Below the pieces are notes generated by a model. That model did no database searches and was not told the origin of the DNA. It saw only the letters and a program-made list of their open reading frames with translations. This document shows positions 1 to 64,000 of a DNA stretch of 64,000 bases, piece by piece. The DNA is from Saccharothrix australiensis. Lineage in GTDB: Bacteria > Actinomycetota > Actinomycetes > Mycobacteriales > Pseudonocardiaceae. Numbering within the stretch: position 1 is the stretch's first letter; each line of letters begins with the position of its first letter. The stretch covers positions 2,629,501 to 2,693,500 of the forward strand of contig NZ_RBXO01000001.1 in NCBI RefSeq assembly GCF_003634935.1, written 5' to 3'. A program made the position numbers and the translations under genes.

Positions 1-1181
1 GGCCGTTCCGGCACGTGCCCCAGGCACACCAGCAGCAGGCCGGCGATGGTGGCGTAGTCGCCACCGGGCGCGTCGGGCAGCTCCACGCCCAGGTCGGCCA
101 GGTCGTGCACGGGGAACGTGCCGGGCAGCACCAGCGAGCCGTCCTCGGCGTTGCGCACCGCCAGGACGTCCGGGTCGGTCTCGTCCATGATCTCGCCGAC
201 GATCTCCTCCAGCAGGTCCTCCAGCGTGACCATGCCCGCGACCGCGCCGTGCTCGTCGACCACCAGCGCCATCTGCTCGCGCTCGGCCTTGAACCGGCGC
301 AGCGCGTCCGACACCCGCACCGAGTCCGGCAGCACGAGCGCGGTGCGCGCCACGTCCTCCACGACGTGGTGCTCGCCCAGCAGGTCGCGCAGGTGCACGA
401 CGCCGATCAGGTCGTCCAGGTGCCCGCCGCGCGCCACCGGCGCGCGCGAGTGGCCGGAGGCGGCCAGCTCCGCCCGCGCCGCCGCGACGTCCAGCTCGGC
501 GGGCAGCGTGACCACGGCCCGCCGCGGCACCAGCACCTCCCGCAGGCGGCGCTCGTGGATCTCCAGCGCGCCGGTGATGATCTCGCGCTGCTCGGCGTTG
601 AGGCCGCGCTGCGCCGCGACCAGCTCGCGCAGCTCCTCCGGCGACATCTGCTCCGACTCGGCGTCCGGCCGGCCGCCGAACAACCGGACCACGAGGTCCG
701 TGGCCGCGCTCAGCGCCCACACCGCCGGCCGGGAGATGGTGGAGAGCACGTCCAGCGGGCGGGCGACCAGCAGCGCCCACCGCAGGGCGTTCTGCATCGC
801 CAGCCGCTTGGGCGCGAGTTCGCCGAACACCAGCGTGAGGAACGTCAGCACGACGGTCACCAGCGCGATCGCCACGGCGTTCGCCGCACCGCCCAGGAAC
901 GACAGCAGCGGCACCAGGGGCGCGGCGAGCGACACGGCGGCCGTCGCGGACGCCAGGAACCCCGCCAGCGTGATGCCGATCTGGATGGTGGCGAGGAACC
1001 GGTTCGGGTCGCGCGCCAGCCTGACCAGCGTCCGCGCCCCGGCCCGCCCGTCCCGCTCCAGGGCGCGCAGCTGGCCCTCCCGCAGGGAGATCAGCGCCAT
1101 CTCGCTGCCCGCGAACACCGCGTTGAGCAGCACCAGCACCGCGACCAGCCCGAGCGTGAAACCGTAGCCGTCCACAACCAC
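1..1181 (-). CDS. CNNM/CorC (HlyC) family membrane protein with CBS pair, 3' end outside window
   Basis: Probably a membrane protein of the CNNM/HlyC/CorC family, implicated in Mg/Co efflux or metal homeostasis. The N-terminus reads as a hydrophobic CNNM transmembrane domain (FAGSEMALISLREGQLRAL, then IQIGITLAGFLASATAAV). A cytoplasmic part containing NAEQREIITGALEIHERRLR follows, then two CBS motifs (ALVVDEHGAVAGMVTLEDLL and EEIVGEIMDE) and the start of the CorC_HlyC C-terminal domain (VHDLADLGVELPDAPGGDYA). Start chosen at GTG 1181, with GGATGCGGA just upstream; GTG 1175 is in frame and also possible. About 393 codons are present and the frame stays open to the left edge, so the gene is truncated only by the window. 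The family is clear; the transported ion is not. Confidence 0.88.
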   Translation of the reverse strand, partial: MVVDGYGFTLGLVAVLVLLNAVFAGSEMALISLREGQLRALERDGRAGARTLVRLARDPNRFLATIQIGITLAGFLASATAAVSLAAPLVPLLSFLGGAANAVAIALVTVVLTFLTLVFGELAPKRLAMQNALRWALLVARPLDVLSTISRPAVWALSAATDLVVRLFGGRPDAESEQMSPEELRELVAAQRGLNAEQREIITGALEIHERRLREVLVPRRAVVTLPAELDVAAARAELAASGHSRAPVARGGHLDDLIGVVHLRDLLGEHHVVEDVARTALVLPDSVRVSDALRRFKAEREQMALVVDEHGAVAGMVTLEDLLEEIVGEIMDETDPDVLAVRNAEDGSLVLPGTFPVHDLADLGVELPDAPGGDYATIAGLLLVCLGHVPER

Positions 1182-1222
1182 TCCGCATCCGGTGACCGAG
1201 TGGGCGCAACGCTACTGCCGGA

Positions 1223-1579
1223 TCACCGCCGCCACAGCTCGGGCACCGCGGCCTCCGCGACCAGCTCCTCCGGCGCGGACAGCCGCCACGCCTCGAACAC
1301 CAGCTCGGCCAGCTCGTCGGCCTCGACGCCGGCCAGTCGGACGACGACCCAGCCGAACCCGCCCGCGGTGAACTGCTCCTCGAACACGTCCGGCCGCTCG
1401 GCCACCAGCGCCCGCTGCTCGGACAGCGTCTGCTTCAGGCCCACCGTCAGCGTGCGGGGCCAGTAGTAGCCGAACCGCTTGCCGCGCACGCTGAACGAGC
1501 TGTACTGGCCGGCCTCGGCGCGCTCCACGTCGGGCAGCGCGCCGAGGAACCGGAAGAAGTCGTCACTGCCCACACCCAC
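1223..1579 (-). CDS. MmcQ/YjbR family protein
   Basis: A 118-residue protein of the MmcQ/YjbR fold (a small double-wing DNA-binding-like domain of unknown cellular role). It has the family's usual length and typical pieces: an N-terminal helix with FFRFLGALPDVERAE, the central GKRFGYYWPRTLTVGLKQTL and the C-terminal VRLAGVEADELAELVFEAWR. The ATG at 1579 is the only sensible start. It lies on the same strand between the ABC permease (72 nt upstream) and the CNNM gene, so co-transcription is possible, but no functional link is visible. Assignment rests on overall pattern; no catalytic residues are expected. Confidence 0.75.
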   Translation of the reverse strand: MGVGSDDFFRFLGALPDVERAEAGQYSSFSVRGKRFGYYWPRTLTVGLKQTLSEQRALVAERPDVFEEQFTAGGFGWVVVRLAGVEADELAELVFEAWRLSAPEELVAEAAVPELWRR

Positions 1580-1651
1580 CGCACAGCCCCCACGAGTCCG
1601 GAAACCGCAGTATAAGTGGCCGCTGTGGACGGTCTGGGCGGGCGTTCCCCG

Positions 1652-2749
1652 TCACCGCTCGCGGGCCCACGCCTTGGCCAGCGCCAGCCTGCCGCCGGTG
1701 TGCAGCAGGGAACCGGAGTAGATCCGGCCGGCCAGCAGCACCGCCAGCACGGCCGTCCCGGCCAGCAGACCCAGTGCCACCAAGGCTTCCCACGTCGCCG
1801 CCTGACCCGCGAACATGCGCACGGGCATCGCGATGGCCGACGAGAACGGCACGTACGACAGCACGGTCAGCACGGTGGTGTTCTCCGCGAAGAACATCAC
1901 GCCGAAGTACGGCCCCATCACCAGCATCACGACCAGGCCCATGCTCGAACCCAGGTCCTCCTGGCGGCTGACCAGCGACCCGGCGACCGCCCACATCGAG
2001 GCCAGCAGCACGAACCCGAGGACCAGGAACGGCACGAACCAGCCCAGCGCGGGCGCGACCAGGGTCAGCAGCTCCGAGTGCCCGCCCAGCCGCAGCGCGA
2101 CCGGCGCGGCGACCGCCAGCACCACCACCTGCGCGACGGTCAGCAGCACGTGGCCCGCGATCTTGCCCGCCAGCAGGGCCCGCACGGGGACCGTCGACAC
2201 CAGGATCTCCACGATCCGGGTCTGCTTCTCGGTGACGGTGCTCTGCGCGATCGCCGTGCCGCCCATGCCGAACACCAGGAAGACCAGCGCGAACACCATG
2301 ATCACGAGCTGCCGCTGCCCGCTGCCCACCTCGGACGGTTCGAGCAGGTCGACCGGCGGCGCGGTGCGCAGCGCCGCCACGACGTCGGTCGGCGGGTCGT
2401 TCCGCGCCACCACGCGCACACCGGTCGCCGAGCCGCCGGTGGTGTCCGGCACGACCGCCGCCGACACCTCCTCCGACCGCACGAGGTCCTGCGCCGCGGC
2501 GAGGTCGGGCACGGTGCGGACGTCCAGGTCCGCACCGGCCAGCACCTCGGCGGCCCGCGAGCCGACCGCGGCGACCTCCGTCCGGCCGCCCCCGAACACG
2601 GAGGGCAGGACGGACAGGGCGAACAACCCGACCAGGACCACGCCGAAGCCGATCCAGAAACCCTTGGCGCGCAGGAAGGTCCGCACCTCGCGCTCGGCGA
2701 CCAGGCGGGTGGCGGCGACGAAGCCGCCGCGGCTGTCGTCGGTGGACAT
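1652..2749 (-). CDS. ABC-2 type transporter permease (NatB-like)
   Basis: Membrane subunit of an ABC exporter, 365 residues from ATG 2749 (the frame stays open further upstream, inside the ATPase gene, but that is not used). Typical NatB/ABC-2 layout: an N-terminal segment FWIGFGVVLVGLFALSVL, a large extracytoplasmic loop of about 130 residues, then about five hydrophobic segments starting at IMVFALVFLVFGMGGTAIAQ. The sequence STVTEKQTRIVEILVSTVP is the characteristic coupling-region motif of this family. Its ATG overlaps the ATPase stop by one base (TGATG), so the two are translationally coupled and form one exporter. The neighbouring two-component system suggests stress-induced export, perhaps of a drug or peptide; the substrate is unknown. 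Confidence 0.86.
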   Translation of the reverse strand: MSTDDSRGGFVAATRLVAEREVRTFLRAKGFWIGFGVVLVGLFALSVLPSVFGGGRTEVAAVGSRAAEVLAGADLDVRTVPDLAAAQDLVRSEEVSAAVVPDTTGGSATGVRVVARNDPPTDVVAALRTAPPVDLLEPSEVGSGQRQLVIMVFALVFLVFGMGGTAIAQSTVTEKQTRIVEILVSTVPVRALLAGKIAGHVLLTVAQVVVLAVAAPVALRLGGHSELLTLVAPALGWFVPFLVLGFVLLASMWAVAGSLVSRQEDLGSSMGLVVMLVMGPYFGVMFFAENTTVLTVLSYVPFSSAIAMPVRMFAGQAATWEALVALGLLAGTAVLAVLLAGRIYSGSLLHTGGRLALAKAWARER

Positions 2750-3633
2750 CAGATCGCCTCCAGGAAGATCTCGTCGAGCGTCGGCACGACGCGGGTGAAA
2801 CCGCGGACGGAACCGCGGCGCAGCGCGGTCTCCAGCACCACCTGCTCGGCGTCGGGCCGACCGTCCAGCTCGAACACCACGCGGGGACCGTCGCCGTCGA
2901 CCACCCGCACGCCGGGCACGTCGCGGACCCACCCGGCGTCCGAGGCCACGACCAGCTCGAAGCGCGTGGTGCCGTACCGCTCGCGCAGCTCGTCGCGCGC
3001 GCCGGCGGCGGTGACCCGGCCGCCCGAGATGATCACCACGTCGTCGCAGAGCCGCTCCACCACGGACAGCTGGTGGCTGGAGAACAGCACCGGCACCCCG
3101 CTCGCGGCCCGCTCGCGCAGCACGCCGAGCACCGTCTCCACGGCGATCGGGTCGAGGCCGGAGAACGGCTCGTCCAGGATGAGCAGCACGGGGTCGTGCA
3201 CGAGGGCGGCGGCGACCTGGGCGCGCTGCTGGTTGCCCAGCGACAGCTCCTCCAGCCGGTCCTTGGCGCGGTGGCCCAGTTCGAGCTGGTCGAGCAGGCG
3301 CTCGGTGTTGCGCGCGGCGGTGGCCGCGTCGAGGCCGTGCAGCCGGCCGAGCCAGCCGATCTGCTCGGCCACCCCCATCTTCGGGTACAGGCCGCGCTCC
3401 TCGGGCATGTACCCGAACCGCTTGCGCACCGCGCCGGTGACCGGCGCGCCGTCCCAGGTGACGGTGCCGCCGTGCGCGGCGAGGACGCCGAGCACGATGC
3501 GCATGGTCGTGGTCTTGCCGGCGCCGTTGGCGCCCAGGAAGCCGGTCATCCGACCGGGCTCCACCTCGAACGACACCCCGTCGAGGACCTGGTGATCGCC
3601 GAACCGCCGGCTGATCGACGTCACTTTCAGCAT
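2749..3633 (-). CDS. ABC transporter ATP-binding protein (NatA-like)
   Basis: ATPase subunit of the exporter, 294 residues from ATG 3633 (MLKVTSISRRFGDHQVL). Walker A is GANGAGKT, the signature region is ELSLGNQQRAQVAAAL, Walker B is LLILDEPFSGLD and the switch histidine lies in LFSSHQLSVVERLCD. The C-terminal ~80 residues (GTTRFELVVASDAGWVRDVP and on) match the DUF4162-type domain found on NatA-like drug/sodium exporter ATPases. The frame runs on upstream of 3633, but the added residues do not look like ABC protein. No clear Shine-Dalgarno site is visible. The gene lies 123 nt downstream of the response regulator on the same strand, so two-component system and transporter may form one unit. 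Confidence 0.9.
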   Translation of the reverse strand: MLKVTSISRRFGDHQVLDGVSFEVEPGRMTGFLGANGAGKTTTMRIVLGVLAAHGGTVTWDGAPVTGAVRKRFGYMPEERGLYPKMGVAEQIGWLGRLHGLDAATAARNTERLLDQLELGHRAKDRLEELSLGNQQRAQVAAALVHDPVLLILDEPFSGLDPIAVETVLGVLRERAASGVPVLFSSHQLSVVERLCDDVVIISGGRVTAAGARDELRERYGTTRFELVVASDAGWVRDVPGVRVVDGDGPRVVFELDGRPDAEQVVLETALRRGSVRGFTRVVPTLDEIFLEAI

Positions 3634-3756
3634 GATCGGAACGCTATCGGCGCACGACGCCCGCCACGTCCGGCGCGAGATCGACTCCGGGGGTCCTCCG
3701 CGCGGAGGACCCGACGCGGTCACACCGGGTGAGCGCCGCCCGGCGCGGTCGGCGGG

Positions 3757-4425
3757 TCAGGGCCGGCCGGGCGACACGATCCCGTGCTCGTAGGCGAAGA
3801 CGACGGCGTGGGTGCGGTCCCGCAGGTCCAGCTTGGCCAGGATGCGCGACACGTGCGTCTTCACCGTCGTCTCGCCGAGGAACAGCGCGGCGGCGATCTC
3901 CGCGTTGCTCGCGCCCCGCGCCAGGTGCGCCAGCACCTCGAACTCGCGGTCGGTCAGCTCCGGTGGCCGGCGGGTGGGCGCGGCGGGCGCGGGCGCGCCG
4001 AACCGCGCGATGACGCGGCGGGTGACCTCGGGCGCGAGCAGGGCGTCGCCGCGCGCCACGATCCGCACCGACTCGACCAGGTCCTCCGGCGAGGAGTTCT
4101 TGAGCAGGAACCCGCTCGCGCCCGCGCGCAGCGCCTCGAACAGGTAGTCCTCGCGGTCGAACGTGGTGAGGATGACGATCCGGATCGGGTTGTCCGCCCC
4201 GGCCGGGCCGAGGATGCGCCGCGTGGCCTCCAGGCCGTCCACGCCGGGCATCTGGACGTCCATCAGCACCACGTCCGGCCGGAGGCGGGTGACCACCGCC
4301 ACGGCCTCCAGGCCGTCCCGCGCCTCGCCGACCACCTCGATGTCGTCCTCGGTGCCGAGGATCACCCGGAAGCCCGCCCGCACCAGGTCCTGGTCGTCGG
4401 CGAGCACCACGCGCAGCGGAGTCAT
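3757..4425 (-). CDS. NarL/LuxR family response regulator
   Basis: A 222-residue response regulator. The receiver domain (residues ~4-120) has the acidic pair D10/D11, phospho-acceptor D56 (VVLMDVQMPG), the switch Thr in VILTTFD and the conserved Lys in GFLLKNSSPEDL. The C-terminal LuxR helix-turn-helix (ELTDREFEVLAHLARGASNA to TVKTHVSRILAKL) is complete. ATG 4425 overlaps the kinase stop by 4 nt (ATGA), so it is the kinase's partner. Systems of this type next to ABC-2 exporters commonly control the exporter in response to envelope stress. The signal is not evident from sequence. Confidence 0.93.
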   Translation of the reverse strand: MTPLRVVLADDQDLVRAGFRVILGTEDDIEVVGEARDGLEAVAVVTRLRPDVVLMDVQMPGVDGLEATRRILGPAGADNPIRIVILTTFDREDYLFEALRAGASGFLLKNSSPEDLVESVRIVARGDALLAPEVTRRVIARFGAPAPAAPTRRPPELTDREFEVLAHLARGASNAEIAAALFLGETTVKTHVSRILAKLDLRDRTHAVVFAYEHGIVSPGRP

Positions 4426-5747
4426 GCGGGAAACCTCGCACGGACCAGGTAGCCGCCGGCGCGCCGGGGTCCGGCTTCCAGCTCGCCGCCGTGGACGGCG
4501 ACCCGTTCCCGCATCCCGACCAGGCCGAACCCGCCGCCCCGCGTGGCGGCGGCCGAACCGCGCCCGTCGTCGGCGACCTCGACCTCCAGCGCCGACTCCA
4601 GGAACCGCACGCGCACGTCGGCCTTGCGCGCGCCCGCGTGCTTGACCACGTTCGTCAGCGACTCCTGCACCACCCGGTACACCGACAGCGCCACGCCGCC
4701 CGGCACCGGGCGCGGTTCGCCGTACACGCCGTGCGCCACGTCGAGCCCGGCGATCCGGGCCTTGGCGGCGAGTTCGGGAAGCTGGTCGAGGCCCGGTGAC
4801 GACGTCTCGCCCTCGGGCGCGCCCAGCACGGCCCCGACCGGGACCTCCTCGGCCGGTTCGGCGCGCAGCACGCCCAGCAGCCCGCGCAGCTCGCCGACCG
4901 CGGTGCGCGCGGTGTCCTCGATGGTGCGCAGCGCCTCGCGGGCCAGGCCGGGGTCGCGGTCGAGCACCCGCCGGGCAGCGCCCGCCTGCACGCCCATCAC
5001 CGACACGTGGTGCGCCACGACGTCGTGCAGGTCGCGCGCGATGCGGACCCGCTCGGCGATGATCGCGCCCCGCGTGTTCTGCGCCTGCGACCGGCGCAAC
5101 TGCTCCGCGCGGTGCGCCAGCTCGGCCCGCCGGCGCGCCGACATCCACGCCATCTCGCCGAAGAAGTAGGCGGACAGGAAGAACAGCAGGTTGAACAGGA
5201 TGCCGTAGAGCACCGACGCGAGCACGGGGTCCAGCGGGCCGGCCGCGTCCTCGAACACCGGTGTGGGCCGCACCAGGAACCGCACCAGCCCGTAGCCGAG
5301 CCAGCCGAACATGGCCACGATGACGCCGATCCGCACCCGCCGCGCGAGGACCCGGTCCCGCGTCCACGCGCCCGCGCTGTAGAGGGCGATGAACAGCGCG
5401 ATCGAGGGCACCAGGCCGTCCCCGACCTGCCTGGCCTGGCCGGCGATGAACAGCACGCCCACCGCGAGCAGCACGACCAGCGGGAACCGCCGGCGCACGA
5501 CCAGCGGCAGGCTCACCGCGACGCTCCAGGCGAGCTGCTCGGCGAGGTGCGGCGCGGTGCCGCCCGCGAACGCGCCCATGCTGTTGACCAGGAGCGTCAT
5601 CGCCACGGCGTTCGCGAGCACCAGGAGGGCGAGCCACCCGTCCTGGCGCTGCTGGGCGGGCGAGGGCCGGGGCCGCCGCCACCGGGTCCACTCGGTCTCC
5701 GCGTGGTCGGCCGGGCGCGAGCCGTCAACGGGCGCGACGGAGGTCAT
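4422..5747 (-). CDS. Sensor histidine kinase (HisKA_3/NarL type)
   Basis: A 441-residue membrane histidine kinase. Residues ~37-195 contain about six hydrophobic segments (for example WLALLVLANAVAMTLLV, FPLVVLLAVGVLFIAG and YGILFNLLFFLSAYFFG) with no large extracytoplasmic domain, which suggests an intramembrane-sensing kinase. A short coiled-coil linker leads to the HisKA_3 dimerisation domain with phospho-acceptor H241 in ERVRIARDLHDVVAHHVSV. The ATPase follows, with N-box VVQESLTNVVKHAGA, G1 VADDGRGS and G2 GFGLVGMRERV. It is the first gene of the kinase-regulator(-ABC) set transcribed leftward. A receptor for cell-envelope perturbation is the likely role, by analogy with LiaS/DesK-like kinases. 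Confidence 0.93.
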   Translation of the reverse strand: MTSVAPVDGSRPADHAETEWTRWRRPRPSPAQQRQDGWLALLVLANAVAMTLLVNSMGAFAGGTAPHLAEQLAWSVAVSLPLVVRRRFPLVVLLAVGVLFIAGQARQVGDGLVPSIALFIALYSAGAWTRDRVLARRVRIGVIVAMFGWLGYGLVRFLVRPTPVFEDAAGPLDPVLASVLYGILFNLLFFLSAYFFGEMAWMSARRRAELAHRAEQLRRSQAQNTRGAIIAERVRIARDLHDVVAHHVSVMGVQAGAARRVLDRDPGLAREALRTIEDTARTAVGELRGLLGVLRAEPAEEVPVGAVLGAPEGETSSPGLDQLPELAAKARIAGLDVAHGVYGEPRPVPGGVALSVYRVVQESLTNVVKHAGARKADVRVRFLESALEVEVADDGRGSAAATRGGGFGLVGMRERVAVHGGELEAGPRRAGGYLVRARFPA

Positions 5748-5799
5748 GCGGGCAACCTAACCCGCGTCGCACCCGGGACGGCCGCCGAGGTGGCGCGCC

Positions 5800-5861
5800 C
5801 CTGGTTCCCGTGGGACGGCGCGACGCCGCGCGCCTGGTTCCCGTGGGACGGCGCGACGCCG
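5800..5861. repeat. Two identical 29-bp direct repeats
   Basis: The 29-bp sequence beginning CCTGGTTCCCGTGGGACGGC occurs at 5800-5828 and again, identical, at 5833-5861, a period of 33 bp. It lies in the 135-bp gap between the kinase start and the snapalysin stop. The second copy also supplies the left arm of the hairpin at 5836-5873. Confidence 0.9.
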
Positions 5862-5873
5862 CCCCACGGGACC
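5836..5873 (-). terminator. Probable terminator of the snapalysin gene
   Basis: CCCGTGGG at 5840-5847 pairs with CCCACGGG at 5863-5870, extended by GGT/ACC with one bulged T, about 15 nt of GC-rich loop. It begins 10 nt beyond the snapalysin stop codon when read leftward. There is no U-tract, as is common in high-GC actinobacteria. Confidence 0.55.
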
Positions 5874-5882
5874 GTCACCGGC

Positions 5883-6452
5883 TCAGTACACGAAGCACTC
5901 GGTGCTCGCGTAGCCCTCCGCCCGGACGTCCGCCGCCACGAGCGAGCCGCGGAACTTGCGGTCCACCTCGGCCCGCTCGGCCGCGTTGGGCAGGTCGTTC
6001 TTGCACGACGCCGGAGCGCTGGAGCCCGACATCAGGTCCGAGCACAGGCCCGTCCGCCGGTCCGGCAGGCCGAGGATGTGCCCGATCTCGTGGGTGGTGA
6101 TGCGGGGCTTGTAGTGACCCTGCTGGACGGCCTGGCGTCCCATGTAGACGGTTCCGTTGCCCAGGGACGTCGTGATGGCGCGCGGCCAGCCGTTGTCCGC
6201 GTAGATCCGGATGTTCGTCGGGTTGCCGGGGCCCTTCTTGGCCAGCTTGACGTTGACCACGGACTTGTTCCAGTTCTCCGCGGCCTTGTCCCAGTCGGCC
6301 ACGAACTCCTGGGCCTGGCTGGTGTCGTAGTACAGGGTGCGGACCAGCGCCTTCGTGTCCGCCGCCGCCGCGCTGGGCGCGGTGACCGCGACCAGCGGCA
6401 GCAGCAGGCCCAGGGCCAGGGTGGCGGCGCGCGCGACCTTTCGCACGAGCAT
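5883..6452 (-). CDS. Snapalysin-like secreted metalloprotease (family M7)
   Basis: A 189-residue secreted zinc protease of the snapalysin (small neutral protease) family. Residues 1-31 form a Sec signal peptide (MLVRKVARAATLALGLLLPL, then VTAPSAAAA). The zinc motif HEIGHILGLPD occupies residues 121-131: His121, Glu122, His125 and the Asp131 third ligand typical of M7. Four Cys residues downstream (GLCSD, SCKND, TECF and the region between) could form disulfides. ATG 6452 has a strong ribosome site (AAAGGAG, 8 nt upstream). Length matches mature snapalysin plus a short pro-region. In Streptomyces the gene usually sits beside a LysR activator; none is present here. Confidence 0.93.
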   Translation of the reverse strand: MLVRKVARAATLALGLLLPLVAVTAPSAAAADTKALVRTLYYDTSQAQEFVADWDKAAENWNKSVVNVKLAKKGPGNPTNIRIYADNGWPRAITTSLGNGTVYMGRQAVQQGHYKPRITTHEIGHILGLPDRRTGLCSDLMSGSSAPASCKNDLPNAAERAEVDRKFRGSLVAADVRAEGYASTECFVY

Positions 6453-6480
6453 GGTGATCTCCTTTGAGCAGGGAACAGCC

Positions 6481-6508
6481 GGGAGCCCTGGTGACAGGGT
6501 GGGCTCCC
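6481..6508 (-). promoter_or_regulatory. Hairpin in the 5' leader of the snapalysin gene
   Basis: GGGAGCCC (6481-6488) and GGGCTCCC (6501-6508) form a perfect 8-bp inverted repeat with a 12-nt loop, 29 nt before the start codon. It could stabilise the leader mRNA or act as an operator; no ligand or protein can be named. Confidence 0.4.
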
Positions 6509-6647
6509 GCACCCAAGTAACCAGGCGTAGCGGGGGATGGCCAGACCCGTACGGAGGGTTGTGGGGTCCGGAAACCGGTAATCCGGGTGCCCGGACGCGG
6601 GACGGCTGCCCTGGAAGGGGCATGGCGGTGACCCGGATGGCGGTGGG

Positions 6648-6666
6648 GTGTCCGGTGGTCGGACAC
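6648..6666. promoter_or_regulatory. Inverted repeat GTGTCCG-N5-CGGACAC, candidate operator
   Basis: A 19-bp perfect dyad, GTGTCCGGTGGTCGGACAC, in the 358-bp divergent region between snapalysin (start 6452) and the alpha-glucosidase (start 6811). The same arms with the same 5-bp spacing recur at 53147-53165. The remainder of this intergenic region has no ORF I can support; it presumably holds both divergent promoters. Confidence 0.55.
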
Positions 6667-6810
6667 CGGTCTCCTGCTGCCGGACGGGCCGGTGGTGCGC
6701 CGGACGGGCGGTTCCCGTCGCCGAACCGCCTGCGTCCTGCGTAGGGTGGGGCGCGGGTGACCCTCCGCGAGGACGGGCACGGCACTCGACCGCACATCGG
6801 GAGGTCGCGC

Positions 6811-8508
<1,698 letters not shown>

Positions 8509-8523
8509 GCGCCGCGCCGGCCC

Positions 8524-9120
8524 CTACTCGCGCGGCGGCGCGGTGGGGCCCGCCGCGGTGCCGCTCGCGCGCGGCACGGCCGCGAGGCCGTCGATCGCGA
8601 GCGACAGCAGGCGCTCCACGGGGATCGCGGACCGCTCGCTGCCCCACGCCGCGCCGACGGCCAGCGTGAGCAGCTCCTCCGGCGTCACGGTCGGCGCGAC
8701 GGCGCCCGCCTCCTGCGCCCGCGCCAGCAGCCGGGCGGCGGCGGCCCGCATCGCGGCGCACGACGCGTGCAGGCCCGAGCCCTCGTCGCGCAGTGCCGCC
8801 AGCACGGACTCCGGCAGGCCGCGGTAGGTGGCGGAACCGTGCGCCAGCTCGGTCAGCCAGTGCCGCAGCGCCTCGGCGGGCTCTGCGGCGAGGAGCGCCT
8901 CCGCGCTGGTCCGGAGCAGCGCGAACCGGTGGTCCAGCAGGGCGGCCAGCAGCGCCTCCCTGGTCGGGAAGTGGCGGTAGAGCGTGCCGATGCCCACTCC
9001 CGCGCGTCGGGCGATGTCGCGCAGCGACGCGTCGGCGCCCTGTTCGGCGAACGCCTCGGCGGCGACGGTGACGAGCAGGTCGTGGTTGCGGCGGGCGTCG
9101 GCTCGGGGTCGTTCGGGCAC
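8524..9120 (-). CDS. TetR family transcriptional regulator
   Basis: A 198-residue one-component repressor. The N-terminal TetR helix-turn-helix runs from LLVTVAAEAFAEQGADASLR through VGIGTLYRHFPTREALLAAL. The rest is a ligand-binding domain of the SbtR/TetR_C_33-like type (AALRDEGSGLHASCAAMRAA). The GTG at 9120 has AGGAGG 7-12 nt upstream and fits the protein start (VPERPRADARRN), so the long open frame further upstream is ignored. It converges on the alpha-glucosidase (15 nt apart) and diverges from trpB2 across a 420-bp region; the usual target would lie in that region. Ligand unknown. Confidence 0.88.
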   Translation of the reverse strand: MPERPRADARRNHDLLVTVAAEAFAEQGADASLRDIARRAGVGIGTLYRHFPTREALLAALLDHRFALLRTSAEALLAAEPAEALRHWLTELAHGSATYRGLPESVLAALRDEGSGLHASCAAMRAAAARLLARAQEAGAVAPTVTPEELLTLAVGAAWGSERSAIPVERLLSLAIDGLAAVPRASGTAAGPTAPPRE

Positions 9121-9540
9121 GGGAACCTCCTGGCGTCGACGAGCGGAGCGCCGCTCCACGCCTTCCGGTGCGGTGCTCCGACCCACTGGCTCTCGCGGTG
9201 ATGTCGTGGCGGAGAGTGTCCTGGTGACCGGGCCGCCGGACAACAGCCCGACGTCCGGGCACGGTGCGGCGCACCGGCCGGCACCGACCACAGTGGACGG
9301 TCGGCGGCCCGCCGACCGGTGTCGGGCCTCCCGTGCGCCTCGACCCGGACCCTCGCGATCCCGGTGCCTGCCCGTCGGCGCGCCGACCCCGAACACGAGC
9401 GCCACCCCAGGCCGAACCCGCCACGCGGCACAGGGCCGCGCCTTCCCGGTGCGGTGGCGCATCCGCGCTACGGTGCGCCACGAGCACCCGTGCGCGCCTC
9501 GCGCGCCGACCGCGCCGATGTTCTGAGGGGACGTGTCGAC
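9121..9540. other. Divergent intergenic region tetR / trpB2
   Basis: 420 bp without a supported gene, between the divergent starts at 9120 and 9541. It contains a perfect 8-bp inverted repeat, GTGGCGCA (9454-9461) and TGCGCCAC (9474-9481), flanking a TACGGT hexamer (9469-9474) that could be a -10 box for trpB2. No clear -35 was found. Confidence 0.4.
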
Positions 9541-10908
9541 GTGAAGAAGTTCCTGCTCTCCGAACAGGAAATGCCCACCCAGTGGTACAACATCCTGCCC
9601 GACCTGCCCAAGCCGCTCCAGCCGCCGCTGCACCCAGCGACCCACGAGCCGATCGGGGCCGAGGACCTCCGGCCTCTGCTGCCCGACGCGATCATCGCGC
9701 AGGAGTTCAGCCCGGAGCGCTGGATCGACATCCCCGACGAGGTGCGCGACGCCTACCGGATGTGGCGGCCGTCGCCGCTGTACCGGGCGGACCGGCTGGA
9801 GAAGGCGCTCGACACGCCCGCGAAGATCTACTTCAAGTACGAGGCCGTCTCGCCCGCCGGGTCGCACAAGCCGAACACCGCTGTGCCGCAGGCGTTCTAC
9901 AGCGCTCGGGAGGGCGTGCGGCGGCTGACCACGGAGACCGGCGCGGGGCAGTGGGGTTCCGCGCTGTCCTTCGCGGGCGGCCTGTTCGGCGTCGACGTCA
10001 CCGTGTACATGGTGCGGGCGTCGTACGACCAGAAGCCGCACCGCCGGTCGCTGATGCGCACGTGGGGCGGCGAGGTGTTCGCCTCGCCCAGCACCCGCAC
10101 GGCCGCGGGGCGCGCGATCCTGGCCGAGTCGCCGGACTCGCCGGGCAGCCTCGGCATGGCGATCAGCGAGGCGGTGGAGGACGCGCTCGCCCACGACGAC
10201 ACCAAGTACGCGCTGGGCTCGGCGCTGAACCACGTGGTGCTGCACCAGACCGTCATCGGCCTGGAGGCCAAGCGCCAGTTGGAGATGGCGGGCGACTACC
10301 CGGACGTCGTGGTCGGCTGCGTGGGCGGCGGCTCGAACTACGCGGGCCTCACGTACCCGTTCCTCGCCGACGCGCTCACCGGCGTGCGCACCGGCACGCG
10401 GTTCGTCGCGGCCGAGCCCGCCGCGTGCCCGACCCTGACCAGGGGCAAGCTCACCTACGACTACCCCGACACGGCCGGTCTCGGCCCGCTGCTGCACATG
10501 CGCACCCTGGGCCACGGCTTCATCCCGCCGCCCATCCACGCGGGCGGCCTGCGCTTCCACGGCGACGCGCCGACGCTGTGCCTGCTGCACGACGAGGGCT
10601 ACGTCGAGGCGCGGGCGTACCGGCAGAGCGAGGTGTTCACCGAGGCGGTGCGGTTCGCGCGCACCGAGGGCTTCGTCATGGCGCCCGAGTCGTCGCACGC
10701 GCTGCGCGGCGCGGTGGAGGAGGCGCTGGCGGCCAAGGAGGCGGGCGAGGCGCGCACCATCCTGTTCGGGTTCTCCGGGCACGGCAACTTCGACATGGGC
10801 GCGTTCGACGCGTTCCTGGCCGGCCGGTTGGAGGACCACGAGCTGCCGCAGGAGCAGATCGACGCGGCGCTGGCGGCGCTGCCGAGGGTGGGCGCGCCGA
10901 CGGCGTGA
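9541..10908 (+). CDS. trpB: TrpB-like PLP-dependent enzyme (TrpB2 type tryptophan synthase beta)
   Basis: A 455-residue PLP enzyme of the TrpB2 branch, which makes tryptophan from indole and serine and may act without a TrpA partner. The PLP lysine is K110 in [11 protein letters not shown], the phosphate-binding loop is [11 protein letters not shown], and the C-terminal [17 protein letters not shown] is typical of TrpB2. GTG 9541 has GAGGGGA about 9 nt upstream; the frame extends upstream, but that part is arginine-rich shadow. The gene is monocistronic here, away from any trp operon, which is common for trpB2 and suggests indole salvage rather than the main pathway. Family assignment is strong; the physiological role is inferred. 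Confidence 0.9.
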
Positions 10909-10929
10909 GGCGGCGGGTGCGGTGACCGG

Positions 10930-10959
10930 CCCGCGCGGTCCGGGTCGGGACCGCGCGGG
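10930..10959. terminator. Bidirectional terminator hairpin 1
   Basis: CCCGCGCGGTCC (10930-10941) and GGACCGCGCGGG (10948-10959) form a perfect 12-bp stem with a 6-nt loop, just after the trpB2 stop and before the convergent response regulator. Confidence 0.75.
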
Positions 10960-10988
10960 ACGACCGGGACCTGCGCCCGGATCGCCGC

Positions 10989-11026
10989 GCGTCACGGGCG
11001 GCCGACGTGCCGGCCGCCCGTGACGC
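10989..11026. terminator. Bidirectional terminator hairpin 2
   Basis: GCGTCACGGGCGGCC (10989-11003) and its exact complement (11012-11026) form a 15-bp stem with an 8-nt loop between the convergent trpB2 and response regulator genes. Together with the hairpin at 10930 it makes a double insulator. Confidence 0.8.
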
Positions 11027-11052
11027 GGCGTCGCCCGGTTCGCGTGGCGTCG

Positions 11053-11721
11053 TCAGCCCGGCCCCGGCGCCGCGTCGGTCAACTCGCCCACGGTGATCAG
11101 GCCCGCCTCGTAGGCGTAGGCGACGGCGCTCGCCCGGTTGGGCAGGCGCAGCTTGCGCAGCAGGTTCTGCACGTGGAACTTCACCGTGCTCTCGGTCAGC
11201 GACAGCCGCCGGGCCATCTCCGAGTTGGTCTGCCCGCACACGAGCAGCCGGAGCACGTCGGTCTCCCGCCGGGTGATCCGCTGCGCGGCGGGCCGGCCCA
11301 CCGGCGCGAGCGACCCCGCGTGGTCGGGGCAGGGCGCGAACCCGTAGCCGGCGGCCAGCATCCGCACCGCGCCGAGGAACTCGTCCGGCCCCGACGACGG
11401 AGACAGCACGCCGAGGCGCGGCGCGTCCGGCAGCGCCCGGCCGGCCACGTGGTCGTCGACGACGAGGACGCCGGCCGACGGCCTGGCGTCCAGGAACCGG
11501 CGGGCGGCGGCGGTCGGGCGCGGCACGTCCGCGAGCGCGCCGATCACCACCACGTCCGGCAGGTCGAGCGTGTGCCGGAGGAGGTCGTCGAAGGTGTCCG
11601 CCTGGTGGGTCACCTCGATGCCGGCGGCTTCTTCGAGAATCTTTCGCATTCCGACCCGGAAAAGCGTTCTCCGCTCCGCGAGCACAATCCGCGTGCGCTT
11701 TCCGATGAGCGCGTCGTTCAC
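11053..11721 (-). CDS. Orphan LuxR-type response regulator with degenerate receiver
   Basis: About 222 residues with a C-terminal LuxR DNA-binding domain (RITRRETDVLRLLVCGQTNS through TVKFHVQNLLRKLRL). The N-terminal domain aligns with NarL receivers but lacks the phosphorylation chemistry: the acidic pair is replaced (IVLAERRTLFRVG) and the acceptor Asp position reads VVVIGALAD, with Gly where Asp is expected. It should therefore be phosphorylation-independent, like other atypical actinobacterial regulators, and no kinase lies nearby. Start: GTG 11721 (VNDALIGKRTRIV) is preferred; TTG 11736 is in frame. The spacing from GGAG to GTG is short, so the start is uncertain. Confidence 0.82.
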   Translation of the reverse strand: MNDALIGKRTRIVLAERRTLFRVGMRKILEEAAGIEVTHQADTFDDLLRHTLDLPDVVVIGALADVPRPTAAARRFLDARPSAGVLVVDDHVAGRALPDAPRLGVLSPSSGPDEFLGAVRMLAAGYGFAPCPDHAGSLAPVGRPAAQRITRRETDVLRLLVCGQTNSEMARRLSLTESTVKFHVQNLLRKLRLPNRASAVAYAYEAGLITVGELTDAAPGPG

Positions 11722-12267
11722 AGCTCCGGCCCCCAAGCCTGGTCTGCGTGCGATGGCGCCGCGACAGGCGTGGCGATCGGCGGGAATGCGATCGGCGGGC
11801 GCCCGCGACGGCCTCGGCGGTCCCGGCCGCGCGGTCCGCCCGCCGCCGTGCGACGGAGACCGCGTGCGGCCGGTCAGTGTCCGGTTGTCCTGCGCCGACC
11901 GCAGGTCCGGCCGGACGGGACGAGCCCGGCGCGCCGGTGCGGCGACGCCCGGTGGCGCGCGGCTGCCGGTGATTCGGTGACCGTGGTGGCGTCGTCCATC
12001 GTGCCCCCAGTTCCCCAGTTCCCCGCGGATTGCCCACCGCGGGGCGATTCCCCCGTGCGGGCTCGATGGTTCACGTTTAGCACGATCAACTCAACCCGCG
12101 TCCGGAGATTGCGCCGAACGGTGGACGAGGTCGCGGCTCGGACCGCATTGGCGATGCGATTCCCCGAAGTGCCGGCACCTCGTCCGGCGGCCTCGCCGGG
12201 GATCGTGCGGCCACCCGTCGCCCCGTGTCCCGCTGCCCGGCGCGGCGGACCGCAGGCGGGCGGCGGT
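11722..12267. other. Gene-poor region upstream of the orphan regulator
   Basis: About 545 bp with no convincing gene. A 41-codon minus-strand frame (ATG 11999 to stop 11874, MDDATTVTESPAAARHRA...) starts after GGGGG but is arginine-rich with no recognisable features, so I do not call it. Around 12070-12100 is a less GC-rich patch containing TTGAGTTGATC on the minus strand that may hold the regulator's promoter. Confidence 0.4.
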
Positions 12268-13170
12268 TCAGGGGTTGAAGGTGTCGTGGATCGCGGCGTC
12301 GAGCGCGCCGCGTGCGCCCGTGCCGACGAACAGCTCGCGCAGCAGCAGGTCGGGCAGGTGGCGGGGGGCGAGGCCCGGTTCCCTGCCGGACACCGCGTAG
12401 GCGACGCCGGACAGGACCAGGGCGGCGCGCAGCGCGGCGGGGTGCAGCGCGCGGACGCGCCGGTGACCACCGGTGGCCGACGCGACGCGGGCGATCATCT
12501 CCCGCCACGTCAGGTTCTCCTCGGCCACCGGCAGGTCCGCGCCGGACGCCGCCTCCAGCGCCTCCACCGCCACCTCGCCGACCCGGCGTGCGCTGGTCGC
12601 GGCGGTGCCGCCCGGCGGCGCGGCCAGCGGCGCGCGGGAACGCGCCCACCGCGCCAGCGGCGTCGACCAGGTGGGCACGCGGTCGCCGGCGCGGCCGAAC
12701 ACGAACGGCAGCTCCAGCACGGCCACCGGGAACCCGGCCGCCTCCCGCGCGACACGGGCCTGCGCGACGCGGCTGCGGATGTAGGGGTGGCGCGCCGCGA
12801 GCCGCCATTCCGGGTGCTCGCGGTGGAAGTGGGTGAAGTAGGAGCCGAGCACCACGCCGCGGGTGGCGCCCTCCGCGCGGGCGGCGGCGAAGAGGGCGGC
12901 CACGGGCGCCACGTTGCCCCGGTGGAAGGCCGGGTACGCGGGTCCGCGCGGCACCTCGCGGTCGTCCACGCCGGCGGCGAACACCACGCCGTCGTGGCCT
13001 GCCAGCAGCGGGCGCAGGTCCGCCGGGGTCGCGGTGGTCGCGTCGAGGGCGTGGTCCACGCCCTCGCGGGCGGTGCGGGCGACGGTGGTCGCGACGTGCC
13101 CGCGCAACCGGAGCCGCGCCACGACGTGCTGCCCGACCAGACCGCTCGCGCCCACGACGAGAATCCTCAT
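12268..13170 (-). CDS. NAD-dependent epimerase/dehydratase family protein
   Basis: A 300-residue Rossmann-fold protein of the extended/atypical SDR group. The glycine-rich dinucleotide motif is at the very N-terminus (MRILVVGASGLVGQHVVARL), followed by DGVVFAAGVDD (NNAG-like position) and GVVLGSYFTHFHREHPEW. A canonical YxxxK is not obvious; HPYIRSRVAQARVAREAAG occupies the region, so it may be an atypical (NmrA/DUF-like) member. The ATG at 13170 places the nucleotide motif at residue ~3, as expected. It is downstream of nothing and transcribed alone toward the orphan regulator. Substrate unknown. Confidence 0.75.
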   Translation of the reverse strand: MRILVVGASGLVGQHVVARLRLRGHVATTVARTAREGVDHALDATTATPADLRPLLAGHDGVVFAAGVDDREVPRGPAYPAFHRGNVAPVAALFAAARAEGATRGVVLGSYFTHFHREHPEWRLAARHPYIRSRVAQARVAREAAGFPVAVLELPFVFGRAGDRVPTWSTPLARWARSRAPLAAPPGGTAATSARRVGEVAVEALEAASGADLPVAEENLTWREMIARVASATGGHRRVRALHPAALRAALVLSGVAYAVSGREPGLAPRHLPDLLLRELFVGTGARGALDAAIHDTFNP

Positions 13171-13411
13171 GGGGCGATCATGCCGCGCCCGCACCGCACC
13201 GCGCGGCCGGCCCGGAACGCGCCCGGCTCGCCGGCCCGGCCGAGCCGGGGGCGCCGGGAACCGACCGGACCGCGGGCACCCGACGTGTGCGGGCCGCCCG
13301 TCCACGCCTGCCTGCGCAACCCCTGGCACGCGCACCGCCGACCGGTCGCGGCGGGCGGGATGTCCTGCGACGATGTGGCCGTCGACCCGGAGGAGCCCGA
13401 AGGAGGACGCG

Positions 13412-13825
13412 GTGGCCTCGCGACTGAACCCGTACATCAGCTTCGCCGGCGACGCCCGCGAGGCGATGGAGTTCTACCAGGGCGTCTTCGGCGGCAGGCT
13501 GACGCTGAGCACGTACGGCGAACTCGGCTCGCCGGACGCGCCCGAGGCGCACCAGATCATGCACGGGATGCTGGAGACGCCCGGTGGTTACACGATCATG
13601 GGCGCGGACACGCCGCCCGGCATGTCGCACCACCCCGGCGACAACATCACCATCAGCCTCAGCGGCGACGACGGCGACGAGCTGCGCGGTTACTGGGACC
13701 AGCTCTCCGCCGACGGCCAGGTGACCGTCCCGCTGGAGAAGCAGATGTGGGGTGACGAGTTCGGCGCGTGCGTGGACCGGTTCGGCATCTCCTGGATGGT
13801 CAACATCGGGCAGCCGCAGGAGTGA
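13412..13825 (+). CDS. VOC family (PhnB/glyoxalase-like) protein
   Basis: A 137-residue vicinal-oxygen-chelate protein of the PhnB/YdcE type. Hallmarks: LNPYISFAGDAREAMEFYQG at the N-terminus, HQIMHGMLETPGGYTIMGAD in the middle and MWGDEFGACVDRFGISWMVN at the end. GTG 13412 is set by AGGAGG at 13401-13406. These proteins bind small molecules or metals, and some act as dioxygenases or resistance proteins. This one is monocistronic, ending before a hairpin at 13842. Exact substrate not predictable. Confidence 0.87.
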   Translation: MASRLNPYISFAGDAREAMEFYQGVFGGRLTLSTYGELGSPDAPEAHQIMHGMLETPGGYTIMGADTPPGMSHHPGDNITISLSGDDGDELRGYWDQLSADGQVTVPLEKQMWGDEFGACVDRFGISWMVNIGQPQE

Positions 13826-13841
13826 CGCCCCTGGTCCCCCC

Positions 13842-13860
13842 GGCCGGCCGAGCGCCGGCC
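13842..13860 (+). terminator. Terminator hairpin after VOC gene
   Basis: GGCCGGC (13842-13848) pairs with GCCGGCC (13854-13860), 5-nt loop, 16 nt after the VOC stop codon. No U-tract. Confidence 0.55.
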
Positions 13861-14004
13861 ACCGCGGCGGCGCACCGGTCCGCGGCCGACGCGTCGCGCC
13901 CTTGAGCAGAGCATTCCGGGTCCTCGGTGCAACCCGGTGTCGTGCCCGGGCGTCTTGTCGGTAGGTTTGGCCGAACCGGCTTGGGATTCGCTTGGGGGAA
14001 ACCG

Positions 14005-15012
14005 TTGTCCAAACAAGTGTTGTCGCGCGGTCTCGGGCTGGTGCTGGTGCTCACCGTCGCCCAGGCGTGCACGTCCGGCGCGCAGCCGGCCGCCAACCCC
14101 GAACTCGCGCCCCGCGGCACGACCCTGACCACGGCGAAACCGACCCGCCAGGACCTGGCCAACAAGGTCAGCCTCACCGGCAAGGTCACCATGAACCCGT
14201 ACTTCGGGATCACCGCTCCGGTCGCCGGGCAGGTGCGCTACCTCGACGTCCCCGAGGCGAAGAGCACGCCGACCAAGCCGACCCGCGTCGCCACCGTGTG
14301 GGCCGACGGGCTGCCCAACCACGTCGAGGTCCCCGCCGGCGCGACGTTCGGCGGCCGGCTGGTCGACGACAGGTCGACGGTGACCGCCGGGATGCCCGTC
14401 GTGTCGGCCAAGTACGCCGGGTACGGCATCGTCGCCGAGATCAACGGCGAGCAGGCGTACCAGATCTCCGACGCCGCGCAGGGCACGATCCAGGCGCAGA
14501 TCAAGAACGGGCCCGGTCCGTTCGCCTGCGCGCTGCTCGGCACGATCGCGGCGCTGCCGGCCGGCACGGTGCCCGCGCCGCCGCCCGCGCAGGAGCAGCC
14601 GCAGGACCGGGGCGAGGACAAGCCGGCGACGCCGACCGGCCGGCCGGAGCCGCCGGTCGAGCGGCCGGGCGGGTCGTCCGAGCCGACCGGGCTGCGGCTG
14701 GTGTGCACCGCGCCCGACGAGGTGAAGCTGATCAACGGGGCCGGCGCGACCCTGGAGGTCGTCACCGCCAACGCCCGCGACGCGCTGGTCGTTCCGGTCG
14801 AGGCGGTCGCGGGCGGGCACGGCAAGGGCAAGGTCGACGTGGTCGGCGCGGACGGCAGCCGCCGGACCACGGACGTCGTGCTCGGCCTCACCGACGGCAA
14901 GGTGGTCGAGGTCAAGGAGGGCCTGACCGGCGAGGAGACGCTGGCCGTGCCGGGCCCCGACCTGCCGCGCGCGCCGGACGCGCAGGGCACGCCAGGGACG
15001 GGGACGCGATGA
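14005..15012 (+). CDS. Lipoprotein adaptor of a MacAB-like ABC system
   Basis: A 335-residue putative lipoprotein. TTG 14005 is chosen because GGGGGAA ends 4 nt before it. The N-terminus SRGLGLVLVLTVAQACTSGA has a hydrophobic stretch ending in a Cys (VAQAC), a plausible lipobox. Residues ~45-115 (DLANKVSLTGKVTMNPYFGI) and the C-terminal DALVVPVEAVAGGHGKGKVD through TDGKVVEVKEGL resemble the beta-barrel and membrane-proximal domains of HlyD/MacA-type adaptor proteins. In between is a Pro/Glu-rich linker. It overlaps the next ATPase gene by 4 nt, then a MacB-like permease follows. The trio probably exports or remodels something at the envelope; the substrate is unknown. Confidence 0.78.
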   Translation: MSKQVLSRGLGLVLVLTVAQACTSGAQPAANPELAPRGTTLTTAKPTRQDLANKVSLTGKVTMNPYFGITAPVAGQVRYLDVPEAKSTPTKPTRVATVWADGLPNHVEVPAGATFGGRLVDDRSTVTAGMPVVSAKYAGYGIVAEINGEQAYQISDAAQGTIQAQIKNGPGPFACALLGTIAALPAGTVPAPPPAQEQPQDRGEDKPATPTGRPEPPVERPGGSSEPTGLRLVCTAPDEVKLINGAGATLEVVTANARDALVVPVEAVAGGHGKGKVDVVGADGSRRTTDVVLGLTDGKVVEVKEGLTGEETLAVPGPDLPRAPDAQGTPGTGTR

Positions 15013-15887
15013 CGCCGCCCCGCTACGAGGCCGCGGCGACGCCACCGGTGGACGGGTACGCGCCGCCGCCACCCGGCGCACCGGCGGCGCGGCCCGGAGC
15101 CGGGTTCCCGGTGGCGCCGCCCGGAGCGGGCGCACCCGCCGCGCCGCTCCGCGACGGTGCCGCGGCGCCGCTCCGCGACGGTGCCGCGGCGACGCCGCTG
15201 ATCCGGCTCTCCGGCATCACGAAGACCCTCAAGGGCCAGGAACAGCCGCGCACCATCCTGGCCGGCGTGGACCTGACCGTCCACAGCGGAGACAGCGTCG
15301 CCATCCTGGGCCGCTCGGGTTCGGGCAAGAGCACCCTGCTCAGCGTCATCGGCCTGTTCGACCGTCCCGACGACGGGCAGTACCTGTTGGGCGAGCGGGA
15401 CATCACGCGCATCGCCGAGCGCAAGGCCGCCGCGCTGCGCAGCGCCGAGTTCGGCTTCGTGTTCCAGCGCTTCTTCCTCCTCAAGCACCTCACCGCCGCG
15501 CAGAACGTGGCGATGGCGCTGGTCAACGGCCAGGGCTGGCTGCCGCGCCGCAAGCGCCGGGCGAAGGTGCTCGCCGCGCTGGACCGGGTCGGCATCGCGC
15601 ACCTGGCCAAGCACAAGCCGCCCCGGCTGTCCGGCGGCGAGCAGCAGCGGGTCGCGATCGCGCGGGCGCTGGTGCGCGAACCCAGGGTGCTGCTGGCCGA
15701 CGAGCCGACCGGCGCGCTGGACACGGACACCGGGAACCTGGTGGTGGAGGCGTTGTTGTCGACGACCGCGCAGGGGTGCGGACTCGTGCTGGTCACCCAC
15801 GACCGCGACCACGCGGCGAAGATGGGCCGGGTGCTGCGGCTGTCGGACGGCCTGCTCGCCCCGGCCGGCGAGCGGGTGGTCGCGTGA
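15009..15887 (+). CDS. ABC transporter ATP-binding protein (MacB/LolD type)
   Basis: A 292-residue ATPase. Walker A is GRSGSGKST, the Q-loop is FGFVFQRFFLLKHLTAAQNV, the signature LSGGEQQRVAIARALV, Walker B VLLADEPTGALD and the H-loop VTHDRDHA, the pattern of the MacB/LolD/FtsE branch. Residues 1-63 are an unusual Pro/Ala/Gly-rich extension not found in that family; it includes a tandem PLRDGAAA repeat encoded by a 24-bp duplication. ATG 15009 overlaps the adaptor stop (ATGA) and its own stop overlaps the permease start (GTGA), so the three proteins are made together. Confidence 0.9.
   Translation: MTPPRYEAAATPPVDGYAPPPPGAPAARPGAGFPVAPPGAGAPAAPLRDGAAAPLRDGAAATPLIRLSGITKTLKGQEQPRTILAGVDLTVHSGDSVAILGRSGSGKSTLLSVIGLFDRPDDGQYLLGERDITRIAERKAAALRSAEFGFVFQRFFLLKHLTAAQNVAMALVNGQGWLPRRKRRAKVLAALDRVGIAHLAKHKPPRLSGGEQQRVAIARALVREPRVLLADEPTGALDTDTGNLVVEALLSTTAQGCGLVLVTHDRDHAAKMGRVLRLSDGLLAPAGERVVA
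15141..15188 (+). repeat. 24-bp tandem duplication inside the ATPase gene
   Basis: Two identical 24-bp units (15141-15164 and 15165-15188, beginning GCGCCGCTCCGCGACGGTGC) encode the repeated octapeptide APLRDGAA in the N-terminal extension. The duplication is in frame and looks recent. Confidence 0.9.
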
Positions 15888-17188
15888 TCCGGCTGTCCGG
15901 GCGGCTGCGCTCGTCGCTGATCATCGGCGGCCAGGGCATCCGGGCGCGCAAGCTGCGCACGTTCCTGTCCATGATCAGCCTGTTCCTGGGCGTGCTCGCG
16001 GTGGTCGTGGTGCAGGCGGGCGAGGAGATCGCGAACCGCGCGCTGCTCGCGGACATCGAGATGTCGCAGGGCAAGGACGGCACCCGCCAGATGTACCTGG
16101 ACCCGAAGGGCGACACCGTCTCCACCGCGTTGGAGGTGCTCGCGGGCCGCTCCGACGCGGTGGCGATGACCAGCGTGCGGGCCATCATCGGCGAGCCCGG
16201 CGTCAAGCCGGTCAACGAGGGCGGCGGCCCCGTCGACCAGCCCGGCGGCGGGCGGAACTACACCTGCGACGACACGGGCTGCCGCGAGCTGCCCGGTGAC
16301 GACTCGCCGTCCGGGCAGGCCGTGGAGCTGCAACTGGTCGGCCTCAGCGGCGACGTGCGGGCGTTCCGGCCGTTCCGCGTGGAGTCGGGGCGGTGGCTGG
16401 AGTTCGACGGCGCGCCGTCGCTCGCGCCCCGGCTGGTGCTGAACAAGAAGGCGGCGGAGGCGTTCGCGCGCTACCGGGTGCCCGCCGAGATGCGGCTGGA
16501 CGGCGCGGCGGTCAACGCCACGCCGCGGTTCCTCGGGGTCGTGGAGGACGGCGGCTACTCGCCCGCCGCCTACGTGTGGACCGAGGAACTGGAGAACTGG
16601 CTGCCCGCCGGCGGGAGCGGCGCGAGCAGCGATCGGGGCGGTCCGGGGCTCCAGGTCATGATGGCCCCGACGGCCCACGAGGTCGAGCACACGCTGCGCG
16701 CGCGGTTGGTCGCGGCCGGCACGCCCGAGGAGCGCATCCACGTCAACACGGTCAACTCCCTGGAGCGCAGGTCGAACGAGCTGCGGCTGATCGGGCTGAT
16801 CTTCCTGGGCATGGCGGCGCTGGTGCTGCTGATCGGCGTCGCGGGCATCCTCAACGTCGGGCTCGCCACGGTGGGCGAGCGGGTCGAGGAGTTCGCGCTG
16901 CGCCGGGCCGTCGGCACGCCGCGCCTGCTGCTGGCGGGCATCGTGCTGGCGGAGACGCTGCTGACCGGGTTGCTGACGGCGGCGGCGGCCATCGGCGTGA
17001 GCGTGGTCGGGCTGCGCCTGGCGGCGACGGTGTTCGGCTCGCGGTTCCCGGCGCTACAGGAAGTCGCCTTCCCGTGGCAGGCGGGGGTCGCCGGGGTCGT
17101 GGCCGGCCTGGTGGCCGGTGTGCTGGGCGGCCTGGTGCCGGCACTGCGGGCGGCCCGCATCCCGATCGCGACCGTCATGCGGGCGTGA
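15884..17188 (+). CDS. ABC transporter permease (MacB/FtsX type)
   Basis: A 434-residue permease with the MacB architecture. TM1 is near the N-terminus (TFLSMISLFLGVLAVVVVQA), followed by an extracytoplasmic domain of about 250 residues and a FtsX domain with three C-terminal TMs (LIGLIFLGMAALVLLIGVAG, ETLLTGLLTAAAAIGVSVVG, AGVAGVVAGLVAGVLGGLVP). GERVEEFALRRAVGTPRLLL is the typical FtsX-domain loop. Two Cys (YTCDDTGCREL) in the external domain could pair. GTG 15884 overlaps the ATPase stop by 4 nt. It completes a three-gene tripartite-like exporter. In Gram-positive bacteria such sets handle peptides, lipoproteins or envelope signals; which applies here cannot be read from sequence. Confidence 0.9.
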   Translation: MIRLSGRLRSSLIIGGQGIRARKLRTFLSMISLFLGVLAVVVVQAGEEIANRALLADIEMSQGKDGTRQMYLDPKGDTVSTALEVLAGRSDAVAMTSVRAIIGEPGVKPVNEGGGPVDQPGGGRNYTCDDTGCRELPGDDSPSGQAVELQLVGLSGDVRAFRPFRVESGRWLEFDGAPSLAPRLVLNKKAAEAFARYRVPAEMRLDGAAVNATPRFLGVVEDGGYSPAAYVWTEELENWLPAGGSGASSDRGGPGLQVMMAPTAHEVEHTLRARLVAAGTPEERIHVNTVNSLERRSNELRLIGLIFLGMAALVLLIGVAGILNVGLATVGERVEEFALRRAVGTPRLLLAGIVLAETLLTGLLTAAAAIGVSVVGLRLAATVFGSRFPALQEVAFPWQAGVAGVVAGLVAGVLGGLVPALRAARIPIATVMRA

Positions 17189-17315
17189 TCTTCACGGACA
17201 GTTCTCTCCACCGGCGGCCCGTTCACTCGAACAGGTCGCATTCGGGACGGTGAGCCCGTCGACCGTGTATCTGTGGTGCGACGGAGCGTCCCTGTTCTGT
17301 GGGGGAGGACCGGTC

Positions 17316-17825
17316 ATGGACGATGTGGCTCGGCGGCGTGCGAAGCACGCGAGGCGGTTCGACATGTTCGACGCCAACGGCGACGGGGTGGTCCGGCAGC
17401 GGGACTTCGCGGGTGTCGCGGAGCGGCTGGTGCGGCGGTTCCGGCTGCCCGCGGACTCGATCGGCGCGGAGCGGATCAGGGCCGCCTACGAGATGTCGTG
17501 GCTGTCGCTGCTGGCGACCTGCGGCGGCGACGGCCGGGTGACGCGGGCGCGGTTCCTGGCCGCGCTCGCCACCACCGACCTCGCGTGCCGGATCGGCGAG
17601 GCGGACGCCGTCGCGATCCGGGAGTGCGGCGCGGTGGCGGACGGCGTGGTCGACATCGAGCACGTCGCGGAGGTCATCGTCGTGCTCGGCGCGCACCCCG
17701 GCGACGCGCCGGTGATCAGGGAGGCGCTGAAGCCGGACGGCACGCTGGTCCCGCTGGCCACCGTGCTGCGCCTGGTGTCGGGCTACCTGGTGGACGACGG
17801 CCCGTCCGGGCTGTACGGGCGCTGA
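17316..17825 (+). CDS. EF-hand calcium-binding protein
   Basis: A 169-residue cytoplasmic EF-hand protein of the actinobacterial calerythrin-like group. The first loop is canonical (MFDANGDGVVRQRDF, residues ~17-31: D-x-N-x-D-G-x-V-x-x-x-D). The second, CGGDGRVTRARF, is partly degenerate, and GAVADGVVDIEHVAEV may be a third. ATG 17316 follows GGGGGAGGA with good spacing. Ca2+ buffering or sensing is the family role. The gene converges on the ECF41 sigma factor; their stop codons share one small hairpin. Confidence 0.85.
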   Translation: MDDVARRRAKHARRFDMFDANGDGVVRQRDFAGVAERLVRRFRLPADSIGAERIRAAYEMSWLSLLATCGGDGRVTRARFLAALATTDLACRIGEADAVAIRECGAVADGVVDIEHVAEVIVVLGAHPGDAPVIREALKPDGTLVPLATVLRLVSGYLVDDGPSGLYGR

Positions 17826-17838
17826 CGCGGCCGTCAGC
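17821..17838. terminator. Hairpin made from both convergent stop codons
   Basis: GCTGACG (17821-17827) and CGTCAGC (17832-17838), 4-nt loop, contain the TGA of the EF-hand gene and, on the other strand, the TGA of the sigma factor. It may act as a very compact bidirectional terminator. Confidence 0.5.
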
Positions 17839-18673
17839 GGAGCCGGGCGAGCTTGTCCGGGTTGGTGACCGAGTAGACGCCCGCGACGCCCTCGGGCGAC
17901 ACGTCCAGCACCAGGACGGCGAGCGGGTGGCCGCCCGCGAGCAGCACCACCGCCGGGTCGCCGTTGACGCGGCGGAACCGCAGGTCGGCGTCGGGCGGCA
18001 CACCGCGCGAGACGGCCACCAGCAGGCGGGCGACGTCCTCGCGGCCGTGCACGGGGAGCGGGCTGGTCGCGGGGCCCTTGCCGCCGCCGTCCGTCCGCAG
18101 CGTCACGTCCGGCGCGAGGACCCGCAGCAGCGCCGCCAGGTCGCCGCCGAGCGCGGCGGCGACGAACCGCTCCGTGACCTCGCGCTGCGTCCGCGGGTCG
18201 ACCCGGTAGCGCGGGCGGCGGGCGTGGACGTGCTCGCGGGCGCGGTGCGCGAGCTGCCGCACGGCGGCCGGGGTGCGGCCCAGCACGTCGGCGATCTCGG
18301 CGAGCGCGTAGCCGAACACCTCGTGCAGCACGAACACCGCCCGCTCCGCCGGTGAGAGCGTTTCCAGCACCACCAGCAGCGCCATCGACGGGTCGGTTGG
18401 CTCGGTGTCGACCACCGGCTCGGGCAGCCACTGGCCGACGTAGGTCTCCTTGCGCCGGTTGACCGCCTCGCGGCGGGCCAGCGCGTGGTTGACCGCGACG
18501 CGCACGAGGTAGGCGCGGGGGTTCTCGATGGTCGACTCGTCGCGCGGCGCCCAGGACAGCCACGTCTCCTGGAGGACGTCCTCGGTGTCGGCGACGGTGC
18601 CGAGGATGTTGTAGGCGATCGAGAACAGCAGCTCGCGGTGCGCGACGAAGGTCCGGGTGTCGGCCATGCCCAT
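17834..18673 (-). CDS. ECF41-family sigma factor (SigJ-like) with SnoaL-like C-terminal domain
   Basis: A 279-residue extracytoplasmic-function sigma factor. Sigma region 2 spans FVAHRELLFSIAYNILGTVA through ETWLSWAPRD; region 4 is LSPAERAVFVLHEVFGYALA through RTPAAVRQLAHRAREHV. The family-specific linker motif WLPEP is at residues 82-86. The fused C-terminal SnoaL/NTF2-like domain carries the DGGGK motif and ends in NPDKLARLR, both diagnostic of ECF41. In that family the C-terminal domain replaces an anti-sigma factor and controls activity. ECF41 genes usually lie beside a carboxymuconolactone decarboxylase or oxidoreductase; here the divergent neighbour is an amidohydrolase instead. Start ATG 18673; ATG 18667 is possible. 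Confidence 0.9.
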   Translation of the reverse strand: MGMADTRTFVAHRELLFSIAYNILGTVADTEDVLQETWLSWAPRDESTIENPRAYLVRVAVNHALARREAVNRRKETYVGQWLPEPVVDTEPTDPSMALLVVLETLSPAERAVFVLHEVFGYALAEIADVLGRTPAAVRQLAHRAREHVHARRPRYRVDPRTQREVTERFVAAALGGDLAALLRVLAPDVTLRTDGGGKGPATSPLPVHGREDVARLLVAVSRGVPPDADLRFRRVNGDPAVVLLAGGHPLAVLVLDVSPEGVAGVYSVTNPDKLARLR

Positions 18674-18693
18674 GAGAGCGGTCCGGCGGGTCG

Positions 18694-18735
18694 GATCGTG
18701 ACACCGTGTGAGCCGGGCCTCACCCCGTCACGATC
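18694..18735. promoter_or_regulatory. Outward-facing GTCACGATC elements between sigma factor and amidohydrolase
   Basis: GATCGTGAC (18694-18702) and GTCACGATC (18727-18735) form a 9-bp inverted repeat in the 120-bp divergent promoter region. Read toward each gene, both copies give GTCACGATC, and the sigma-side copy reads TGTCACG, close to the TGTCACA -35 element reported for ECF41 promoters. No CGTC -10 element was found at the right spacing, so the assignment is tentative. Confidence 0.4.
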
Positions 18736-18793
18736 GGGGGCGGGCCACGCCTCTTGGTTGCGTCCGACCGGAAGCGATCCAGGAGGTAGTGGG

Positions 18794-20029
18794 ATGCGGA
18801 CCCTGATCCGTGGTGTGCGGGTGTTCGACGGCGTCACGACGGCGGCGTGCGCGGACGTGGTGATCGACGGCGACCGGATCGCCGTCGACCCGATCGTCCG
18901 CGCCGGTGCCGGCGGTGACGCGACCGGTCCGAGCGGTCCCGGCGTCGGAGGTCCCGGTGGTGCGGCCGGTGGCGCGGTCGGCGGGGCCGGTGGCGCGGCC
19001 GGCCCCGACGCGGCCGACCTGCGCGCGTCGTGCGACGTGGTGGTCGACGGGACCGGGCGGACCCTGCTGCCGGGGCTGGTCGACGCGCACACCCACGTGT
19101 TCGACGGCAGCCTCGCGCGGGCGCTGGAGTTCGGGGTGACCACGGAGCTCGACATGTTCTGCCTGCCGGGCAACCTGGCCCGCCAGCGGGAGCTGGCCGC
19201 GACGCACGACGGCGTGGCGGACCTGCGCAGCGCGGGTGTGCTGGCGACCGCGCCGGGCGGCCACCCCAGCCAGCTCATGCCGGCGTTGGCGGAGTCCGAC
19301 GCGGTCGGCCCGTTCGACACCGTCGCCGGCGTCGGCGACGTGCGGCGGTTCGTCGAGGCGCGGGTGGCGGAGGGCGTCGACTACCTGAAGGTCGTGGTCG
19401 ACTCCGGGGCGGTGCACGGCACGTCGCTCCCGGTGCTCGCGCCGGAGGTGGTGGCCGCCCTGGTCGAGGTCGGCCACGAGCACGGGCTCGCGGTGATCGC
19501 CCACGCCATCACCGCGGCCGAGGTCGGCATCGCCCTGGACGCCGGGGTCGACGGCCTGGCGCACGTCTGGTGCGACGCCACCCCGGACGGCCTGGCGGAG
19601 CGCGTCGCGGCGCAGGGCGTGTTCGTGGTCGGCACGCTGGCCTACTTCGAGGCGATCACGGGCGGCGCGCGGACGGCCGACCACGCGGTGGCGGGCAGCC
19701 TGGACGGGGCGATGGCCGCCACGCGGGCCCTGCTGCGCGCCGGCGCGCCGATCCTGGCGGGCACCGACGCGACGCCGTTCGTGCCGGGGCACGGCGACGG
19801 GATGCACCGCGAGCTGGAGCTGCTGGTGCGGGCGGGCCTCACGGCGCGGCAGGCGCTGGCGGCGGCGACGAGCGCGCCCGCGCGGCACTTCGGCCTGACC
19901 GACCGCGGCCGGATCGCGTCCGGGCTGCGGGCGGACCTCGTGCTGGTCGAGGGCGACCCGACCCGCGACATCACGACCACCGCGGCGATCGTCGACGTCT
20001 GGCGGCGCGGCGTGCGCCAGGTGCGCTGA
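18794..20029 (+). CDS. Amidohydrolase family protein
   Basis: A 411-residue metal-dependent hydrolase of the amidohydrolase superfamily (imidazolonepropionase/dihydroorotase-like fold). Metal site motifs: LLPGLVDAHTHVFD near the N-terminus, VDYLKVVVDSG (possible bridging Lys), GLAVIAHAIT, DGLAHVWCD and the late Asp in PILAGTDATPF. A glycine/alanine-rich insertion of about 35 residues (positions ~38-73) interrupts the N-terminal beta-barrel and is not typical. ATG 18794 has AGGAGG 8-13 nt upstream. It diverges from the ECF41 gene and may be its target. Substrate unknown. Confidence 0.87.
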   Translation: MRTLIRGVRVFDGVTTAACADVVIDGDRIAVDPIVRAGAGGDATGPSGPGVGGPGGAAGGAVGGAGGAAGPDAADLRASCDVVVDGTGRTLLPGLVDAHTHVFDGSLARALEFGVTTELDMFCLPGNLARQRELAATHDGVADLRSAGVLATAPGGHPSQLMPALAESDAVGPFDTVAGVGDVRRFVEARVAEGVDYLKVVVDSGAVHGTSLPVLAPEVVAALVEVGHEHGLAVIAHAITAAEVGIALDAGVDGLAHVWCDATPDGLAERVAAQGVFVVGTLAYFEAITGGARTADHAVAGSLDGAMAATRALLRAGAPILAGTDATPFVPGHGDGMHRELELLVRAGLTARQALAAATSAPARHFGLTDRGRIASGLRADLVLVEGDPTRDITTTAAIVDVWRRGVRQVR

Positions 20030-20049
20030 CCGCCCGGTCGCGTGCGGGG

Positions 20050-20385
20050 TCAGCCGACGCGCAGGCCCAGGGCGAGGGCGATGGCCTGTGCCGGCTCGAT
20101 CCGGGCGACGGTCAGCGTGACGGTGGTCGGGTCGATGCCGGGCAGGTCGGCCTGCGTGAAGTCCGCGCCGTGCAGCCACGCGTCGGTCAGGTCGACGTGC
20201 GAGAAGACGCCCCGGAACACGCACCCGGTGGACGTCGAGCCCTGGTTCAGGAGGTCGGCCATGTCGACGTCGACGAACGCCGTCCGCTCGTAGCGCCCGC
20301 CGGTGATCTCGTTCACGGCCCAGTCCCGGTCGTGCACGGTGGTGTCGGTGGGCGGGGTGGGTGCGCCTCGTCCGCGCTCGGCCAT
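20050..20385 (-). CDS. Small pentapeptide-repeat-like protein
   Basis: A 111-residue protein whose central part (YERTAFVDVDMADLLNQGS, GCVFRGVFSHVDLTDAWLHG, ADFTQADLPG) follows the A(D/N)LxX pentapeptide-repeat pattern, giving roughly one to two coils of a beta-helix. Too short for a topoisomerase-protecting Qnr-type protein. ATG 20385 gives MAERGRGAPTPPTDTTVHDR. It converges on the amidohydrolase with 20 nt between them. Role unknown. Confidence 0.7.
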   Translation of the reverse strand: MAERGRGAPTPPTDTTVHDRDWAVNEITGGRYERTAFVDVDMADLLNQGSTSTGCVFRGVFSHVDLTDAWLHGADFTQADLPGIDPTTVTLTVARIEPAQAIALALGLRVG

Positions 20386-20490
20386 CGCAGGACTATCGCA
20401 AGCACCGCGCCGCGGCCCGCGCCGGGCCCTCGGTTCCGCGCGGCCGCGCGTGCCGTGCGGGACGGGTGACGCGGCCCCGGCCCGGCCGCG

Positions 20491-21585
20491 TCACCCGCGC
20501 GGGGCCAGCGCACCCGCCACGAACAGCACGCCGATCAGCGTCACGACCAGCCCGACGGCGAACACGTAGTGGCGCGCGGTGGCCCGGCCCGGCATCCGCC
20601 GCAGGGCCAGCGTCACCGCCACCAGGGCCGTGACGGCGATCGGGGCGAGCGCCCGCCACGCGCGGTCGAACGAGTCCAGCGGCAGGAACGAGTCCGCGCC
20701 GTAGAACGAGAGGATCAGCGCGGGCAGGCCGAGCCCGGCGGCGGCGCCGGCGGCGACCATGTTGAACCGCTGCTGCGCCTCGCCGTCCTGCGCCACGGCG
20801 AACGTCGACATGCTGGTGAGCAGCGTGTGCAGGCGGGCCGCCTCCTCGGCCAGCTCGGTCTCCATCGCCTCGCAGTGCCGCAGCGCGGCGCGGTGGGTGT
20901 CGCGGAGGCCGGTGCGGTGGGCGTCCGGGGGATCGGTGCGGTGGTCGCCGGCGCGGTCGCGGTTGCGGTGGTAGGTGTCGGTGTCCCACAGCCAGATCCA
21001 CAGGCCGTTCCGCACCGCGTCGCGCGCGTGGTCGCGGGCGCGGCCGGTGGCGATGGACAGTTCGATGATCTCGGCCAGCAGGGGGCGCAGCGCGGCGCTG
21101 CGGCGCTGCGCCAGCAGGTCGGCGATCTGCCGTTCGAGCCCGTAGCGGATGCCGCGCAGCCGGGCCAGTTCCGCGCGGGACGCCTCGGCGAACGCCTTCG
21201 CCGCCGTCACCGCGACCGACCGCGCGTCACCCGTGACCCGGTGCGCCGGCCCGGCGAGCGACCCGATCAGCGCGTCGGCGCCGTGCCGCTCGTCCTCCTG
21301 GTGCCAGCCGCCCCGTTCCCGCCAGCCCGCCTGCACGATCAGCGTGACGGTGGCGTCGCCGTCCGCACCGACGGCGACCTCGACCGTCCCGACGACGACG
21401 CGGCGGTCACCCCGCGCGCCGAGGACGCGGAGGTAGGGCGCGGCCAGCAGGGCGACGACACCGAGGGAGTCGAAGGAGTCGCGGTCCGGCTGGTGCTCGA
21501 CGCCGGTGGTGACGGTGGCGCGGAAGCCGTGGTCCGGTCGCGGTGGCGTGCCCGCGAGCAGGAGGTGACGGCGGTCGGGCTGCAT
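20491..21585 (-). CDS. Hypothetical membrane protein with C-terminal TM segments
   Basis: A 364-residue protein I cannot place in a named family. The N-terminal ~280 residues are soluble, with a long helical region (ARSVAVTAAKAFAEASRAEL through CEAMETELAEEAARLHTLLT) likely to be coiled coil. It includes an Asp/Arg/His-rich stretch (HRNRDRAGDHRTDPPDAHRT). The C-terminus has three hydrophobic segments (FNMVAAGAAAGLGLPALILS, RALAPIAVTALVAVTLALRR, YVFAVGLVVTLIGVLFVAGA). The overall shape recalls CorA-like channels, but the GMN signature is absent. ATG 21585 is preferred to ATG 21594 because AGGA lies 8 nt before it. Confidence 0.65.
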   Translation of the reverse strand: MQPDRRHLLLAGTPPRPDHGFRATVTTGVEHQPDRDSFDSLGVVALLAAPYLRVLGARGDRRVVVGTVEVAVGADGDATVTLIVQAGWRERGGWHQEDERHGADALIGSLAGPAHRVTGDARSVAVTAAKAFAEASRAELARLRGIRYGLERQIADLLAQRRSAALRPLLAEIIELSIATGRARDHARDAVRNGLWIWLWDTDTYHRNRDRAGDHRTDPPDAHRTGLRDTHRAALRHCEAMETELAEEAARLHTLLTSMSTFAVAQDGEAQQRFNMVAAGAAAGLGLPALILSFYGADSFLPLDSFDRAWRALAPIAVTALVAVTLALRRMPGRATARHYVFAVGLVVTLIGVLFVAGALAPRG

Positions 21586-21675
21586 GGCGCGCATCCTATG
21601 TCGATCATGGCCGCGGGCGGCCGGGAACGACCGGGGAACCGGCGCGGGGCGGTGGATCGGGGTCGGTGCGGGCCG

Positions 21676-22437
21676 TCAGCCCACCACGACCTCCGCCCAG
21701 GTCGGCGCGTGGCGCTCGATGTGCTCGACGTCGCGCAGGTACAGGTCGGCGTGGCCGTCCGCGAGGTGGCGGGCGAAGTCCGGGTCGCCGTCGGCGGCGC
21801 GGGCGCGCATGAAGTCGACCAGGGCCAGCAGCCGGGGACCGAGGGTGTCGACCACGTCCTGCCGTTCGCCGCGCGAGCGCCCGTAGGCGTCGAGGAACAG
21901 CCGGGCGCGCCTGGCCTGTTCGGCGACCGGTGGTGAGTCCACTGTGGACATAGGGGCGAACCGGTACAGGGCGTGGGCGAGGTCCCAGCGGCGCGGTCCG
22001 GGGTGGGCGGCGTCGAAGTCGAACACGCCGGTCGTCTCGCCCCGCTGGAAGACGCAGTTGTACGGCGCGAAATCGCCGTGGCACACGACCTCCACCGGTT
22101 CCACGGCGGGCGGCCACCACCGGTGCCCGGTCTTGTCCGGCAGGTCGGCGGTGGCGTCGTGCACGCGGCGCAGCAGCCGCGCCGCGCTGACCAGCGCGCT
22201 GTCCCGCCGCGCCTGTTCCGGCACCGGGTACGCGCCGACCTCGCCGGGGAGGAAGTCCAGGACCTCGCGGCCCTGCTCGTCCACGCCGTGCCAGCGGGGG
22301 ACGCCGCGGACCTGCGCGGCGGCGAGGTGGCCCAGCAGCCACTGCACCGCCTCGCTCCAGTCGCGCACCGGTCGCCGCACGGTGCGCCCGATCCGCACCA
22401 CGGTGGTGGTGCCGCCGGAGAACCGCTCCCCGTCCAT
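21676..22437 (-). CDS. Aminoglycoside phosphotransferase (APH) family protein
   Basis: A 253-residue kinase-like protein. The catalytic loop EVVCHGDFAPYNCVF and the Mg-binding segment GVFDFDAAHPGPRRWDLAHA give the Brenner motif HGDxxxxN and the DFD metal site. Upstream, GVDEQGREVLDFLPGEVGAY matches the hinge region. The N-terminal nucleotide-binding lobe is short (TTTVVRIGRTVRRP), so it is a compact member. The family phosphorylates small hydroxylated molecules, not only antibiotics; nothing here shows an antibiotic role. ATG 22437 used. A 165-bp gap with no visible gene separates it from the SRPBCC gene upstream. Confidence 0.85.
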   Translation of the reverse strand: MDGERFSGGTTTVVRIGRTVRRPVRDWSEAVQWLLGHLAAAQVRGVPRWHGVDEQGREVLDFLPGEVGAYPVPEQARRDSALVSAARLLRRVHDATADLPDKTGHRWWPPAVEPVEVVCHGDFAPYNCVFQRGETTGVFDFDAAHPGPRRWDLAHALYRFAPMSTVDSPPVAEQARRARLFLDAYGRSRGERQDVVDTLGPRLLALVDFMRARAADGDPDFARHLADGHADLYLRDVEHIERHAPTWAEVVVG

Positions 22438-22602
22438 GTGGGCGACGCTAACGGATCGACGTGGCGCGGCGAACCGAATTTGCCGCCACCGGCCGGGCTC
22501 GGAGTGCCGCGCGTCCCGGTCGACCCCGGTCCGCGGTCGGTGCGCGGTGGCCGGCCGCGCGGACCAGTGCCCGCGCGACCGGCCGTCCCGACCGCTGAAC
22601 GC

Positions 22603-23031
22603 TCAGGCGCGTTCGGCGGCGGCCTTGAGGTGGCGCAGCCACGCCGCGAGCGAGGCGTCCAGCGCCGCGCGCATGGCCGCCACGTCCGCCCGCACGGGCT
22701 CGCCGTCCCACGACTCCTCCGTCGTCACGACGACCGGGGAGTCACCCTCGAACGTCCACACGTGCACGCCGTCGATCCCGTGCGCGGGACCGCCCCACAC
22801 CGTGCGGTGCCCGTCGGCCTCCGCCACGGTCGACGTGATGGCCAGCCCGTGGGTCCGCCACCGGAACACCGCGCCGGGCTCGAAGGGGCCGTCCAGCACC
22901 GCCGACGTGATCTCGGGCTGCCACGCGGGCCACCCCTTGACGTCCGTGTGGAGGGCCCACACGTCGGCCAGCGACGCGTCGATCGTGGTGCTGTGGCGGG
23001 CGATGACCGGGGCGTTGCGATCGATGTCCAT
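22603..23031 (-). CDS. SRPBCC (polyketide cyclase/START-like) protein
   Basis: A 142-residue SRPBCC-fold protein. VIARHSTTIDASLADVWALH at the N-terminus and ESWDGEPVRADVAAMRAALD near the C-terminus are characteristic of the polyketide_cyc2 group, which binds hydrophobic ligands in a deep pocket. It starts 3 nt after the carotenoid oxygenase stop and is the last gene of the exporter-oxygenase operon. A role in binding or processing the apocarotenoid product, or another hydrophobic compound, is inferred from that position only. Confidence 0.8.
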   Translation of the reverse strand: MDIDRNAPVIARHSTTIDASLADVWALHTDVKGWPAWQPEITSAVLDGPFEPGAVFRWRTHGLAITSTVAEADGHRTVWGGPAHGIDGVHVWTFEGDSPVVVTTEESWDGEPVRADVAAMRAALDASLAAWLRHLKAAAERA

Positions 23032-23034
23032 GTG

Positions 23035-24357
23035 TCACACCAGTTCCGTGTCGGCGATCCACGAACCGTGGATGCCCGAGGGGACGCGGCGGGGCAGTTC
23101 CACCACCGCGACGGGGTCGCGCCGGACGTCGGTCGCGTCGAGCACGAGCAGTTCGGACGTGTCGCGGGCGAGGTCGCTCACGACGGTCAGCAGGTAGCCC
23201 TCGTCCTCGCCGTCGCCCGCGGGCACGAAGACCGCCTCGCCCGGCATCCGGCGCTCGCCCATCGGCGCGAGCTGCCGCGACCCGGTCGCGGTGTCGTACT
23301 TGACGATCGAGTACCCGGAGTGGCCGCCGCCGGGGAACGCGACCGCGTAGGTGTACCGGGTCGGGCGGCCCAGCAGGTCCTCGTTGACGGTCGGGAACTC
23401 GGTCGTGAGCCCGTCCAGGACTTCCTCCCGGACCACGCCCGCGGTGAGGTCGAACGTCCAGCGGTGGCTGACCGCGCCGGTGAGCGGGTCGGGGCCGTGG
23501 CCGGGCGCGCCGACCCACCACTTCCACGACGTCTCCCACGCCGCGCGGTCGTAGCGCGGGCCCTCCACCACGACGCGGCCCCGCGCGTCCTCGTAGGCGT
23601 TGGCGACGTGCAGCAGCGCGCCGGGCTCGACGTCGAACCACGTCACCCGCGGCGCCCCGACGCGCGGCATCACGCCGATGCGCGGCGCGTAGGCGTCGCT
23701 CCAGCGGTACGGGATGCCGGACTGCTCCGCCTTGTCGAACACCACCGGGAGGTCCAGCCACACCACGTGGTTCTCGGTGATCCCGAAGTCGTGCATCAGC
23801 GACGGCCCCGCGCCGTCCACGACCTCGACGCGGTTGATCTCGCCCGCGGGCGAGGACACGTAGTAGACCAGGTGCGGCGGGAACGGCGAGTAGGCGAAGA
23901 AGTGCAGGTCCCCGGTGACCGGGTCCTCCTTGGGGTGCGCGGTCATGGCGGTGGTGAGCTTGCCGCCGAAGTCGAACGCGCCGACGGTGTCCAGCTCCGG
24001 TGTCAGCTCGTAGGGCAGGTTCGCCTCCTGGAGCGCGAGGATGCGCCCGCCGTGCTCGATCACGTGCGTGCCGGCGACGCTGGCCCGCAGGTCGTGCGAG
24101 GTGTCGCCGTCCAGGGCGGGCGTGCGCACCCACCGGTTGCGGTACCACTCGGCGCGGCCGTCGGCCAGGCGCAGGCCGTGCACCATGCCGCTGCCCTTGA
24201 ACCAGTGGCTGGGCGTGACGCCGGGCTTGGGGTTGTGGCCGTTGCGCAGGTAGCGGCCGCGCAGCTCGGGCGGCAGCGTGCCGCGCACGGTCAGCCCGGT
24301 CGCGGTGGTCTCGTCCGGGACGGGGGTGTAGTGGCCTTCGAGGTAGGGCTTGGTCAT
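23035..24357 (-). CDS. Carotenoid cleavage oxygenase family protein
   Basis: A 440-residue non-heme iron oxygenase of the carotenoid/stilbene cleavage family, expected to split a C=C bond of a carotenoid, apocarotenoid or stilbene. The four iron-binding histidines can be placed at H141 (MTAHPKED), H189 (PSLMHDFGITENH), H250 (ALLHVANAYED) and H430 (SGIHGSWIAD). The N-terminus ELRGRYLRNGHNPKP is the family signature. The length is near the usual ~480. ATG 24357 overlaps the exporter stop (ATGA). Expression is probably under the adjacent TetR protein through the operator at 25601-25626. Substrate not determinable. Confidence 0.92.
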   Translation of the reverse strand: MTKPYLEGHYTPVPDETTATGLTVRGTLPPELRGRYLRNGHNPKPGVTPSHWFKGSGMVHGLRLADGRAEWYRNRWVRTPALDGDTSHDLRASVAGTHVIEHGGRILALQEANLPYELTPELDTVGAFDFGGKLTTAMTAHPKEDPVTGDLHFFAYSPFPPHLVYYVSSPAGEINRVEVVDGAGPSLMHDFGITENHVVWLDLPVVFDKAEQSGIPYRWSDAYAPRIGVMPRVGAPRVTWFDVEPGALLHVANAYEDARGRVVVEGPRYDRAAWETSWKWWVGAPGHGPDPLTGAVSHRWTFDLTAGVVREEVLDGLTTEFPTVNEDLLGRPTRYTYAVAFPGGGHSGYSIVKYDTATGSRQLAPMGERRMPGEAVFVPAGDGEDEGYLLTVVSDLARDTSELLVLDATDVRRDPVAVVELPRRVPSGIHGSWIADTELV

Positions 24358-25583
24358 CGTGCTGCTCCTTCGATGGTGAGGACGGCCGCGACGGCGGCCA
24401 GCGCGGCCGTCGCGGTGAACGCGGCGGCGAAACCGGTGGTGGACGCGACCAGCGCGGCCAACCCGATCGCGCCGCCGACCTGGCGGCTGGTGTTGACCAG
24501 GCCGCCCGCCACGCCGGCGTCCGTCGCGGGCACGCGGGTGGCGTCGACGGTGAGGTGGACGAACGCGACACCGAGCCCGGCTCCGGCGAGCACGGGTGGG
24601 CCGAGGACGTCGAACGGGAACACCGGGCCGGTCGCGAACCACGCCGTCCCGGCGGCCAGCGCGGCGAGGGCGATCGGCAGGGCGGCGCGCGGCAGGCGCG
24701 GCGCGAGTGCCGAGCCGAGCGCGGTGGCCCCGGCCAGCGGCAGTTGGGCCAGCCCGGCGACGAGCGGCGGGTAGCCCAGCACCTGCTGCTGGTAGAGGGG
24801 GAGGAAGTAGAACAGGCCCACCCACACCGCGCCGAGCACGGCCATCGCCGCGTTCGCGCGGGCGGTCGCGCCGAGGGTGCGCAGCAGCGGCTGCCCGCGC
24901 CGGCGCACGACGAAGGCCGCCAGCAGGATCGCGCCCGCCACGAGTGGTGGCACCGGCGCCGACGCGGTCAGGCCCGCCGTGAGGGCGACGAGGCCGCCGG
25001 TCACCAGCAGCGCGCCGGTGACGTCCAGCCGTCCGCCGGTCGGGGTGTCGCGGGGGACGAGCGCGCGGGCGGCGGCCAGCGCGGCGGTCGCGACGGGCAC
25101 GGTGATCAGGAAGATCGCCTGCCAGCCGAGCGTGCCGGCGAGCAGCCCGCCCAGCAGCGCGCCCGCCGCGCCGCCCACGCCGGAGACGGCGCCCCAGGCG
25201 CCGAGCCGGGTCGGGTGGTGCCGCAGGACGAGGGCGAGGGCGGCGGGCGCGAGCAGGGCCGCGCCGACGCCCTGCACGGCCCGCGCGGTGACGAGGACCG
25301 GGGCGGTCCAGGCGAGGCCGGCGGCCAGCGAGCCGACGGCGAACGCGGCGAGACCGGCCACCAGGACGCGCCGCGCGCCCAGGGCGTCGGTCAGTTGGCC
25401 GCCGAGCAGCAGCAGCGCGCCGAACGCGAGGCCGTAACCGTTGACCACCCACGACAGACCGGTGTCGGTCAGGCCCAGGCCGGCGCGGATCGAGGGCAGG
25501 GCGACGTTGACGATCGAGGTGTTCAGGACGACCAGGAACTGGGCCGTCGCGAGGACGGCGAAGGCTTTCCCGGTGCTGGGCAC
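24354..25583 (-). CDS. MFS transporter (DHA2-like)
   Basis: A 409-residue major facilitator. AVLATAQFLVVLNTSIVNVA and NTSRQVGGAIGLAALVAST are DHA2 (drug:H+ antiporter 2) motifs; GQLTDALGARRVLVAGLAA is motif A and GLGWVVNGYGLA-like sequence precedes it. About 12 hydrophobic segments are visible, so it is shorter than 14-TM DHA2 proteins. GTG 25583 has GGGAGGG 3 nt upstream. ATG 25601 in the same frame would abut the operator and has no ribosome site. Overlaps the oxygenase gene by 4 nt. Export of the oxygenase product or of the TetR ligand is the simplest reading. Confidence 0.88.
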   Translation of the reverse strand: MPSTGKAFAVLATAQFLVVLNTSIVNVALPSIRAGLGLTDTGLSWVVNGYGLAFGALLLLGGQLTDALGARRVLVAGLAAFAVGSLAAGLAWTAPVLVTARAVQGVGAALLAPAALALVLRHHPTRLGAWGAVSGVGGAAGALLGGLLAGTLGWQAIFLITVPVATAALAAARALVPRDTPTGGRLDVTGALLVTGGLVALTAGLTASAPVPPLVAGAILLAAFVVRRRGQPLLRTLGATARANAAMAVLGAVWVGLFYFLPLYQQQVLGYPPLVAGLAQLPLAGATALGSALAPRLPRAALPIALAALAAGTAWFATGPVFPFDVLGPPVLAGAGLGVAFVHLTVDATRVPATDAGVAGGLVNTSRQVGGAIGLAALVASTTGFAAAFTATAALAAVAAVLTIEGAAR

Positions 25584-25600
25584 GAGCCCTCCCTTCATCA

Positions 25601-25626
25601 TGACTGGTCAATCACTCACTCTCGGG
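25601..25626 (-). promoter_or_regulatory. Putative TetR operator before the exporter-oxygenase operon
   Basis: TGACTGGTCAATCACTCA (25601-25618) is an imperfect dyad (TGAnTGnTnnAnCAnTCA), and with the following bases it matches the site at 26295-26320 in front of the TetR gene: GACTGGTCAATCACTCAC versus GACTAATCAACCACTCAC, 15 of 18 identical. It ends 18 nt before GTG 25583. Confidence 0.65.
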
Positions 25627-25656
25627 TCCGAAAGAATGGCCCGCGCACGGCGGACC

Positions 25657-25727
25657 GGTGGTGCTCGGTGGTCGGTGGTTCTCGGTGGTGCTCGGTGGCC
25701 GGTCGTGCTCGGTGGTCGGCCGTGGTC
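25657..25727. repeat. Degenerate GTGCTCGGTGG tandem repeats
   Basis: About 70 bp of imperfect short repeats (GGTGGTGCTCGGTGGTCGGT, then repeated CTCGGTGG units) filling most of the gap between the exporter operon promoter and the TetR stop. Non-coding; looks like slippage-generated sequence. Confidence 0.7.
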
Positions 25728-26292
25728 AGTAGTGGCGGATGCCCGCGGAGAGGATGCGGGCCCAGGGCGCGTCCACGTCGGCCGCGTCCACCGCGACCAC
25801 CAGGTGGCACAGCATGCCGCGCGCGAAGAACTCCTGGACCTGCGCCTCGGTCGCGCCGGACACGCCGCGCACGTACTCGACGGTCCGGGCGTACCCGCGT
25901 TGCAGCACCTCCCGCACGGCGGGCTCCGAGATCGCCGCGCACTGGGCGTGCATCTGCACCAGCAGCAGGGCGTTCTCCTCGGCGATCAGCCGCGCGTAGA
26001 CCTCGGCCATCGCGTGCAGCACGGTCTCGGGCGCACTGCCGCGCGCCTGCGCCACGCCGTCGGCCAGGCTCTCCCGGATGCGGTCGAAGCACCGCTCCAC
26101 GACGGCCACGAACAGGGCCTCCTTGTCGGGGAACAGCCGGTAGACGTACGCCTGGGAGATGCCCGCGGCCTTGGCCACCTCGCCGGTGGTGGTGCCGTAG
26201 TAGCCCTTGGTCCCGAACGCGCCGAGCGCGGTGCGCAGCACGGTCTCGCGGCGTTCGTCGGCGGTGGAGAGTCGGCGCTCGGGGCTCGGCAT
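25726..26292 (-). CDS. TetR/AcrR family regulator of the exporter-oxygenase operon
   Basis: A 188-residue repressor from ATG 26292. The helix-turn-helix is GAFGTKGYYGTTTGEVAKAA through ISQAYVYRLFPDKEALFVAV. The C-terminal part (FDRIRESLADGVAQARGSAP, LLLVQMHAQCAAISEPAVRE) is typical of AcrR-like ligand domains. The frame continues upstream, but that segment crosses the operator and is not protein-like. No ribosome site precedes the ATG, so a leaderless transcript is possible. The same operator sequence lies 2 nt before this ATG and before the exporter, implying autorepression plus control of the operon. Confidence 0.88.
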   Translation of the reverse strand: MPSPERRLSTADERRETVLRTALGAFGTKGYYGTTTGEVAKAAGISQAYVYRLFPDKEALFVAVVERCFDRIRESLADGVAQARGSAPETVLHAMAEVYARLIAEENALLLVQMHAQCAAISEPAVREVLQRGYARTVEYVRGVSGATEAQVQEFFARGMLCHLVVAVDAADVDAPWARILSAGIRHY

Positions 26293-26294
26293 GG

Positions 26295-26320
26295 GACTAA
26301 TCAACCACTCACACTTCGGG
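26295..26320 (-). promoter_or_regulatory. Putative TetR operator (autoregulatory copy)
   Basis: GACTAATCAACCACTCACAC (26295-26314) followed by TTCGGG. It is nearly identical to the site at 25601-25626 and in the same orientation relative to the gene, directly upstream of the TetR start codon. Confidence 0.65.
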
Positions 26321-26513
26321 ATGTCAACTCCGCGATCGATCGCGCCCGCCACCCCGGCCACCACGAGCCACCGATGACGCGCCACTCACGCTCGTCCCGC
26401 GCCGCCGACAGGCCGGTCGCCCGCGCCGCCCGGCCGACCATGCCGCCGCCCGTCCGCCCGCGCTGCCGCTTGGCCGCGCCGCCCACCGCGACCCCGCCGC
26501 TACCTTGGGCCCC

Positions 26514-26950
26514 ATGCTGCTGACGTCGGCGACGATCGCGGCCGGTGTCGTCTACCTCGTCGCAGGTGTGCTCAGCCGCTGGGCGCAGCCGCAACGGCGA
26601 GCTGATGGTCGTCGTCGAACCGGCGGCCCTGCCGTGGTTCCTCATCGCGTACGCCGTCGTCAACGCCGCCGGCGGCGTCGTGTGCGGCCGGGCCTGGTTC
26701 GAGCACGCGGACGGGTTCGAGGTGTACTCGACGCTGCTGGGCACGCTGTCGCCGGTGCGGGGCGCACTACTTCTCCCTGCTGGTCGTGGAGGGCCGGCGG
26801 GCCGTCGGCCTGCTGCTCGGCGTCGTGGCGGCGCACGACCGGACCCTGCGGCTGCTGCCCCGGCAGCAGCACCTCACCGGCCAGGTGCCCCTGCTGGTGC
26901 TCATGGTGGGCTATACCGCAGGCGGCCTGGCGCTGCTCTTCGCGGGCTGA
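26514..26950 (+). pseudogene. Frameshifted remnant of a multi-TM membrane protein
   Basis: Three protein-like pieces lie in three successive frames: MLLTSATIAAGVVYLVAGVL from ATG 26514; then AALPWFLIAYAVVNAAGGVV and GRAWFEHADGFEVYSTLLGT; then HYFSLLVVEGRRAVGLLLGV and QVPLLVLMVGYTAGGLALLF to the stop at 26948-26950. Order and content recall the middle and C-terminal parts of a large actinobacterial membrane family often annotated as fenitrothion hydrolase (the FEVYSTL..LSP and C-terminal LTGQ..LLLVMV motifs, from memory). At least two frameshifts and a large internal deletion are needed. It is dead or decaying. Confidence 0.65.
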
Positions 26951-27209
26951 ACGCACCCGGCGGTGTGTCGCTACTCCTCGCACACCACGGGGTGCAGCGG
27001 TGTCGCCCGAGAGGGGGGTCGAAACCGCACTCAGGCGGACGAGTCGCGCCTCGCATCCGCCGATCGTGGTCCTCCTTCACCTGACGGATTGGTGTTCCGT
27101 CGCACACGGATGAACAACCTTGTTGTGGCTACAGCGCTCTCATTACCTTGGGAAATGCGATCAATTCGCGGATCTGTGGAATTTTCTCCCCTGTTTGTGA
27201 GAGGACCGC

Positions 27210-27968
27210 ATGAACATTTACGCCACAGGTCTGCTGTGGGTGGGCGGCGCGACCCTGATCGCCGCCGTGCTCGCGTACGTCATCCGCCGGTACGGCGGCC
27301 AGGAGGGGCGTGCGGCCAACAACGAGGCAGCGGGGCAGGTGTTCACGATCGTGGGCGGCCTCAACGCGGTCCTGGTGGCGTTCGTGCTGATCGCGCTGTT
27401 CGACCAGGTGGGCAAGGCGGGCGACTCGGCCTACCAGGAGGCGGACGGCCTGGTGGCGGCGACCTGGGCGGCCGACGCGCTGTCGCGGGAGGCGGGCGGC
27501 GAGGTGCGCGAGCTGTCCCGCGCCTACGCGACCACCGTGATCAACGACGAGTGGCCGGGCATGGCGGCGGGTGAGGACGTCGTGTCCGACGGCTGGGGGC
27601 AGCTCGACCGCATCCGCCAGGTGGTGGCCGCCGCGCCGGCCGACGACGAGTGGCAGGTCAGCCGCAAGACCGAGGCCGCGAACCAGCTCTGGCGGGTCTA
27701 CCAGGCCCGGCAGGCGCGCCTCGACGCCGCCGGCGGCAGCGTCAGCGCGGTGGTGTGGTTCGTGCTGGTGCTCGGGTCGGTGCTGACGGTCGGCCTGTCC
27801 CTGCTGTTCGGCGGTCCGCTCGTGCGCACGCAGGTCATCATCGTCGCCACGCTGGCCGCGACGATCACCCTGCTGCTGTACGCGACCTACCAGTTGCAGA
27901 ACCCGTACGGCGGCGGCGCGGAACTCGGGCCGGACGCCTTCCGATCGGCCGTCGAGCGGTTCGGATGA
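27210..27968 (+). CDS. DUF4239 (bestrophin-like) membrane protein
   Basis: A 252-residue membrane protein of the DUF4239 family. Two N-terminal TMs (ATGLLWVGGATLIAAVLAYV, FTIVGGLNAVLVAFVLIALF) are followed by a soluble helical stretch and two C-terminal TMs (SVSAVVWFVLVLGSVLTVGL, TQVIIVATLAATITLLLYAT). ATG 27210 has GAGAGGA 6 nt upstream. The ~110 bp before it is clearly less GC-rich than its surroundings and probably contains the promoter. Its stop overlaps the next gene's ATG by 4 nt, so the two are coupled. Bestrophin-like proteins can be ion channels; function here unproven. Confidence 0.82.
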   Translation: MNIYATGLLWVGGATLIAAVLAYVIRRYGGQEGRAANNEAAGQVFTIVGGLNAVLVAFVLIALFDQVGKAGDSAYQEADGLVAATWAADALSREAGGEVRELSRAYATTVINDEWPGMAAGEDVVSDGWGQLDRIRQVVAAAPADDEWQVSRKTEAANQLWRVYQARQARLDAAGGSVSAVVWFVLVLGSVLTVGLSLLFGGPLVRTQVIIVATLAATITLLLYATYQLQNPYGGGAELGPDAFRSAVERFG

Positions 27969-29257
27969 TCCTCGAGGCGCTCGCGCTGGCGGCCTGCTCG
28001 ACCATCCAGGTCGAGGCGGGCGGCCACGAGCCGTCGACGGTGTACCTGGTCGACCTGTCCACCGGCGCGGCGCGTCCGCTGGGCACGCTCGACGTGCGGC
28101 TCAACGCGATCGGCTACTCGGCGCCGCAGGGCCGCGCGTACGGCATCGACGCCGAGGGCCGGGTCGCGGCGCTCGACCGCGAGGGCAGGCAGGTGGACGT
28201 GCCGTCCCGGCCCTCGCCCGTGCTCCGGCACGCCACCGCGGGCGCGGTGGTGGACGAGCGGCTGGTCGTGCGGGTCGGCCACGCGCTGCTGTCGGTGGAC
28301 GTCGACCCGGACAGCGACCGGTACCTCCAGGTGGTGCACGAGACGTGGCTGCGGTCGCCGCTGGCGCTGACCGTGGACGACTTCGACGTCAACCCGGCCG
28401 ACGGGCTGCTGTACGGCGTGGCGACGTCCCCCTTCGGGCACGCGCGGGTGGTGACGCTGGACCCGGTCGACGGCCACGTGCGCGAGGTGCCCGCGGCGGG
28501 TCGGCTGCCGGGTGGGTCGGCGTACGGCGCGGTGGTGTTCGGGCGGGACGGCGCGCTCTACGCGACGAGCAACCGGGACGAGGGGCGGAGCAGGCTGCAC
28601 CGGGTCGCGCTGGACGGGTCGGGTGCGGTGGCGGAGATCGTGGCGCGGCCGGCGGTGCAGACCCTCGACGCGGGCGGCTGCCTGACGGTGCCGGACCCGC
28701 CCACGACGACCACGACACCTACGCCTACGCCGACACCGACTCCTACGCCGACGCCGACTCCTACGCCCACACCTACGCCCACGCCTACGCCGACACCGAC
28801 GCCCACACCGACACCGACGCCCACACCGACACCGACGCCCACGCCTCCGACGACGCGCACCGAGACCACGCTGCCGCCGACCACGACCACCGCGCCGCCC
28901 ACACTCGTCCCGCCGACGACGCGCACCTCGCCGCCGGGCGTCCCGCTGGTCCCGGTCGTCCCGCCGGGGCCGCCCCTCCTCCCGCCGGAGCCACCGCTCC
29001 CGGTGCCGGACGGGGCCACGCCGCCCGAGGAGCCGCCCGCCGAGGAGTCCCCCGCCGAGGAGCCACCGGCCGAGGAATCACCGGCCGAGACGCCGCCCGC
29101 GACCGAGAAGACCCGGCTGCGGCTGCCCGAGCCGCGCGCCGAGCAGGTCACCGACCTCCAGTTGAACGTCCGCGACCAGCGCCGCTGGGGCCTGGTGGCG
29201 ATCATCCTCATCCTGGCGGCGGGCGCACTGGCCCGCCAGGCCGCGCGCCGGCGCTGA
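27965..29257 (+). CDS. Beta-propeller-like protein with Thr-Pro stalk and C-terminal membrane anchor
   Basis: A 430-residue protein. The N-terminus (MILEALALAACSTIQVEAGG) could be a short signal/lipoprotein segment. Residues ~25-235 form a NHL/DUF6923-like repeat domain (TVYLVDLSTGAARPLGTLDV, AYGAVVFGRDGALYATSNRD). Then come an uninterrupted (Thr-Pro)n run of more than 20 repeats, a Thr/Pro/Val-rich stretch, an acidic PAEES/PAEEP repeat and a C-terminal TM with Arg tail (WGLVAIILILAAGALARQAA). It reads as an extracellular domain on a stiff, probably glycosylatable stalk held in the membrane. It is translationally coupled to the DUF4239 gene. Confidence 0.75.
   Translation: MILEALALAACSTIQVEAGGHEPSTVYLVDLSTGAARPLGTLDVRLNAIGYSAPQGRAYGIDAEGRVAALDREGRQVDVPSRPSPVLRHATAGAVVDERLVVRVGHALLSVDVDPDSDRYLQVVHETWLRSPLALTVDDFDVNPADGLLYGVATSPFGHARVVTLDPVDGHVREVPAAGRLPGGSAYGAVVFGRDGALYATSNRDEGRSRLHRVALDGSGAVAEIVARPAVQTLDAGGCLTVPDPPTTTTTPTPTPTPTPTPTPTPTPTPTPTPTPTPTPTPTPTPTPTPTPTPPTTRTETTLPPTTTTAPPTLVPPTTRTSPPGVPLVPVVPPGPPLLPPEPPLPVPDGATPPEEPPAEESPAEEPPAEESPAETPPATEKTRLRLPEPRAEQVTDLQLNVRDQRRWGLVAIILILAAGALARQAARRR
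28716..28848 (+). repeat. Thr-Pro coding microsatellite
   Basis: About 130 bp of alternating ACN-CCN codons built from 6-, 12- and 18-bp repeats (ACGCCTACGCCGACACCGAC and variants) encode the Thr-Pro stalk. Its reverse strand gives a long false Gly-Val ORF. Confidence 0.9.
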
Positions 29258-29465
29258 CGATCGGGTGGACCGCGACGCCGCACTCGTCGTGCCGTGGTGA
29301 GCTTCTTCGGCCGCCATCCAGCGCATGCCTGCCCCCCAGGTCCACGAGCGTCCACCGCAGCGCGCCGGTGTCGATCGAAAGTGCGACCTCCCGTGGCACC
29401 AACGGCCGACTCGGCGCGGTGGTGACGGGCCCTAGGTTCGTCCGGGGCTTTCACCGGAGGGGGAC

Positions 29466-30632
29466 ATGGGCGGTCGGATCACGGCCTTGGACGTGCTGCG
29501 CGGAGTGGCGATCCTGGGCACGCTGGGCACGAACATCTGGATCTTCACCGACCCGGCGGGGCCGGCCGGCTTCCTCGCCGGCGCGTCGGGGGCGGGCGAG
29601 GCGCTGCTGAGGATGGTCAGCAACGGCAAGTTCCTCGCGCTGCTGTCGATCATGTTCGGCATCGGGTTGGCGTTGCAGCACGACTCGGCGGTCCGGCGCG
29701 GGCAGCGCTGGCCCGGCTGGTACCTGTGGCGGTCGGCGCTGCTGCTGTTCGAGGGGATGCTGCACTTCACGCTCATCTTCGAGTTCGACGTGCTGATGTT
29801 CTACGCGCTGGTGTCGGTGCTGGTGGCGTTCCTCGTGGGGCGCGGCAGCCGGGTCGTGTGGGCGTGGCTGGCCGGCGCGGCGGTGGTGCACGTGGCGTTC
29901 GTGGCGCTGCTGACGGTGGGTCTGCTCGCGGGCGCCGCGTCGATCGACGGCGGCGGACTGGTGATCGACACGTCGAGCTGGCTCGCGCACGCCCGCTCGC
30001 GGCTGGACAACGTCGTGGCGCTGCGGGCCGAGGCGGTGTTCGTCCTGCCGCTGAGCACGGTGCTGTTCCTGGCGGGGGCGCGGCTGCTGCGGGCGGGCGC
30101 GTTGGAGGACTCCGAACGGGGGCGGCGCGTCCAGCGCCGGCTCATGGCGTGGGGCCTGGGGCTGGGGCTGCCGCTGAACGTGCTGACGACGCTGGCGGGC
30201 GGTGCGTGGTTCGCCGTCGACCGCTACCTGTGCGCTCCGCTGGTGGCGTTCGGGCTGCTCGGGGGGATCACCGCCCTGGTGCACCGGATGCGGGAGTCGG
30301 CGGGACCGCTGCGGCGTGGCGTGACGGCGGTCGGGCGGTCGGCGCTGACCTGCTACATCGCGCAGAACCTCATCGCGTCGGTGCTGTGCTACCGCTGGGG
30401 TTTCGACCTGGTGGGCCGGTTCGGGCACCTGGGCGTGCTGTTCACGGTCGCGATGTGGCTGGTGGTGTCGTCGCTGCTGGTGGTGGGCGCGTCGTGGTGG
30501 ATGAACCGCTTCCGACGCGGACCGGTGGAGGCCGTGTGGCACTGGGCCTACGTGGCGCCGCAGCGTTGGATTGGCCCTCCTGCTGTGTTGGATGTGCCCT
30601 CCTCTCGTCGGGCGGGCTCGGCCGCCGATTAG
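29466..30632 (+). CDS. DUF418 family membrane protein
   Basis: A 388-residue multi-TM protein. ITALDVLRGVAILGTLGTNI is the hallmark N-terminus of the DUF418/YeiB family; FLALLSIMFGIGLALQ, LLFEGMLHFTLIFEFDVLMF and ALTCYIAQNLIASVLCYRWG are family blocks, with about 9-10 TMs. Homologous sequence ends near EAVWHWAYVAPQRWIG; the last ~20 residues and the stop lie inside a 126-bp repeat that seems to have replaced the original 3' end. ATG 29466 follows GGAGGGGGAC. Proposed roles for the family are membrane transport; none is certain. Confidence 0.85.
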   Translation: MGGRITALDVLRGVAILGTLGTNIWIFTDPAGPAGFLAGASGAGEALLRMVSNGKFLALLSIMFGIGLALQHDSAVRRGQRWPGWYLWRSALLLFEGMLHFTLIFEFDVLMFYALVSVLVAFLVGRGSRVVWAWLAGAAVVHVAFVALLTVGLLAGAASIDGGGLVIDTSSWLAHARSRLDNVVALRAEAVFVLPLSTVLFLAGARLLRAGALEDSERGRRVQRRLMAWGLGLGLPLNVLTTLAGGAWFAVDRYLCAPLVAFGLLGGITALVHRMRESAGPLRRGVTAVGRSALTCYIAQNLIASVLCYRWGFDLVGRFGHLGVLFTVAMWLVVSSLLVVGASWWMNRFRRGPVEAVWHWAYVAPQRWIGPPAVLDVPSSRRAGSAAD

Positions 30633-30834
30633 TCGGCGGCTCGCGGGGCGGGTTTCGCCGATCGAAGAGCGTGATCGGCGAAACCCGCGCCACGAACCAC
30701 CGACGCGGCTGTGTTGGATGTGCCCTCCTCCCGTCGGGCGGCTCGGCCGCCTGGGAGTCGGCGGCTCGCGGGGCGTTTCTCGCCGATCGAAAAGCGTGAT
30801 CGACAAGAAACGCGCCACGAACCACCGACGCGGC
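30582..30834. repeat. Two tandem ~126-bp repeats each carrying a long hairpin
   Basis: Unit 1 (30582-30707) and unit 2 (30708-30834) share most bases, starting GCTGTGTTGGATGTGCCCTC and ending CACGAACCACCGACGCGGC. Unit 1 contains a perfect 16-bp stem (30648-30663 with 30673-30688, loop GAAGAGCGT). Unit 2 has the equivalent stem with two mismatches (30773-30788 with 30798-30813, loop GAAAAGCGT). The block ends the DUF418 ORF and fills the gap up to a G-rich AGGAGGGGG stretch (30850-30940). Confidence 0.85.
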
Positions 30835-30962
30835 CGAGCGGGCCGTGGGGGAGCAGGAGCGGGGAGCGGGCAGGAGGGGGAGGGGAGTAAGGAGGGGAGG
30901 GGAGTAGGAGGGGGAGGGGAGTAGGAGGGAGTGGGCGGGCGGGTGGAACGCTGTGCGACGAG

Positions 30963-31634
30963 GTGTTCCGCCCGGACGGAGGATGGCCGCGAGTCCTCGT
31001 TCCGGTGGAAAGTCGCCTGGTGCTCTCCAACGTGTTCCCTGCGTCGCCCAAAGGCCACCGCGACCCCCGGCTCGTCGCCCGCAAGATGACGCTCCTCCAG
31101 GCCCCGCACATGAAGCCGCTCACCGAGTTCGCCCGGCGCATCGCCGACGAGCGCAAGGTGGACGTCCCGCTGTTCGACCCGGCCAGCGGTGGTGTCAACG
31201 CGAAGGTCCTGCTGCTGCTGGAGTCGCCCGGACCCGCGTCGGCCAAGTCGGCCTCCGGCCTGATCTCACTCGACAACGACGACCAGACGGCCGTGAACGG
31301 CTTCACCGCGTTGAAGGAGGCCGGCCTGTCCCGGCAGGCGTGCCTGAACTGGAACATCGTCCCCTGGTACCTCAAGGGCCACTCGCCGACGCCGGCCGAG
31401 CTGCGCGCCGCCGTGCCCTATCTGGTGGAGCTGCTGCGCATCCTCAAGGACCTGAAGGCGGTCGTCGTCCTCGGCACGCCCGCCGGCACCGGCTGGAACC
31501 TGTCCGGCCGCGGCTACGGCCTCAAGGTGTTCAACGCGCCCCACCCGTCACCGCAGTCGATCAACCGCGACCGGGCCACGCGGTGGCCGCAACTGGTGGA
31601 GGCGTTCCGCCAGGCGGCGGCGGCCATCGCCTGA
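30963..31634 (+). CDS. Uracil-DNA glycosylase-like family protein
   Basis: A 223-residue protein of the uracil-DNA glycosylase superfamily as annotated in actinobacteria. The blocks VLLLLESPGPASAKSASGLI, LNWNIVPWYLKG, AVVVLGTPAGTGWN and FNAPHPSPQSINRD correspond in order to the nucleotide-pocket motif, the central NW-P motif and the HPSP motif. The typical catalytic Asp/His arrangement of family 1 UDG is not clear, so activity is uncertain. Start uncertain: GTG 30963 gives the longest plausible protein, and an internal ATG at 31086 (MTLLQAPHMKPL) is an alternative. Its neighbour is a DNA ligase, consistent with DNA repair. Confidence 0.7.
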   Translation: MFRPDGGWPRVLVPVESRLVLSNVFPASPKGHRDPRLVARKMTLLQAPHMKPLTEFARRIADERKVDVPLFDPASGGVNAKVLLLLESPGPASAKSASGLISLDNDDQTAVNGFTALKEAGLSRQACLNWNIVPWYLKGHSPTPAELRAAVPYLVELLRILKDLKAVVVLGTPAGTGWNLSGRGYGLKVFNAPHPSPQSINRDRATRWPQLVEAFRQAAAAIA

Positions 31635-31718
31635 GGTCGCCGCCCCACGGACAGGACGTGACCTGCATCGGGGCGGGAACGGCTCGTCGCGACCGCCCGC
31701 GCCGCTTCCGGCGGAGGT

Positions 31719-32813
31719 TCATCGCGGCCGTCGGCGGAACACCTCGGTCAGCTCGGCCGGCGGCACCTCTTCGAGCTGCGCGAAGGTGCACGACCCCGGC
31801 GCGCGGTCGGGGCGGAACCGGACCAGGCGGGCGGTGTGCCGGAACCGCATGGCCTGGACGTGCTCGTAGCGCACCTCGGCGACCAGCTCGGGGCGGAGCG
31901 GCTCCCAGGTCAGGGACTTCGCGGGCGCCCAGCGGCTCTGCCCGCCCCGCGCGCCGTCGTCGGCGCCCGCCCACTCGCGCCACGGGTGGCCGTCGAGGGC
32001 GTGCGCGCGCAGCGGCGCCAGCTCGGCCAGCAGCCCCTGCCGACGGTCCGCGCTGAAGCTGCTGGCCACGCCCACGTGGCGCAGCGCGCCCGCCTCGTCG
32101 TAGAGCCCGAGCATCAGCGAGCCGACACCCGCGCCGTCCTTGTGCCGGCGGAACCCGGCCACCACGCAGTCGGCCGTGCGCTCGTGCTTCACCTTCCACA
32201 TCACGCGCCGGTCCTGCTCGTAGGGCAGGTCCGTCCGCTTGGCCACGACCCCGTCGAACCCCGCGCCCTCGAACCGGGTGAACCAGTCCTGGGCCACGTC
32301 CGGGTCGTCCGTCGCCGGCGTCAGGTACAGGCCGGGCGTGTCGCGCAGCACGTGCGCCAGCAGGCGGCGGCGCTCCCCGAACGGCGCGGTGGTCAGGTCG
32401 CGGTCGCCGAGCGCGAGCAGGTCGAACGCGACGAACGCGGCCGGCGTCTCGGCGGCGAGCTTGCGCACGCGCGACGCCGCCGGGTGCAGGCGCAGCTGGA
32501 GCAGGTCGAAGCTGAGACCGGAGGGCGTCACGACGACGATCTCGCCGTCCACCACGCACCGCTCCGGCAGCCCCTCGGCCAGCAGCGCGGCGACCTCGGG
32601 GAAGTAGCGGGTGAGCGGCCGGTCGTTGCGGGAACCGAGTTCGACCTCGTCGCCGTCGCGGAACACCACGCAGCGGAAGCCGTCCCACTTCGGCTCGTAG
32701 ACCAGACCCGGCTCGCGCGGCACCTCCCGCACGGCCTTGGCCAGCATCGGCCGCACGGGCGGCAGCACGGGCAGGTCCACGCGGGGAGCGTAAGCCGGGT
32801 GCGGAGTTCTCAC
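31719..32813 (-). CDS. ATP-dependent DNA ligase (LigC-like)
   Basis: A 364-residue ligase. The adenylation motif I is EPKWDGFR with nucleophile K42; other motifs are GSRNDRPLTRYFP (Ia), VVDGEIVV (III), FVAFDLLAL (IIIa), FDGVVAKR (IV) and VMWKVKHERTADCVV (V). A C-terminal OB-fold (ADCVVAGFRRHKDGAGVGSL to the end) follows, with no extra polymerase or nuclease domains. This matches the small LigC type of actinobacteria, a backup repair ligase linked to base-excision or NHEJ pathways. Start ATG 32813 or GTG 32780 (VDLPVLPPVRPML); no ribosome site distinguishes them. Confidence 0.9.
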   Translation of the reverse strand: MRTPHPAYAPRVDLPVLPPVRPMLAKAVREVPREPGLVYEPKWDGFRCVVFRDGDEVELGSRNDRPLTRYFPEVAALLAEGLPERCVVDGEIVVVTPSGLSFDLLQLRLHPAASRVRKLAAETPAAFVAFDLLALGDRDLTTAPFGERRRLLAHVLRDTPGLYLTPATDDPDVAQDWFTRFEGAGFDGVVAKRTDLPYEQDRRVMWKVKHERTADCVVAGFRRHKDGAGVGSLMLGLYDEAGALRHVGVASSFSADRRQGLLAELAPLRAHALDGHPWREWAGADDGARGGQSRWAPAKSLTWEPLRPELVAEVRYEHVQAMRFRHTARLVRFRPDRAPGSCTFAQLEEVPPAELTEVFRRRPR

Positions 32814-32910
32814 CCGACTTGACGTCGCCCGCTATTGAGGACCGAAGTTGACCGCGATGCCGTTTAGGGTCGGTCCTGACCACGACAAACGACGACGAGA
32901 GCAGGCCACG

Positions 32911-33426
32911 ATGACCACCGCCACCGCCACCGCCTCGCAGCTGACCACCGAGCAGGCCGACCTGCTGGCCACGCTGGCCAACCACCGCCGCTTCCTCCGG
33001 TTCACCGCGGAGGGCCTGACCGACGAGCAGGCGTCCGCGACCCCGACCGCGAGCGCGCTGTGCGTCGGCGGCCTCATCAAGCACGTCCGCGACGTGGAGG
33101 AGGGCTGGATCAGGTTCGCCGTCGGCGGCGCGGAACTGATGGAGAGCGTCGAGGGCGACTGGGAGAACGGCTTCCGGATGGTGCCCGGCGAGACCCTGTC
33201 GGGCCTGCTCGCCGCCTACGAGGAGACCGCGCGCAAGACCGAGGAGATCGTCGCCGGCCTGGACATGGACACCGCGCACCCGCTGCCCGTCGCGCCGTGG
33301 TTCGAGCCGGGCGCGTCCTGGACCGTCCGGCGGGTCCTGCTGCACCTGATCGCGGAGACCTCGCAGCACGCGGGCCACGCCGACATCATCCGCGAGACGC
33401 TGGACGGCCAGAAGACGATGGGCTGA
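32911..33426 (+). CDS. DinB family protein (DUF664-like)
   Basis: A 171-residue four-helix DinB-fold protein. His residues in [37 protein letters not shown] and [17 protein letters not shown] are placed like the DinB metal site. Length and order are those of DUF664 proteins, some of which are bacillithiol/mycothiol-dependent transferases, so mycothiol use is a reasonable guess. ATG 32911 follows GAGAGCAGG. Despite its name the family is not the DinB polymerase. Confidence 0.85.
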
Positions 33427-33646
33427 CGCCCTCGCCCGCCAGGGGGCGCTCCCGGTCGCCGCCGGGCGGAGGTCCGCACGGCACCGTCCCCCGGCGACCG
33501 GCCGCCCCGGACCGTCGACGACCCTTTCCCGAGCCGTCGCCCGAACCGTCTCCTGGGCGGTGCCCGCGGCGGATTCCCAGCGCGCAGCGGCCCCGGAGGG
33601 GTACGTAGAGTGCGATCACGGGGATCGGCGTCCACAGGGAGCGGCA

Positions 33647-34651
33647 ATGGGGTTGAAGATCGGCTACAAGGCGTCCGCGGAGCAGTTCGGGCCGCGGGAC
33701 CTCGTGGAGTACGCCGTGCGCGCCGAGGAACTCGGACTGGACACCGTGACCGTGTCCGACCACTTCCTGCCCTGGCGGCACGAGGGCGGGCACGCCCCGT
33801 TCGCGCTCGCCTGGATGGCCGCCGTGGGTGAGCGCACGAGCCGGGTCCGCATCGGGACCAGCGTGCTGACGCCCACGTTCCGCTACAACCCGGCGGTGAT
33901 CGCGCAGGCGTTCGCCAGCATGGCGCTCCTGTACGAGGACCGGGTCTTCCTCGGCGTCGGCACCGGCGAGGCGCTCAACGAGATCGCCGTCTCGGGCCGC
34001 GAGTGGCCGGAGTTCAAGGAGCGCTTCGGCCGCCTGCGCGAGGCGGTCCGCCTCATCCGCGAGCTGTGGACCAGCGACAACGTCAACTTCTCCGGTGACT
34101 ACTACACCCTGGTGAACGCCAAGGTCTACGACCGGCCGCGCCGCCCGGTGCCGATTTACGTCGCGGCGGGCGGCCCGACCGCGGCGAAGTACGCGGGCCG
34201 CGCGGGCGACGGTTTCATCTGCACGTCCGGCAAGGGCATGGAGCTGTACACCGACCAGTTGCTGCCCGCCGTGGCCGCCGGCGCGGCGGCCGCCGACCGC
34301 GACCCGGCCGACGTGGACCGGATGATCGAGATCAAGCTCTCCTACGACCGCGACCCGGAGGCCGCGCTGGAGAACACCCGCTTCTGGGCGCCGCTGTCGC
34401 TCACGCCCGAGCAGAAGCACTCCGTGGACAGCGCCGAGGAGATGGAGCGGCTGGCCGACGAGCTGCCCATCGAGCAGGTGGCCAAGCGCTGGATCGTCGC
34501 GTCGGACCCGGAGTCGGCGGTGGCGCTGATCAAGCCCTACCTGGACGCCGGCCTGAACCACCTCGTGCTCCACGGTCCCGGCCACGACCAGGAGCGGTTC
34601 CTCACCCAGGTCACCGAGGACGTCGTCCCGCTGCTGCGCGCGCTGGGCTGA
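33647..34651 (+). CDS. fgd: F420-dependent glucose-6-phosphate dehydrogenase
   Basis: A 334-residue luciferase-like (LLM) TIM barrel that oxidises glucose-6-phosphate while reducing cofactor F420. The start [20 protein letters not shown], the loop [20 protein letters not shown] with the catalytic His39, VGTGEALNE with the active-site Glu, and [14 protein letters not shown] and [16 protein letters not shown] match mycobacterial FGD almost block for block, so this is more specific than a generic LLM oxidoreductase. ATG 33647 follows AGGGAG. FGD is the main source of reduced F420 in actinobacteria, implying F420-dependent enzymes elsewhere in the genome. Confidence 0.95.
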
Positions 34652-34671
34652 CACCGGCCATCGCGCCGGTG
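34652..34671. terminator. Short hairpin between convergent fgd and cupin genes
   Basis: CACCGG (34652-34657) with CCGGTG (34666-34671), 8-nt loop, directly after the fgd stop codon. Confidence 0.4.
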
Positions 34672-34678
34672 CGGTCGG

Positions 34679-35143
34679 TCAGAAGCGCGCGAACCGGCGG
34701 ATGAGCCCGGCGTGCGACGGGTACGCCGGGACCAGCTCGTCCGCCCTCGCGAACTCGACCACGTCGTCCGTGTACGGCGGCACCACGACCGTGCCGACCA
34801 GCGACCAGTCGCCCACCGGCGCGCTCGCCTGCCACACGCCGGGCTCCACCACGACCTGCGGGCGCTGGCCCGCCGCCAGGTCCGTCCCGAGCACCGGTTC
34901 CGCGACCGCGCCGTCGGGGTGCAGCAGCAGCATCCGCAGCGGCGCGCCCGCGTGGTGGGCGTAGACCTCCAGGTTGGTCAGCCGGTGCAGCCCGGAGAAC
35001 TCCGGCGCGCGCAGCAGGTAGTAGATGGCCGACGCCTCCGCCGACCGCCACGACTGCCCGAAGTGGCCGCCCTCCACCGGCAGCTCGGTCAGCCCCAGCA
35101 GCTCGACCACCTCGTCCGGCGTCGGTTCCCGCCCCCGTGTCAC
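34679..35143 (-). CDS. Cupin superfamily protein (DUF985/cupin_5)
   Basis: A 154-residue RmlC-like cupin of the DUF985 group. EGGHFGQSWRSAEASAIYYL, RLTNLEVYAHHAGAPLRMLL, VEPGVWQASAPVGDWSLVGT and VVPPYTDDVVEFARADEL are the typical blocks, including the W..S/A.Y.L motif and His pair. GTG 35143 overlaps the diguanylate cyclase stop by 4 nt (GTGA), so the two genes are coupled. Members bind small metabolites; catalysis is uncertain. The coupling to a c-di-GMP enzyme is unusual and may only reflect gene packing. Confidence 0.85.
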   Translation of the reverse strand: MTRGREPTPDEVVELLGLTELPVEGGHFGQSWRSAEASAIYYLLRAPEFSGLHRLTNLEVYAHHAGAPLRMLLLHPDGAVAEPVLGTDLAAGQRPQVVVEPGVWQASAPVGDWSLVGTVVVPPYTDDVVEFARADELVPAYPSHAGLIRRFARF

Positions 35144-36663
35144 GTCAGCTCCGCCTCCACCGATCCGTGCACGACGACCATGCCCTTGCCCAGCCGCTTC
35201 GCCGCGTACATCGCGGCGTCCGCGCTGCCCAGCAGGTCGTCCGCGGTCTGCGCCGGGTCGCGGCCCGCGCGGTGCGAGATGCCGATGCTCGCCCGGATGC
35301 GGTGCTCGCCGCCCGCGGTCCGGTGCGGCGACGACATCGCGGCCAGCACCCGTTCGCCCATCTCCTCCGGCCGCGACGGGTAGCCGGTCACCAGGATGCC
35401 GAACTCGTCGCCGCCCAGGCGCGCCACCGTGTCCTGCGGGCGCACGCAGTGCTGGAGGCGCTCGGCGACGATCCGCAGCACCGCGTCGCCCTCCGCGTGG
35501 CCGTAGTTGTCGTTGACGTCCTTGAAGCCGTCCACGTCGATGAACAGCACCACCAGCGGGTCCGCCCGGTCGAGCGCCGCGTCGAGGCGCTCCCGGAACA
35601 GCACGCGGTTCGCCACCCCGGTCAGCGGGTCGTGGTAAGCCTGGTGGCGCAGGCGTTCCCGGCTGTCGCGCAGCTGCTCCAGCAGCCGCACGTTGTCGAT
35701 CAGGGTGAAGAGCTGCCGCGCGATCACCAGCAGCACCACGCCCAGGCCGACGTAGATCTCGAACGGGTTCAGCCGCACCCCCGTCGCCGTGCCCACCACG
35801 ATGAACAGGCCGGTCACCAGCATCGGCAGGTAGGGCACGAGGATGTGCAGCAGCTCGCCCGCGCGCAGCCGCCCCGACTCCTGGCGGTCGCGGCCACCGC
35901 CGCCCGGCGCGACCGACGACAGGAAGAACAGCGCCGGGCACACCATGAAGCCGATGTCGGCGGCCGGCGGGATCGCGGTCGCGCCCTGCCCGACCAGGAA
36001 CGCGAACGCCCACCCGGACACCGACTGCGCCAGCGCCGCCAGCGCCACGAACAGCATCGGGAGCTGCCGCACCGAGCGGTGCGACCACGACGACACCAGC
36101 AGCACCACCAGCAGCACCAGGTACGCCGCCGGGTGCGCCACCACGGTCGCGAAACCCGGACCGGACGTCGCCCACGCCCGCACCATCGACTCCAGCAGCG
36201 ACACCCACGTGAGCACGAACAGCGAGCCGACCACGATCAGGCCGTCCAGCACGATCACCAGCCGGCTGCGGTGGTTGGGCAGCGAGCCCGTCGCGCCCTG
36301 GCCCAGCACCAGCACCGCGCACAGCGCGAGCACCGGCACCAGGATGAAGCCCAGCGGCGCGACCGTGGTCGACGGCAGCGAGACGCCCAGGAACACCTGG
36401 CCCCACGTCCACGCGCACAGGCCGACCACCAGGCTCGCCATCGAGGCGGCCATCCACAGCCGCCAGCGCCGGGCCGTGCCCCGCCGCCCGCGCGCCGAGC
36501 GCCAGTAGCAGACCATCGCGGCCGAGGCGCCCGCGAGCTGGGTGAACTTGTCGACCGTGACGGCCGCCGACCGGTCCAGCGCGCCCGAGACGACCAGCGA
36601 GACCACTCCGACCAGCAGCAGGCAGACGGCAGTCGTGAGGGCGCTGAACCGCCTCAGGGTCAT
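35140..36663 (-). CDS. Membrane-bound diguanylate cyclase (GGDEF)
   Basis: A 507-residue protein with about ten hydrophobic segments (residues ~10-315) and a cytosolic GGDEF domain (~335-500). Active-site features are intact: FIDVDGFKDVNDNYGHAEGD supplies the metal-binding Asp, and GGDEF is at residues 417-421. The RxxD inhibitory I-site is present as RPQD (408-411), five residues before GGDEF, so product inhibition is expected. No EAL domain. The membrane part has no named sensor domain. c-di-GMP controls development in filamentous actinomycetes, and this enzyme should contribute to that pool. ATG 36663. Confidence 0.92.
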   Translation of the reverse strand: MTLRRFSALTTAVCLLLVGVVSLVVSGALDRSAAVTVDKFTQLAGASAAMVCYWRSARGRRGTARRWRLWMAASMASLVVGLCAWTWGQVFLGVSLPSTTVAPLGFILVPVLALCAVLVLGQGATGSLPNHRSRLVIVLDGLIVVGSLFVLTWVSLLESMVRAWATSGPGFATVVAHPAAYLVLLVVLLVSSWSHRSVRQLPMLFVALAALAQSVSGWAFAFLVGQGATAIPPAADIGFMVCPALFFLSSVAPGGGGRDRQESGRLRAGELLHILVPYLPMLVTGLFIVVGTATGVRLNPFEIYVGLGVVLLVIARQLFTLIDNVRLLEQLRDSRERLRHQAYHDPLTGVANRVLFRERLDAALDRADPLVVLFIDVDGFKDVNDNYGHAEGDAVLRIVAERLQHCVRPQDTVARLGGDEFGILVTGYPSRPEEMGERVLAAMSSPHRTAGGEHRIRASIGISHRAGRDPAQTADDLLGSADAAMYAAKRLGKGMVVVHGSVEAELT

Positions 36664-36804
36664 GGCACCCCGCTCACGCCGCGACGGAGTCGATCAGTGG
36701 ACCGAGCCACTGTAATGAGCCGGTGACGCTGTGTCGACCTGGGGGTGTCCGATGGTCACCGGGCGCGTGTCGGTCCGCGGGCGCGGGCCGTCGCCCGGTA
36801 CGGT

Positions 36805-36820
36805 TCGAACTGGTGTTCGT
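36805..36820 (+). promoter_or_regulatory. LexA (SOS) box upstream of ruvC
   Basis: TCGAACTGGTGTTCGT, 15 of 16 positions fitting the actinobacterial LexA consensus TCGAAC-N4-GTTCGA (last base T instead of A). It lies 25 bp before the ruvC start. SOS control of ruvCAB is known in mycobacteria. Confidence 0.88.
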
Positions 36821-36844
36821 GACGGGCTCGGCGAGGGGACCAGC

Positions 36845-37450
36845 GTGCGCGTGTTCGGGGTCGACCCCGGCTTGACCAGGTGCGGTTTCGGGGTGGTCGA
36901 CGGAGGTCCGGGCCGCACCGTCCGCCCGGTCGCGGTGGACGTCGTGCGCACGCCCGCGGACGCCGACCTCGCCGTCCGGCTGCTGCTGCTGTCCGACGCG
37001 GTGGAGGAGTGGCTGGACCGCCACCAGCCGCAGGTGGTGGCGGTGGAGCGGGTGTTCAGCCAGCACAACGTGCGCACCGCGATGGGCACCGCCCAGGCGG
37101 GCGGCGTGGTGGCGCTGGCCGCCGCGCGCCGCGACCTGCCGGTCGTCTTCCACACGCCCAGCGAGGTCAAGGCCGCCGTGACGGGGTCGGGCCGGGCGGA
37201 CAAGGCGCAGGTCACGGCGATGGTCACCAAGCTGCTGGGGCTCAGGTCCGCGCCCAGGCCCGCCGACGCCGCCGACGCGCTCGCGCTGGCCATCTGCCAC
37301 CTCTGGCGCGCACCCATGCGGTCGCGCCTGGAGGAGGCCCAGGCGAGGGCCGCCGCGCTCGCCCGGACGCACCGCGCGAGACTTGCCCGAGCCAGTGCCC
37401 GACTGTCGGCCCCGCCGACGGCAGCCGAAACCGGAGGGAAGACCGAGTGA
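36845..37450 (+). CDS. ruvC: Holliday junction resolvase RuvC
   Basis: A 201-residue nuclease that cuts Holliday junctions in recombination repair. The catalytic acids are visible in [27 protein letters not shown] and [16 protein letters not shown] (the DxxD pair). The C-terminal ~35 residues after LWRAPMRSR are an Ala/Arg-rich tail longer than in E. coli but usual in actinobacteria. GTG 36845 is about 7 nt after GAGGGGAC. Its stop overlaps the ruvA start (GTGA). First gene of the SOS-controlled ruv operon. Confidence 0.96.
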
Positions 37451-38037
37451 TTTCGTCGCTTCGTGGGCAGGTGCTGTCCATCGGACTCGATCACGTGGTC
37501 GTCGAGGTCGGCGGGGTCGGGTTCGCCGTGCAGGCCACGCCCGCCACGCTGGCCACGCTGCGCCGGGGCGAGGAGGCGCACCTGTCGACCTCGCTGGTGG
37601 TGCGGGAGGACTCGCTGACCCTGTTCGGGTTCGCCGACGCCGAGGCGCGCGAGCTGTTCGGGCTGCTCCAGACCGTGTCCGGGATCGGGCCGCGGCTCGC
37701 GCTGGCGACGCTGGCCGTGCTGGACCCGGACCAGCTGCGCGCCGCGCTGGGCGAGGGCAACATCACCGTGCTCACCCAGGTGCCCGGCATCGGGCGCAAG
37801 GGCGCGGAGCGGTTGATCATCGAGCTGCGCGACAAGGTGGGCAGGCTCCAGGACGCGCCCGCCGCGGCGGGCGGCAACGGCCAGGTGCGCGCGCACGTGG
37901 CGGAAGCGCTGCTCGGGCTGGGGTTCCCGGCCAAGCAGGCGGAGCAGGCCGTGGACGCGGTGCTCGCGGAGGACGGGGCGCTGGGCACGTCCGAGGTGCT
38001 GCGCCGGGCGCTGGCCGCGCTGGGGCGCAAGCGGTGA
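37447..38037 (+). CDS. ruvA: Holliday junction branch migration protein RuvA
   Basis: A 196-residue RuvA. Domain I is the OB fold ([20 protein letters not shown]-like start), domain II has two helix-hairpin-helix motifs ([20 protein letters not shown] and [20 protein letters not shown]), and domain III ([20 protein letters not shown]) contacts RuvB. It binds the junction and loads RuvB hexamers. GTG 37447 overlaps the ruvC stop. The next in-phase start is not ruvB but the extra ORF at 38034. Confidence 0.96.
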
Positions 38038-38333
38038 GCCGCACCACCCGCGCCACGGTCACCGCCGCCACTCGGGCCGCCGCCACGGCCATGGACGGCA
38101 CCCGCGCCACCAGCACCCGCGCCACGGTCACCGCCGCCGCCACCCAGGCCATCGCCACGGCCGCGGACGGCACCACGGGCATCGCCCAGGCCGTCACCCG
38201 GACCACCGCCCGGACCGCTGCTCGCGCCGCCGCCACCCGTGCCTCCGCGTCCCCCGCCCCGCCCACCCGCGCCTCCGGCGGACCCGCCTCCCGCGGCGGG
38301 GCCACCCCGCGCCGCCCGGCGGTGGCCCGGTGA
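38034..38333 (+). CDS. Ala/Thr/Arg-rich small ORF wedged between ruvA and ruvB
   Basis: A 99-codon frame from GTG 38034 to TGA 38333 that overlaps ruvA by 4 nt (GTGA) and ruvB by 4 nt (GTGA), so ribosomes could pass through all four ruv genes by coupled translation. The product is almost only Ala, Thr and Arg (for example [20 protein letters not shown]), strongly basic and without hydrophobic core; a 25-bp stretch starting ACCCGCGCCACGGTCACCGC occurs at 38045 and again at 38114. No family recognised. Either a lineage-specific disordered, possibly DNA-binding peptide or a repeat expansion kept in frame to preserve coupling. In other actinobacteria ruvA and ruvB are normally adjacent. Confidence 0.5.
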
Positions 38334-39394
38334 ACCCGGAGTTGGAGGGCGACGACGACACCCTCAACCCGCTGCCCGACCCGACCGAGCGGGACGTCGA
38401 GTCGACCCTGCGCCCCAAGGACCTGGCCGAGTTCGTCGGCCAGCCCAAGGTGCGCGAACAGCTCGAACTGGTGCTGCACGGCGCGCTGCGGCGCGGCGCG
38501 CCGCCCGACCACGTGCTGCTGTCCGGCCCGCCCGGCCTCGGCAAGACCAGCCTGGCCATGATCATCGCGGCCGAGTTGGGCGCCTCGCTGCGCATCACGT
38601 CCGGCCCGGCGCTGGAGCGCGCGGGCGACCTCGCCGCGATGCTGTCCAACCTGGTCGAGGGCGACGTGCTGTTCATCGACGAGATCCACCGGATGGCGCG
38701 GCCCGCCGAGGAGATGCTGTACCTGGCGATGGAGGACTTCCGGGTCGACGTGGTGGTCGGCAAGGGTCCGGGCGCGACCAGCATCCCGCTCGACATCGCG
38801 CCGTTCACGCTGGTCGGCGCGACCACCCGGTCGGGCGCGCTGACCGGCCCGCTGCGCGACCGGTTCGGGTTCACCGGGCACATGGAGTTCTACCGGCCCG
38901 ACGAGCTGGAGCTGATCATCCGCCGGTCGGCCGGCATCCTGGGCGTCGACCTGCGGGAGGACGGCGCGCGGGAGATCGCCGGGCGCTCGCGCGGCACGCC
39001 CCGCATCGCCAACCGGCTGCTGCGCCGCGTGCGCGACTTCGCCGAGGTGCGCGCGGACGGTGCGGTGACCCGCGAGGTCGCCCGCGCCGCGCTGGCCGTC
39101 TACGACGTGGACGAGCTGGGCCTCGACCGGCTCGACCGGGCGGTGCTCGGCGCGCTGGTCAGGTCGTTCGGCGGCGGGCCGGTGGGCGTCTCGACGCTGG
39201 CCGTGGCGGTGGGCGAGGAACCCACCACCGTGGAGGAGGTCTGCGAGCCGTACCTCGTGCGAGCGGGTATGTTGGCCCGCACGCCGCGTGGTCGGGTCGC
39301 GACCGCGTCGGCGTGGCTGCACCTGGGGCTCCAGCCGCCCGCGAAGGCCCCCGGCGAGGCCACCCGGTCGCTGTTCGACGACGCCGACGACTGA
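38330..39394 (+). CDS. ruvB: Holliday junction branch migration ATPase RuvB
   Basis: A 354-residue AAA+ motor of the RuvAB complex. Walker [10 protein letters not shown], Walker [19 protein letters not shown], sensor 1 [20 protein letters not shown], arginine finger region [20 protein letters not shown] and the C-terminal winged helix ([35 protein letters not shown]) are complete. GTG 38330 is fixed by similarity beginning at [20 protein letters not shown] and by the overlap with the preceding small ORF. Co-expressed with ruvC and ruvA under SOS control. Confidence 0.96.
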
Positions 39395-39489
39395 GCGCGA
39401 TTCCTGACCTGGCACAATCGGCGTCGGTACCCCAGAAATCCGGACGTTCCGGGCAGACCTGTCCCGCCGCGCCGGTTGAACGGAGAATG

Positions 39490-39846
39490 ATGGGCAACCT
39501 GTCTTCCTTGATGTTCCCGCTGCTGCTCGTGCTGCTCGCGGTGCCGCTGTTCCTCAGCGCCCGCAAGCAGAAGAAGGCGGTGGCCGAGCAGCAGGCGCTG
39601 CTCAACTCCCTGGAGCCGGGCGACCGGGTCATGACGACCTCCGGGCTGTACGCGACCGTCGCCGACGCGAGCGACGACACCACCATCGACCTGGAGATCG
39701 CGGACGGCGTCGTCACCACGTGGCTGCGGCAGGCGATCCGGGAGAAGGTCGCCGTGGACGCGGACGAGTCCGACGCCGTCGTGGACGACGTGGACGACGC
39801 CGACGCGGTGGTCGAGACCCCGGTGCAGCAGGACAGCAAGAAGTAG
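39490..39846 (+). CDS. yajC: Preprotein translocase subunit YajC
   Basis: A 118-residue single-TM accessory subunit of the Sec translocon. It has an N-terminal TM (LMFPLLLVLLAVPLFLSARK), the conserved LNSLEPGDRVMTTSGLYATV motif and an acidic, disordered C-terminus (ADESDAVVDDVDDADAVVET). ATG 39490 is favoured over ATG 39487 because GGAG at 39482-39485 is then 4 nt away. It lies between ruvB (95 nt) and secD, the conserved actinobacterial order. A hairpin at 39867 separates it from secDF. Confidence 0.93.
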   Translation: MGNLSSLMFPLLLVLLAVPLFLSARKQKKAVAEQQALLNSLEPGDRVMTTSGLYATVADASDDTTIDLEIADGVVTTWLRQAIREKVAVDADESDAVVDDVDDADAVVETPVQQDSKK

Positions 39847-39866
39847 CAGCGCGAGAGGCCACGGGG

Positions 39867-39890
39867 TTGTGCCGCGCGACGGCGGCACAA
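39867..39890 (+). terminator. Terminator hairpin after yajC
   Basis: TTGTGCCGC (39867-39875) and GCGGCACAA (39882-39890), perfect 9-bp stem, 6-nt loop, 20 nt after the yajC stop codon. Confidence 0.6.
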
Positions 39891-40180
39891 TCCTCCCGGT
39901 CCCGTGTGCCCGGAGCGCTCGCACCGGTCGTGCGCGGGCGCTCGCGCCGGGGCCGCGGCAACACCGCCGCGGGGCAATCCGGAAGGGGCACGTCCGTTCT
40001 CCGCCCCGCCCCGCCGATTCACCGGGGCACACCCGGTCAAGTGTGAACGCCGAACGGTCGCTGTGATTGATCCGGTGAACGTCTTATGGCCGTTCGGGAT
40101 TACCACCGTCGTTCCGCGACCCGAGCGGAACCGGTGACAGACAACTCACGCGGTGCGGGGTACGCTGCGCAATCACCCGG

Positions 40181-40231
40181 CAGGGCAGTGTCGGGTGGGC
40201 AAGCGCTGCCCTGATCCGTGCAGCACGGATC
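40181..40231 (+). promoter_or_regulatory. Two adjoining stem-loops in the secD leader
   Basis: CAGGGCAG (40181-40188) pairs with CTGCCCTG (40206-40213); immediately after, GATCCGTGC-A-GCACGGATC (40213-40231) is a perfect 9-bp dyad. They lie 49-99 nt before the secD start. They could be regulatory RNA structure or an operator. Confidence 0.45.
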
Positions 40232-40279
40232 GCGGCGGCGTTCGACATCATCTTCGGAGTTCTAGGAGACGGACGGACC

Positions 40280-42097
40280 GTGGCACCTCCGGCCGGACAA
40301 ATCCGCCCCGCGAAGTACTTGGGCGCGTTTGTCCTCATCGTGGTCGCGCTGTACTCCTTGGTGTTCTTCACCGGGAACGGCAAAGCGACTCCCAAGCTCG
40401 GCATCGACCTCCAGGGTGGCACGCGCGTCACGCTGACCGCCCGCGCCCCGGACGGTCAGACGCCGACGGACCAGGCCCTCGACCAGGCTCGTGACCTGAT
40501 CGAGACCCGCGTGAACGGGCTCGGCGTCTCCGGCGCGGAGGTCGTCCGCGACGGCACCAACCTGGTGATCACGGTCCCCGGCGCGGACAGCGAGGGCGCC
40601 AAGCGCCTCGGCCAGACGGCGAAGCTGAACTTCCGCAAGGTCGTCGGCTCGCCGCAGCCGAACGCGCAGCCCGCGCCGCCGTCGTCCAGCGCGCCGGCCA
40701 CCTCGGGCTCGGCCGCGCCGACCACGACGCCGAGCGCGCCCGCCGGTTCCGAGAACGCCACCGCGCCCACCACCACCGCGCAGGGCCGCCCGGCCCCGGC
40801 GCTGGAGGGCCAGCCGGAGACCTCGACGCCGCCCGCCTCGACGCCGCCCGCCACGACGACGTCGGCCAAGCCGGAGGTCGACTGCCGCAAGGTGTTCCGC
40901 GGCGAGTACTCGGAGAAGCCCGAGGACGCCATCGCCGAGTCCCGCGCCTGCCGCCAGGACCCGTCGCTGACCACGCTGGACGCGCAGACCGTCGCGCAGG
41001 CGCTCGGCGCGTTCACCTGCCCGACCAAGGACCCGCTGCTGGGCAACGACGACCCGTCGCTGCCGCTGCTCACGTGCGACCAGAAGAACGAGTTCAAGTA
41101 CGTCCTCGCGCCGGTGAACCCGCCCAAGGACGGCAGCGTCAAGGACGACGACTTCAGCCTGTACTCCCGCCTCAGCGGTGAGGACATCAAGGACGCCGTC
41201 TCGGGCACCGACCCGCAGGGCGCCGGCTTCATCGTCAACCTGACGTTCGAGGGCGACGGCGGCGACAAGTGGGGCAAGTTCACCTCGGCGAACGTGTCCC
41301 AGCAGGTCGCCGTGGTGCTGGACAGCCAGGTGGTGTCCGCGCCGAACATCAACGAGCCCATCCTGGGCGGTTCGACGCAGATCTCCGGCAAGTTCACCCA
41401 GAAGGATGCCGAAGGTCTCGCGAACGTGCTGAAGTACGGCTCGCTGCCGCTGTCGTTCGAGGCGTCCGAGGCGGAGACGGTGTCCGCGACGCTGGGCCTG
41501 TCCTCGCTCCAGGCGGGCCTGATCGCGGGCGGCATCGGCCTCGCGCTGGTCTTCCTGTACTGCCTGCTCTACTACCGCCTGCTCGGGATGCTGACGATCC
41601 TGTCGCTGGTGCTGTCCGGCGTCGTGGTCTACGCGGTGCTGGTGCTGCTCGGCCGCTGGATCGGGTTCACGCTCGACCTCGCGGGCATCGCCGGTTTCAT
41701 CGTCTCCATCGGTATCACGGCGGACTCGTTCGTCGTGTTCTTCGAACGGCTGAAGGACGAGGTGCGGGAAGGCCGCACGTTCCGCTCCGCCGTGCCCCGC
41801 GCGTGGGTCCGCTCGCGCCGCACGATCCTCTCGGCGGACGCGGTCAGCTTCCTCGCCTCGGCCATCCTGTGGATCATCGCGGTGGGCCAGGTGAAGGGCT
41901 TCGCGTTCACCCTCGGCATGTCGACCGTCCTCGACCTGGTCGTGGTCTTCCTGGTCACGCACCCGCTGGTCGCGATGGTCTCCAAGTCGAAGTCCCTGTC
42001 CAGCCCGAAGCTGTCCGGCCTGGGCGGGGCCGTCCAGGCGGGCGCCGACGAGCGGGCCCTGTCGGCTGCCAAGCGCGCCGCCGTGAAGGAGGTCTGA
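40280..42097 (+). CDS. secD: Protein translocase subunit SecD
   Basis: A 605-residue membrane subunit that with SecF uses the proton motive force to drive late steps of Sec export. TM1 (YLGAFVLIVVALYSLVFFTG), the P1 head with GIDLQGGTRVTLTA and LVITVPGADSEGAKRLGQTA, and the five C-terminal TMs (GLIAGGIGLALVFLYCLLYY through LGMSTVLDLVVVFLVTHPLV) are present, as is ADSFVVFFERLKDEVREGR. A Pro/Thr/Ser/Ala-rich linker (~residues 130-195) interrupts the periplasmic-type domain; this occurs in actinobacterial SecD, but it is long here. GTG 40280 with AGGAG 11 nt upstream. SecF follows after 4 nt. Confidence 0.95.
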   Translation: MAPPAGQIRPAKYLGAFVLIVVALYSLVFFTGNGKATPKLGIDLQGGTRVTLTARAPDGQTPTDQALDQARDLIETRVNGLGVSGAEVVRDGTNLVITVPGADSEGAKRLGQTAKLNFRKVVGSPQPNAQPAPPSSSAPATSGSAAPTTTPSAPAGSENATAPTTTAQGRPAPALEGQPETSTPPASTPPATTTSAKPEVDCRKVFRGEYSEKPEDAIAESRACRQDPSLTTLDAQTVAQALGAFTCPTKDPLLGNDDPSLPLLTCDQKNEFKYVLAPVNPPKDGSVKDDDFSLYSRLSGEDIKDAVSGTDPQGAGFIVNLTFEGDGGDKWGKFTSANVSQQVAVVLDSQVVSAPNINEPILGGSTQISGKFTQKDAEGLANVLKYGSLPLSFEASEAETVSATLGLSSLQAGLIAGGIGLALVFLYCLLYYRLLGMLTILSLVLSGVVVYAVLVLLGRWIGFTLDLAGIAGFIVSIGITADSFVVFFERLKDEVREGRTFRSAVPRAWVRSRRTILSADAVSFLASAILWIIAVGQVKGFAFTLGMSTVLDLVVVFLVTHPLVAMVSKSKSLSSPKLSGLGGAVQAGADERALSAAKRAAVKEV

Positions 42098-42101
42098 CCC
42101 G

Positions 42102-43280
42102 ATGGCACAGTCCAAGGGCAGCGTGTTCCACCGGCTGTACGTCGGGACGGGCGCGTTCGACATCGTCGGCAAGCGCAAGCGCTGGTACGTCCTGTTCGGC
42201 CTGATCCTGCTCGTGTGCACGGCCTCGATGATCTTCAAGGGCTTCAACGCGGGCATCGACTTCACCGGCGGCACGCGCGTCCAGCTGCCCGCGGTGTCGG
42301 CCTCCGGCCCGATCAGCACCGACGCGGCCAAGGAGAGCTTCACCAAGGCGCTGGGCGAGGAGCCCACGGCCGTGCAGTCCGTCGGCACCGGCGCGTCGGC
42401 CACCCTCCAGATCCGCTCGGAGACGTTGGACGCGGCGAAGGTCGCGACCCTCAAGACGGCCCTGAACAACGACCTCCAGCCCACCGGCGGCCTCGACACG
42501 ATCAGCGACAGCGCCGTGTCGGCGTCCTGGGGCGACGCGATCACCACCAAGGCGCTGATCGCGCTCGGCGTGTTCTTCCTCGCGGTGGCGATCTTCCTGG
42601 CGCTCTACTTCGAGTGGCAGATGGCCGTCGCGGCGCTGGTCGCGGTGGTGCACGACGTCGTCATCACGGCCGGCATCTACTCGCTGGTCGGGTTCGAGGT
42701 CTCGCCCGCGACGGTGATCGGCCTGTTGACCATCCTCGGCTTCTCGCTCTACGACACGGTCGTGGTGTTCGACAAGGTCAAGGAGAACACCAGGGGCATC
42801 CTGGGCCTCACCCGCCGCACCTACGGCGAGGCGGCCAACCTGGCGGTCAACCAGACCCTGATGCGGTCGATCAACACGTCGCTGATCGCCCTGCTGCCCG
42901 TGCTGGGCCTGCTGGTGATCGGCGTGGGCCTGCTCGGCGTCGGCACGCTGAAGGACCTGGCGCTGGTGCAGCTGACCGGTATGGCGATCGGCGCGCTGTC
43001 GTCGATCTACATCGCCACCCCGGTCGCGGTGGACCTGAAGATGCGCGACCCGCGCTACCGCGCGCAGGCGGCCCGCGTCCAGGCCAGGCGCGACAACCTG
43101 GCGCGCAAGGCGACGGGCGAGCCGGCCACCGGCGGCGACGTCGTCGAGTCCACCGACGACGAGGCGCTCCAGGCGGAACTCCGCAAGGAGAAGGCCCTGA
43201 CGGCCGCCGCCGGCGTCCCGTCCCGCACCGGCAAGGCCGCCGACGCGCGCCGCCGCCCGACCGGCAAGAAGCACCGTTGA
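42102..43280 (+). CDS. secF: Protein translocase subunit SecF
   Basis: A 392-residue partner of SecD. It has TM1 (WYVLFGLILLVCTASMIFKG), the conserved NAGIDFTGGTRVQLP and the TM block ITTKALIALGVFFLAVAIFL through FSLYDTVVVFDKVKENTRGI. The Asn/Asp/Arg loop TLMRSINTSLIALLPVLGLL is also there, followed by a basic C-terminal tail (RRRPTGKKHR). ATG 42102 is 4 nt after secD. Its stop overlaps the TTG of apt (TTGA), so apt is coupled to it. Confidence 0.95.
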   Translation: MAQSKGSVFHRLYVGTGAFDIVGKRKRWYVLFGLILLVCTASMIFKGFNAGIDFTGGTRVQLPAVSASGPISTDAAKESFTKALGEEPTAVQSVGTGASATLQIRSETLDAAKVATLKTALNNDLQPTGGLDTISDSAVSASWGDAITTKALIALGVFFLAVAIFLALYFEWQMAVAALVAVVHDVVITAGIYSLVGFEVSPATVIGLLTILGFSLYDTVVVFDKVKENTRGILGLTRRTYGEAANLAVNQTLMRSINTSLIALLPVLGLLVIGVGLLGVGTLKDLALVQLTGMAIGALSSIYIATPVAVDLKMRDPRYRAQAARVQARRDNLARKATGEPATGGDVVESTDDEALQAELRKEKALTAAAGVPSRTGKAADARRRPTGKKHR

Positions 43281-43795
43281 GACTGGACCGAGCCCTGGGG
43301 CTGCTGCGTGAGGTCCCGGACTTCCCCGAACCGGGGGTCGTCTTCCGGGACCTCACGCCGGTCCTGGCCGACCCGGACGCCCTGCGCGCGGTCGTGGACG
43401 GCCTCCAGGACAAGATCCACCCGGACACCCAGGTCGTGGCCGCGATCGAGTCGCGCGGCTTCCTCCTGGGGGCGGCCCTCGGCTACGGCTGGCACTACGG
43501 CGTCGTGCCCCTGCGCAAGCCGGGCAAGCTCCCGGCCGTGGCGCACCGCGTCTCCTACGACCTGGAGTACGGCACCGCGACGCTGGAGCTGCCGGCGGAC
43601 GCCATCAGCCCCGGCCGGCACGTCGTGGTCGTGGACGACGTGCTGGCGACGGGCGGCACGGCGGCAGCGGCGTGCGCCCTGGTGGAGCGGGCGGGCGGCG
43701 TGGTGACCGGCGTGTCCGTGGTGCTGGAGATCCCGGCCCTGGGCGGCCGGGACCGCCTACCAGGCCGCTCCGTGAACGCCCTGCTGACCGTCTGA
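43277..43795 (+). CDS. apt: Adenine phosphoribosyltransferase
   Basis: A 172-residue type I phosphoribosyltransferase that salvages adenine to AMP using PRPP. The N-terminal VPDFPEPGVVFRDLTPVLAD, the base-binding GVVPLRKPGKLP, and the PRPP motif HVVVVDDVLATGGTAAAACA are all present. The start is TTG 43277, overlapping the secF stop (TTGA); no other start keeps the conserved N-terminus. The secDF-apt-rel order is conserved in actinobacteria, linking purine salvage genes with the (p)ppGpp enzyme. Confidence 0.95.
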   Translation: MRLDRALGLLREVPDFPEPGVVFRDLTPVLADPDALRAVVDGLQDKIHPDTQVVAAIESRGFLLGAALGYGWHYGVVPLRKPGKLPAVAHRVSYDLEYGTATLELPADAISPGRHVVVVDDVLATGGTAAAACALVERAGGVVTGVSVVLEIPALGGRDRLPGRSVNALLTV

Positions 43796-43840
43796 CAGTT
43801 GACACCAAGGCCACCTACGGGCCCCGTGCACCCCGCACGC

Positions 43841-43873
43841 GGCACTGCTTCGAGCGAAGCTCGGAGCAGTGCC
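43841..43873 (+). terminator. Terminator hairpin after apt
   Basis: GGCACTGCTTCGAGC (43841-43855) pairs with GCTCGGAGCAGTGCC (43859-43873) through 15 bp including one G-T, loop GAA. It lies 46 nt after the apt stop. The remaining 291-bp apt-rel gap has no ORF; TATCCT at 44057 may be the rel -10. Confidence 0.7.
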
Positions 43874-44087
43874 GCCATCCTCGGTGGCCGGCCCGTCCGG
43901 CGAGGACGCTTCTCAAGCTTCGACCCCGAGCCGCGCCGCACTGCTCCGCCCAACCCCGCACCGCGCTGATTCGCCTGAACGAACCCCCCGGTGCAGTTCG
44001 TCGTGTGAAGTTCACCGCTCACCGTCCAGCACCCCGGCCAACGCCCCCCACGGAGTTATCCTCGATTCCTAGACCCGAGGAGCGTGG

Positions 44088-46388
44088 TTGAGCCAGGACA
44101 TCGAACCCGCCGCGACGACGCAGCCCGTGCCCGCACGGCCTCCGTCGGCCACCAGGCGCGTGCGCGCAAGACTCGCCCGACGGATCACCGCCCAGCGGGC
44201 AGCCCCGGTCAAGCAGGTGCTGGAACCGCTGGCCGCGGTCCACCGCGACCTCCACCCCAAGGCCGACCTGGCGCTGCTCCAACACGCCTACGACGTGGCC
44301 GAGGAGAAGCACCGGCCCCAGCGGCGCAAGTCCGGCGACCCCTACATCACGCACCCGCTCGCGGTGGCGACGATCCTGGCCGAGCTGGGCATGGACACGA
44401 CCACCCTCGTGGCGGCGCTCCTGCACGACACCGTCGAGGACACCGACTACTCGTTGGACCAGCTGAAGGTCGACTTCGGCACCGAGGTGGCCCTCCTCGT
44501 GGACGGCGTCACCAAGCTGGACAAGGTCAAGCTGGGCGCGGCGGCCGAGGCGGAGACCATCCGCAAGATGGTCATCGCGATGGCCAAGGACCCGCGCGTG
44601 CTGGTCATCAAGCTGGCCGACCGCCTGCACAACATGCGGACGATGCGCTTCCTGCCGCCGGAGAAGCAGGCCCGCAAGGCGAGGGAGACGCTGGAGGTCC
44701 TGGCCCCGCTCGCCCACCGGCTCGGCATGGCCACGGTCAAGTGGGAGCTGGAGGACCTCGCCTTCGCGATCCTCCAGCCGAAGAAGTACGACGAGATCGT
44801 CCGCCTGGTGGCGAACCGCGCCCCGTCGCGGGACACCTACCTCAGCGGCGTGATCAACGAGCTGTCCGGGCAGCTGGAGGCCGCCCGGATCACGGCCAAG
44901 GTCGAGGGCAGGCCCAAGCACTACTACTCGATCCACCAGAAGATGATCGTGCGCGGCCGGGACTTCGACGACATCCACGACCTCGTGGGCGTGCGCATCC
45001 AGGTGGACGAGGTGCGCGACTGCTACGCGGCGATGGGCGTGGTGCACGCCCTGTGGCAGCCGATGCCGGGCCGGTTCAAGGACTACATCGCGCAGCCCCG
45101 GTTCGGGGTGTACCAGTCGCTGCACACCACGGTGATCGGCCCGGACGGCAAGCCGCTGGAAGTGCAGATCCGGACCTACGACATGCACCGCACGGCCGAG
45201 TACGGCATCGCGGCGCACTGGCGCTACAAGGAGACGCGCGGCACGCACAGCGGCAAGGGCGTCGAGGTCGACGAGATGGCGTGGATGCGCCAACTGCTGG
45301 ACTGGCAGCGGGAGGCGGCCGACCCCGGCGAGTTCCTGGAGTCGCTGCGGTTCGACCTCGCCGCGCGCGAGATCTTCGTCTTCACCCCCAAGGGCGACGT
45401 GGTGACCCTGCCGACCGGGTCCACGCCGGTCGACTTCGCCTACGCCGTGCACACCGAGGTGGGGCACCGGTGCATCGGCGCACGCGTGAACGGCCGCCTC
45501 GTCGCGCTGGAGCGGAAGCTGGAGAACGGCGAGGTCATCGAGATCTTCACCTCCAAGGCGGAGGGCGCGGGGCCGTCGCGGGACTGGCTGTCGTTCGCCG
45601 CCTCGCCGCGGGCCAAGGCGAAGATCAAGCAGTGGTTCGCGAAGGAGCGCAAGGAAGAGGCGATCGAGGTCGGCAAGGACGCCATCGCCAAGGAGGTGCG
45701 CCGGGTCGGGCTGCCGTTGCAGCGCCTGGTGTCCGCCGACTCGATGGGCGCGCTGTCCAAGGAGCTGCACTACCCCGACGTGTCGTCGCTGTACGCGGCG
45801 GTGGGGGAGGGGCACACCTCCGCGCGGCACGTCGTGCAGCGGCTGGTGGCCCAGCTCGGCGGGGTCGACCACGCGGAGGAGGAGCTGGCGGAGCGCTCCA
45901 CGCCGTCGACGGTGGCCCGGCGGCGGGTCACCGGTGACGCCGGGGTCATCGTCAAGGACGCCGCGGACGTGTGGGTCAAGCTCGCGCGGTGCTGCACGCC
46001 GGTTCCGGGCGACGACATCCTCGGGTTCGTCACGCGCGGGGGTGGTGTCTCGGTGCACCGCACCGACTGCACCAACGCCGACGAGCTGCTGAAGACGCCC
46101 GAGCGGCTGCTGGACGTGGAGTGGGCGCCCTCGTCGTCCTCGGTGTTCCTGGTCGCCATCCAGGTGGAGGCGCTGGACCGGCACCGGCTGCTGTCGGACG
46201 TGACGAAGGTGCTGGCGGACGAGAAGGTGAACATCCTCTCGGCGTCGGTGACGACGTCGCGGGATCGGGTCGCGGTCAGCCGGTTCTCCTTCGAGATGGG
46301 TGACCCCAAGCACCTCGGGCACGTGCTGAAGGCGGTGCGGAGCGTGGAAGGGGTGTATGACGTGTACCGGGTGACTTCTGCTTCTTGA
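44088..46388 (+). CDS. rel: Bifunctional (p)ppGpp synthetase/hydrolase (RelA/SpoT, Rel)
   Basis: A 766-residue stringent-response enzyme. The hydrolase HD domain has [20 protein letters not shown] and [11 protein letters not shown] (H89, H113-D114). The synthetase domain has [40 protein letters not shown] and [20 protein letters not shown]. The TGS domain is [20 protein letters not shown], and a C-terminal CC/zinc-finger part ([20 protein letters not shown]) and ACT domain ([20 protein letters not shown]) follow. Both activities should be intact. TTG 44088 follows GAGGAG at 6 nt. It makes and degrades (p)ppGpp under amino acid starvation. Confidence 0.96.
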
Positions 46389-46521
46389 GAATTCGGTGCG
46401 GCGCCGAAGGGTGTCGAAGCGATAAAAGCAAAAGCGGCGCTCGCCGCTGGGCAGGCCGCCGGGGAGGAAAAGCTCAAGGGCGTCGTGTTCTTCCCGTATG
46501 GCCTGTCGAAGACCACCACCG

Positions 46522-46568
46522 TTGTTCGGCCGGGTCAAGCGAAAAGCGTGCTTGACCTGGCCGAACAA
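46522..46568. repeat. 19-bp hairpin with loop GAAAAGCGT
   Basis: TTGTTCGGCCGGGTCAAGC (46522-46540) pairs with GCTTGACCTGGCCGAACAA (46550-46568) over 19 bp with one G-T; the 9-nt loop GAAAAGCGT is identical to the loop of the hairpin at 30773-30813 and one base different from that at 30648-30688, although the stems differ. Confidence 0.75.
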
Positions 46569-46762
46569 GCGCGGTTGCCCTGCGGGCAGGCCACACGGGG
46601 AGAACACGAGGGCACGGGTCTGTGCGGGTTGCGCGTCCAATGGGCTGGGTGCACGTGCAATTGCGCGTGCGATCGGGTTTGTCGTCGTGGCGTCAGTGAA
46701 ACGTCAGGCGTGGGTGGCAGGCTTCCTTTTGCCGGACGTGTGAGGGCGTCCAGTGGGGAAGA

Positions 46763-46805
46763 CGAAGGGGCCCCGCACTCCTCTCCCGAGTGCGGGGCCC
46801 CTTCG
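46763..46805. terminator. Strong terminator between rel and cyclophilin genes
   Basis: CGAAGGGGCCCCGCACT (46763 on) pairs perfectly with the complementary arm ending at 46805, an 18-bp stem with a short loop. It is placed to end the leftward cyclophilin transcript (20 nt beyond its stop) and could work in both directions. Confidence 0.85.
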
Positions 46806-46824
46806 CGTGCGTGCGCCGGGTCGG

Positions 46825-47688
46825 TCAGGCGACGCTGACCGATTCGAACTTCACTTCCTTGTTCGGCTTGCCGCCGCCCGGCGACGGGTCGAAGGAGCCG
46901 TCGTGGCCCGCTCGCGCGACCTCGTCGATCAGCTTCAGGCCGGCCTCGTCCACGCTGCCGAAGACCGTGTAGTTCGGTGGCAGCTGGGCGTCGCCGTAGA
47001 CGATGAAGAACTGGCTGCCGTTGGTGCCCTTCTGGGTCTCCTTGTCGGTGCCCGAGTTCGCCATCGCCAGGTAGCCGCGGCCGTAGGTCAGCTCCGGCCA
47101 GACCTCGTCGTCGAAGGCGTAGCCGGGGCCGCCGCTGCCCGAGCCCGTCGGGTCGCCGCACTGGAGCATCTGGAGGCCCTCGGTGCCGATGCGGTGGCAG
47201 GCGGTGCCGTCGTAGTAGCCCTGCTTGGCCAGGCTGACGAAGCTGTTCACCGTGCACGGCGCGAGCGAGCGGTCCAGGGTGAGCTTCAGTTCGCCGACGT
47301 TGGACTTGATGGTGGCCGCCGCGGTGCCGTTCGACGGGATGCCGGACGCCTCGGGCGCCTTCGTGCCCTCCTTCGCCGAACCCTCCTTCGCCGGGCGGTA
47401 CTCGCAGTTCACCGGGTCGGCGAGCGGGGTCGGCCGCTTGGGCAGGGCCTTGACCTCGGTCGGGATCTGGATCGGGGTGGGCGTCGTCGAGCTGCCCGCC
47501 GCGGCGTCGTCGCCGCCGCCGAAGTCGGTCGTCGCGATGAAGTACACACCGCCCGCGACCACGACCACGAGGGCCGCGGTCACGACCACGGCCAGGATCC
47601 GGCGCCGCTTCGCGCGCTCCGCCCTGCGGACGAGCTGGCGCTCCAGCTTCCGCTTGGCCTGCTCGCGGCGCTGCACGTTGGTCGGCAC
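46825..47688 (-). CDS. Membrane-anchored peptidyl-prolyl cis-trans isomerase (cyclophilin)
   Basis: A 287-residue cyclophilin-type isomerase that should help fold exported proteins on the outer face of the membrane. A basic N-terminus (QRREQAKRKLERQLVRRAER) and a TM (ILAVVVTAALVVVVAGGVYF) precede a linker and a catalytic domain with GQ-type blocks YYDGTACHRIGTEGLQMLQC, GRGYLAMANSGTDKETQKGT, NGSQFFIVYGDAQLPPNYTV and FGSVDEAGLKLIDEV. Start GTG 47688: GGGAGG lies 6 nt before it, whereas TTG 47694 would overlap the ribosome site. The position downstream of rel is conserved in actinobacteria. Confidence 0.92.
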   Translation of the reverse strand: MPTNVQRREQAKRKLERQLVRRAERAKRRRILAVVVTAALVVVVAGGVYFIATTDFGGGDDAAAGSSTTPTPIQIPTEVKALPKRPTPLADPVNCEYRPAKEGSAKEGTKAPEASGIPSNGTAAATIKSNVGELKLTLDRSLAPCTVNSFVSLAKQGYYDGTACHRIGTEGLQMLQCGDPTGSGSGGPGYAFDDEVWPELTYGRGYLAMANSGTDKETQKGTNGSQFFIVYGDAQLPPNYTVFGSVDEAGLKLIDEVARAGHDGSFDPSPGGGKPNKEVKFESVSVA

Positions 47689-47834
47689 CTGCAACCTCCC
47701 TGTTCTCGCGTCGACCGGCGACGATCGGTCAGCAGTCTAGGGGGCTCGTATATGGCCGGCGTCAGGCGGATAGGCTGGTCCTGAGGTCCACAGGCACTTG
47801 TTGCCATTCCGTTGCCGACGAGAGGTGTCCGCGC

Positions 47835-48533
47835 GTGCTGGTGATCGGGTTCCCCACCGGCGCCCTCCAGGCCAACTGCTTCCTGCTGGCCCCGGAGGCG
47901 GGTGGGCCGTGCGTGGTGGTCGACCCCGGCCAGGACGCGGCCGAGCCGATCGCCGAGGCGCTGCGGGAGCACCGCTTGTCGCCGGTCGCCGTGCTGCTCA
48001 CGCACGGTCACTTCGACCACGCCTTCTCCGTCGCGCCGGTCTGCGACGGCAACGACGTACCCGCGTGGATCCACCCCGACGACCGCGAGCTGCTGTCGGA
48101 CCCGCTGAAGGGCATCAGCGCCGAGTCGCGCGCGTTCTTCGGCGGGAACCTGGAGATGCGCGAGCCGCGCGAGGTGCGCGAGCTGACCGACGCGGCCGAA
48201 CTGGACCTGGCGGGGTTGCGGCTGACCGTCGACCACACACCGGGCCATACCGGCGGGTCGGTGATGTTCCGCGCCGGCACCGAGGAGGGCGGACGGCTCG
48301 TGCTGTCCGGCGACACCCTCTTCGCCGGCTCCATCGGACGCACCGACCTGCCGGGTGGCGACCACCGCGCGATGCTGACGTCACTGCGCACGAAGGTGTT
48401 GACGTTGCACGACGACACGGTGGTCCTGCCCGGCCACGGGCCCACGACGACCATCGGCCGTGAGCGCGTGAGCAACCCGTTCCTGCTGGAACTGGGCGAC
48501 GACGCGCCCGCCGCACCGCACCGAGGACTGTAG
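47835..48533 (+). CDS. MBL-fold metallo-hydrolase (glyoxalase II-like)
   Basis: A 232-residue metallo-beta-lactamase-fold hydrolase. The zinc motif is [12 protein letters not shown] (HxHxDH), with the later ligands in [35 protein letters not shown] (Asp bridge) and [13 protein letters not shown]. This is the pattern of hydroxyacylglutathione hydrolase-like proteins of actinobacteria, which may act on mycothiol conjugates. GTG 47835 follows GAGAGG. hisS begins only 5 nt after its stop, so the pair is co-transcribed, as in related genomes. Confidence 0.92.
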
Positions 48534-48538
48534 AAACC

Positions 48539-49801
48539 GTGACCGCGTTCTCCGCGCCCAAGGGTGTTCCCGACTACTTCCCGCCCACCTCCGCCACGTT
48601 CCTGGCCGTCCGCGAGACCCTGGTGGACTCCGCGCGCCGCGCCGGGTACGGCTACGTCGAGCTGCCCGTCTTCGAGGACACCGCGCTGTTCGCGCGCGGC
48701 GTCGGCGAGTCCACCGACGTGGTCTCGAAGGAGATGTACACGTTCACCGACCGCGGCGGGCGGTCGATCACGCTGCGCCCCGAGGGCACGGCGGGCGTGA
48801 TGCGGGCCGTCATCGAGCACGGCCTCGACCAGGGCCAGCTGCCGGTGAAGCTCGCCTACGCCGGCCAGTTCTTCCGCGCCGAGCAGCCCCAGGCGGGCCG
48901 CTACCGGCAGTTCCACCAGGTCGGCGTCGAGGCGATCGGCGTGGACGACCCGGCGCTGGACGCCGAGGTGATCGCGGTCGGCGACGAGGCGTTCCGCCGG
49001 ATGGGCCTCACCGGCTACCGGCTGGAGCTGACGTCGCTGGGCGACTCGTCGGACCGGCCCGCGTACCGGGAGCGGCTCCAGGCGTTCCTGGCCGGGCTGC
49101 CGCTGGACGCCGAGACGCGCCGGCGGGCCGAGATCAACCCGCTGCGGGTGCTGGACGACAAGCGCCCCGAGGTGCGGGCGATGGTGGACGCCGCGCCGCT
49201 CATGCGCGACCACCTGTCCGACGCGTCGCGCGCCCACTACGAGCAGGTCAAGGGCTACCTGGACGACCTGGGCGTGAAGTACGTCGAGAACCCGCGGATG
49301 GTGCGCGGCCTGGACTACTACACCAAGACGTGCTTCGAGTTCGTCCACGACGGCCTGGGCGCGCAGTCCGCGATCGGCGGCGGCGGCCGGTACGACGGGC
49401 TGATGGAGCAGCTGGGCGGCCGGCCGCTGTCCGGGGTCGGGTTCGGCCTCGGCGTGGACCGGACCCTGCTGGCGTGCCAGGTGGAGGGCGTGCGGCCGGG
49501 TGACGTGTCGCGGTGCGACGTGTACGGCGTGCCGCTGGGCGAGGCCGCGAAGGCGCGGCTGGTGGCGCTGTCGGCGTCGCTGCGCGCGGCGGGCGTGCGG
49601 TTCGACCTCGCCTACGGCGGCAAGGGGCTCAAGGGCGCGATGAAGGGCGCCGACCGGTCCGGCGCGCGGTTCGCGCTGGTGCTGGGCGAGCGGGACATCG
49701 AGGCGGGCGTCGTGCAGCTCAAGGAGCTGGCGACCGGCGACCAGCGCGAGGTGCCGCTGGCGGACGTGCTGATCTCGGTGCGGGAGGCGTTGGGCCGGTG
49801 A
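48539..49801 (+). CDS. hisS: Histidyl-tRNA synthetase
   Basis: A 420-residue class II synthetase charging tRNA-His. Motif 1 region ([20 protein letters not shown]), motif 2 ([20 protein letters not shown] and [20 protein letters not shown]), the His-specific blocks [12 protein letters not shown] and [12 protein letters not shown], motif 3 ([13 protein letters not shown]) and the C-terminal anticodon-binding domain ([20 protein letters not shown]) are all present. GTG 48539. Its stop overlaps the next gene (GTGA). Confidence 0.96.
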
Positions 49802-50421
49802 GCGAGCGCATCCCCCTCGACCTGATGGAGCCGGCCGCGGTGCGCAAGCGCGCCCGGACGGTCGGCATCGGCGCGCTGATCGTGGCCGCCGCCTTCGGCG
49901 GGTTGCTGGGGCTGCTCGCGGGCCGCACGGCCGGCGTGGTGGCGGCGGCCGTGGTCGGTGTGCCGCTGCTGCTGCTGGCGTGGTCGGAGGCGCGGCGGCG
50001 GGTGTGGCTGGAGGGCCACGTCCTGTCCGTGCGCGCCTTCGGCACGCGTTCGGTGGACCTGCGCACCGCCGACCAGCTCGACCTGCTGGTGACCGACATG
50101 CGCGGCAGCCGCACGGTGGGGTTGTTCGTGCGCGGCGGCGGCAAGGCGATCAACCTGGCGCTGGCCGTCTACGCCGGTGTCGGCGGGCGCGAGCAGGGCG
50201 TGTTCGGGCTGCGGAAGCTGGCCGACGTGCTGGCCGGGCGCGGTGACGCGCCGGGGCTGGTGTTCTCCGAGCTGCTGGTCGCCCAGCTGCGGGCGGAGGC
50301 GCGGGGGCTGGCGGCGGCGGACCGGCCGCTGTACCAGCTCGGGTCGCTCGCGCCGTCGGGTCGGCTGGCGCAGAAGCTGAACCCGGACGCGATCTCGCGG
50401 TTCGTGTCGACGTTGGACTGA
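49798..50421 (+). CDS. Conserved actinobacterial membrane protein downstream of hisS
   Basis: A 207-residue protein with a hydrophobic hairpin ([20 protein letters not shown] and [20 protein letters not shown]) followed by a cytosolic domain of about 130 residues ([40 protein letters not shown]). The start of the soluble part resembles a bacterial PH-like fold. GTG 49798 overlaps the hisS stop by 4 nt. Such proteins follow hisS in several actinobacteria, but no function is known to me. Confidence 0.75.
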
Positions 50422-50556
50422 CCACCGGGCGCGCCCGCCCGAGCCGCTGCGCGCGGGTGGGCCTGCCGGTCGTCGGGCCGTGCCGGGGTCGACCCGGTCG
50501 TGGCGTCCTCGCCGGGGGAGCCGCCCGCCGCGACCCGGTCGTCGGGGTGGGTCGGT

Positions 50557-51420
50557 TCAGTCGTCGGGCAGGCCCCACGTGCCCTTCGGCGGCTGCGGGG
50601 ACTGGGTGGCGGTGGCGTCGGTCGTCGCGGGCGTACCGCCGATGAACCTGACCAGCGACTCGTCGTGCTCCACCCGACCGGGGAACGGGTCGCTCGCGGT
50701 GCGCCTGCTCAGGTCCGGCACGGGCAGCTCCACGTGCGAGCCGAGCAGGACGAAGTTGCCGAACCGCCGTCCCCGGAACACCGCGGGCTCGGCCACGACG
50801 CACACGTGCGGGAACACCGCCCGCACGGTCGCCGCCTGGGCCTTCGCGAACTTCAGCGCGCCGCCGTCGCCGATGTTCGCCGCGTAGATGCCGCCGCCGC
50901 GCAGGGTGCGCGCCGCGAGCGACACGAACTCGACCGACGTCAGGTGCGCCGGCGTGCGCGCGCCCGCGAACACGTCGGTCACCACCAGGTCGAACGTGTC
51001 CTCCGGCGCTTTCGCCAGCACCGCGCGGGCGTCGCCGTTGCGGATCTTCACCCGCCACGTGCGGTCCAGCGGGAGCAGGCCCCGGACCAGGTCGATCAGG
51101 GCGGCGTCGACCTCCACGACCTGCTGCGTCGACCGGGGGCGGGTGTCGGCGATGTACCGCGGCAGCGACAGCGCGCCGCCGCCCAGGTGCAGGGCGCGGA
51201 TCGGTTCGTCGTCGGGCGCGACGAGGTCGGCGACGTGGGCGATCCGGCGGACGTACTCGAACTCCAGGTGCCGGGGGTCGTCCAGGTCCACGTGGGACTG
51301 CGGGGTGCCGTTGAGGTGCAGCGTCCACGCGCGCGGCACGTCCGGGTCGGGGACGAGTTCCGCGATGCCCGAGTCGACCTCCCTCGTGACGGTCTCGTCG
51401 GCCTTCCGGGTGCGTCCCAC
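50557..51420 (-). CDS. Spermidine synthase-like methyltransferase-fold protein
   Basis: A 287-residue protein of the SpeE-like group often annotated spermidine synthase in actinobacteria. LHLNGTPQSHVDLDDPRHLE is the N-terminal SpeE signature, RALHLGGGALSLPRYIADTR the nucleotide-type glycine motif I, QQVVEVDAALIDL the acidic end of strand 2 and FDLVVTDVFAGARTP the active-site loop. The aminopropyl-acceptor residues are not all clear, so true polyamine synthesis is doubtful. GTG 51420 is 7 nt after the YibE/F stop; the two form an operon. Confidence 0.82.
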   Translation of the reverse strand: MGRTRKADETVTREVDSGIAELVPDPDVPRAWTLHLNGTPQSHVDLDDPRHLEFEYVRRIAHVADLVAPDDEPIRALHLGGGALSLPRYIADTRPRSTQQVVEVDAALIDLVRGLLPLDRTWRVKIRNGDARAVLAKAPEDTFDLVVTDVFAGARTPAHLTSVEFVSLAARTLRGGGIYAANIGDGGALKFAKAQAATVRAVFPHVCVVAEPAVFRGRRFGNFVLLGSHVELPVPDLSRRTASDPFPGRVEHDESLVRFIGGTPATTDATATQSPQPPKGTWGLPDD

Positions 51421-51427
51421 CCCCCGA

Positions 51428-53080
51428 TTATCCCGGTGGCGTCCCGGTGCGTCCGCCCCGGTCGGTCCGGCGCGGTGCGGCGTCGGCCGGATCGGCGTGC
51501 CGCCGGTCGGGACGGCGCCACGGGCCCTTGGCCGGGTCGTACCCCGTGCGCAAATCCCCGGTCATCCGCGACCACTGCTCCGGGCGGTCGGCCTGCCGTT
51601 CGGCGGAGCGCCGCGCGGGGGGTTCGGCGGTCCGGTCGGCAGGGCGCTTCGCGGTGCGTTCGGCGGTGCGCGCGGTGGCGCGCCGGGTCGGCTGCGCGTC
51701 GGTGCCGTCGGTGTCGTCGGTGTCGTCGGTGTCGTCGGTGTCGTCGCGGGCGGCGCGGTCGGCGTGGTCCTCGGGCTCGTCGTGGTGCGCCGGCACGTCC
51801 TCCCGGCCGGCGACGAACGCGGCCAGCGCCGTGGTGATCGGCACGGCCGCCACCAGGCCGATGCTGCCGACGAGCGTGCGCACGACCTCCTGCGCCACCT
51901 GCTGCGCGGTCAGGATCTCGCCGAGGTCCCGGCCCGACAGCGAGAACGCCAGCAGCAGCGGGAGCGCCGTGCCCGCGTACGCCATGACCAGCGTGTTCAC
52001 CACCGACGACAGGTGGTCGCGCCCGATCCGCGACCCGGCCGCGTACAGCTCGCGGAACCCGAGGGACGGGTTGGCGCGCCGCAGCTCCCACACCGCGCTG
52101 GTCTGGGTCACCGTCACGTCGTCCAGGACGCCCAGCGCGCCGATGATCGTGCCCGCGAGCAGCAGCCCGCGCGTGTCGACGTCGTGCCCGAGCAGCGACA
52201 CCAGGTTCGCGGTGTCCTGGTCGAGGCCCGTGAGCTTGCCGAACGCCGTGAACGCCACGCCCAGCGCGCCGATCAGGGCGAGGCTCACCAGCGTGCCCAG
52301 CACCGCCGCGGACGTGCGCGCGGACACGCCGTGCGTCACGTACAGCACCACGAACATGATCAGCCCGGCGCCGACCACGGCGACGGTCACCGGGTCCTCG
52401 CCGGCGACGATCGAGGGCAGCACGAACAGCACCAGGATGGCGAAGCTCAGCGCGAGCGCGCCCAGCGCCGCCAGCCCGCGCCACCGCCCGAGCAGCAGCA
52501 CGGCCGCGATGAACAGCACCGCCAGCAGCAGCATCGGCGCGCCGCGCTGGAAGTCGGCGAGCTGGTAGGAGTGGCTCGCCGCCGGGTCGCCGCCGCCGAA
52601 GGACAGGACCACCGCGTCGCCCACCGCGAACGACGGGGAGGACGCCTGGTCCGGCACGGGCACCCGCACTTCGCGCCCGGCCGCCGCGCCGTCGCTCATC
52701 CGCACCGTGACCAGCACGCACCCGGACTGGCCCGGCTGGTCGGCGTCCGGTCCGCACCCGCCGCGCGCCACGGCCGTCACGTCGCCGCGCACGGGGACCT
52801 GCGTGAGGCCGGCGTCCGCGCCGGTGGGCTGGTCGTGCCCGAACGGGTACAGCAGCAGCGCGCCCACCACGGTGGCCAGCACCAGCGGCAGCAGCAGGAC
52901 CAGGAGCAGCTTGCGCACCGGCGCGGAGGCGGGCCCGGTGGGGTGCCCGTGCCCGTGCCCATGCCCGTGGCCGTGCGCGGTGATCAGGTCCTTGGCTCGC
53001 ACCAGCACATACTGCCCGATCGCGGGTGGTGGCGGGTCCGGTTCGCGGCCCCGGCGGCCCGCCCGTCCCCGATCATCCAC
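51428..53080 (-). CDS. YibE/F family membrane protein
   Basis: A 550-residue multi-TM protein of the YibE/F family. TM1 (LLLVLLLPLVLATVVGALLL) is followed by a ~100-residue extracytoplasmic domain with a Cys pair (RGGCGPDADQPGQSGCVLVT). About seven TMs follow, including LLLAVLFIAAVLLLGRWRGL, the signature GALGVLDDVTVTQTSAVWEL and GRDHLSSVVNTLVMAYAGTA. Before TM1 is a HGHGHGHGH run that could bind metal. After the last TM comes a long polar tail with DDTDDTDDTDD repeats and Arg/Asp-rich sequence. The GTG at 53080 is the furthest upstream start and lacks a ribosome site; the true start may be closer to the His run. Transport function unknown. Confidence 0.8.
   Translation of the reverse strand: MDDRGRAGRRGREPDPPPPAIGQYVLVRAKDLITAHGHGHGHGHGHPTGPASAPVRKLLLVLLLPLVLATVVGALLLYPFGHDQPTGADAGLTQVPVRGDVTAVARGGCGPDADQPGQSGCVLVTVRMSDGAAAGREVRVPVPDQASSPSFAVGDAVVLSFGGGDPAASHSYQLADFQRGAPMLLLAVLFIAAVLLLGRWRGLAALGALALSFAILVLFVLPSIVAGEDPVTVAVVGAGLIMFVVLYVTHGVSARTSAAVLGTLVSLALIGALGVAFTAFGKLTGLDQDTANLVSLLGHDVDTRGLLLAGTIIGALGVLDDVTVTQTSAVWELRRANPSLGFRELYAAGSRIGRDHLSSVVNTLVMAYAGTALPLLLAFSLSGRDLGEILTAQQVAQEVVRTLVGSIGLVAAVPITTALAAFVAGREDVPAHHDEPEDHADRAARDDTDDTDDTDDTDGTDAQPTRRATARTAERTAKRPADRTAEPPARRSAERQADRPEQWSRMTGDLRTGYDPAKGPWRRPDRRHADPADAAPRRTDRGGRTGTPPG
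51701..51746 (-). repeat. 9-bp tandem repeats encoding DDT
   Basis: GTGTCGTCG units repeated about four to five times, encoding the Asp-Asp-Thr run in the cytoplasmic tail of the YibE/F protein. A second short run, at about 52945-52978, encodes the His-Gly repeats of its N-terminus. Confidence 0.85.
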
Positions 53081-53146
53081 AGTGGAGGGTCCCGCGCGCG
53101 GGCGTCGGACGTCGCCGTCGGCGCGGGGTGGGGCGGATACCGCTGG

Positions 53147-53165
53147 GTGTCCGATAATCGGACAC
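53147..53165. promoter_or_regulatory. Perfect dyad GTGTCCGATAATCGGACAC, candidate operator
   Basis: A 19-bp perfect palindrome (9-bp arms around one base) in the 146-bp divergent region between the YibE/F gene and the nitroreductase, 62 bp before the nitroreductase start. Its outer arms are identical to those at 6648-6666. Confidence 0.7.
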
Positions 53166-53226
53166 TTCGGTGCGTATTTCGGGCCGGCTCTTCATCCCGC
53201 CGTGCGCCGGTGCCACAGTGCCTGGC

Positions 53227-53916
53227 GTGACGAACTGGACTCCCACCCACGGCCAGGACTTCGACCCGGTGCCCTACCGGCCCGAACGGATGCCGGTCGA
53301 GCGGTCCCTGCGCGCGGCGGCCGAGCTGCGCGCGCGCATGGCCGAGCGCCGCACGGTCCGCATGTTCTCCCCCGACCCCGTGCCGACGCAGGTGGTGCTG
53401 GACGCGATCGCCGTCGCCTCGACCGCGCCCAGCGGGGCGCACCAGCAGCCGTGGACCTTCGTCCGGGTGGTCGACGCCGAGGTGCGCAAGGCGATCCGGG
53501 CCGCCGCCGAGCACGAGGAGCGCATCTCCTACGGCGGCAGGCTGGGCGACGAGTGGCTGGAGGCGCTGCGCCCGCTGGGCACCGACGACGTCAAGCCGCA
53601 CCTCACCGACGCGCCGGAGCTGGTCGTCGTGTTCCAGCAGCGGTTCTACCTGGAGCCGGACGGCAGCAGCCGCAAGCACTACTACGTCGACGAGTCGGTG
53701 GGCATCGCGGTCGGGATGCTGCTCACGGCCCTGCACCTCGCGGGGCTCGCGGCGTTGACGCACACGCCGTCGCCGATGAAGTTCCTCGGCGAGGTGCTGG
53801 GCCGGCCGCGCAACGAGAAGGCGTTCGCGGTGATCCCGATCGGCTACCCGGCGGACGACTGCGTGGTGCCCAACCTGGTCCGCAAGACGCTGGACCAGGT
53901 GCTGGTCACCATCTGA
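53227..53916 (+). CDS. Nitroreductase family protein
   Basis: A 229-residue FMN-dependent reductase. AERRTVRMFSPDPVPTQVVL is the FMN phosphate-binding start, IAVASTAPSGAHQQPWTFVR the classic nitroreductase loop, VDESVGIAVGMLLTALHLAG the dimer helix and LGRPRNEKAFAVIPIGYPAD the C-terminal block. It resembles the iodotyrosine-deiodinase-like/BluB-adjacent branch (HTPSPMKFLGEVLGRP) rather than NfsB. Reduction of nitroaromatics, quinones or halogenated phenols is possible. GTG 53227, preceded by CACAGT that may be a -10 close to the start. Confidence 0.88.
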   Translation: MTNWTPTHGQDFDPVPYRPERMPVERSLRAAAELRARMAERRTVRMFSPDPVPTQVVLDAIAVASTAPSGAHQQPWTFVRVVDAEVRKAIRAAAEHEERISYGGRLGDEWLEALRPLGTDDVKPHLTDAPELVVVFQQRFYLEPDGSSRKHYYVDESVGIAVGMLLTALHLAGLAALTHTPSPMKFLGEVLGRPRNEKAFAVIPIGYPADDCVVPNLVRKTLDQVLVTI

Positions 53917-54675
53917 CCCCGGTGCCGGCGCGCCGCCGGTCGCCACCCGGTCCGGCGTCGACCGCCTGCCGGGGCGCCGACCGGGTGCGCCGGGCCGCGT
54001 GGCGGCGACCCGGTGGCGCCGTGCTCGCCCTCGACCGTCCACAGGGGACTGTCGGTGTCCCCGATCGGTCGAATGCCGTGGGGTGACGGGCTTCCGGCCG
54101 GTGTGGCGGCGGGCGTGCCAGGGTACCCGTGGAGCGCCGAGGTGCGCCGTGGGTTGTCGCGACAACGTCGTCGTGCCGGTGCTCTCGGCCCCGCCACCGC
54201 GGTCGGGGCCGGCGCCGGCCGGTCCCGACCGCCCCCGCCGCCCTCCGGCCCGATGTCACCGCCGCCCTCCGGATCGGCCGGCGCGTGAGGCCGGTCACGC
54301 CGGCGTCGCGGGTGGCGCGTGCCGGCGGTAGCGCAGGTCCGGCGGGATGGCACGGCGTTTTCCCACAGTGAGGATCGCCGTGATCCGCGCGCCCGGTCAG
54401 GCGTACAACGGAACGTGGATCACATCGGGGGTGATCCACGGCCGGGTCGCGCCGGTGTGCTGTGGACGACCTGGAGGCCCTCGTCCGCGCGGGGACCGCC
54501 GGTCGCGAACAGCACCAGGAAGGCGATGTTGTTGAGGATGCCGATCGGCCGGTCCCAGGGGTTCCGCCTGGTCCCCGGTCACACGTGCCGCGCGTCGGCG
54601 TCGGAACCCGGCACGGCGCTCCGTCCCGTCGGTACGGCGGTGGGAAGCGCCACGGTCGCCGCGTTTGACGATCAT
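53917..54675. other. Gene-poor region upstream of the radical SAM gene
   Basis: About 760 bp with no intact gene. On the minus strand, 54465-54570 reads as a short protein-like stretch (RPIGILNNIAFLVLFATGGP) with nearly all codons ending in G or C, closed by an upstream in-frame TGA; it may be a gene remnant. At 54415-54439, GTGGATCA and TGATCCAC form an 8-bp inverted repeat downstream of TACAAC (possible promoter and operator). The rest is repeat-free high-GC sequence in which I see nothing. Confidence 0.4.
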
Positions 54676-54691
54676 TCGAACGCGTGTTCGA
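54676..54691 (+). promoter_or_regulatory. Perfect LexA (SOS) box before the radical SAM gene
   Basis: TCGAACGCGTGTTCGA matches the actinobacterial LexA consensus TCGAAC-N4-GTTCGA at every defined position and is extended by T and A to an 18-bp palindrome. It lies 9 bp before ATG 54700, so bound LexA should block initiation. Confidence 0.92.
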
Positions 54692-54699
54692 ATGAGGTC

Positions 54700-56601
54700 A
54701 TGCGATGGGACGGGCAGAAGGACGCGGCGGATCGACAGCAGGTCCTGCCGGGTTTGCCGGGACTGGTCCGCAGCGTGCGGACCCCGGAGTTCTCCGACGT
54801 CGTGTTCCACGAGGTGCGCGCCAAGTCCGTGCTCAACCGGGTCACCGGCGGGCGGTTGCCGTTCGAGTGGACGGTCAACCCGTACCGGGGCTGCACGCAC
54901 GGCTGCACCTACTGCCTGGCCGGTGACACGCCCGTCCTGCTGGCCGACGGCCGCACCAAGCCGATCGCGGAACTCTCCGTCGGGGAGGAGGTGTTCGGCA
55001 CCCGTGAAGGCCGCTACGTCGTCACGCGCGTGAAGGCGCACTGGACGACCGTCAAACCCGCCTACCGGCTGACGCTGGAGGACGGCACGCAGGTCGTCGC
55101 GAGCGGCGACCACCGGTTCCTCACCACCGACGGCTGGAAGCACCTCGCGCCGGGCCGCTGCGCCGACTTCGAGGAGCGCCCGTTCCTGGCGAGGGGCGTG
55201 CGGCTGGTCGGCACGGGCCGGTTCGCCGCACCACCCACCGGGAACGACGACTACCAGCGCGGCTACCTGTGGGGCGTGGTGCGCGGCGGGCTCCCCGGCG
55301 ACCCGGACGTGCGCGCGCGGGCGCAGGAGTACGCCAAGGGCCCGATCCCGCGCGAGAGCGACCTGGTCGAGTGGCCGACGACGCCCGGCGAGGACTGGTC
55401 GAAGGGCTTCCTGGCGGGGTTGTTCGACTCGCGCGGCACGGCCACCGGCGGCGAGCTGGTGCTGTCCAGTTCGGACAGCGTGGTGTTCGAGGCGGCGGTG
55501 CTGGCGTTGCTGCGCCTGCGGATACCGCACGTGGTCGAGGTGCGCGGGGTGCGGATCACCGGCGGGCTCGCCGAGAAGCTGCGCTTCCTGCACCTGACGG
55601 GCCCGGTGGTGGCGCGCGGCAACGCGGTGGAGGGCGCGGCGGTGCCGTCCACCGGGAAGCTCGGCGTCGTGTCGGTGGAAGCGCTCGGCGTCACGCGGAC
55701 GCTGTACGACATCACCACCGGCACCGGCGACTTCATCGCGAACGGCCTGGTCAGCCACAACTGCTTCGCCCGCAACACCCACACCTACCTCGACCTCGAC
55801 GCCGGGCGCGACTTCGACTCCCAGGTCGTGGTGAAGGTCAACGCGGTGGAGGTGCTGACGGCGCAGCTGAAGTCCCGGCGGTGGCGGCGCGAGCACGTCG
55901 CGATGGGCACCAACACCGACCCGTACCAGCGGGCCGAGGGCCGGTACGCGCTGATGCCGGGCATCATCCGGGCGTTGGCGGACTCGGGCACGCCCTTCTC
56001 CGTGCTGACCAAGGGGACCGTGCTGGCGCGGGACATCCCGCTGCTGCGCGAGGCGGCGGCGCGGGTGCCGGTGGGCGTGGGCGTGTCGATCGCCCTGCTG
56101 GACCGGGAGTTGCAGGCGCGGCTGGAGCCGGGCACGCCGAGCCCGCGGGCGCGGCTGGACCTGGTGCGCCGGGTCCGCGAGGCCGGGTTGCCGTGCGGGG
56201 TGTTCGTCGCGCCCGTGCTGCCGGGGCTGACCGACTCGGTGGACCGGCTGGACGAGCTGCTGGGTGGGATCGCGGCGGCGGGGGCGTCCGGGGTGACCGT
56301 GCTGCCCCTGCACCTGCGGCCGGGCGCGCGGGAGTGGTTCGGGCGGTGGCTGGTGCGGGAGCGGCCGGACCTGGTCGAGGAGTACCGCGAGCTGTACGCG
56401 CGCGGGGCGTACGTGGACGCGCGGTACCGCCGTCGACTGGCCGCGCGGATCGAGCCGCTGCTGCGGCGGCACGGGCTGGACACGAGGCGCGGCCTGGACC
56501 GGTCGGGTGCGGACGACGACGCGGTGTGGCCGGAGGGCAGCCTGCCCGGCGTGGCGGAGAACGCGCGCGTGGTCGACCAGGAGCAACTGACCCTGCTCTG
56601 A
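54700..56601 (+). CDS. Intein-containing Rv2578c-family radical SAM protein
   Basis: A 633-residue precursor. Without its intein it would be a ~350-residue radical SAM protein of the Rv2578c (SplB-like) family: LPFEWTVNPYRGCTHGCTY, then CFARNTHTYLDLDAGRDFDS, VAMGTNTDPYQRAEGRYALM, VLTKGTVLARDIPLLREAAA and VGVGVSIALLDRELQARLEP. The [4Fe-4S] motif CxxxCxxC is C65, C69 and, after splicing, C355; in the unspliced protein the cluster site is broken. Start ATG 54700 is preceded by GAGG at 2 nt and by a perfect LexA box. I recall Rv2578c being listed as LexA-regulated in M. tuberculosis. Role in DNA damage response unknown. Confidence 0.93.
   Translation: MRWDGQKDAADRQQVLPGLPGLVRSVRTPEFSDVVFHEVRAKSVLNRVTGGRLPFEWTVNPYRGCTHGCTYCLAGDTPVLLADGRTKPIAELSVGEEVFGTREGRYVVTRVKAHWTTVKPAYRLTLEDGTQVVASGDHRFLTTDGWKHLAPGRCADFEERPFLARGVRLVGTGRFAAPPTGNDDYQRGYLWGVVRGGLPGDPDVRARAQEYAKGPIPRESDLVEWPTTPGEDWSKGFLAGLFDSRGTATGGELVLSSSDSVVFEAAVLALLRLRIPHVVEVRGVRITGGLAEKLRFLHLTGPVVARGNAVEGAAVPSTGKLGVVSVEALGVTRTLYDITTGTGDFIANGLVSHNCFARNTHTYLDLDAGRDFDSQVVVKVNAVEVLTAQLKSRRWRREHVAMGTNTDPYQRAEGRYALMPGIIRALADSGTPFSVLTKGTVLARDIPLLREAAARVPVGVGVSIALLDRELQARLEPGTPSPRARLDLVRRVREAGLPCGVFVAPVLPGLTDSVDRLDELLGGIAAAGASGVTVLPLHLRPGAREWFGRWLVRERPDLVEEYRELYARGAYVDARYRRRLAARIEPLLRRHGLDTRRGLDRSGADDDAVWPEGSLPGVAENARVVDQEQLTLL
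54913..55761 (+). other. Intein inside the radical SAM cluster motif
   Basis: A 283-residue intein (residues 72-354). Block A is CLAGDTPVLLADGRTKPIAE with splice Cys1; block B is LEDGTQVVASGDHRFLTTDG with the conserved T/G..H. Block F/G is LYDITTGTGDFIANGLVSHN, ending in His-Asn before the +1 Cys355. Two LAGLIDADG-like remnants lie between: GYLWGVVRGGLPGD (no catalytic Asp) and GFLAGLFDSRGT. The homing endonuclease is therefore probably inactive, while splicing residues look intact. The insertion lies between the second and third cluster cysteines, and the +1 nucleophile is itself the third ligand. Confidence 0.92.
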
Positions 56602-56653
56602 CACCACCCGTCCCGACGCTGCTTCCGATCGCGCGGGACGGAAGCCTTTCAGC

Positions 56654-56864
56654 TTTTGAAGCAACGGGACCGCAGCAGGGTGAGCACGGGCTCAACGCGC
56701 TCGAAGCTCGGAGCTGGAACGGATGGGGGATCGGCGCGGCGGATTCGTGCTCAGGCGAGGGGGTGGTCCAGTTGCGTGGCGTTCCCGACGACCGTCCAGG
56801 ACTTGCGAGCCTTCCGGGCGCGTGGAGTCCGTGGTTCCCTGGCTGTGGTGGCGTTGCGTAGAAA
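56654..56864 (+). mobile_element. MITE-like element, copy A
   Basis: About 211 bp with terminal inverted repeats. The left end TTTTGAAGCAACGGGACCGC (from 56654) is mirrored at the right end by a degenerate complement ending GGCGTTGCGTAGAAAA near 56864. The interior contains the 30-bp core 56739-56768 and CCCGACGACCGTCCA (56784-56798), both found in inverted orientation in copy B. No transposase gene. No clear target duplication seen. Confidence 0.65.
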
Positions 56865-56954
56865 ATCTGATGGGCTTCAGTCCTGGGGGTAGGGGTGTCG
56901 TGCTCCTGTGGCCCCCGGTTCGTGGTCCCCGGTTCGGGGCTTTGCGGTTCTTGG

Positions 56955-57170
56955 TTTTGGAGCAGCGGGACCACGGCAGGGTGAGCATGGAGTGCGCGTG
57001 CCTGGAAGGTTGCCGGGTCTTGGACGGTCGTCGGGGACGCTACGCAGAATGACCACCCCCTCGCCTGGATACGAATCCGCCGTTCGGATCTCCCGTCTGT
57101 TCGGCCAGCAGTGACCGCGACCCAGGCGCGTTGAGTTCGTGGTCCCTCTGCTGTGGCCCGTTGCTCCGTA
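56955..57170 (-). mobile_element. MITE-like element, copy B (inverted)
   Basis: About 215 bp, the reverse complement of copy A. It begins TTTTGGAGCAGCGGGACCAC (16 of 20 identical to the copy A end after TTTT) and ends CTGTGGCCCGTTGCTCC, the complement of the same terminal sequence. Core matches to copy A: 57051-57080 (27 of 30 identical) and 57021-57035 (15 of 15). Read on the minus strand it encodes ADSYPGEGVVILRSVPDDRP, against ADSCSGEGVVQLRGVPDDRP in copy A. Confidence 0.65.
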
Positions 57171-57263
57171 ACCGGCCAGGCACGAGTAGGCGGCGACAGC
57201 GGGGGGAATCGGCACCTCGGTCGTCCTTGCCATGCATCGTGGGCATGGCGACCTGGATCACAA

Positions 57264-57291
57264 TCGACTGCCGTACGTCGTACGGTACAAT
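57264..57291 (+). promoter_or_regulatory. Promoter with operator dyad for the NTF2-like gene
   Basis: -35 TCGACT (57264-57269), 16-bp spacer, -10 TACAAT (57286-57291). The spacer is occupied almost entirely by the perfect dyad CCGTACG-T-CGTACGG (57271-57285), ideally placed for a repressor. The ATG at 57299 lies where transcription would start, so the mRNA is probably leaderless. Confidence 0.7.
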
Positions 57292-57298
57292 GTACGGC

Positions 57299-57706
57299 AT
57301 GAGTGCTGTGCCGGGTAGTGGTGCTGGGTTCGTACCGACCGACGAGGACGTGGCGGGCGTCCTGGAGTGGTTCGCGCAGTGGGACGCCTTGGCGGTCGCC
57401 AAGGACGTCGAAGCGATGGCCGGGATGGCGTTGTTCCCGGTCAACGCCGTGACCGACGGGTCGGCCGAGTCGTGGGACCGGGCCCGGTTCCTCACCGACA
57501 TGGCCGCCCAGCTCGGTGACGGTGACGGTGACGTGCAGATGGAGTCCGTGCGGACGCCGATCTTCCTCAACGCCGGCCTGGTGTTCGTCGTCACCGACGC
57601 GACCATCACGGTGGGCGAGTACTCGCAGGTGGTGCGGTACGGCGACCTCCTGGTGAAGGTCGACGGGAAGTGGCTGTTCCAGACGATGGTGCAGGGCGGC
57701 TGGTAG
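57299..57706 (+). CDS. NTF2/SnoaL-like (DUF4440-type) protein
   Basis: A 135-residue protein of the nuclear transport factor 2-like fold. Pattern: VAGVLEWFAQWDALAVAKDV (helix pair), DRARFLTDMAAQLGDGDGDV, then beta strands FLNAGLVFVVTDATITVGEY and YGDLLVKVDGKWLFQTMVQG. It is close to hypothetical/steroid-isomerase-like small proteins that bind hydrophobic ligands. ATG 57299 is chosen because it coincides with the predicted transcription start; ATG 57290 is in frame but would overlap the -10 box. No Shine-Dalgarno site. Possible functional link to the following tetR operon is unproven. Confidence 0.8.
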   Translation: MSAVPGSGAGFVPTDEDVAGVLEWFAQWDALAVAKDVEAMAGMALFPVNAVTDGSAESWDRARFLTDMAAQLGDGDGDVQMESVRTPIFLNAGLVFVVTDATITVGEYSQVVRYGDLLVKVDGKWLFQTMVQGGW

Positions 57707-57718
57707 TCGGGTGCCCGG

Positions 57719-57764
57719 TCCGCGTCACTAACAATCAGTCTTGACTGTTTGTTAGTGACGCGGA
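57719..57764. promoter_or_regulatory. 46-bp near-perfect dyad before tetR (operator and/or terminator)
   Basis: Arms 57719-57740 and 57743-57764 are complementary at 21 of 22 positions (mismatch at 57735/57748) around a 2-bp centre. The arm contains GCGTCACTAACAA, and the centre contains CAGTCTTGACTG, giving a -35-like TTGACT at 57741. It fills the gap between the NTF2-like gene and tetR, so it may terminate the first transcript and serve as TetR operator for the second. Confidence 0.8.
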
Positions 57765-57775
57765 ACACTCGGCGC

Positions 57776-58378
57776 GTGGCCACCGGGACGAGGCAGCGCC
57801 AGGCCGACCGCAGTCGTTCGACGCGGCGCAGGCTCCTGGTGGCGACCGTCGAGTGCCTCGTCGAGCTGGGCTGGTCGGGCACGACGACCACGGTGGTCGC
57901 CGAGCGCGCGGGCGTGTCCCGAGGCGCGCAGCTCCACCACTTCCGCACGCGCGGCGAACTCGTCGCGGCGGCGGTCGAGCACCTCGGCGCGGAGAGCGTG
58001 CTCCACCTGAAGGAACGGGCCGCGCGGCTGGCCGGGGAGCCGCCGGCGGAACGCATACCGGCGGTGGTCGAGCTGATCGCCGACTTCTACGCCAGCGACC
58101 TGTTCACCGCCGCCCTGGAGCTGTGGGTCGCCGCGCGCACCGACGCCGACCTCAAGACCGTCGTCGTGCCGCTGGAGGCGCGCCTGGGCCGGGAGACCCA
58201 CCGCCTCGCGGTGGAACTGCTGGCCGCCGACGAGGCCAAGCCCGGTGTCCGGGAGGCCGTGCAGATCACGCTGGACCTCGTGCGCGGCCTGGCGTTGGCC
58301 AACCAGCTCACCGACGACGGCAAGCGGCGCGCGCGGCTCGTCCGGCACTGGGCGCGGATGCTGGAGGCCGCCCTGTGA
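57776..58378 (+). CDS. TetR family regulator of the AtuA-type operon
   Basis: A 200-residue repressor. The helix-turn-helix is [20 protein letters not shown] through [20 protein letters not shown], followed by a ligand-binding domain ([40 protein letters not shown]) of the type that binds acyl-CoA or similar ligands. GTG 57776 ([20 protein letters not shown]) fits related proteins; GTG 57755 and TTG 57749 extend into the dyad. It is the first gene of a run of 4-nt overlapping genes and very likely controls them, through the dyad at 57719-57764. Confidence 0.9.
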
Positions 58379-59208
58379 TCACCGACCTGATGGCAGACCT
58401 GCGCGCGGAGAGCGCAGCGCTGGACGACCTCGTCGCGCCGCTGGACGACTGGGCCGTGCCCACGCCCGCGGCGGGGTGGACGATCGCGCACCAGATCGGC
58501 CACCTGCGCTGGACCGACCGGGTCGCCGTGCTCGCCGCGACCGAACCGGCCGCGTTCGCCGCCCTGCTCGCGACGGCACCGCCGGACCTGGTGGACCGGG
58601 GCGCGGCGGAGCCCGTGACGCTCGGGCAGTGGCGCGCCGGGCGGGTGGCGTTGGAGCGGGCGCTGCTCGCCGTGCCGCCGGGCGTGAAGGTGCCCTGGTT
58701 CGGGCCGCCGATGAGCCCGACCAGCATGGTGACCGCTCGGCTGATGGAGACGTGGGCGCACGGCCAGGACGTGGCCGACGCGCTCGGCGTGACCCGTGCG
58801 CCGACCGCGCGGCTCAAGCACGTGGCGCACATCGCCGTGCGGGCGTTCGGGTACGCGTTCCTGGTCAACGGCTTGGCTGCGCCGGCCGAACCGGTGCGCG
58901 TCGAGCTGACCGGTCCCGGTGGCGAGCCGTGGGCGTGGGGTCCGGTGGACGCCGCGAACCGGATCACCGGACCGGCGCTGGACTTCTGCCTGCTGGCGAC
59001 CCGGCGGCGGCACCGGGACGACCTGGCGGTGACGGCGGTCGGCGAGGTGGCCGAGGCGTGGGTGCCGATCGCGCAGGCGTTCGCCGGGCCGCCCGGACCG
59101 GCGCGCGGCCGGGGCGCGGGTCCGGCGGAGTCGGCGGTTGGTCGGGCCGCGGGTGGCGCGGGTTCGGCGGAACCGGGCGACAAGCGGGGCGCGGGTGGGC
59201 GCTCGTGA
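58375..59208 (+). CDS. TIGR03084 family protein (mycothiol-dependent isomerase-like fold)
   Basis: A 277-residue protein of the TIGR03084 family, related to DinB/maleylpyruvate isomerases. Metal-ligand-like His residues appear in [20 protein letters not shown] and [29 protein letters not shown] and [20 protein letters not shown] are the family's blocks. The last ~35 residues (Gly/Ala/Arg-rich, [20 protein letters not shown]) extend past the family's usual end. GTG 58375 overlaps tetR by 4 nt. In actinobacteria this family regularly accompanies AtuA-type operons; the reaction is unknown. Confidence 0.87.
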
Positions 59209-60446
59209 TCCGCATCGGCAACGCGTCCGGCTTCTACGGCGACCGGTTCTCGGCCGTCCGCGACATGCTGGAGGGCGGCGGGCTCGACGTCCTGACCGGC
59301 GACTACCTGGCCGAGCTGACCATGCTCATCCTCGGCCGCGACCGGGCGCGCGACCCGGACCTCGGGTACGCCCGGACGTTCCTGCGGCAGCTGGAGGAGT
59401 CCCTCGGCCTGGCGCTTGACCGCGGCGTGCGGATCGTGTCCAACGCGGGCGGCCTCAACCCGGCCGGGCTCGCGGCGGCGATCGACCGGCTCGGGCTGGG
59501 CGCGAAGGTCGCCCACGTGATCGGCGACGACGTGCGGGACCGGTTCCCGGACGCGTTGACCGCCAACGCCTACCTCGGCGCGTGGGGCATCGCCGAGGCC
59601 CTGTCGGCCGGCGCGGACGTCGTGGTCACCGGCCGGGTCACCGACGCGTCGCTGGTGGTCGGGCCGGCCGCCGCCCACTTCGGGTGGGCGCGCGACGACT
59701 GGTCCGCGCTGGCCGGCGCGACCGTCGCCGGGCACGTGCTCGAATGCGGCACGCAGGCGACCGGCGGGAACCACCCCTTCTTCACCGGGATCGACGCCGT
59801 GCGGCCGGGTTTCCCGATCGCCGAGGTCGACGCGGACGGCTCGGCGCTGATCACCAAGCAGGCCGGCACGGGCGGCGCGGTCACCGTCGACACCGTCACC
59901 GCGCAACTGCTGTACGAGATCGGCGACCCCGCCTACCCCGGACCGGACGTGGTGAGCCACTTCGACACGATCCGCCTGGCGCCGCACCCGCGCGGGGTGC
60001 GGATCTCCGGTGTCCGGGGCAGCGCGCCGCCGGAGACCCTGAAGGTGTGCCTGAACCACCTGGGCGGCTTCCGCAACGCGACCACGTTCGTCCTGTGTGG
60101 ACTCGACGTCGAGGAGAAGGCCGCGCTGGTGCGCCGCCAGGTGGAGGACGCGATCGGCGGTGAGGGCCTGACGTGGGCGCTGGCCCGCACCGACCACGTC
60201 GACGCGGACACCGAGGAGACCGCGAGCGCGTTGCTGCACGCCGTCGTCAAGACCGCCGACCCGGCGCGGGCCAAGGCTTTCTCCCGCGCGGTCGTCGAAC
60301 TGGCGCTGGGGTCCTACCCCGGTTTCCACGTGACCGCGCCGCCCGGTGACGGCACCCCGTTCGGGATCTGCCGGTCGGCGTACGTGCACCGGGAGTCCGT
60401 GGCGCACCAGGTGGTCCTGCCGGACGGGAAGGTGGTCGACGTATGA
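59205..60446 (+). CDS. Acyclic terpene utilization AtuA family protein (DUF1446)
   Basis: A 413-residue DUF1446 protein, homologous to the N-terminal part of Pseudomonas AtuA. Conserved blocks: [100 protein letters not shown] and [20 protein letters not shown]. AtuA is required for citronellol/geraniol breakdown in Pseudomonas, but its reaction is not established. GTG 59205 overlaps the preceding stop by 4 nt, and its own stop overlaps the next ATG. The C-terminal piece of long AtuA proteins is here a separate gene. Confidence 0.9.
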
Positions 60447-60763
60447 AGGTCCCGCTGGGCGCGATCGCCGGCGCGCGGTCCGGTGACAAGGGCGGCGACG
60501 CCAACGTGGGCGTGTGGGTGCGCACCGACGAGCAGTACGCCTGGCTGGTGGCGGAGCTGACCGTCGCGCGGCTCAAGGAGCTGCTGCCCGAGGCGGGCGC
60601 GGTGGACCGGTACGAGCTGCCGAACCTGCGCGCGCTGAACTTCGTGCTGCACGGCCTGCTCGGCGACGGCGTTGCCGCGTCCACCCGGTTCGACCCGCAG
60701 GCCAAGGCGTTGGGGGAGTGGCTGCGCTCGCGCCACGTCGAGGTGCCGGAGGCCCTGCTGTGA
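60443..60763 (+). CDS. AtuA-associated ferredoxin-fold protein
   Basis: A 106-residue protein equal to the C-terminal domain of fused AtuA proteins. VPLGAIAGARSGDKGGDANV is its signature, followed by LPNLRALNFVLHGLLGDGVA and [20 protein letters not shown] 60443 overlaps the AtuA stop by 4 nt. Its separation from AtuA is common in actinobacteria, and the two chains are expected to work together. Confidence 0.9.
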   Translation: MKVPLGAIAGARSGDKGGDANVGVWVRTDEQYAWLVAELTVARLKELLPEAGAVDRYELPNLRALNFVLHGLLGDGVAASTRFDPQAKALGEWLRSRHVEVPEALL

Positions 60764-62049
60764 CGGCGTCGCCCGGCGGCGCGGGCACCGGCCCCGCGGC
60801 GGTCCCGTCCGACGTGCCGGGCACCGGCCCCGCGACGGTCCCGTCCGATGTCGCGGGCACCGAACCCGCGACGGGCCCGTCCGACCTGCCGGGGGCCGGT
60901 GCCGCGACGGCGCCCTTCGACACCCCGGAGCGCCTCGACCTCCGGGCGACCGTGCGGAGGTTCACCGAGCGGGAGGTCGTGCCGCACCTGGCGGACTGGG
61001 AGCGCGCGGGCCGGCTGCCGCGCGAGCTGCACCGCGCGGCCGCGCGGATCGGCCTGCTGGGCATCGGTTTCCCCGAGCGCGTCGGCGGCGCGGGCGACCT
61101 GCTGGACACCGTGGTGCTGACCGAGGAGCTGATCCAGGCGGGCGGCTCGTCCGGCCTGGTCGCCGGGCTCCTCACGCACGGGATCGCGGTGCCGCACATC
61201 GTGGACGCCGGTGGCGACGACCTGGTCGACCGGTTCGTCCGGCCCGCGCTCGCCGGTGAGCTGATCGGCGCGCTGGCGGTCACCGAGCCCGGCGGCGGGT
61301 CGGACGTCGCGGCGTTGCGCACCACCGCGCGCCGGGAGGGCGACCACTACGTCGTCAACGGCGCCAAGGCGTTCATCACCTCCGGCGAGCGCGCGGACTT
61401 CGTGACCGCGGCGGTGCGCACGGGCGGGCCCGGCCACCGGGGGATCAGCCTGCTGGTGGTGGAGCGGGGCACGCCCGGCTTCGCCGTCGACCGGCGGCTG
61501 GACAAGATGGGCTGGCACTGCTCGGACACCGCCGACCTGTCCTTCGTGGACGTCCGGGTCCCGGTGGCGAACCTGGTCGGCGCGGAGAACGCCGGGTTCG
61601 GGCTCATCATGCGCCGGTTCCAGGTGGAGCGCGTGTCGCTCGCGGTGCAGGCGTACGCCACCGCGCAGCGGTGCCTCGACCTCGCGATCGACCACGCGCG
61701 GCGGCGCGAGACGTTCGGCCGGCCGCTGATCGGCCGCCAGGTGGTGCGGCACAAGCTGGTCGAGATGGCGCAGCGCGTCGACCTCGCCCGCGTCTACACC
61801 CGCGAGGTCGCCGTGCGCGTGGCCCGCGGCGAGGAGTGCGTGGCGCAGGTGTGCTTCGCCAAGAACGCCGCCGTGGAGGCGTGCTCGGCCGTCGTCGACG
61901 CCGCGGTGCAGCTGCACGGCGGCGCGGGCTACCTGCGCGACAGCGAGGTGGAGCGGCACTACCGGGACGCCCGCGTCCTGGGCATCGGCGGCGGCGCGAC
62001 CGAGGTGATGGTGGAACTGGCCGCGAAACGATTGGGGTTCACCGCATGA
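60760..62049 (+). CDS. Acyl-CoA dehydrogenase with repetitive N-terminal extension
   Basis: A 429-residue FAD enzyme that should introduce an alpha-beta double bond in an acyl-CoA, probably of a methyl-branched (citronellyl- or isovaleryl-like) chain. [20 protein letters not shown] and [17 protein letters not shown] are ACAD signatures; [20 protein letters not shown] and [20 protein letters not shown] complete the domain. The catalytic Glu appears to lie in the late [16 protein letters not shown] region. Residues ~9-54 are an extra segment of nearly four 12-residue repeats ([12 protein letters not shown] type), absent from the family. GTG 60760 overlaps the preceding gene by 4 nt. Confidence 0.9.
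60784..60921 (+). repeat. 36-bp coding minisatellite in the acyl-CoA dehydrogenase gene
   Basis: Units at 60784, 60820 and 60856, plus a partial unit from 60892, each 36 bp and starting GGCACCGGCCCCGCG or a close variant. They encode [36 protein letters not shown] and [10 protein letters not shown]. In frame, not interrupted. Confidence 0.9.
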
Positions 62050-63641
62050 CCGTGCTGCGCACCGCGCTGGACACCCGGTCCGCCGAGTACCGCGAGAACC
62101 GGGCGGCGCTGCTGGACAAGCTGGCCGAGCTGGACGCCGAGCACGCCAAGGCCCTGGCGGGCGGTGGCCCGCGGGCCGTCGAGCGGCACCGGGGGCGCGG
62201 CAAGCTGACCGCGCGCGAGCGGGTCGAGCTGCTGGTCGACCAGGACGGGCCCTTCCTGGAGCTGTCGCCGCTGGCCGCGTGGGGCACGGACTACCCGGTG
62301 GGCGCGAGCGTCGTGACCGGCATCGGGGTGGTGGAGGGCGTCGAGTGCGTGGTCGTCGCCAACGACCCGACCGTGCGCGGTGGCGCGAGCAACCCGTGGA
62401 CGCTGCGCAAGACGTTCCGGGCCGACGACATCGCGGCTCGGAACCGGCTGCCGCTGATCAGCCTGGTCGAGTCCGGCGGCGCGGACCTGACCGGCCAGAG
62501 CGAGGTCTTCATCCCCGGCGGGCGGGCGTTCCGCGACCTCACGCGGCTGTCCGCCGCCGGGATACCCACGATCAGCGCGGTGTTCGGCAACGCCACCGCG
62601 GGCGGCGCGTACGTGCCGGGCATGTCCGACCAGGTGATCATGGTCGACCGGCGCGCCAAGGTGTTCCTCGGCGGGCCTCCGCTGGTGCGGATGGCGACCG
62701 GGGAGGAGGCCGACGACGAATCCCTCGGCGGCGCGCGGATGCACGGCACCACGTCCGGCCTGGCGGACTTCGTCGCCGCCGACGAGGTCGACGCCCTCCG
62801 CCTCACCCGCCGGGCCGTGGCCAGGCTGAACCGGCGCAAGCACGGGCCGCCGCCGAAGGAGCCCGAGCCGCCGCGGCACGACGAGGAGGAGCTGCTCGGC
62901 CTGGTGCCGACGGACCCGCGCGTCCCGTTCGACCCGCGCGAGGTCCTCGCGCGGATCGTGGACGGCTCGCGGTTCGACGAGTTCAAGCCCGACTACGGCG
63001 GCAGCCTGGTCACCGGCTGGGCCGACCTGCACGGCTACCCGATCGGCGTCCTGGCCAACGCGCGCGGCGTGCTGTTCAGCGAGGAGGCGCAGAAGGCCGC
63101 GCAGTTCATCCAGCTCGCCAACTCCGCCGACACCCCGCTGCTGTTCCTCCAGAACACCACCGGCTACATGGTCGGCGCGCGGTACGAGCAGGGCGGCATC
63201 ATCAAGCACGGCGCCATGATGATCAACGCCGTGGCGAACAGCGCGGTGCCGCACCTGACCGTCGTCATGGGCGCCTCCTACGGCGCGGGCAACTACGGCA
63301 TGTGCGGCCGGGCCTACGACCCGCGCTTCCTGTTCACCTGGCCGAACGCCAGGTCCGCCGTGATGGGGCCGGCGCAGCTCGCGGGCGTGCTGTCGATCGT
63401 GGCGCGGCAGGCCGCCGCCGCGAAGGGCCGCGAGTACGACGAGGAGCACGACACCGCGCTGCGGCGGGCGGTCGAGGAGCAGGTCGAGCAGCAGTCGCTC
63501 CCGGCGTTCCTGTCCGGGCGGCTCTACGACGACGGCGTGATCGACCCGCGCGACACCCGCACCGTGCTCGGGCTGTGCCTGTCCGCCGTCCACGGCGGAC
63601 CGGTCAAGGGCGCCACCGGCTACGGCGTCTTCCGGATGTGA
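62046..63641 (+). CDS. Acyl-CoA carboxylase beta (carboxyltransferase) subunit
   Basis: A 531-residue carboxyltransferase of the methylcrotonyl/geranyl-CoA carboxylase type. [40 protein letters not shown] and [20 protein letters not shown] form the N-domain; [40 protein letters not shown] and [20 protein letters not shown] the C-domain. The pattern [20 protein letters not shown] with the glycines before acyl-CoA binding favours a branched-chain enoyl-CoA substrate over acetyl/propionyl-CoA. ATG 62046 overlaps the dehydrogenase stop by 4 nt and its stop overlaps the next gene. Confidence 0.93.
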
Positions 63642-64000
63642 GGGCCGCCGTGATCGGGAAGCTGTTGATCGCCAACCGGGGCGAGATCGCCCGCCGGATC
63701 ACCCGCACCTGCCGCGACCTCGGCATCAGCCCGGTCGCCGTGTTCTCCGACCCGGACGCCGACGCGCCGCACGTGCGCGAGGCCGACGCGGCGGTGCGCC
63801 TGCCGGGCGCCACGCCCGCCGAGACCTACCTGCGGGTCGACGCGCTGGTGGCCGCCGCGACCGCGGCCGGCGCGGACGCCGTGCACCCCGGCTACGGCTT
63901 CCTGTCGGAGAACGCCGACTTCGCGCGCGCCGTGCTGGACGCCGGGCTCACCTGGGTCGGCCCCGACCCGGAGGCCATCGCGGTGATGGGCTCGAAGGTG
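63638..64000 (+). CDS. Biotin carboxylase (acyl-CoA carboxylase alpha), truncated by window edge
   Basis: The first ~121 residues of a biotin carboxylase: [60 protein letters not shown] and [15 protein letters not shown] are standard. It is the partner of the beta subunit upstream and would carry the biotin domain at its missing C-terminus. Start: GTG 63638 overlaps the previous stop (GTGA) as elsewhere in the operon; GTG 63650 is in frame with AGGG 6 nt upstream and is equally credible. Continues past 64000. Confidence 0.9.

Follow-up and report, generated by a model that had tools for sequence, protein, structure and literature searches.

Among the repeat families closest to the one described here, ERIC-type repeats are 127-bp repeats of enterobacteria, fold-back elements are chiefly eukaryotic, and Correia elements belong to the prokaryotic MITEs. 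Further prokaryotic examples named in PMC10969869 are Chunjie and QMITE2, and the account given there describes typical MITEs as AT-rich, with terminal repeats of about 4–30 bp. REP sequences are placed between convergent genes in PMC1525189. The window analyzed in this study, a 64,000-nucleotide stretch of Saccharothrix australiensis DNA, contains two repeat copies (A and B) whose family shares features with these systems. Like MITEs as characterized in PMC10969869, the family is shorter than 500 bp, carries no genes, possesses terminal inverted repeats, and is dispersed between genes as full and truncated copies; unlike the short MITE ends, its ends are about 150 bp long. It further differs from MITEs in being almost wholly palindromic, in lacking a recognizable target duplication and a detected parent IS, and in its G+C content, which is not AT-rich in absolute terms yet is lower than that of the window (mean of 67.5% for the 11 full-length elements against 73.7%). 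REP, BIME and REPIN sequences, as portrayed in PMC1525189, PMC3116915 and PMC2817692, are likewise extragenic and palindromic, form alternating arrays and lie between convergent genes, whereas the Saccharothrix unit is several-fold longer, its hosts yield no Y1 transposase match, and its single arm is unstructured. ERIC-type repeats, so far as they have been described, share the intergenic imperfect palindrome and the MITE-like kind, but they differ in host group and size; fold-back elements share the predominance of long inverted repeats. Both comparisons are based on description rather than on sequence.

The first-pass annotation had identified copies A and B as inverted elements of about 210 bp. 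A repeat search confirmed the inverted pair at 56654–56864 and 56955–57170, with arms of 141 nt and 74% complementarity, and the starts of the two copies form a direct repeat of 36 nt at 86%. As had also been claimed, the start of each copy recurs at its end as a degenerate complement, in the form of an arm match on the opposite strand (Table 1). TTTT/AAAA lies immediately beyond the arm ends of copy A. The end-to-end lengths of 199 bp for copy A and 205 bp for copy B agree with the annotated size, but the usual unit of the family is a palindrome of 326–330 bp. Each copy falls below this full unit, comprising one whole arm and approximately 45–49 bp of the other; judged by this arm content, both probably arose from the longer palindrome by internal deletion. 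The 517-nt stretch folds at −375 kcal/mol, compared with a shuffle mean of −242 (n = 100; z = −18). The upstream gene encodes a radical SAM protein matching NF038136 with 805 bits, and its stop codon lies 59 bp ahead of the first arm. The downstream gene, for which automatic gene calling placed the start later, at 57350, encodes a product without a Pfam or NCBIfam match at E 0.001; in several relatives, too, this gene is the neighbor of the radical SAM gene.

Table 1. Features of the repeat locus and its flanking genes (positions in the window)
Feature	Position	Strand	Remarks
Copy A	56654..56864	.	Palindromic element, one arm truncated; profile arm ends 56660-56858
Copy A, truncated arm	56660..56707	+	First 49 of 141 profile positions
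Copy A, near-complete arm	56718..56857	-	Tree class Q; from profile and tree
Copy A, most conserved arm block	56781..56802	-	GTCCTGGACGGTCGTCGGGAAC on the - strand
Linker between copies A and B	56866..56954	.	89 bp
Copy B	56955..57171	.	Palindromic element, other arm truncated; 56961-57165 end to end
Copy B, complete arm	56961..57101	+	Tree class P; from profile and tree
Copy B, most conserved arm block	57017..57038	+	GTCTTGGACGGTCGTCGGGGAC
Copy B, truncated arm	57121..57165	-	First 46 profile positions
Flanking gene, Rv2578c-family radical SAM protein with intein	54700..56601	+	Start uncertain
Second flanking gene	57299..57706	+	135 aa from ATG 57299

The full unit is an imperfect palindrome of approximately 326–330 bp, consisting of an arm of about 150 bp, a center of about 45 bp and an inverted arm. 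Eleven of the 15 two-ended elements of subfamily 1 in the same genome fall within 326–330 bp, while the remaining four (262, 205, 199 and 103 bp, copies A and B included) are internally shorter. The consensus outer end of the arm is GMAGCAACGGGACCACAGCAGGG, and its best-conserved parts are GTCYTGGAYGGTCGTCGGGRACGC, in the middle of the arm, and GACCACCCC. Within 10 bases outside the arm ends, TTTT occurs at 22 and TTT at 31 of 54 ends, and the outermost bases are variable. A second subfamily has the end GCAGCTTGACGGC, and its four two-ended copies measure 382–444 bp. It occurs mainly in the genome designated G021 (S. tamanrassetensis), with a few copies in the S. australiensis genome and in the relative G001. 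At the same arm position in both subfamilies, inspection by eye revealed a short dyad whose letters differ (GACGGTCGTC versus GGCTCAAGCC); this dyad might represent a candidate binding site for a dimer.

The two ends of the element differ from each other. The arms within one palindrome have a mean distance of 0.249, whereas arms re-paired at random give 0.216 ± 0.012 (12 palindromes), and a fraction of only 0.0002 of the shuffles reached as high a value, a pattern that differentiated left and right ends would produce. The arm tree contains a group P of eleven arms (support 73) and a group Q of thirteen (support 60), and six palindromes combine one P with one Q arm. When five arm classes were assigned from the tree by reading, with some groups weakly supported, all 12 palindromes proved heterotypic against 9.3 expected (P = 0.035), a weaker result than that of the distance test. 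Automatic clustering into 2–4 groups recovered heterotypic pairing in two of nine settings (those using the outer-half columns with 3 or 4 groups; p = 0.009), with p > 0.5 in the other seven. The left/right difference is thus carried by the distance test and the tree, not by the clustering.

Copies occur singly, in tandem and, frequently, as solo arms. The A–linker–B composite is repeated at unlinked loci, for example at 6839k with 89% identity over query bases 117–523. The 89-bp linker itself gave BLASTN matches at four further genome sites, and at a fifth site, L052, a related linker separating copies was recognized by eye. In sequence, the linker corresponds to the outer flanks of a Q end and a P end fused together, so that the arrays read as probable head-to-tail tandem copies. 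A small palindrome of the Q flank, CTGAAGGGCTTCAG, is present at five genome sites, all beside elements, and a variant is located elsewhere at a sixth. Another recurrent flank, GGCCGCCAAGGCCAC and its variants, was observed outside the elements at L043, L060, L061, L046 and L051, where it adjoins several solo arms.

BLASTN of the region against its own genome returned 85 matching pieces, including the region itself and its inverse. A profile built from 38 arms (match at E ≤ 0.001; loci clustered at 1 kb) detected at least 57 arm matches at at least 33 loci in this genome, so that the dispersal of copies with common ends proposed in the first-pass annotation is borne out. Five of 25 Saccharothrix genomes yielded a match, with at least 57 in S. 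australiensis, at least 13 in G001, at least 12 in G021 and one marginal match in each of two others; these counts are lower bounds from 125 candidates scored per genome. More than one match was found only in the first three, and 20 of the 25 contained no arm match to the profile. Across 390 genomes of the family, searched with stricter filters and eight candidates scored per genome, 17 gave a match; 12 of these lie outside the genus, each with a single match at an E value of 2e-5 to 1e-3. The exact 24-base conserved pattern, which suits the arm type of S. australiensis and not that of G001, was found in a scan of 84,980 species genomes, possibly excluding the window's own records, on one contig, NZ_JACHJN010000014 of Saccharothrix tamanrassetensis (190,021 bp). 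Phage or plasmid carriage was rejected, since plasmid and phage collections gave no blastn match at E 1e-5 and the exact 24-base pattern was not found in IMG/VR. As far as tested, the family is confined to three species of Saccharothrix, a genus of soil actinomycetes, and full-text searches of open-licence papers returned no title or abstract on such a repeat in this genus.

The genes flanking the window copies were sought in the 25 genomes, and the intervening gap was read in five of them (G021, G004, G011, G016 and G024); in the others the matching stretches lie farther apart or only one was matched. The stretches are about 670 bp apart in the window and 83, 30 and 136 bp apart in G021, G004 and G011, respectively, where the gap contains no repeat; these are empty sites of the kind that the first-pass annotation suggested looking for. 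In the gaps of G016 (190) and G024 (316), which are partly unmatched gene or spacer, no arm was seen. Since the repeat is absent from the same gap in three relatives, it was either inserted here or lost there, and the orthologous gaps are too diverged for an exact junction. G001 carries one palindrome and an extra predicted gene in this gap. At a second site, the G001 copy at 4304k corresponds to 97 bp between the matching stretches in S. australiensis. The G001 site at 7103k was unusable for an empty-site comparison, as S. australiensis has approximately 2.4 kb of further DNA there.

Four loci bear elements in two species: the window and L064, L040 and L142, L058 and L146, and L043 with L148 and L149. 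They indicate that some copies are old or that sites recur. Opposite arms remain at L040/L142 and L058/L146, and the arms of the latter belong to different subfamilies; both old insertions that subsequently lost an arm and recurrent insertion at these sites would fit. In the arm tree, the arms group mostly by species, with the exceptions of L069 of G021, which lies among the S. australiensis arms, and L143 of G001, which lies among the S. australiensis arms of subfamily 2. This pattern leaves homogenization of arms within genomes as a possibility. In S. tamanrassetensis, L148 at the end of contig 14 and L149 at the start of contig 11 carry one arm each and have flanks that both match L043; they are probably one element at whose palindrome the assembly broke.

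The copies are unevenly placed relative to genes. According to our own gene calls, several of which are doubtful beside copies, the 52 copy-bearing gaps in the three host genomes comprise 25 convergent, 26 codirectional and 1 divergent gap, compared with 34, 81 and 59, respectively, among 174 copy-free gaps of 100 bp or more from the same stretches. Copy-bearing gaps are hence less often divergent (1/52 versus 59/174, p = 4e-7) and more often convergent (25/52 versus 34/174, p = 1e-4). In codirectional gaps, the copy is closer to the upstream stop codon in 22 of 26 cases. L039 and L047, each split by a doubtful small ORF, count as two gaps here; counted by locus (n = 51, two contig-edge loci excluded), the distribution is 25 convergent, 25 codirectional and 1 divergent. 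This niche at gene 3′ ends may reflect target choice or survival.

The first-pass annotation had raised target duplications and a transposase with the same ends as possible companions of the copies, and neither was recovered. A scan of 23 two-ended elements yielded no convincing target-site duplication, the best of many offsets being a 2-mer with 7 matches against 2.5 expected; in MITEs, aged copies may no longer show such a duplication. No transposase with the same ends was detected by profile and end-pattern searches of the genus and family genomes or by inspection of genes near the ends. In 22 non-host genomes, the 20-bp end of subfamily 1 gave 6 matches, compared with 29 for the reversed pattern. 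The same pattern gave none in G021, whose copies are mostly of subfamily 2; a subfamily-2 partner would therefore be missed by this search. Two nearby ends at 5606520–5609979 (3.4 kb) were considered as an autonomous element and rejected, because the four enclosed genes are ordinary (LVIVD repeat, DUF305, ABM and TetR families); a fifth gene, beyond the element, encodes an ABC transporter. The solitary ends at 1515042 and 6136820 were likewise dismissed as a partner, as by eye they follow stop codons and show no arm past approximately 40 bp.

At the RNA level, single arms of about 148 nt folded no better than shuffles in all six cases tested (z = +0.2 to +2.4). Over 101 pairs in 11 elements, arm-to-arm pairing was 93.3%, compared with 93.1% in shuffles, and the covariation score was 0.093 in both. 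Versions slid by 1–3 columns gave 34.8–44.1% pairing and scores of 0.035–0.054; the real structure exceeds these, as any palindrome would. The arm alone showed covariation at 0 of 10 predicted pairs. Rfam returned for window positions 56000–58000 only MIR839, which scored 52.6 bits where the gathering threshold is 200. The sub-threshold Rfam match and the lack of covariation beyond shuffles speak against a structured RNA, and a consensus scan found no terminator-like site at the window copies.

The repeats are short and non-coding, have terminal inverted repeats with common boundaries, and occur as dispersed copies with empty sites, as MITEs do. The dispersal of copies sharing their ends supports the MITE-like, non-autonomous structure proposed in the first-pass annotation. 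AT-rich short ends, which are typical of MITEs and not strictly defining, are absent. Since no autonomous element with matching ends was found, we class the family as MITE-like without deriving it from any named IS; on the best reading, it is a new MITE-like family of non-autonomous elements with unusually long, non-identical ends. The A–B pair itself is a tandem remnant of such a mobile family with a probability of roughly 0.74. The spaced conserved blocks, the difference between left and right ends, the dispersed copies with shared boundaries, and their presence or absence among relatives are consistent with a non-autonomous element mobilized in trans. Movement is what we infer from the observed anatomy, distribution, location and empty sites. 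The enzyme acting in trans would read motifs in the long ends as double-stranded sequence rather than the hairpin as such, and would copy or move the unit into transcription-termination zones, where it would be least harmful. Deletion between the palindrome arms could then give rise to solo arms and short derivatives, and head-to-tail tandem copying to the A–linker–B arrays. Against this reading stand the missing target duplication and autonomous partner in the searches made, the ordinary genes between two nearby ends, the ends of about 150 bp, far beyond the 4–30 bp given for MITEs, and the four loci common to species, by which some copies are old or sites recur.

The same observations bear on other explanations. 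The repeats could instead be domesticated extragenic palindromes, kept as bidirectional terminators, mRNA 3′-end stabilizers or chromosome-structure sites. The near absence of divergent gaps and the bias to gene 3′ ends accord with such a role, as do the near-constant length (326–330 bp in 11 of 15), the very stable predicted hairpin, and the occurrence of four loci common to species although the arm tree still follows mostly species. However, tolerance of insertions would produce the same 3′ bias, covariation is no higher than in shuffles, complementarity between the two ends of a palindrome is lower than between randomly paired ends, and the window copies have no terminator-like site in the consensus scan. 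Together with the 20 of 25 genus genomes that lack a match, the two with a single marginal one, and the empty window gap in relatives, these results make domestication unlikely.

Far less probable still is an origin as outsized REP/BIME or REPIN-type sequences that depend for their movement on a REP-associated Y1 transposase (RAYT). Their alternating orientations and two kinds of linker would suit this origin, as would the convergent-gene niche described for REPs in PMC1525189. Neither a cognate RAYT nor a hairpin-folding repeat unit was found: Y1_Tnp (PF01797) had no match in the host genomes G000 (S. australiensis), G001 or G021, although it is present in 5 of 25 genus genomes and 5 of 14 control genomes, and none of the six single arms tested (about 148 nt) folded better than shuffles. 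The arm of about 150 bp also exceeds the 20–40 given for REPs in PMC3733652. A conserved coding phase, the remaining element of the first-pass annotation, survives only as an open frame common to copies A and B. This frame is open in 32 of 39 arms containing the anchor motif, yet another is open in 37. Variation at the proposed codon positions 1, 2 and 3 is 0.223, 0.202 and 0.192, respectively, in 40 near-full arms, so that the third position shows no excess and codon-level constraint is not supported, and the arm alignment contains single-base gaps. Coding ancestry was rejected on the missing codon signal and the rival frame, and remnants of an old coding sequence or a conserved peptide can hardly be credited.

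As a repeat family, these sequences have an unusual anatomy, nearly all palindrome, with differing 150-bp ends and a strong concentration at gene 3′ ends. In bacteria, long palindromes are unstable, and deletion between their arms is a known form of this instability; a family persisting with arms about 25% apart is thus a natural test of palindrome survival. The missing mobilizer constitutes a defined search target. More speculatively, and with rather doubtful odds, the family could exemplify a kind of mobile element with long, left/right-differentiated palindromic ends, a non-Y1 enzyme targeting transcription-termination zones, and copies homogenized within species even at loci common to species. 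If true, such long-ended non-Y1 elements would be a large counterpart of REP elements with their own machinery, possibly part-domesticated as 3′-end elements.

Two further features were noted downstream of copy B. A dyad-rich stretch at approximately 57273–57301, CGTACGTCGTACGGTACAATGTACGGCATG, at the start of the second flanking gene, is mostly kept in the five relatives whose gap was read and is possibly a promoter or regulator site. An inverted repeat at 57719–57764 (22 nt, 95%) lies at the start of a TetR-type gene (57749–58378) and is possibly its operator.
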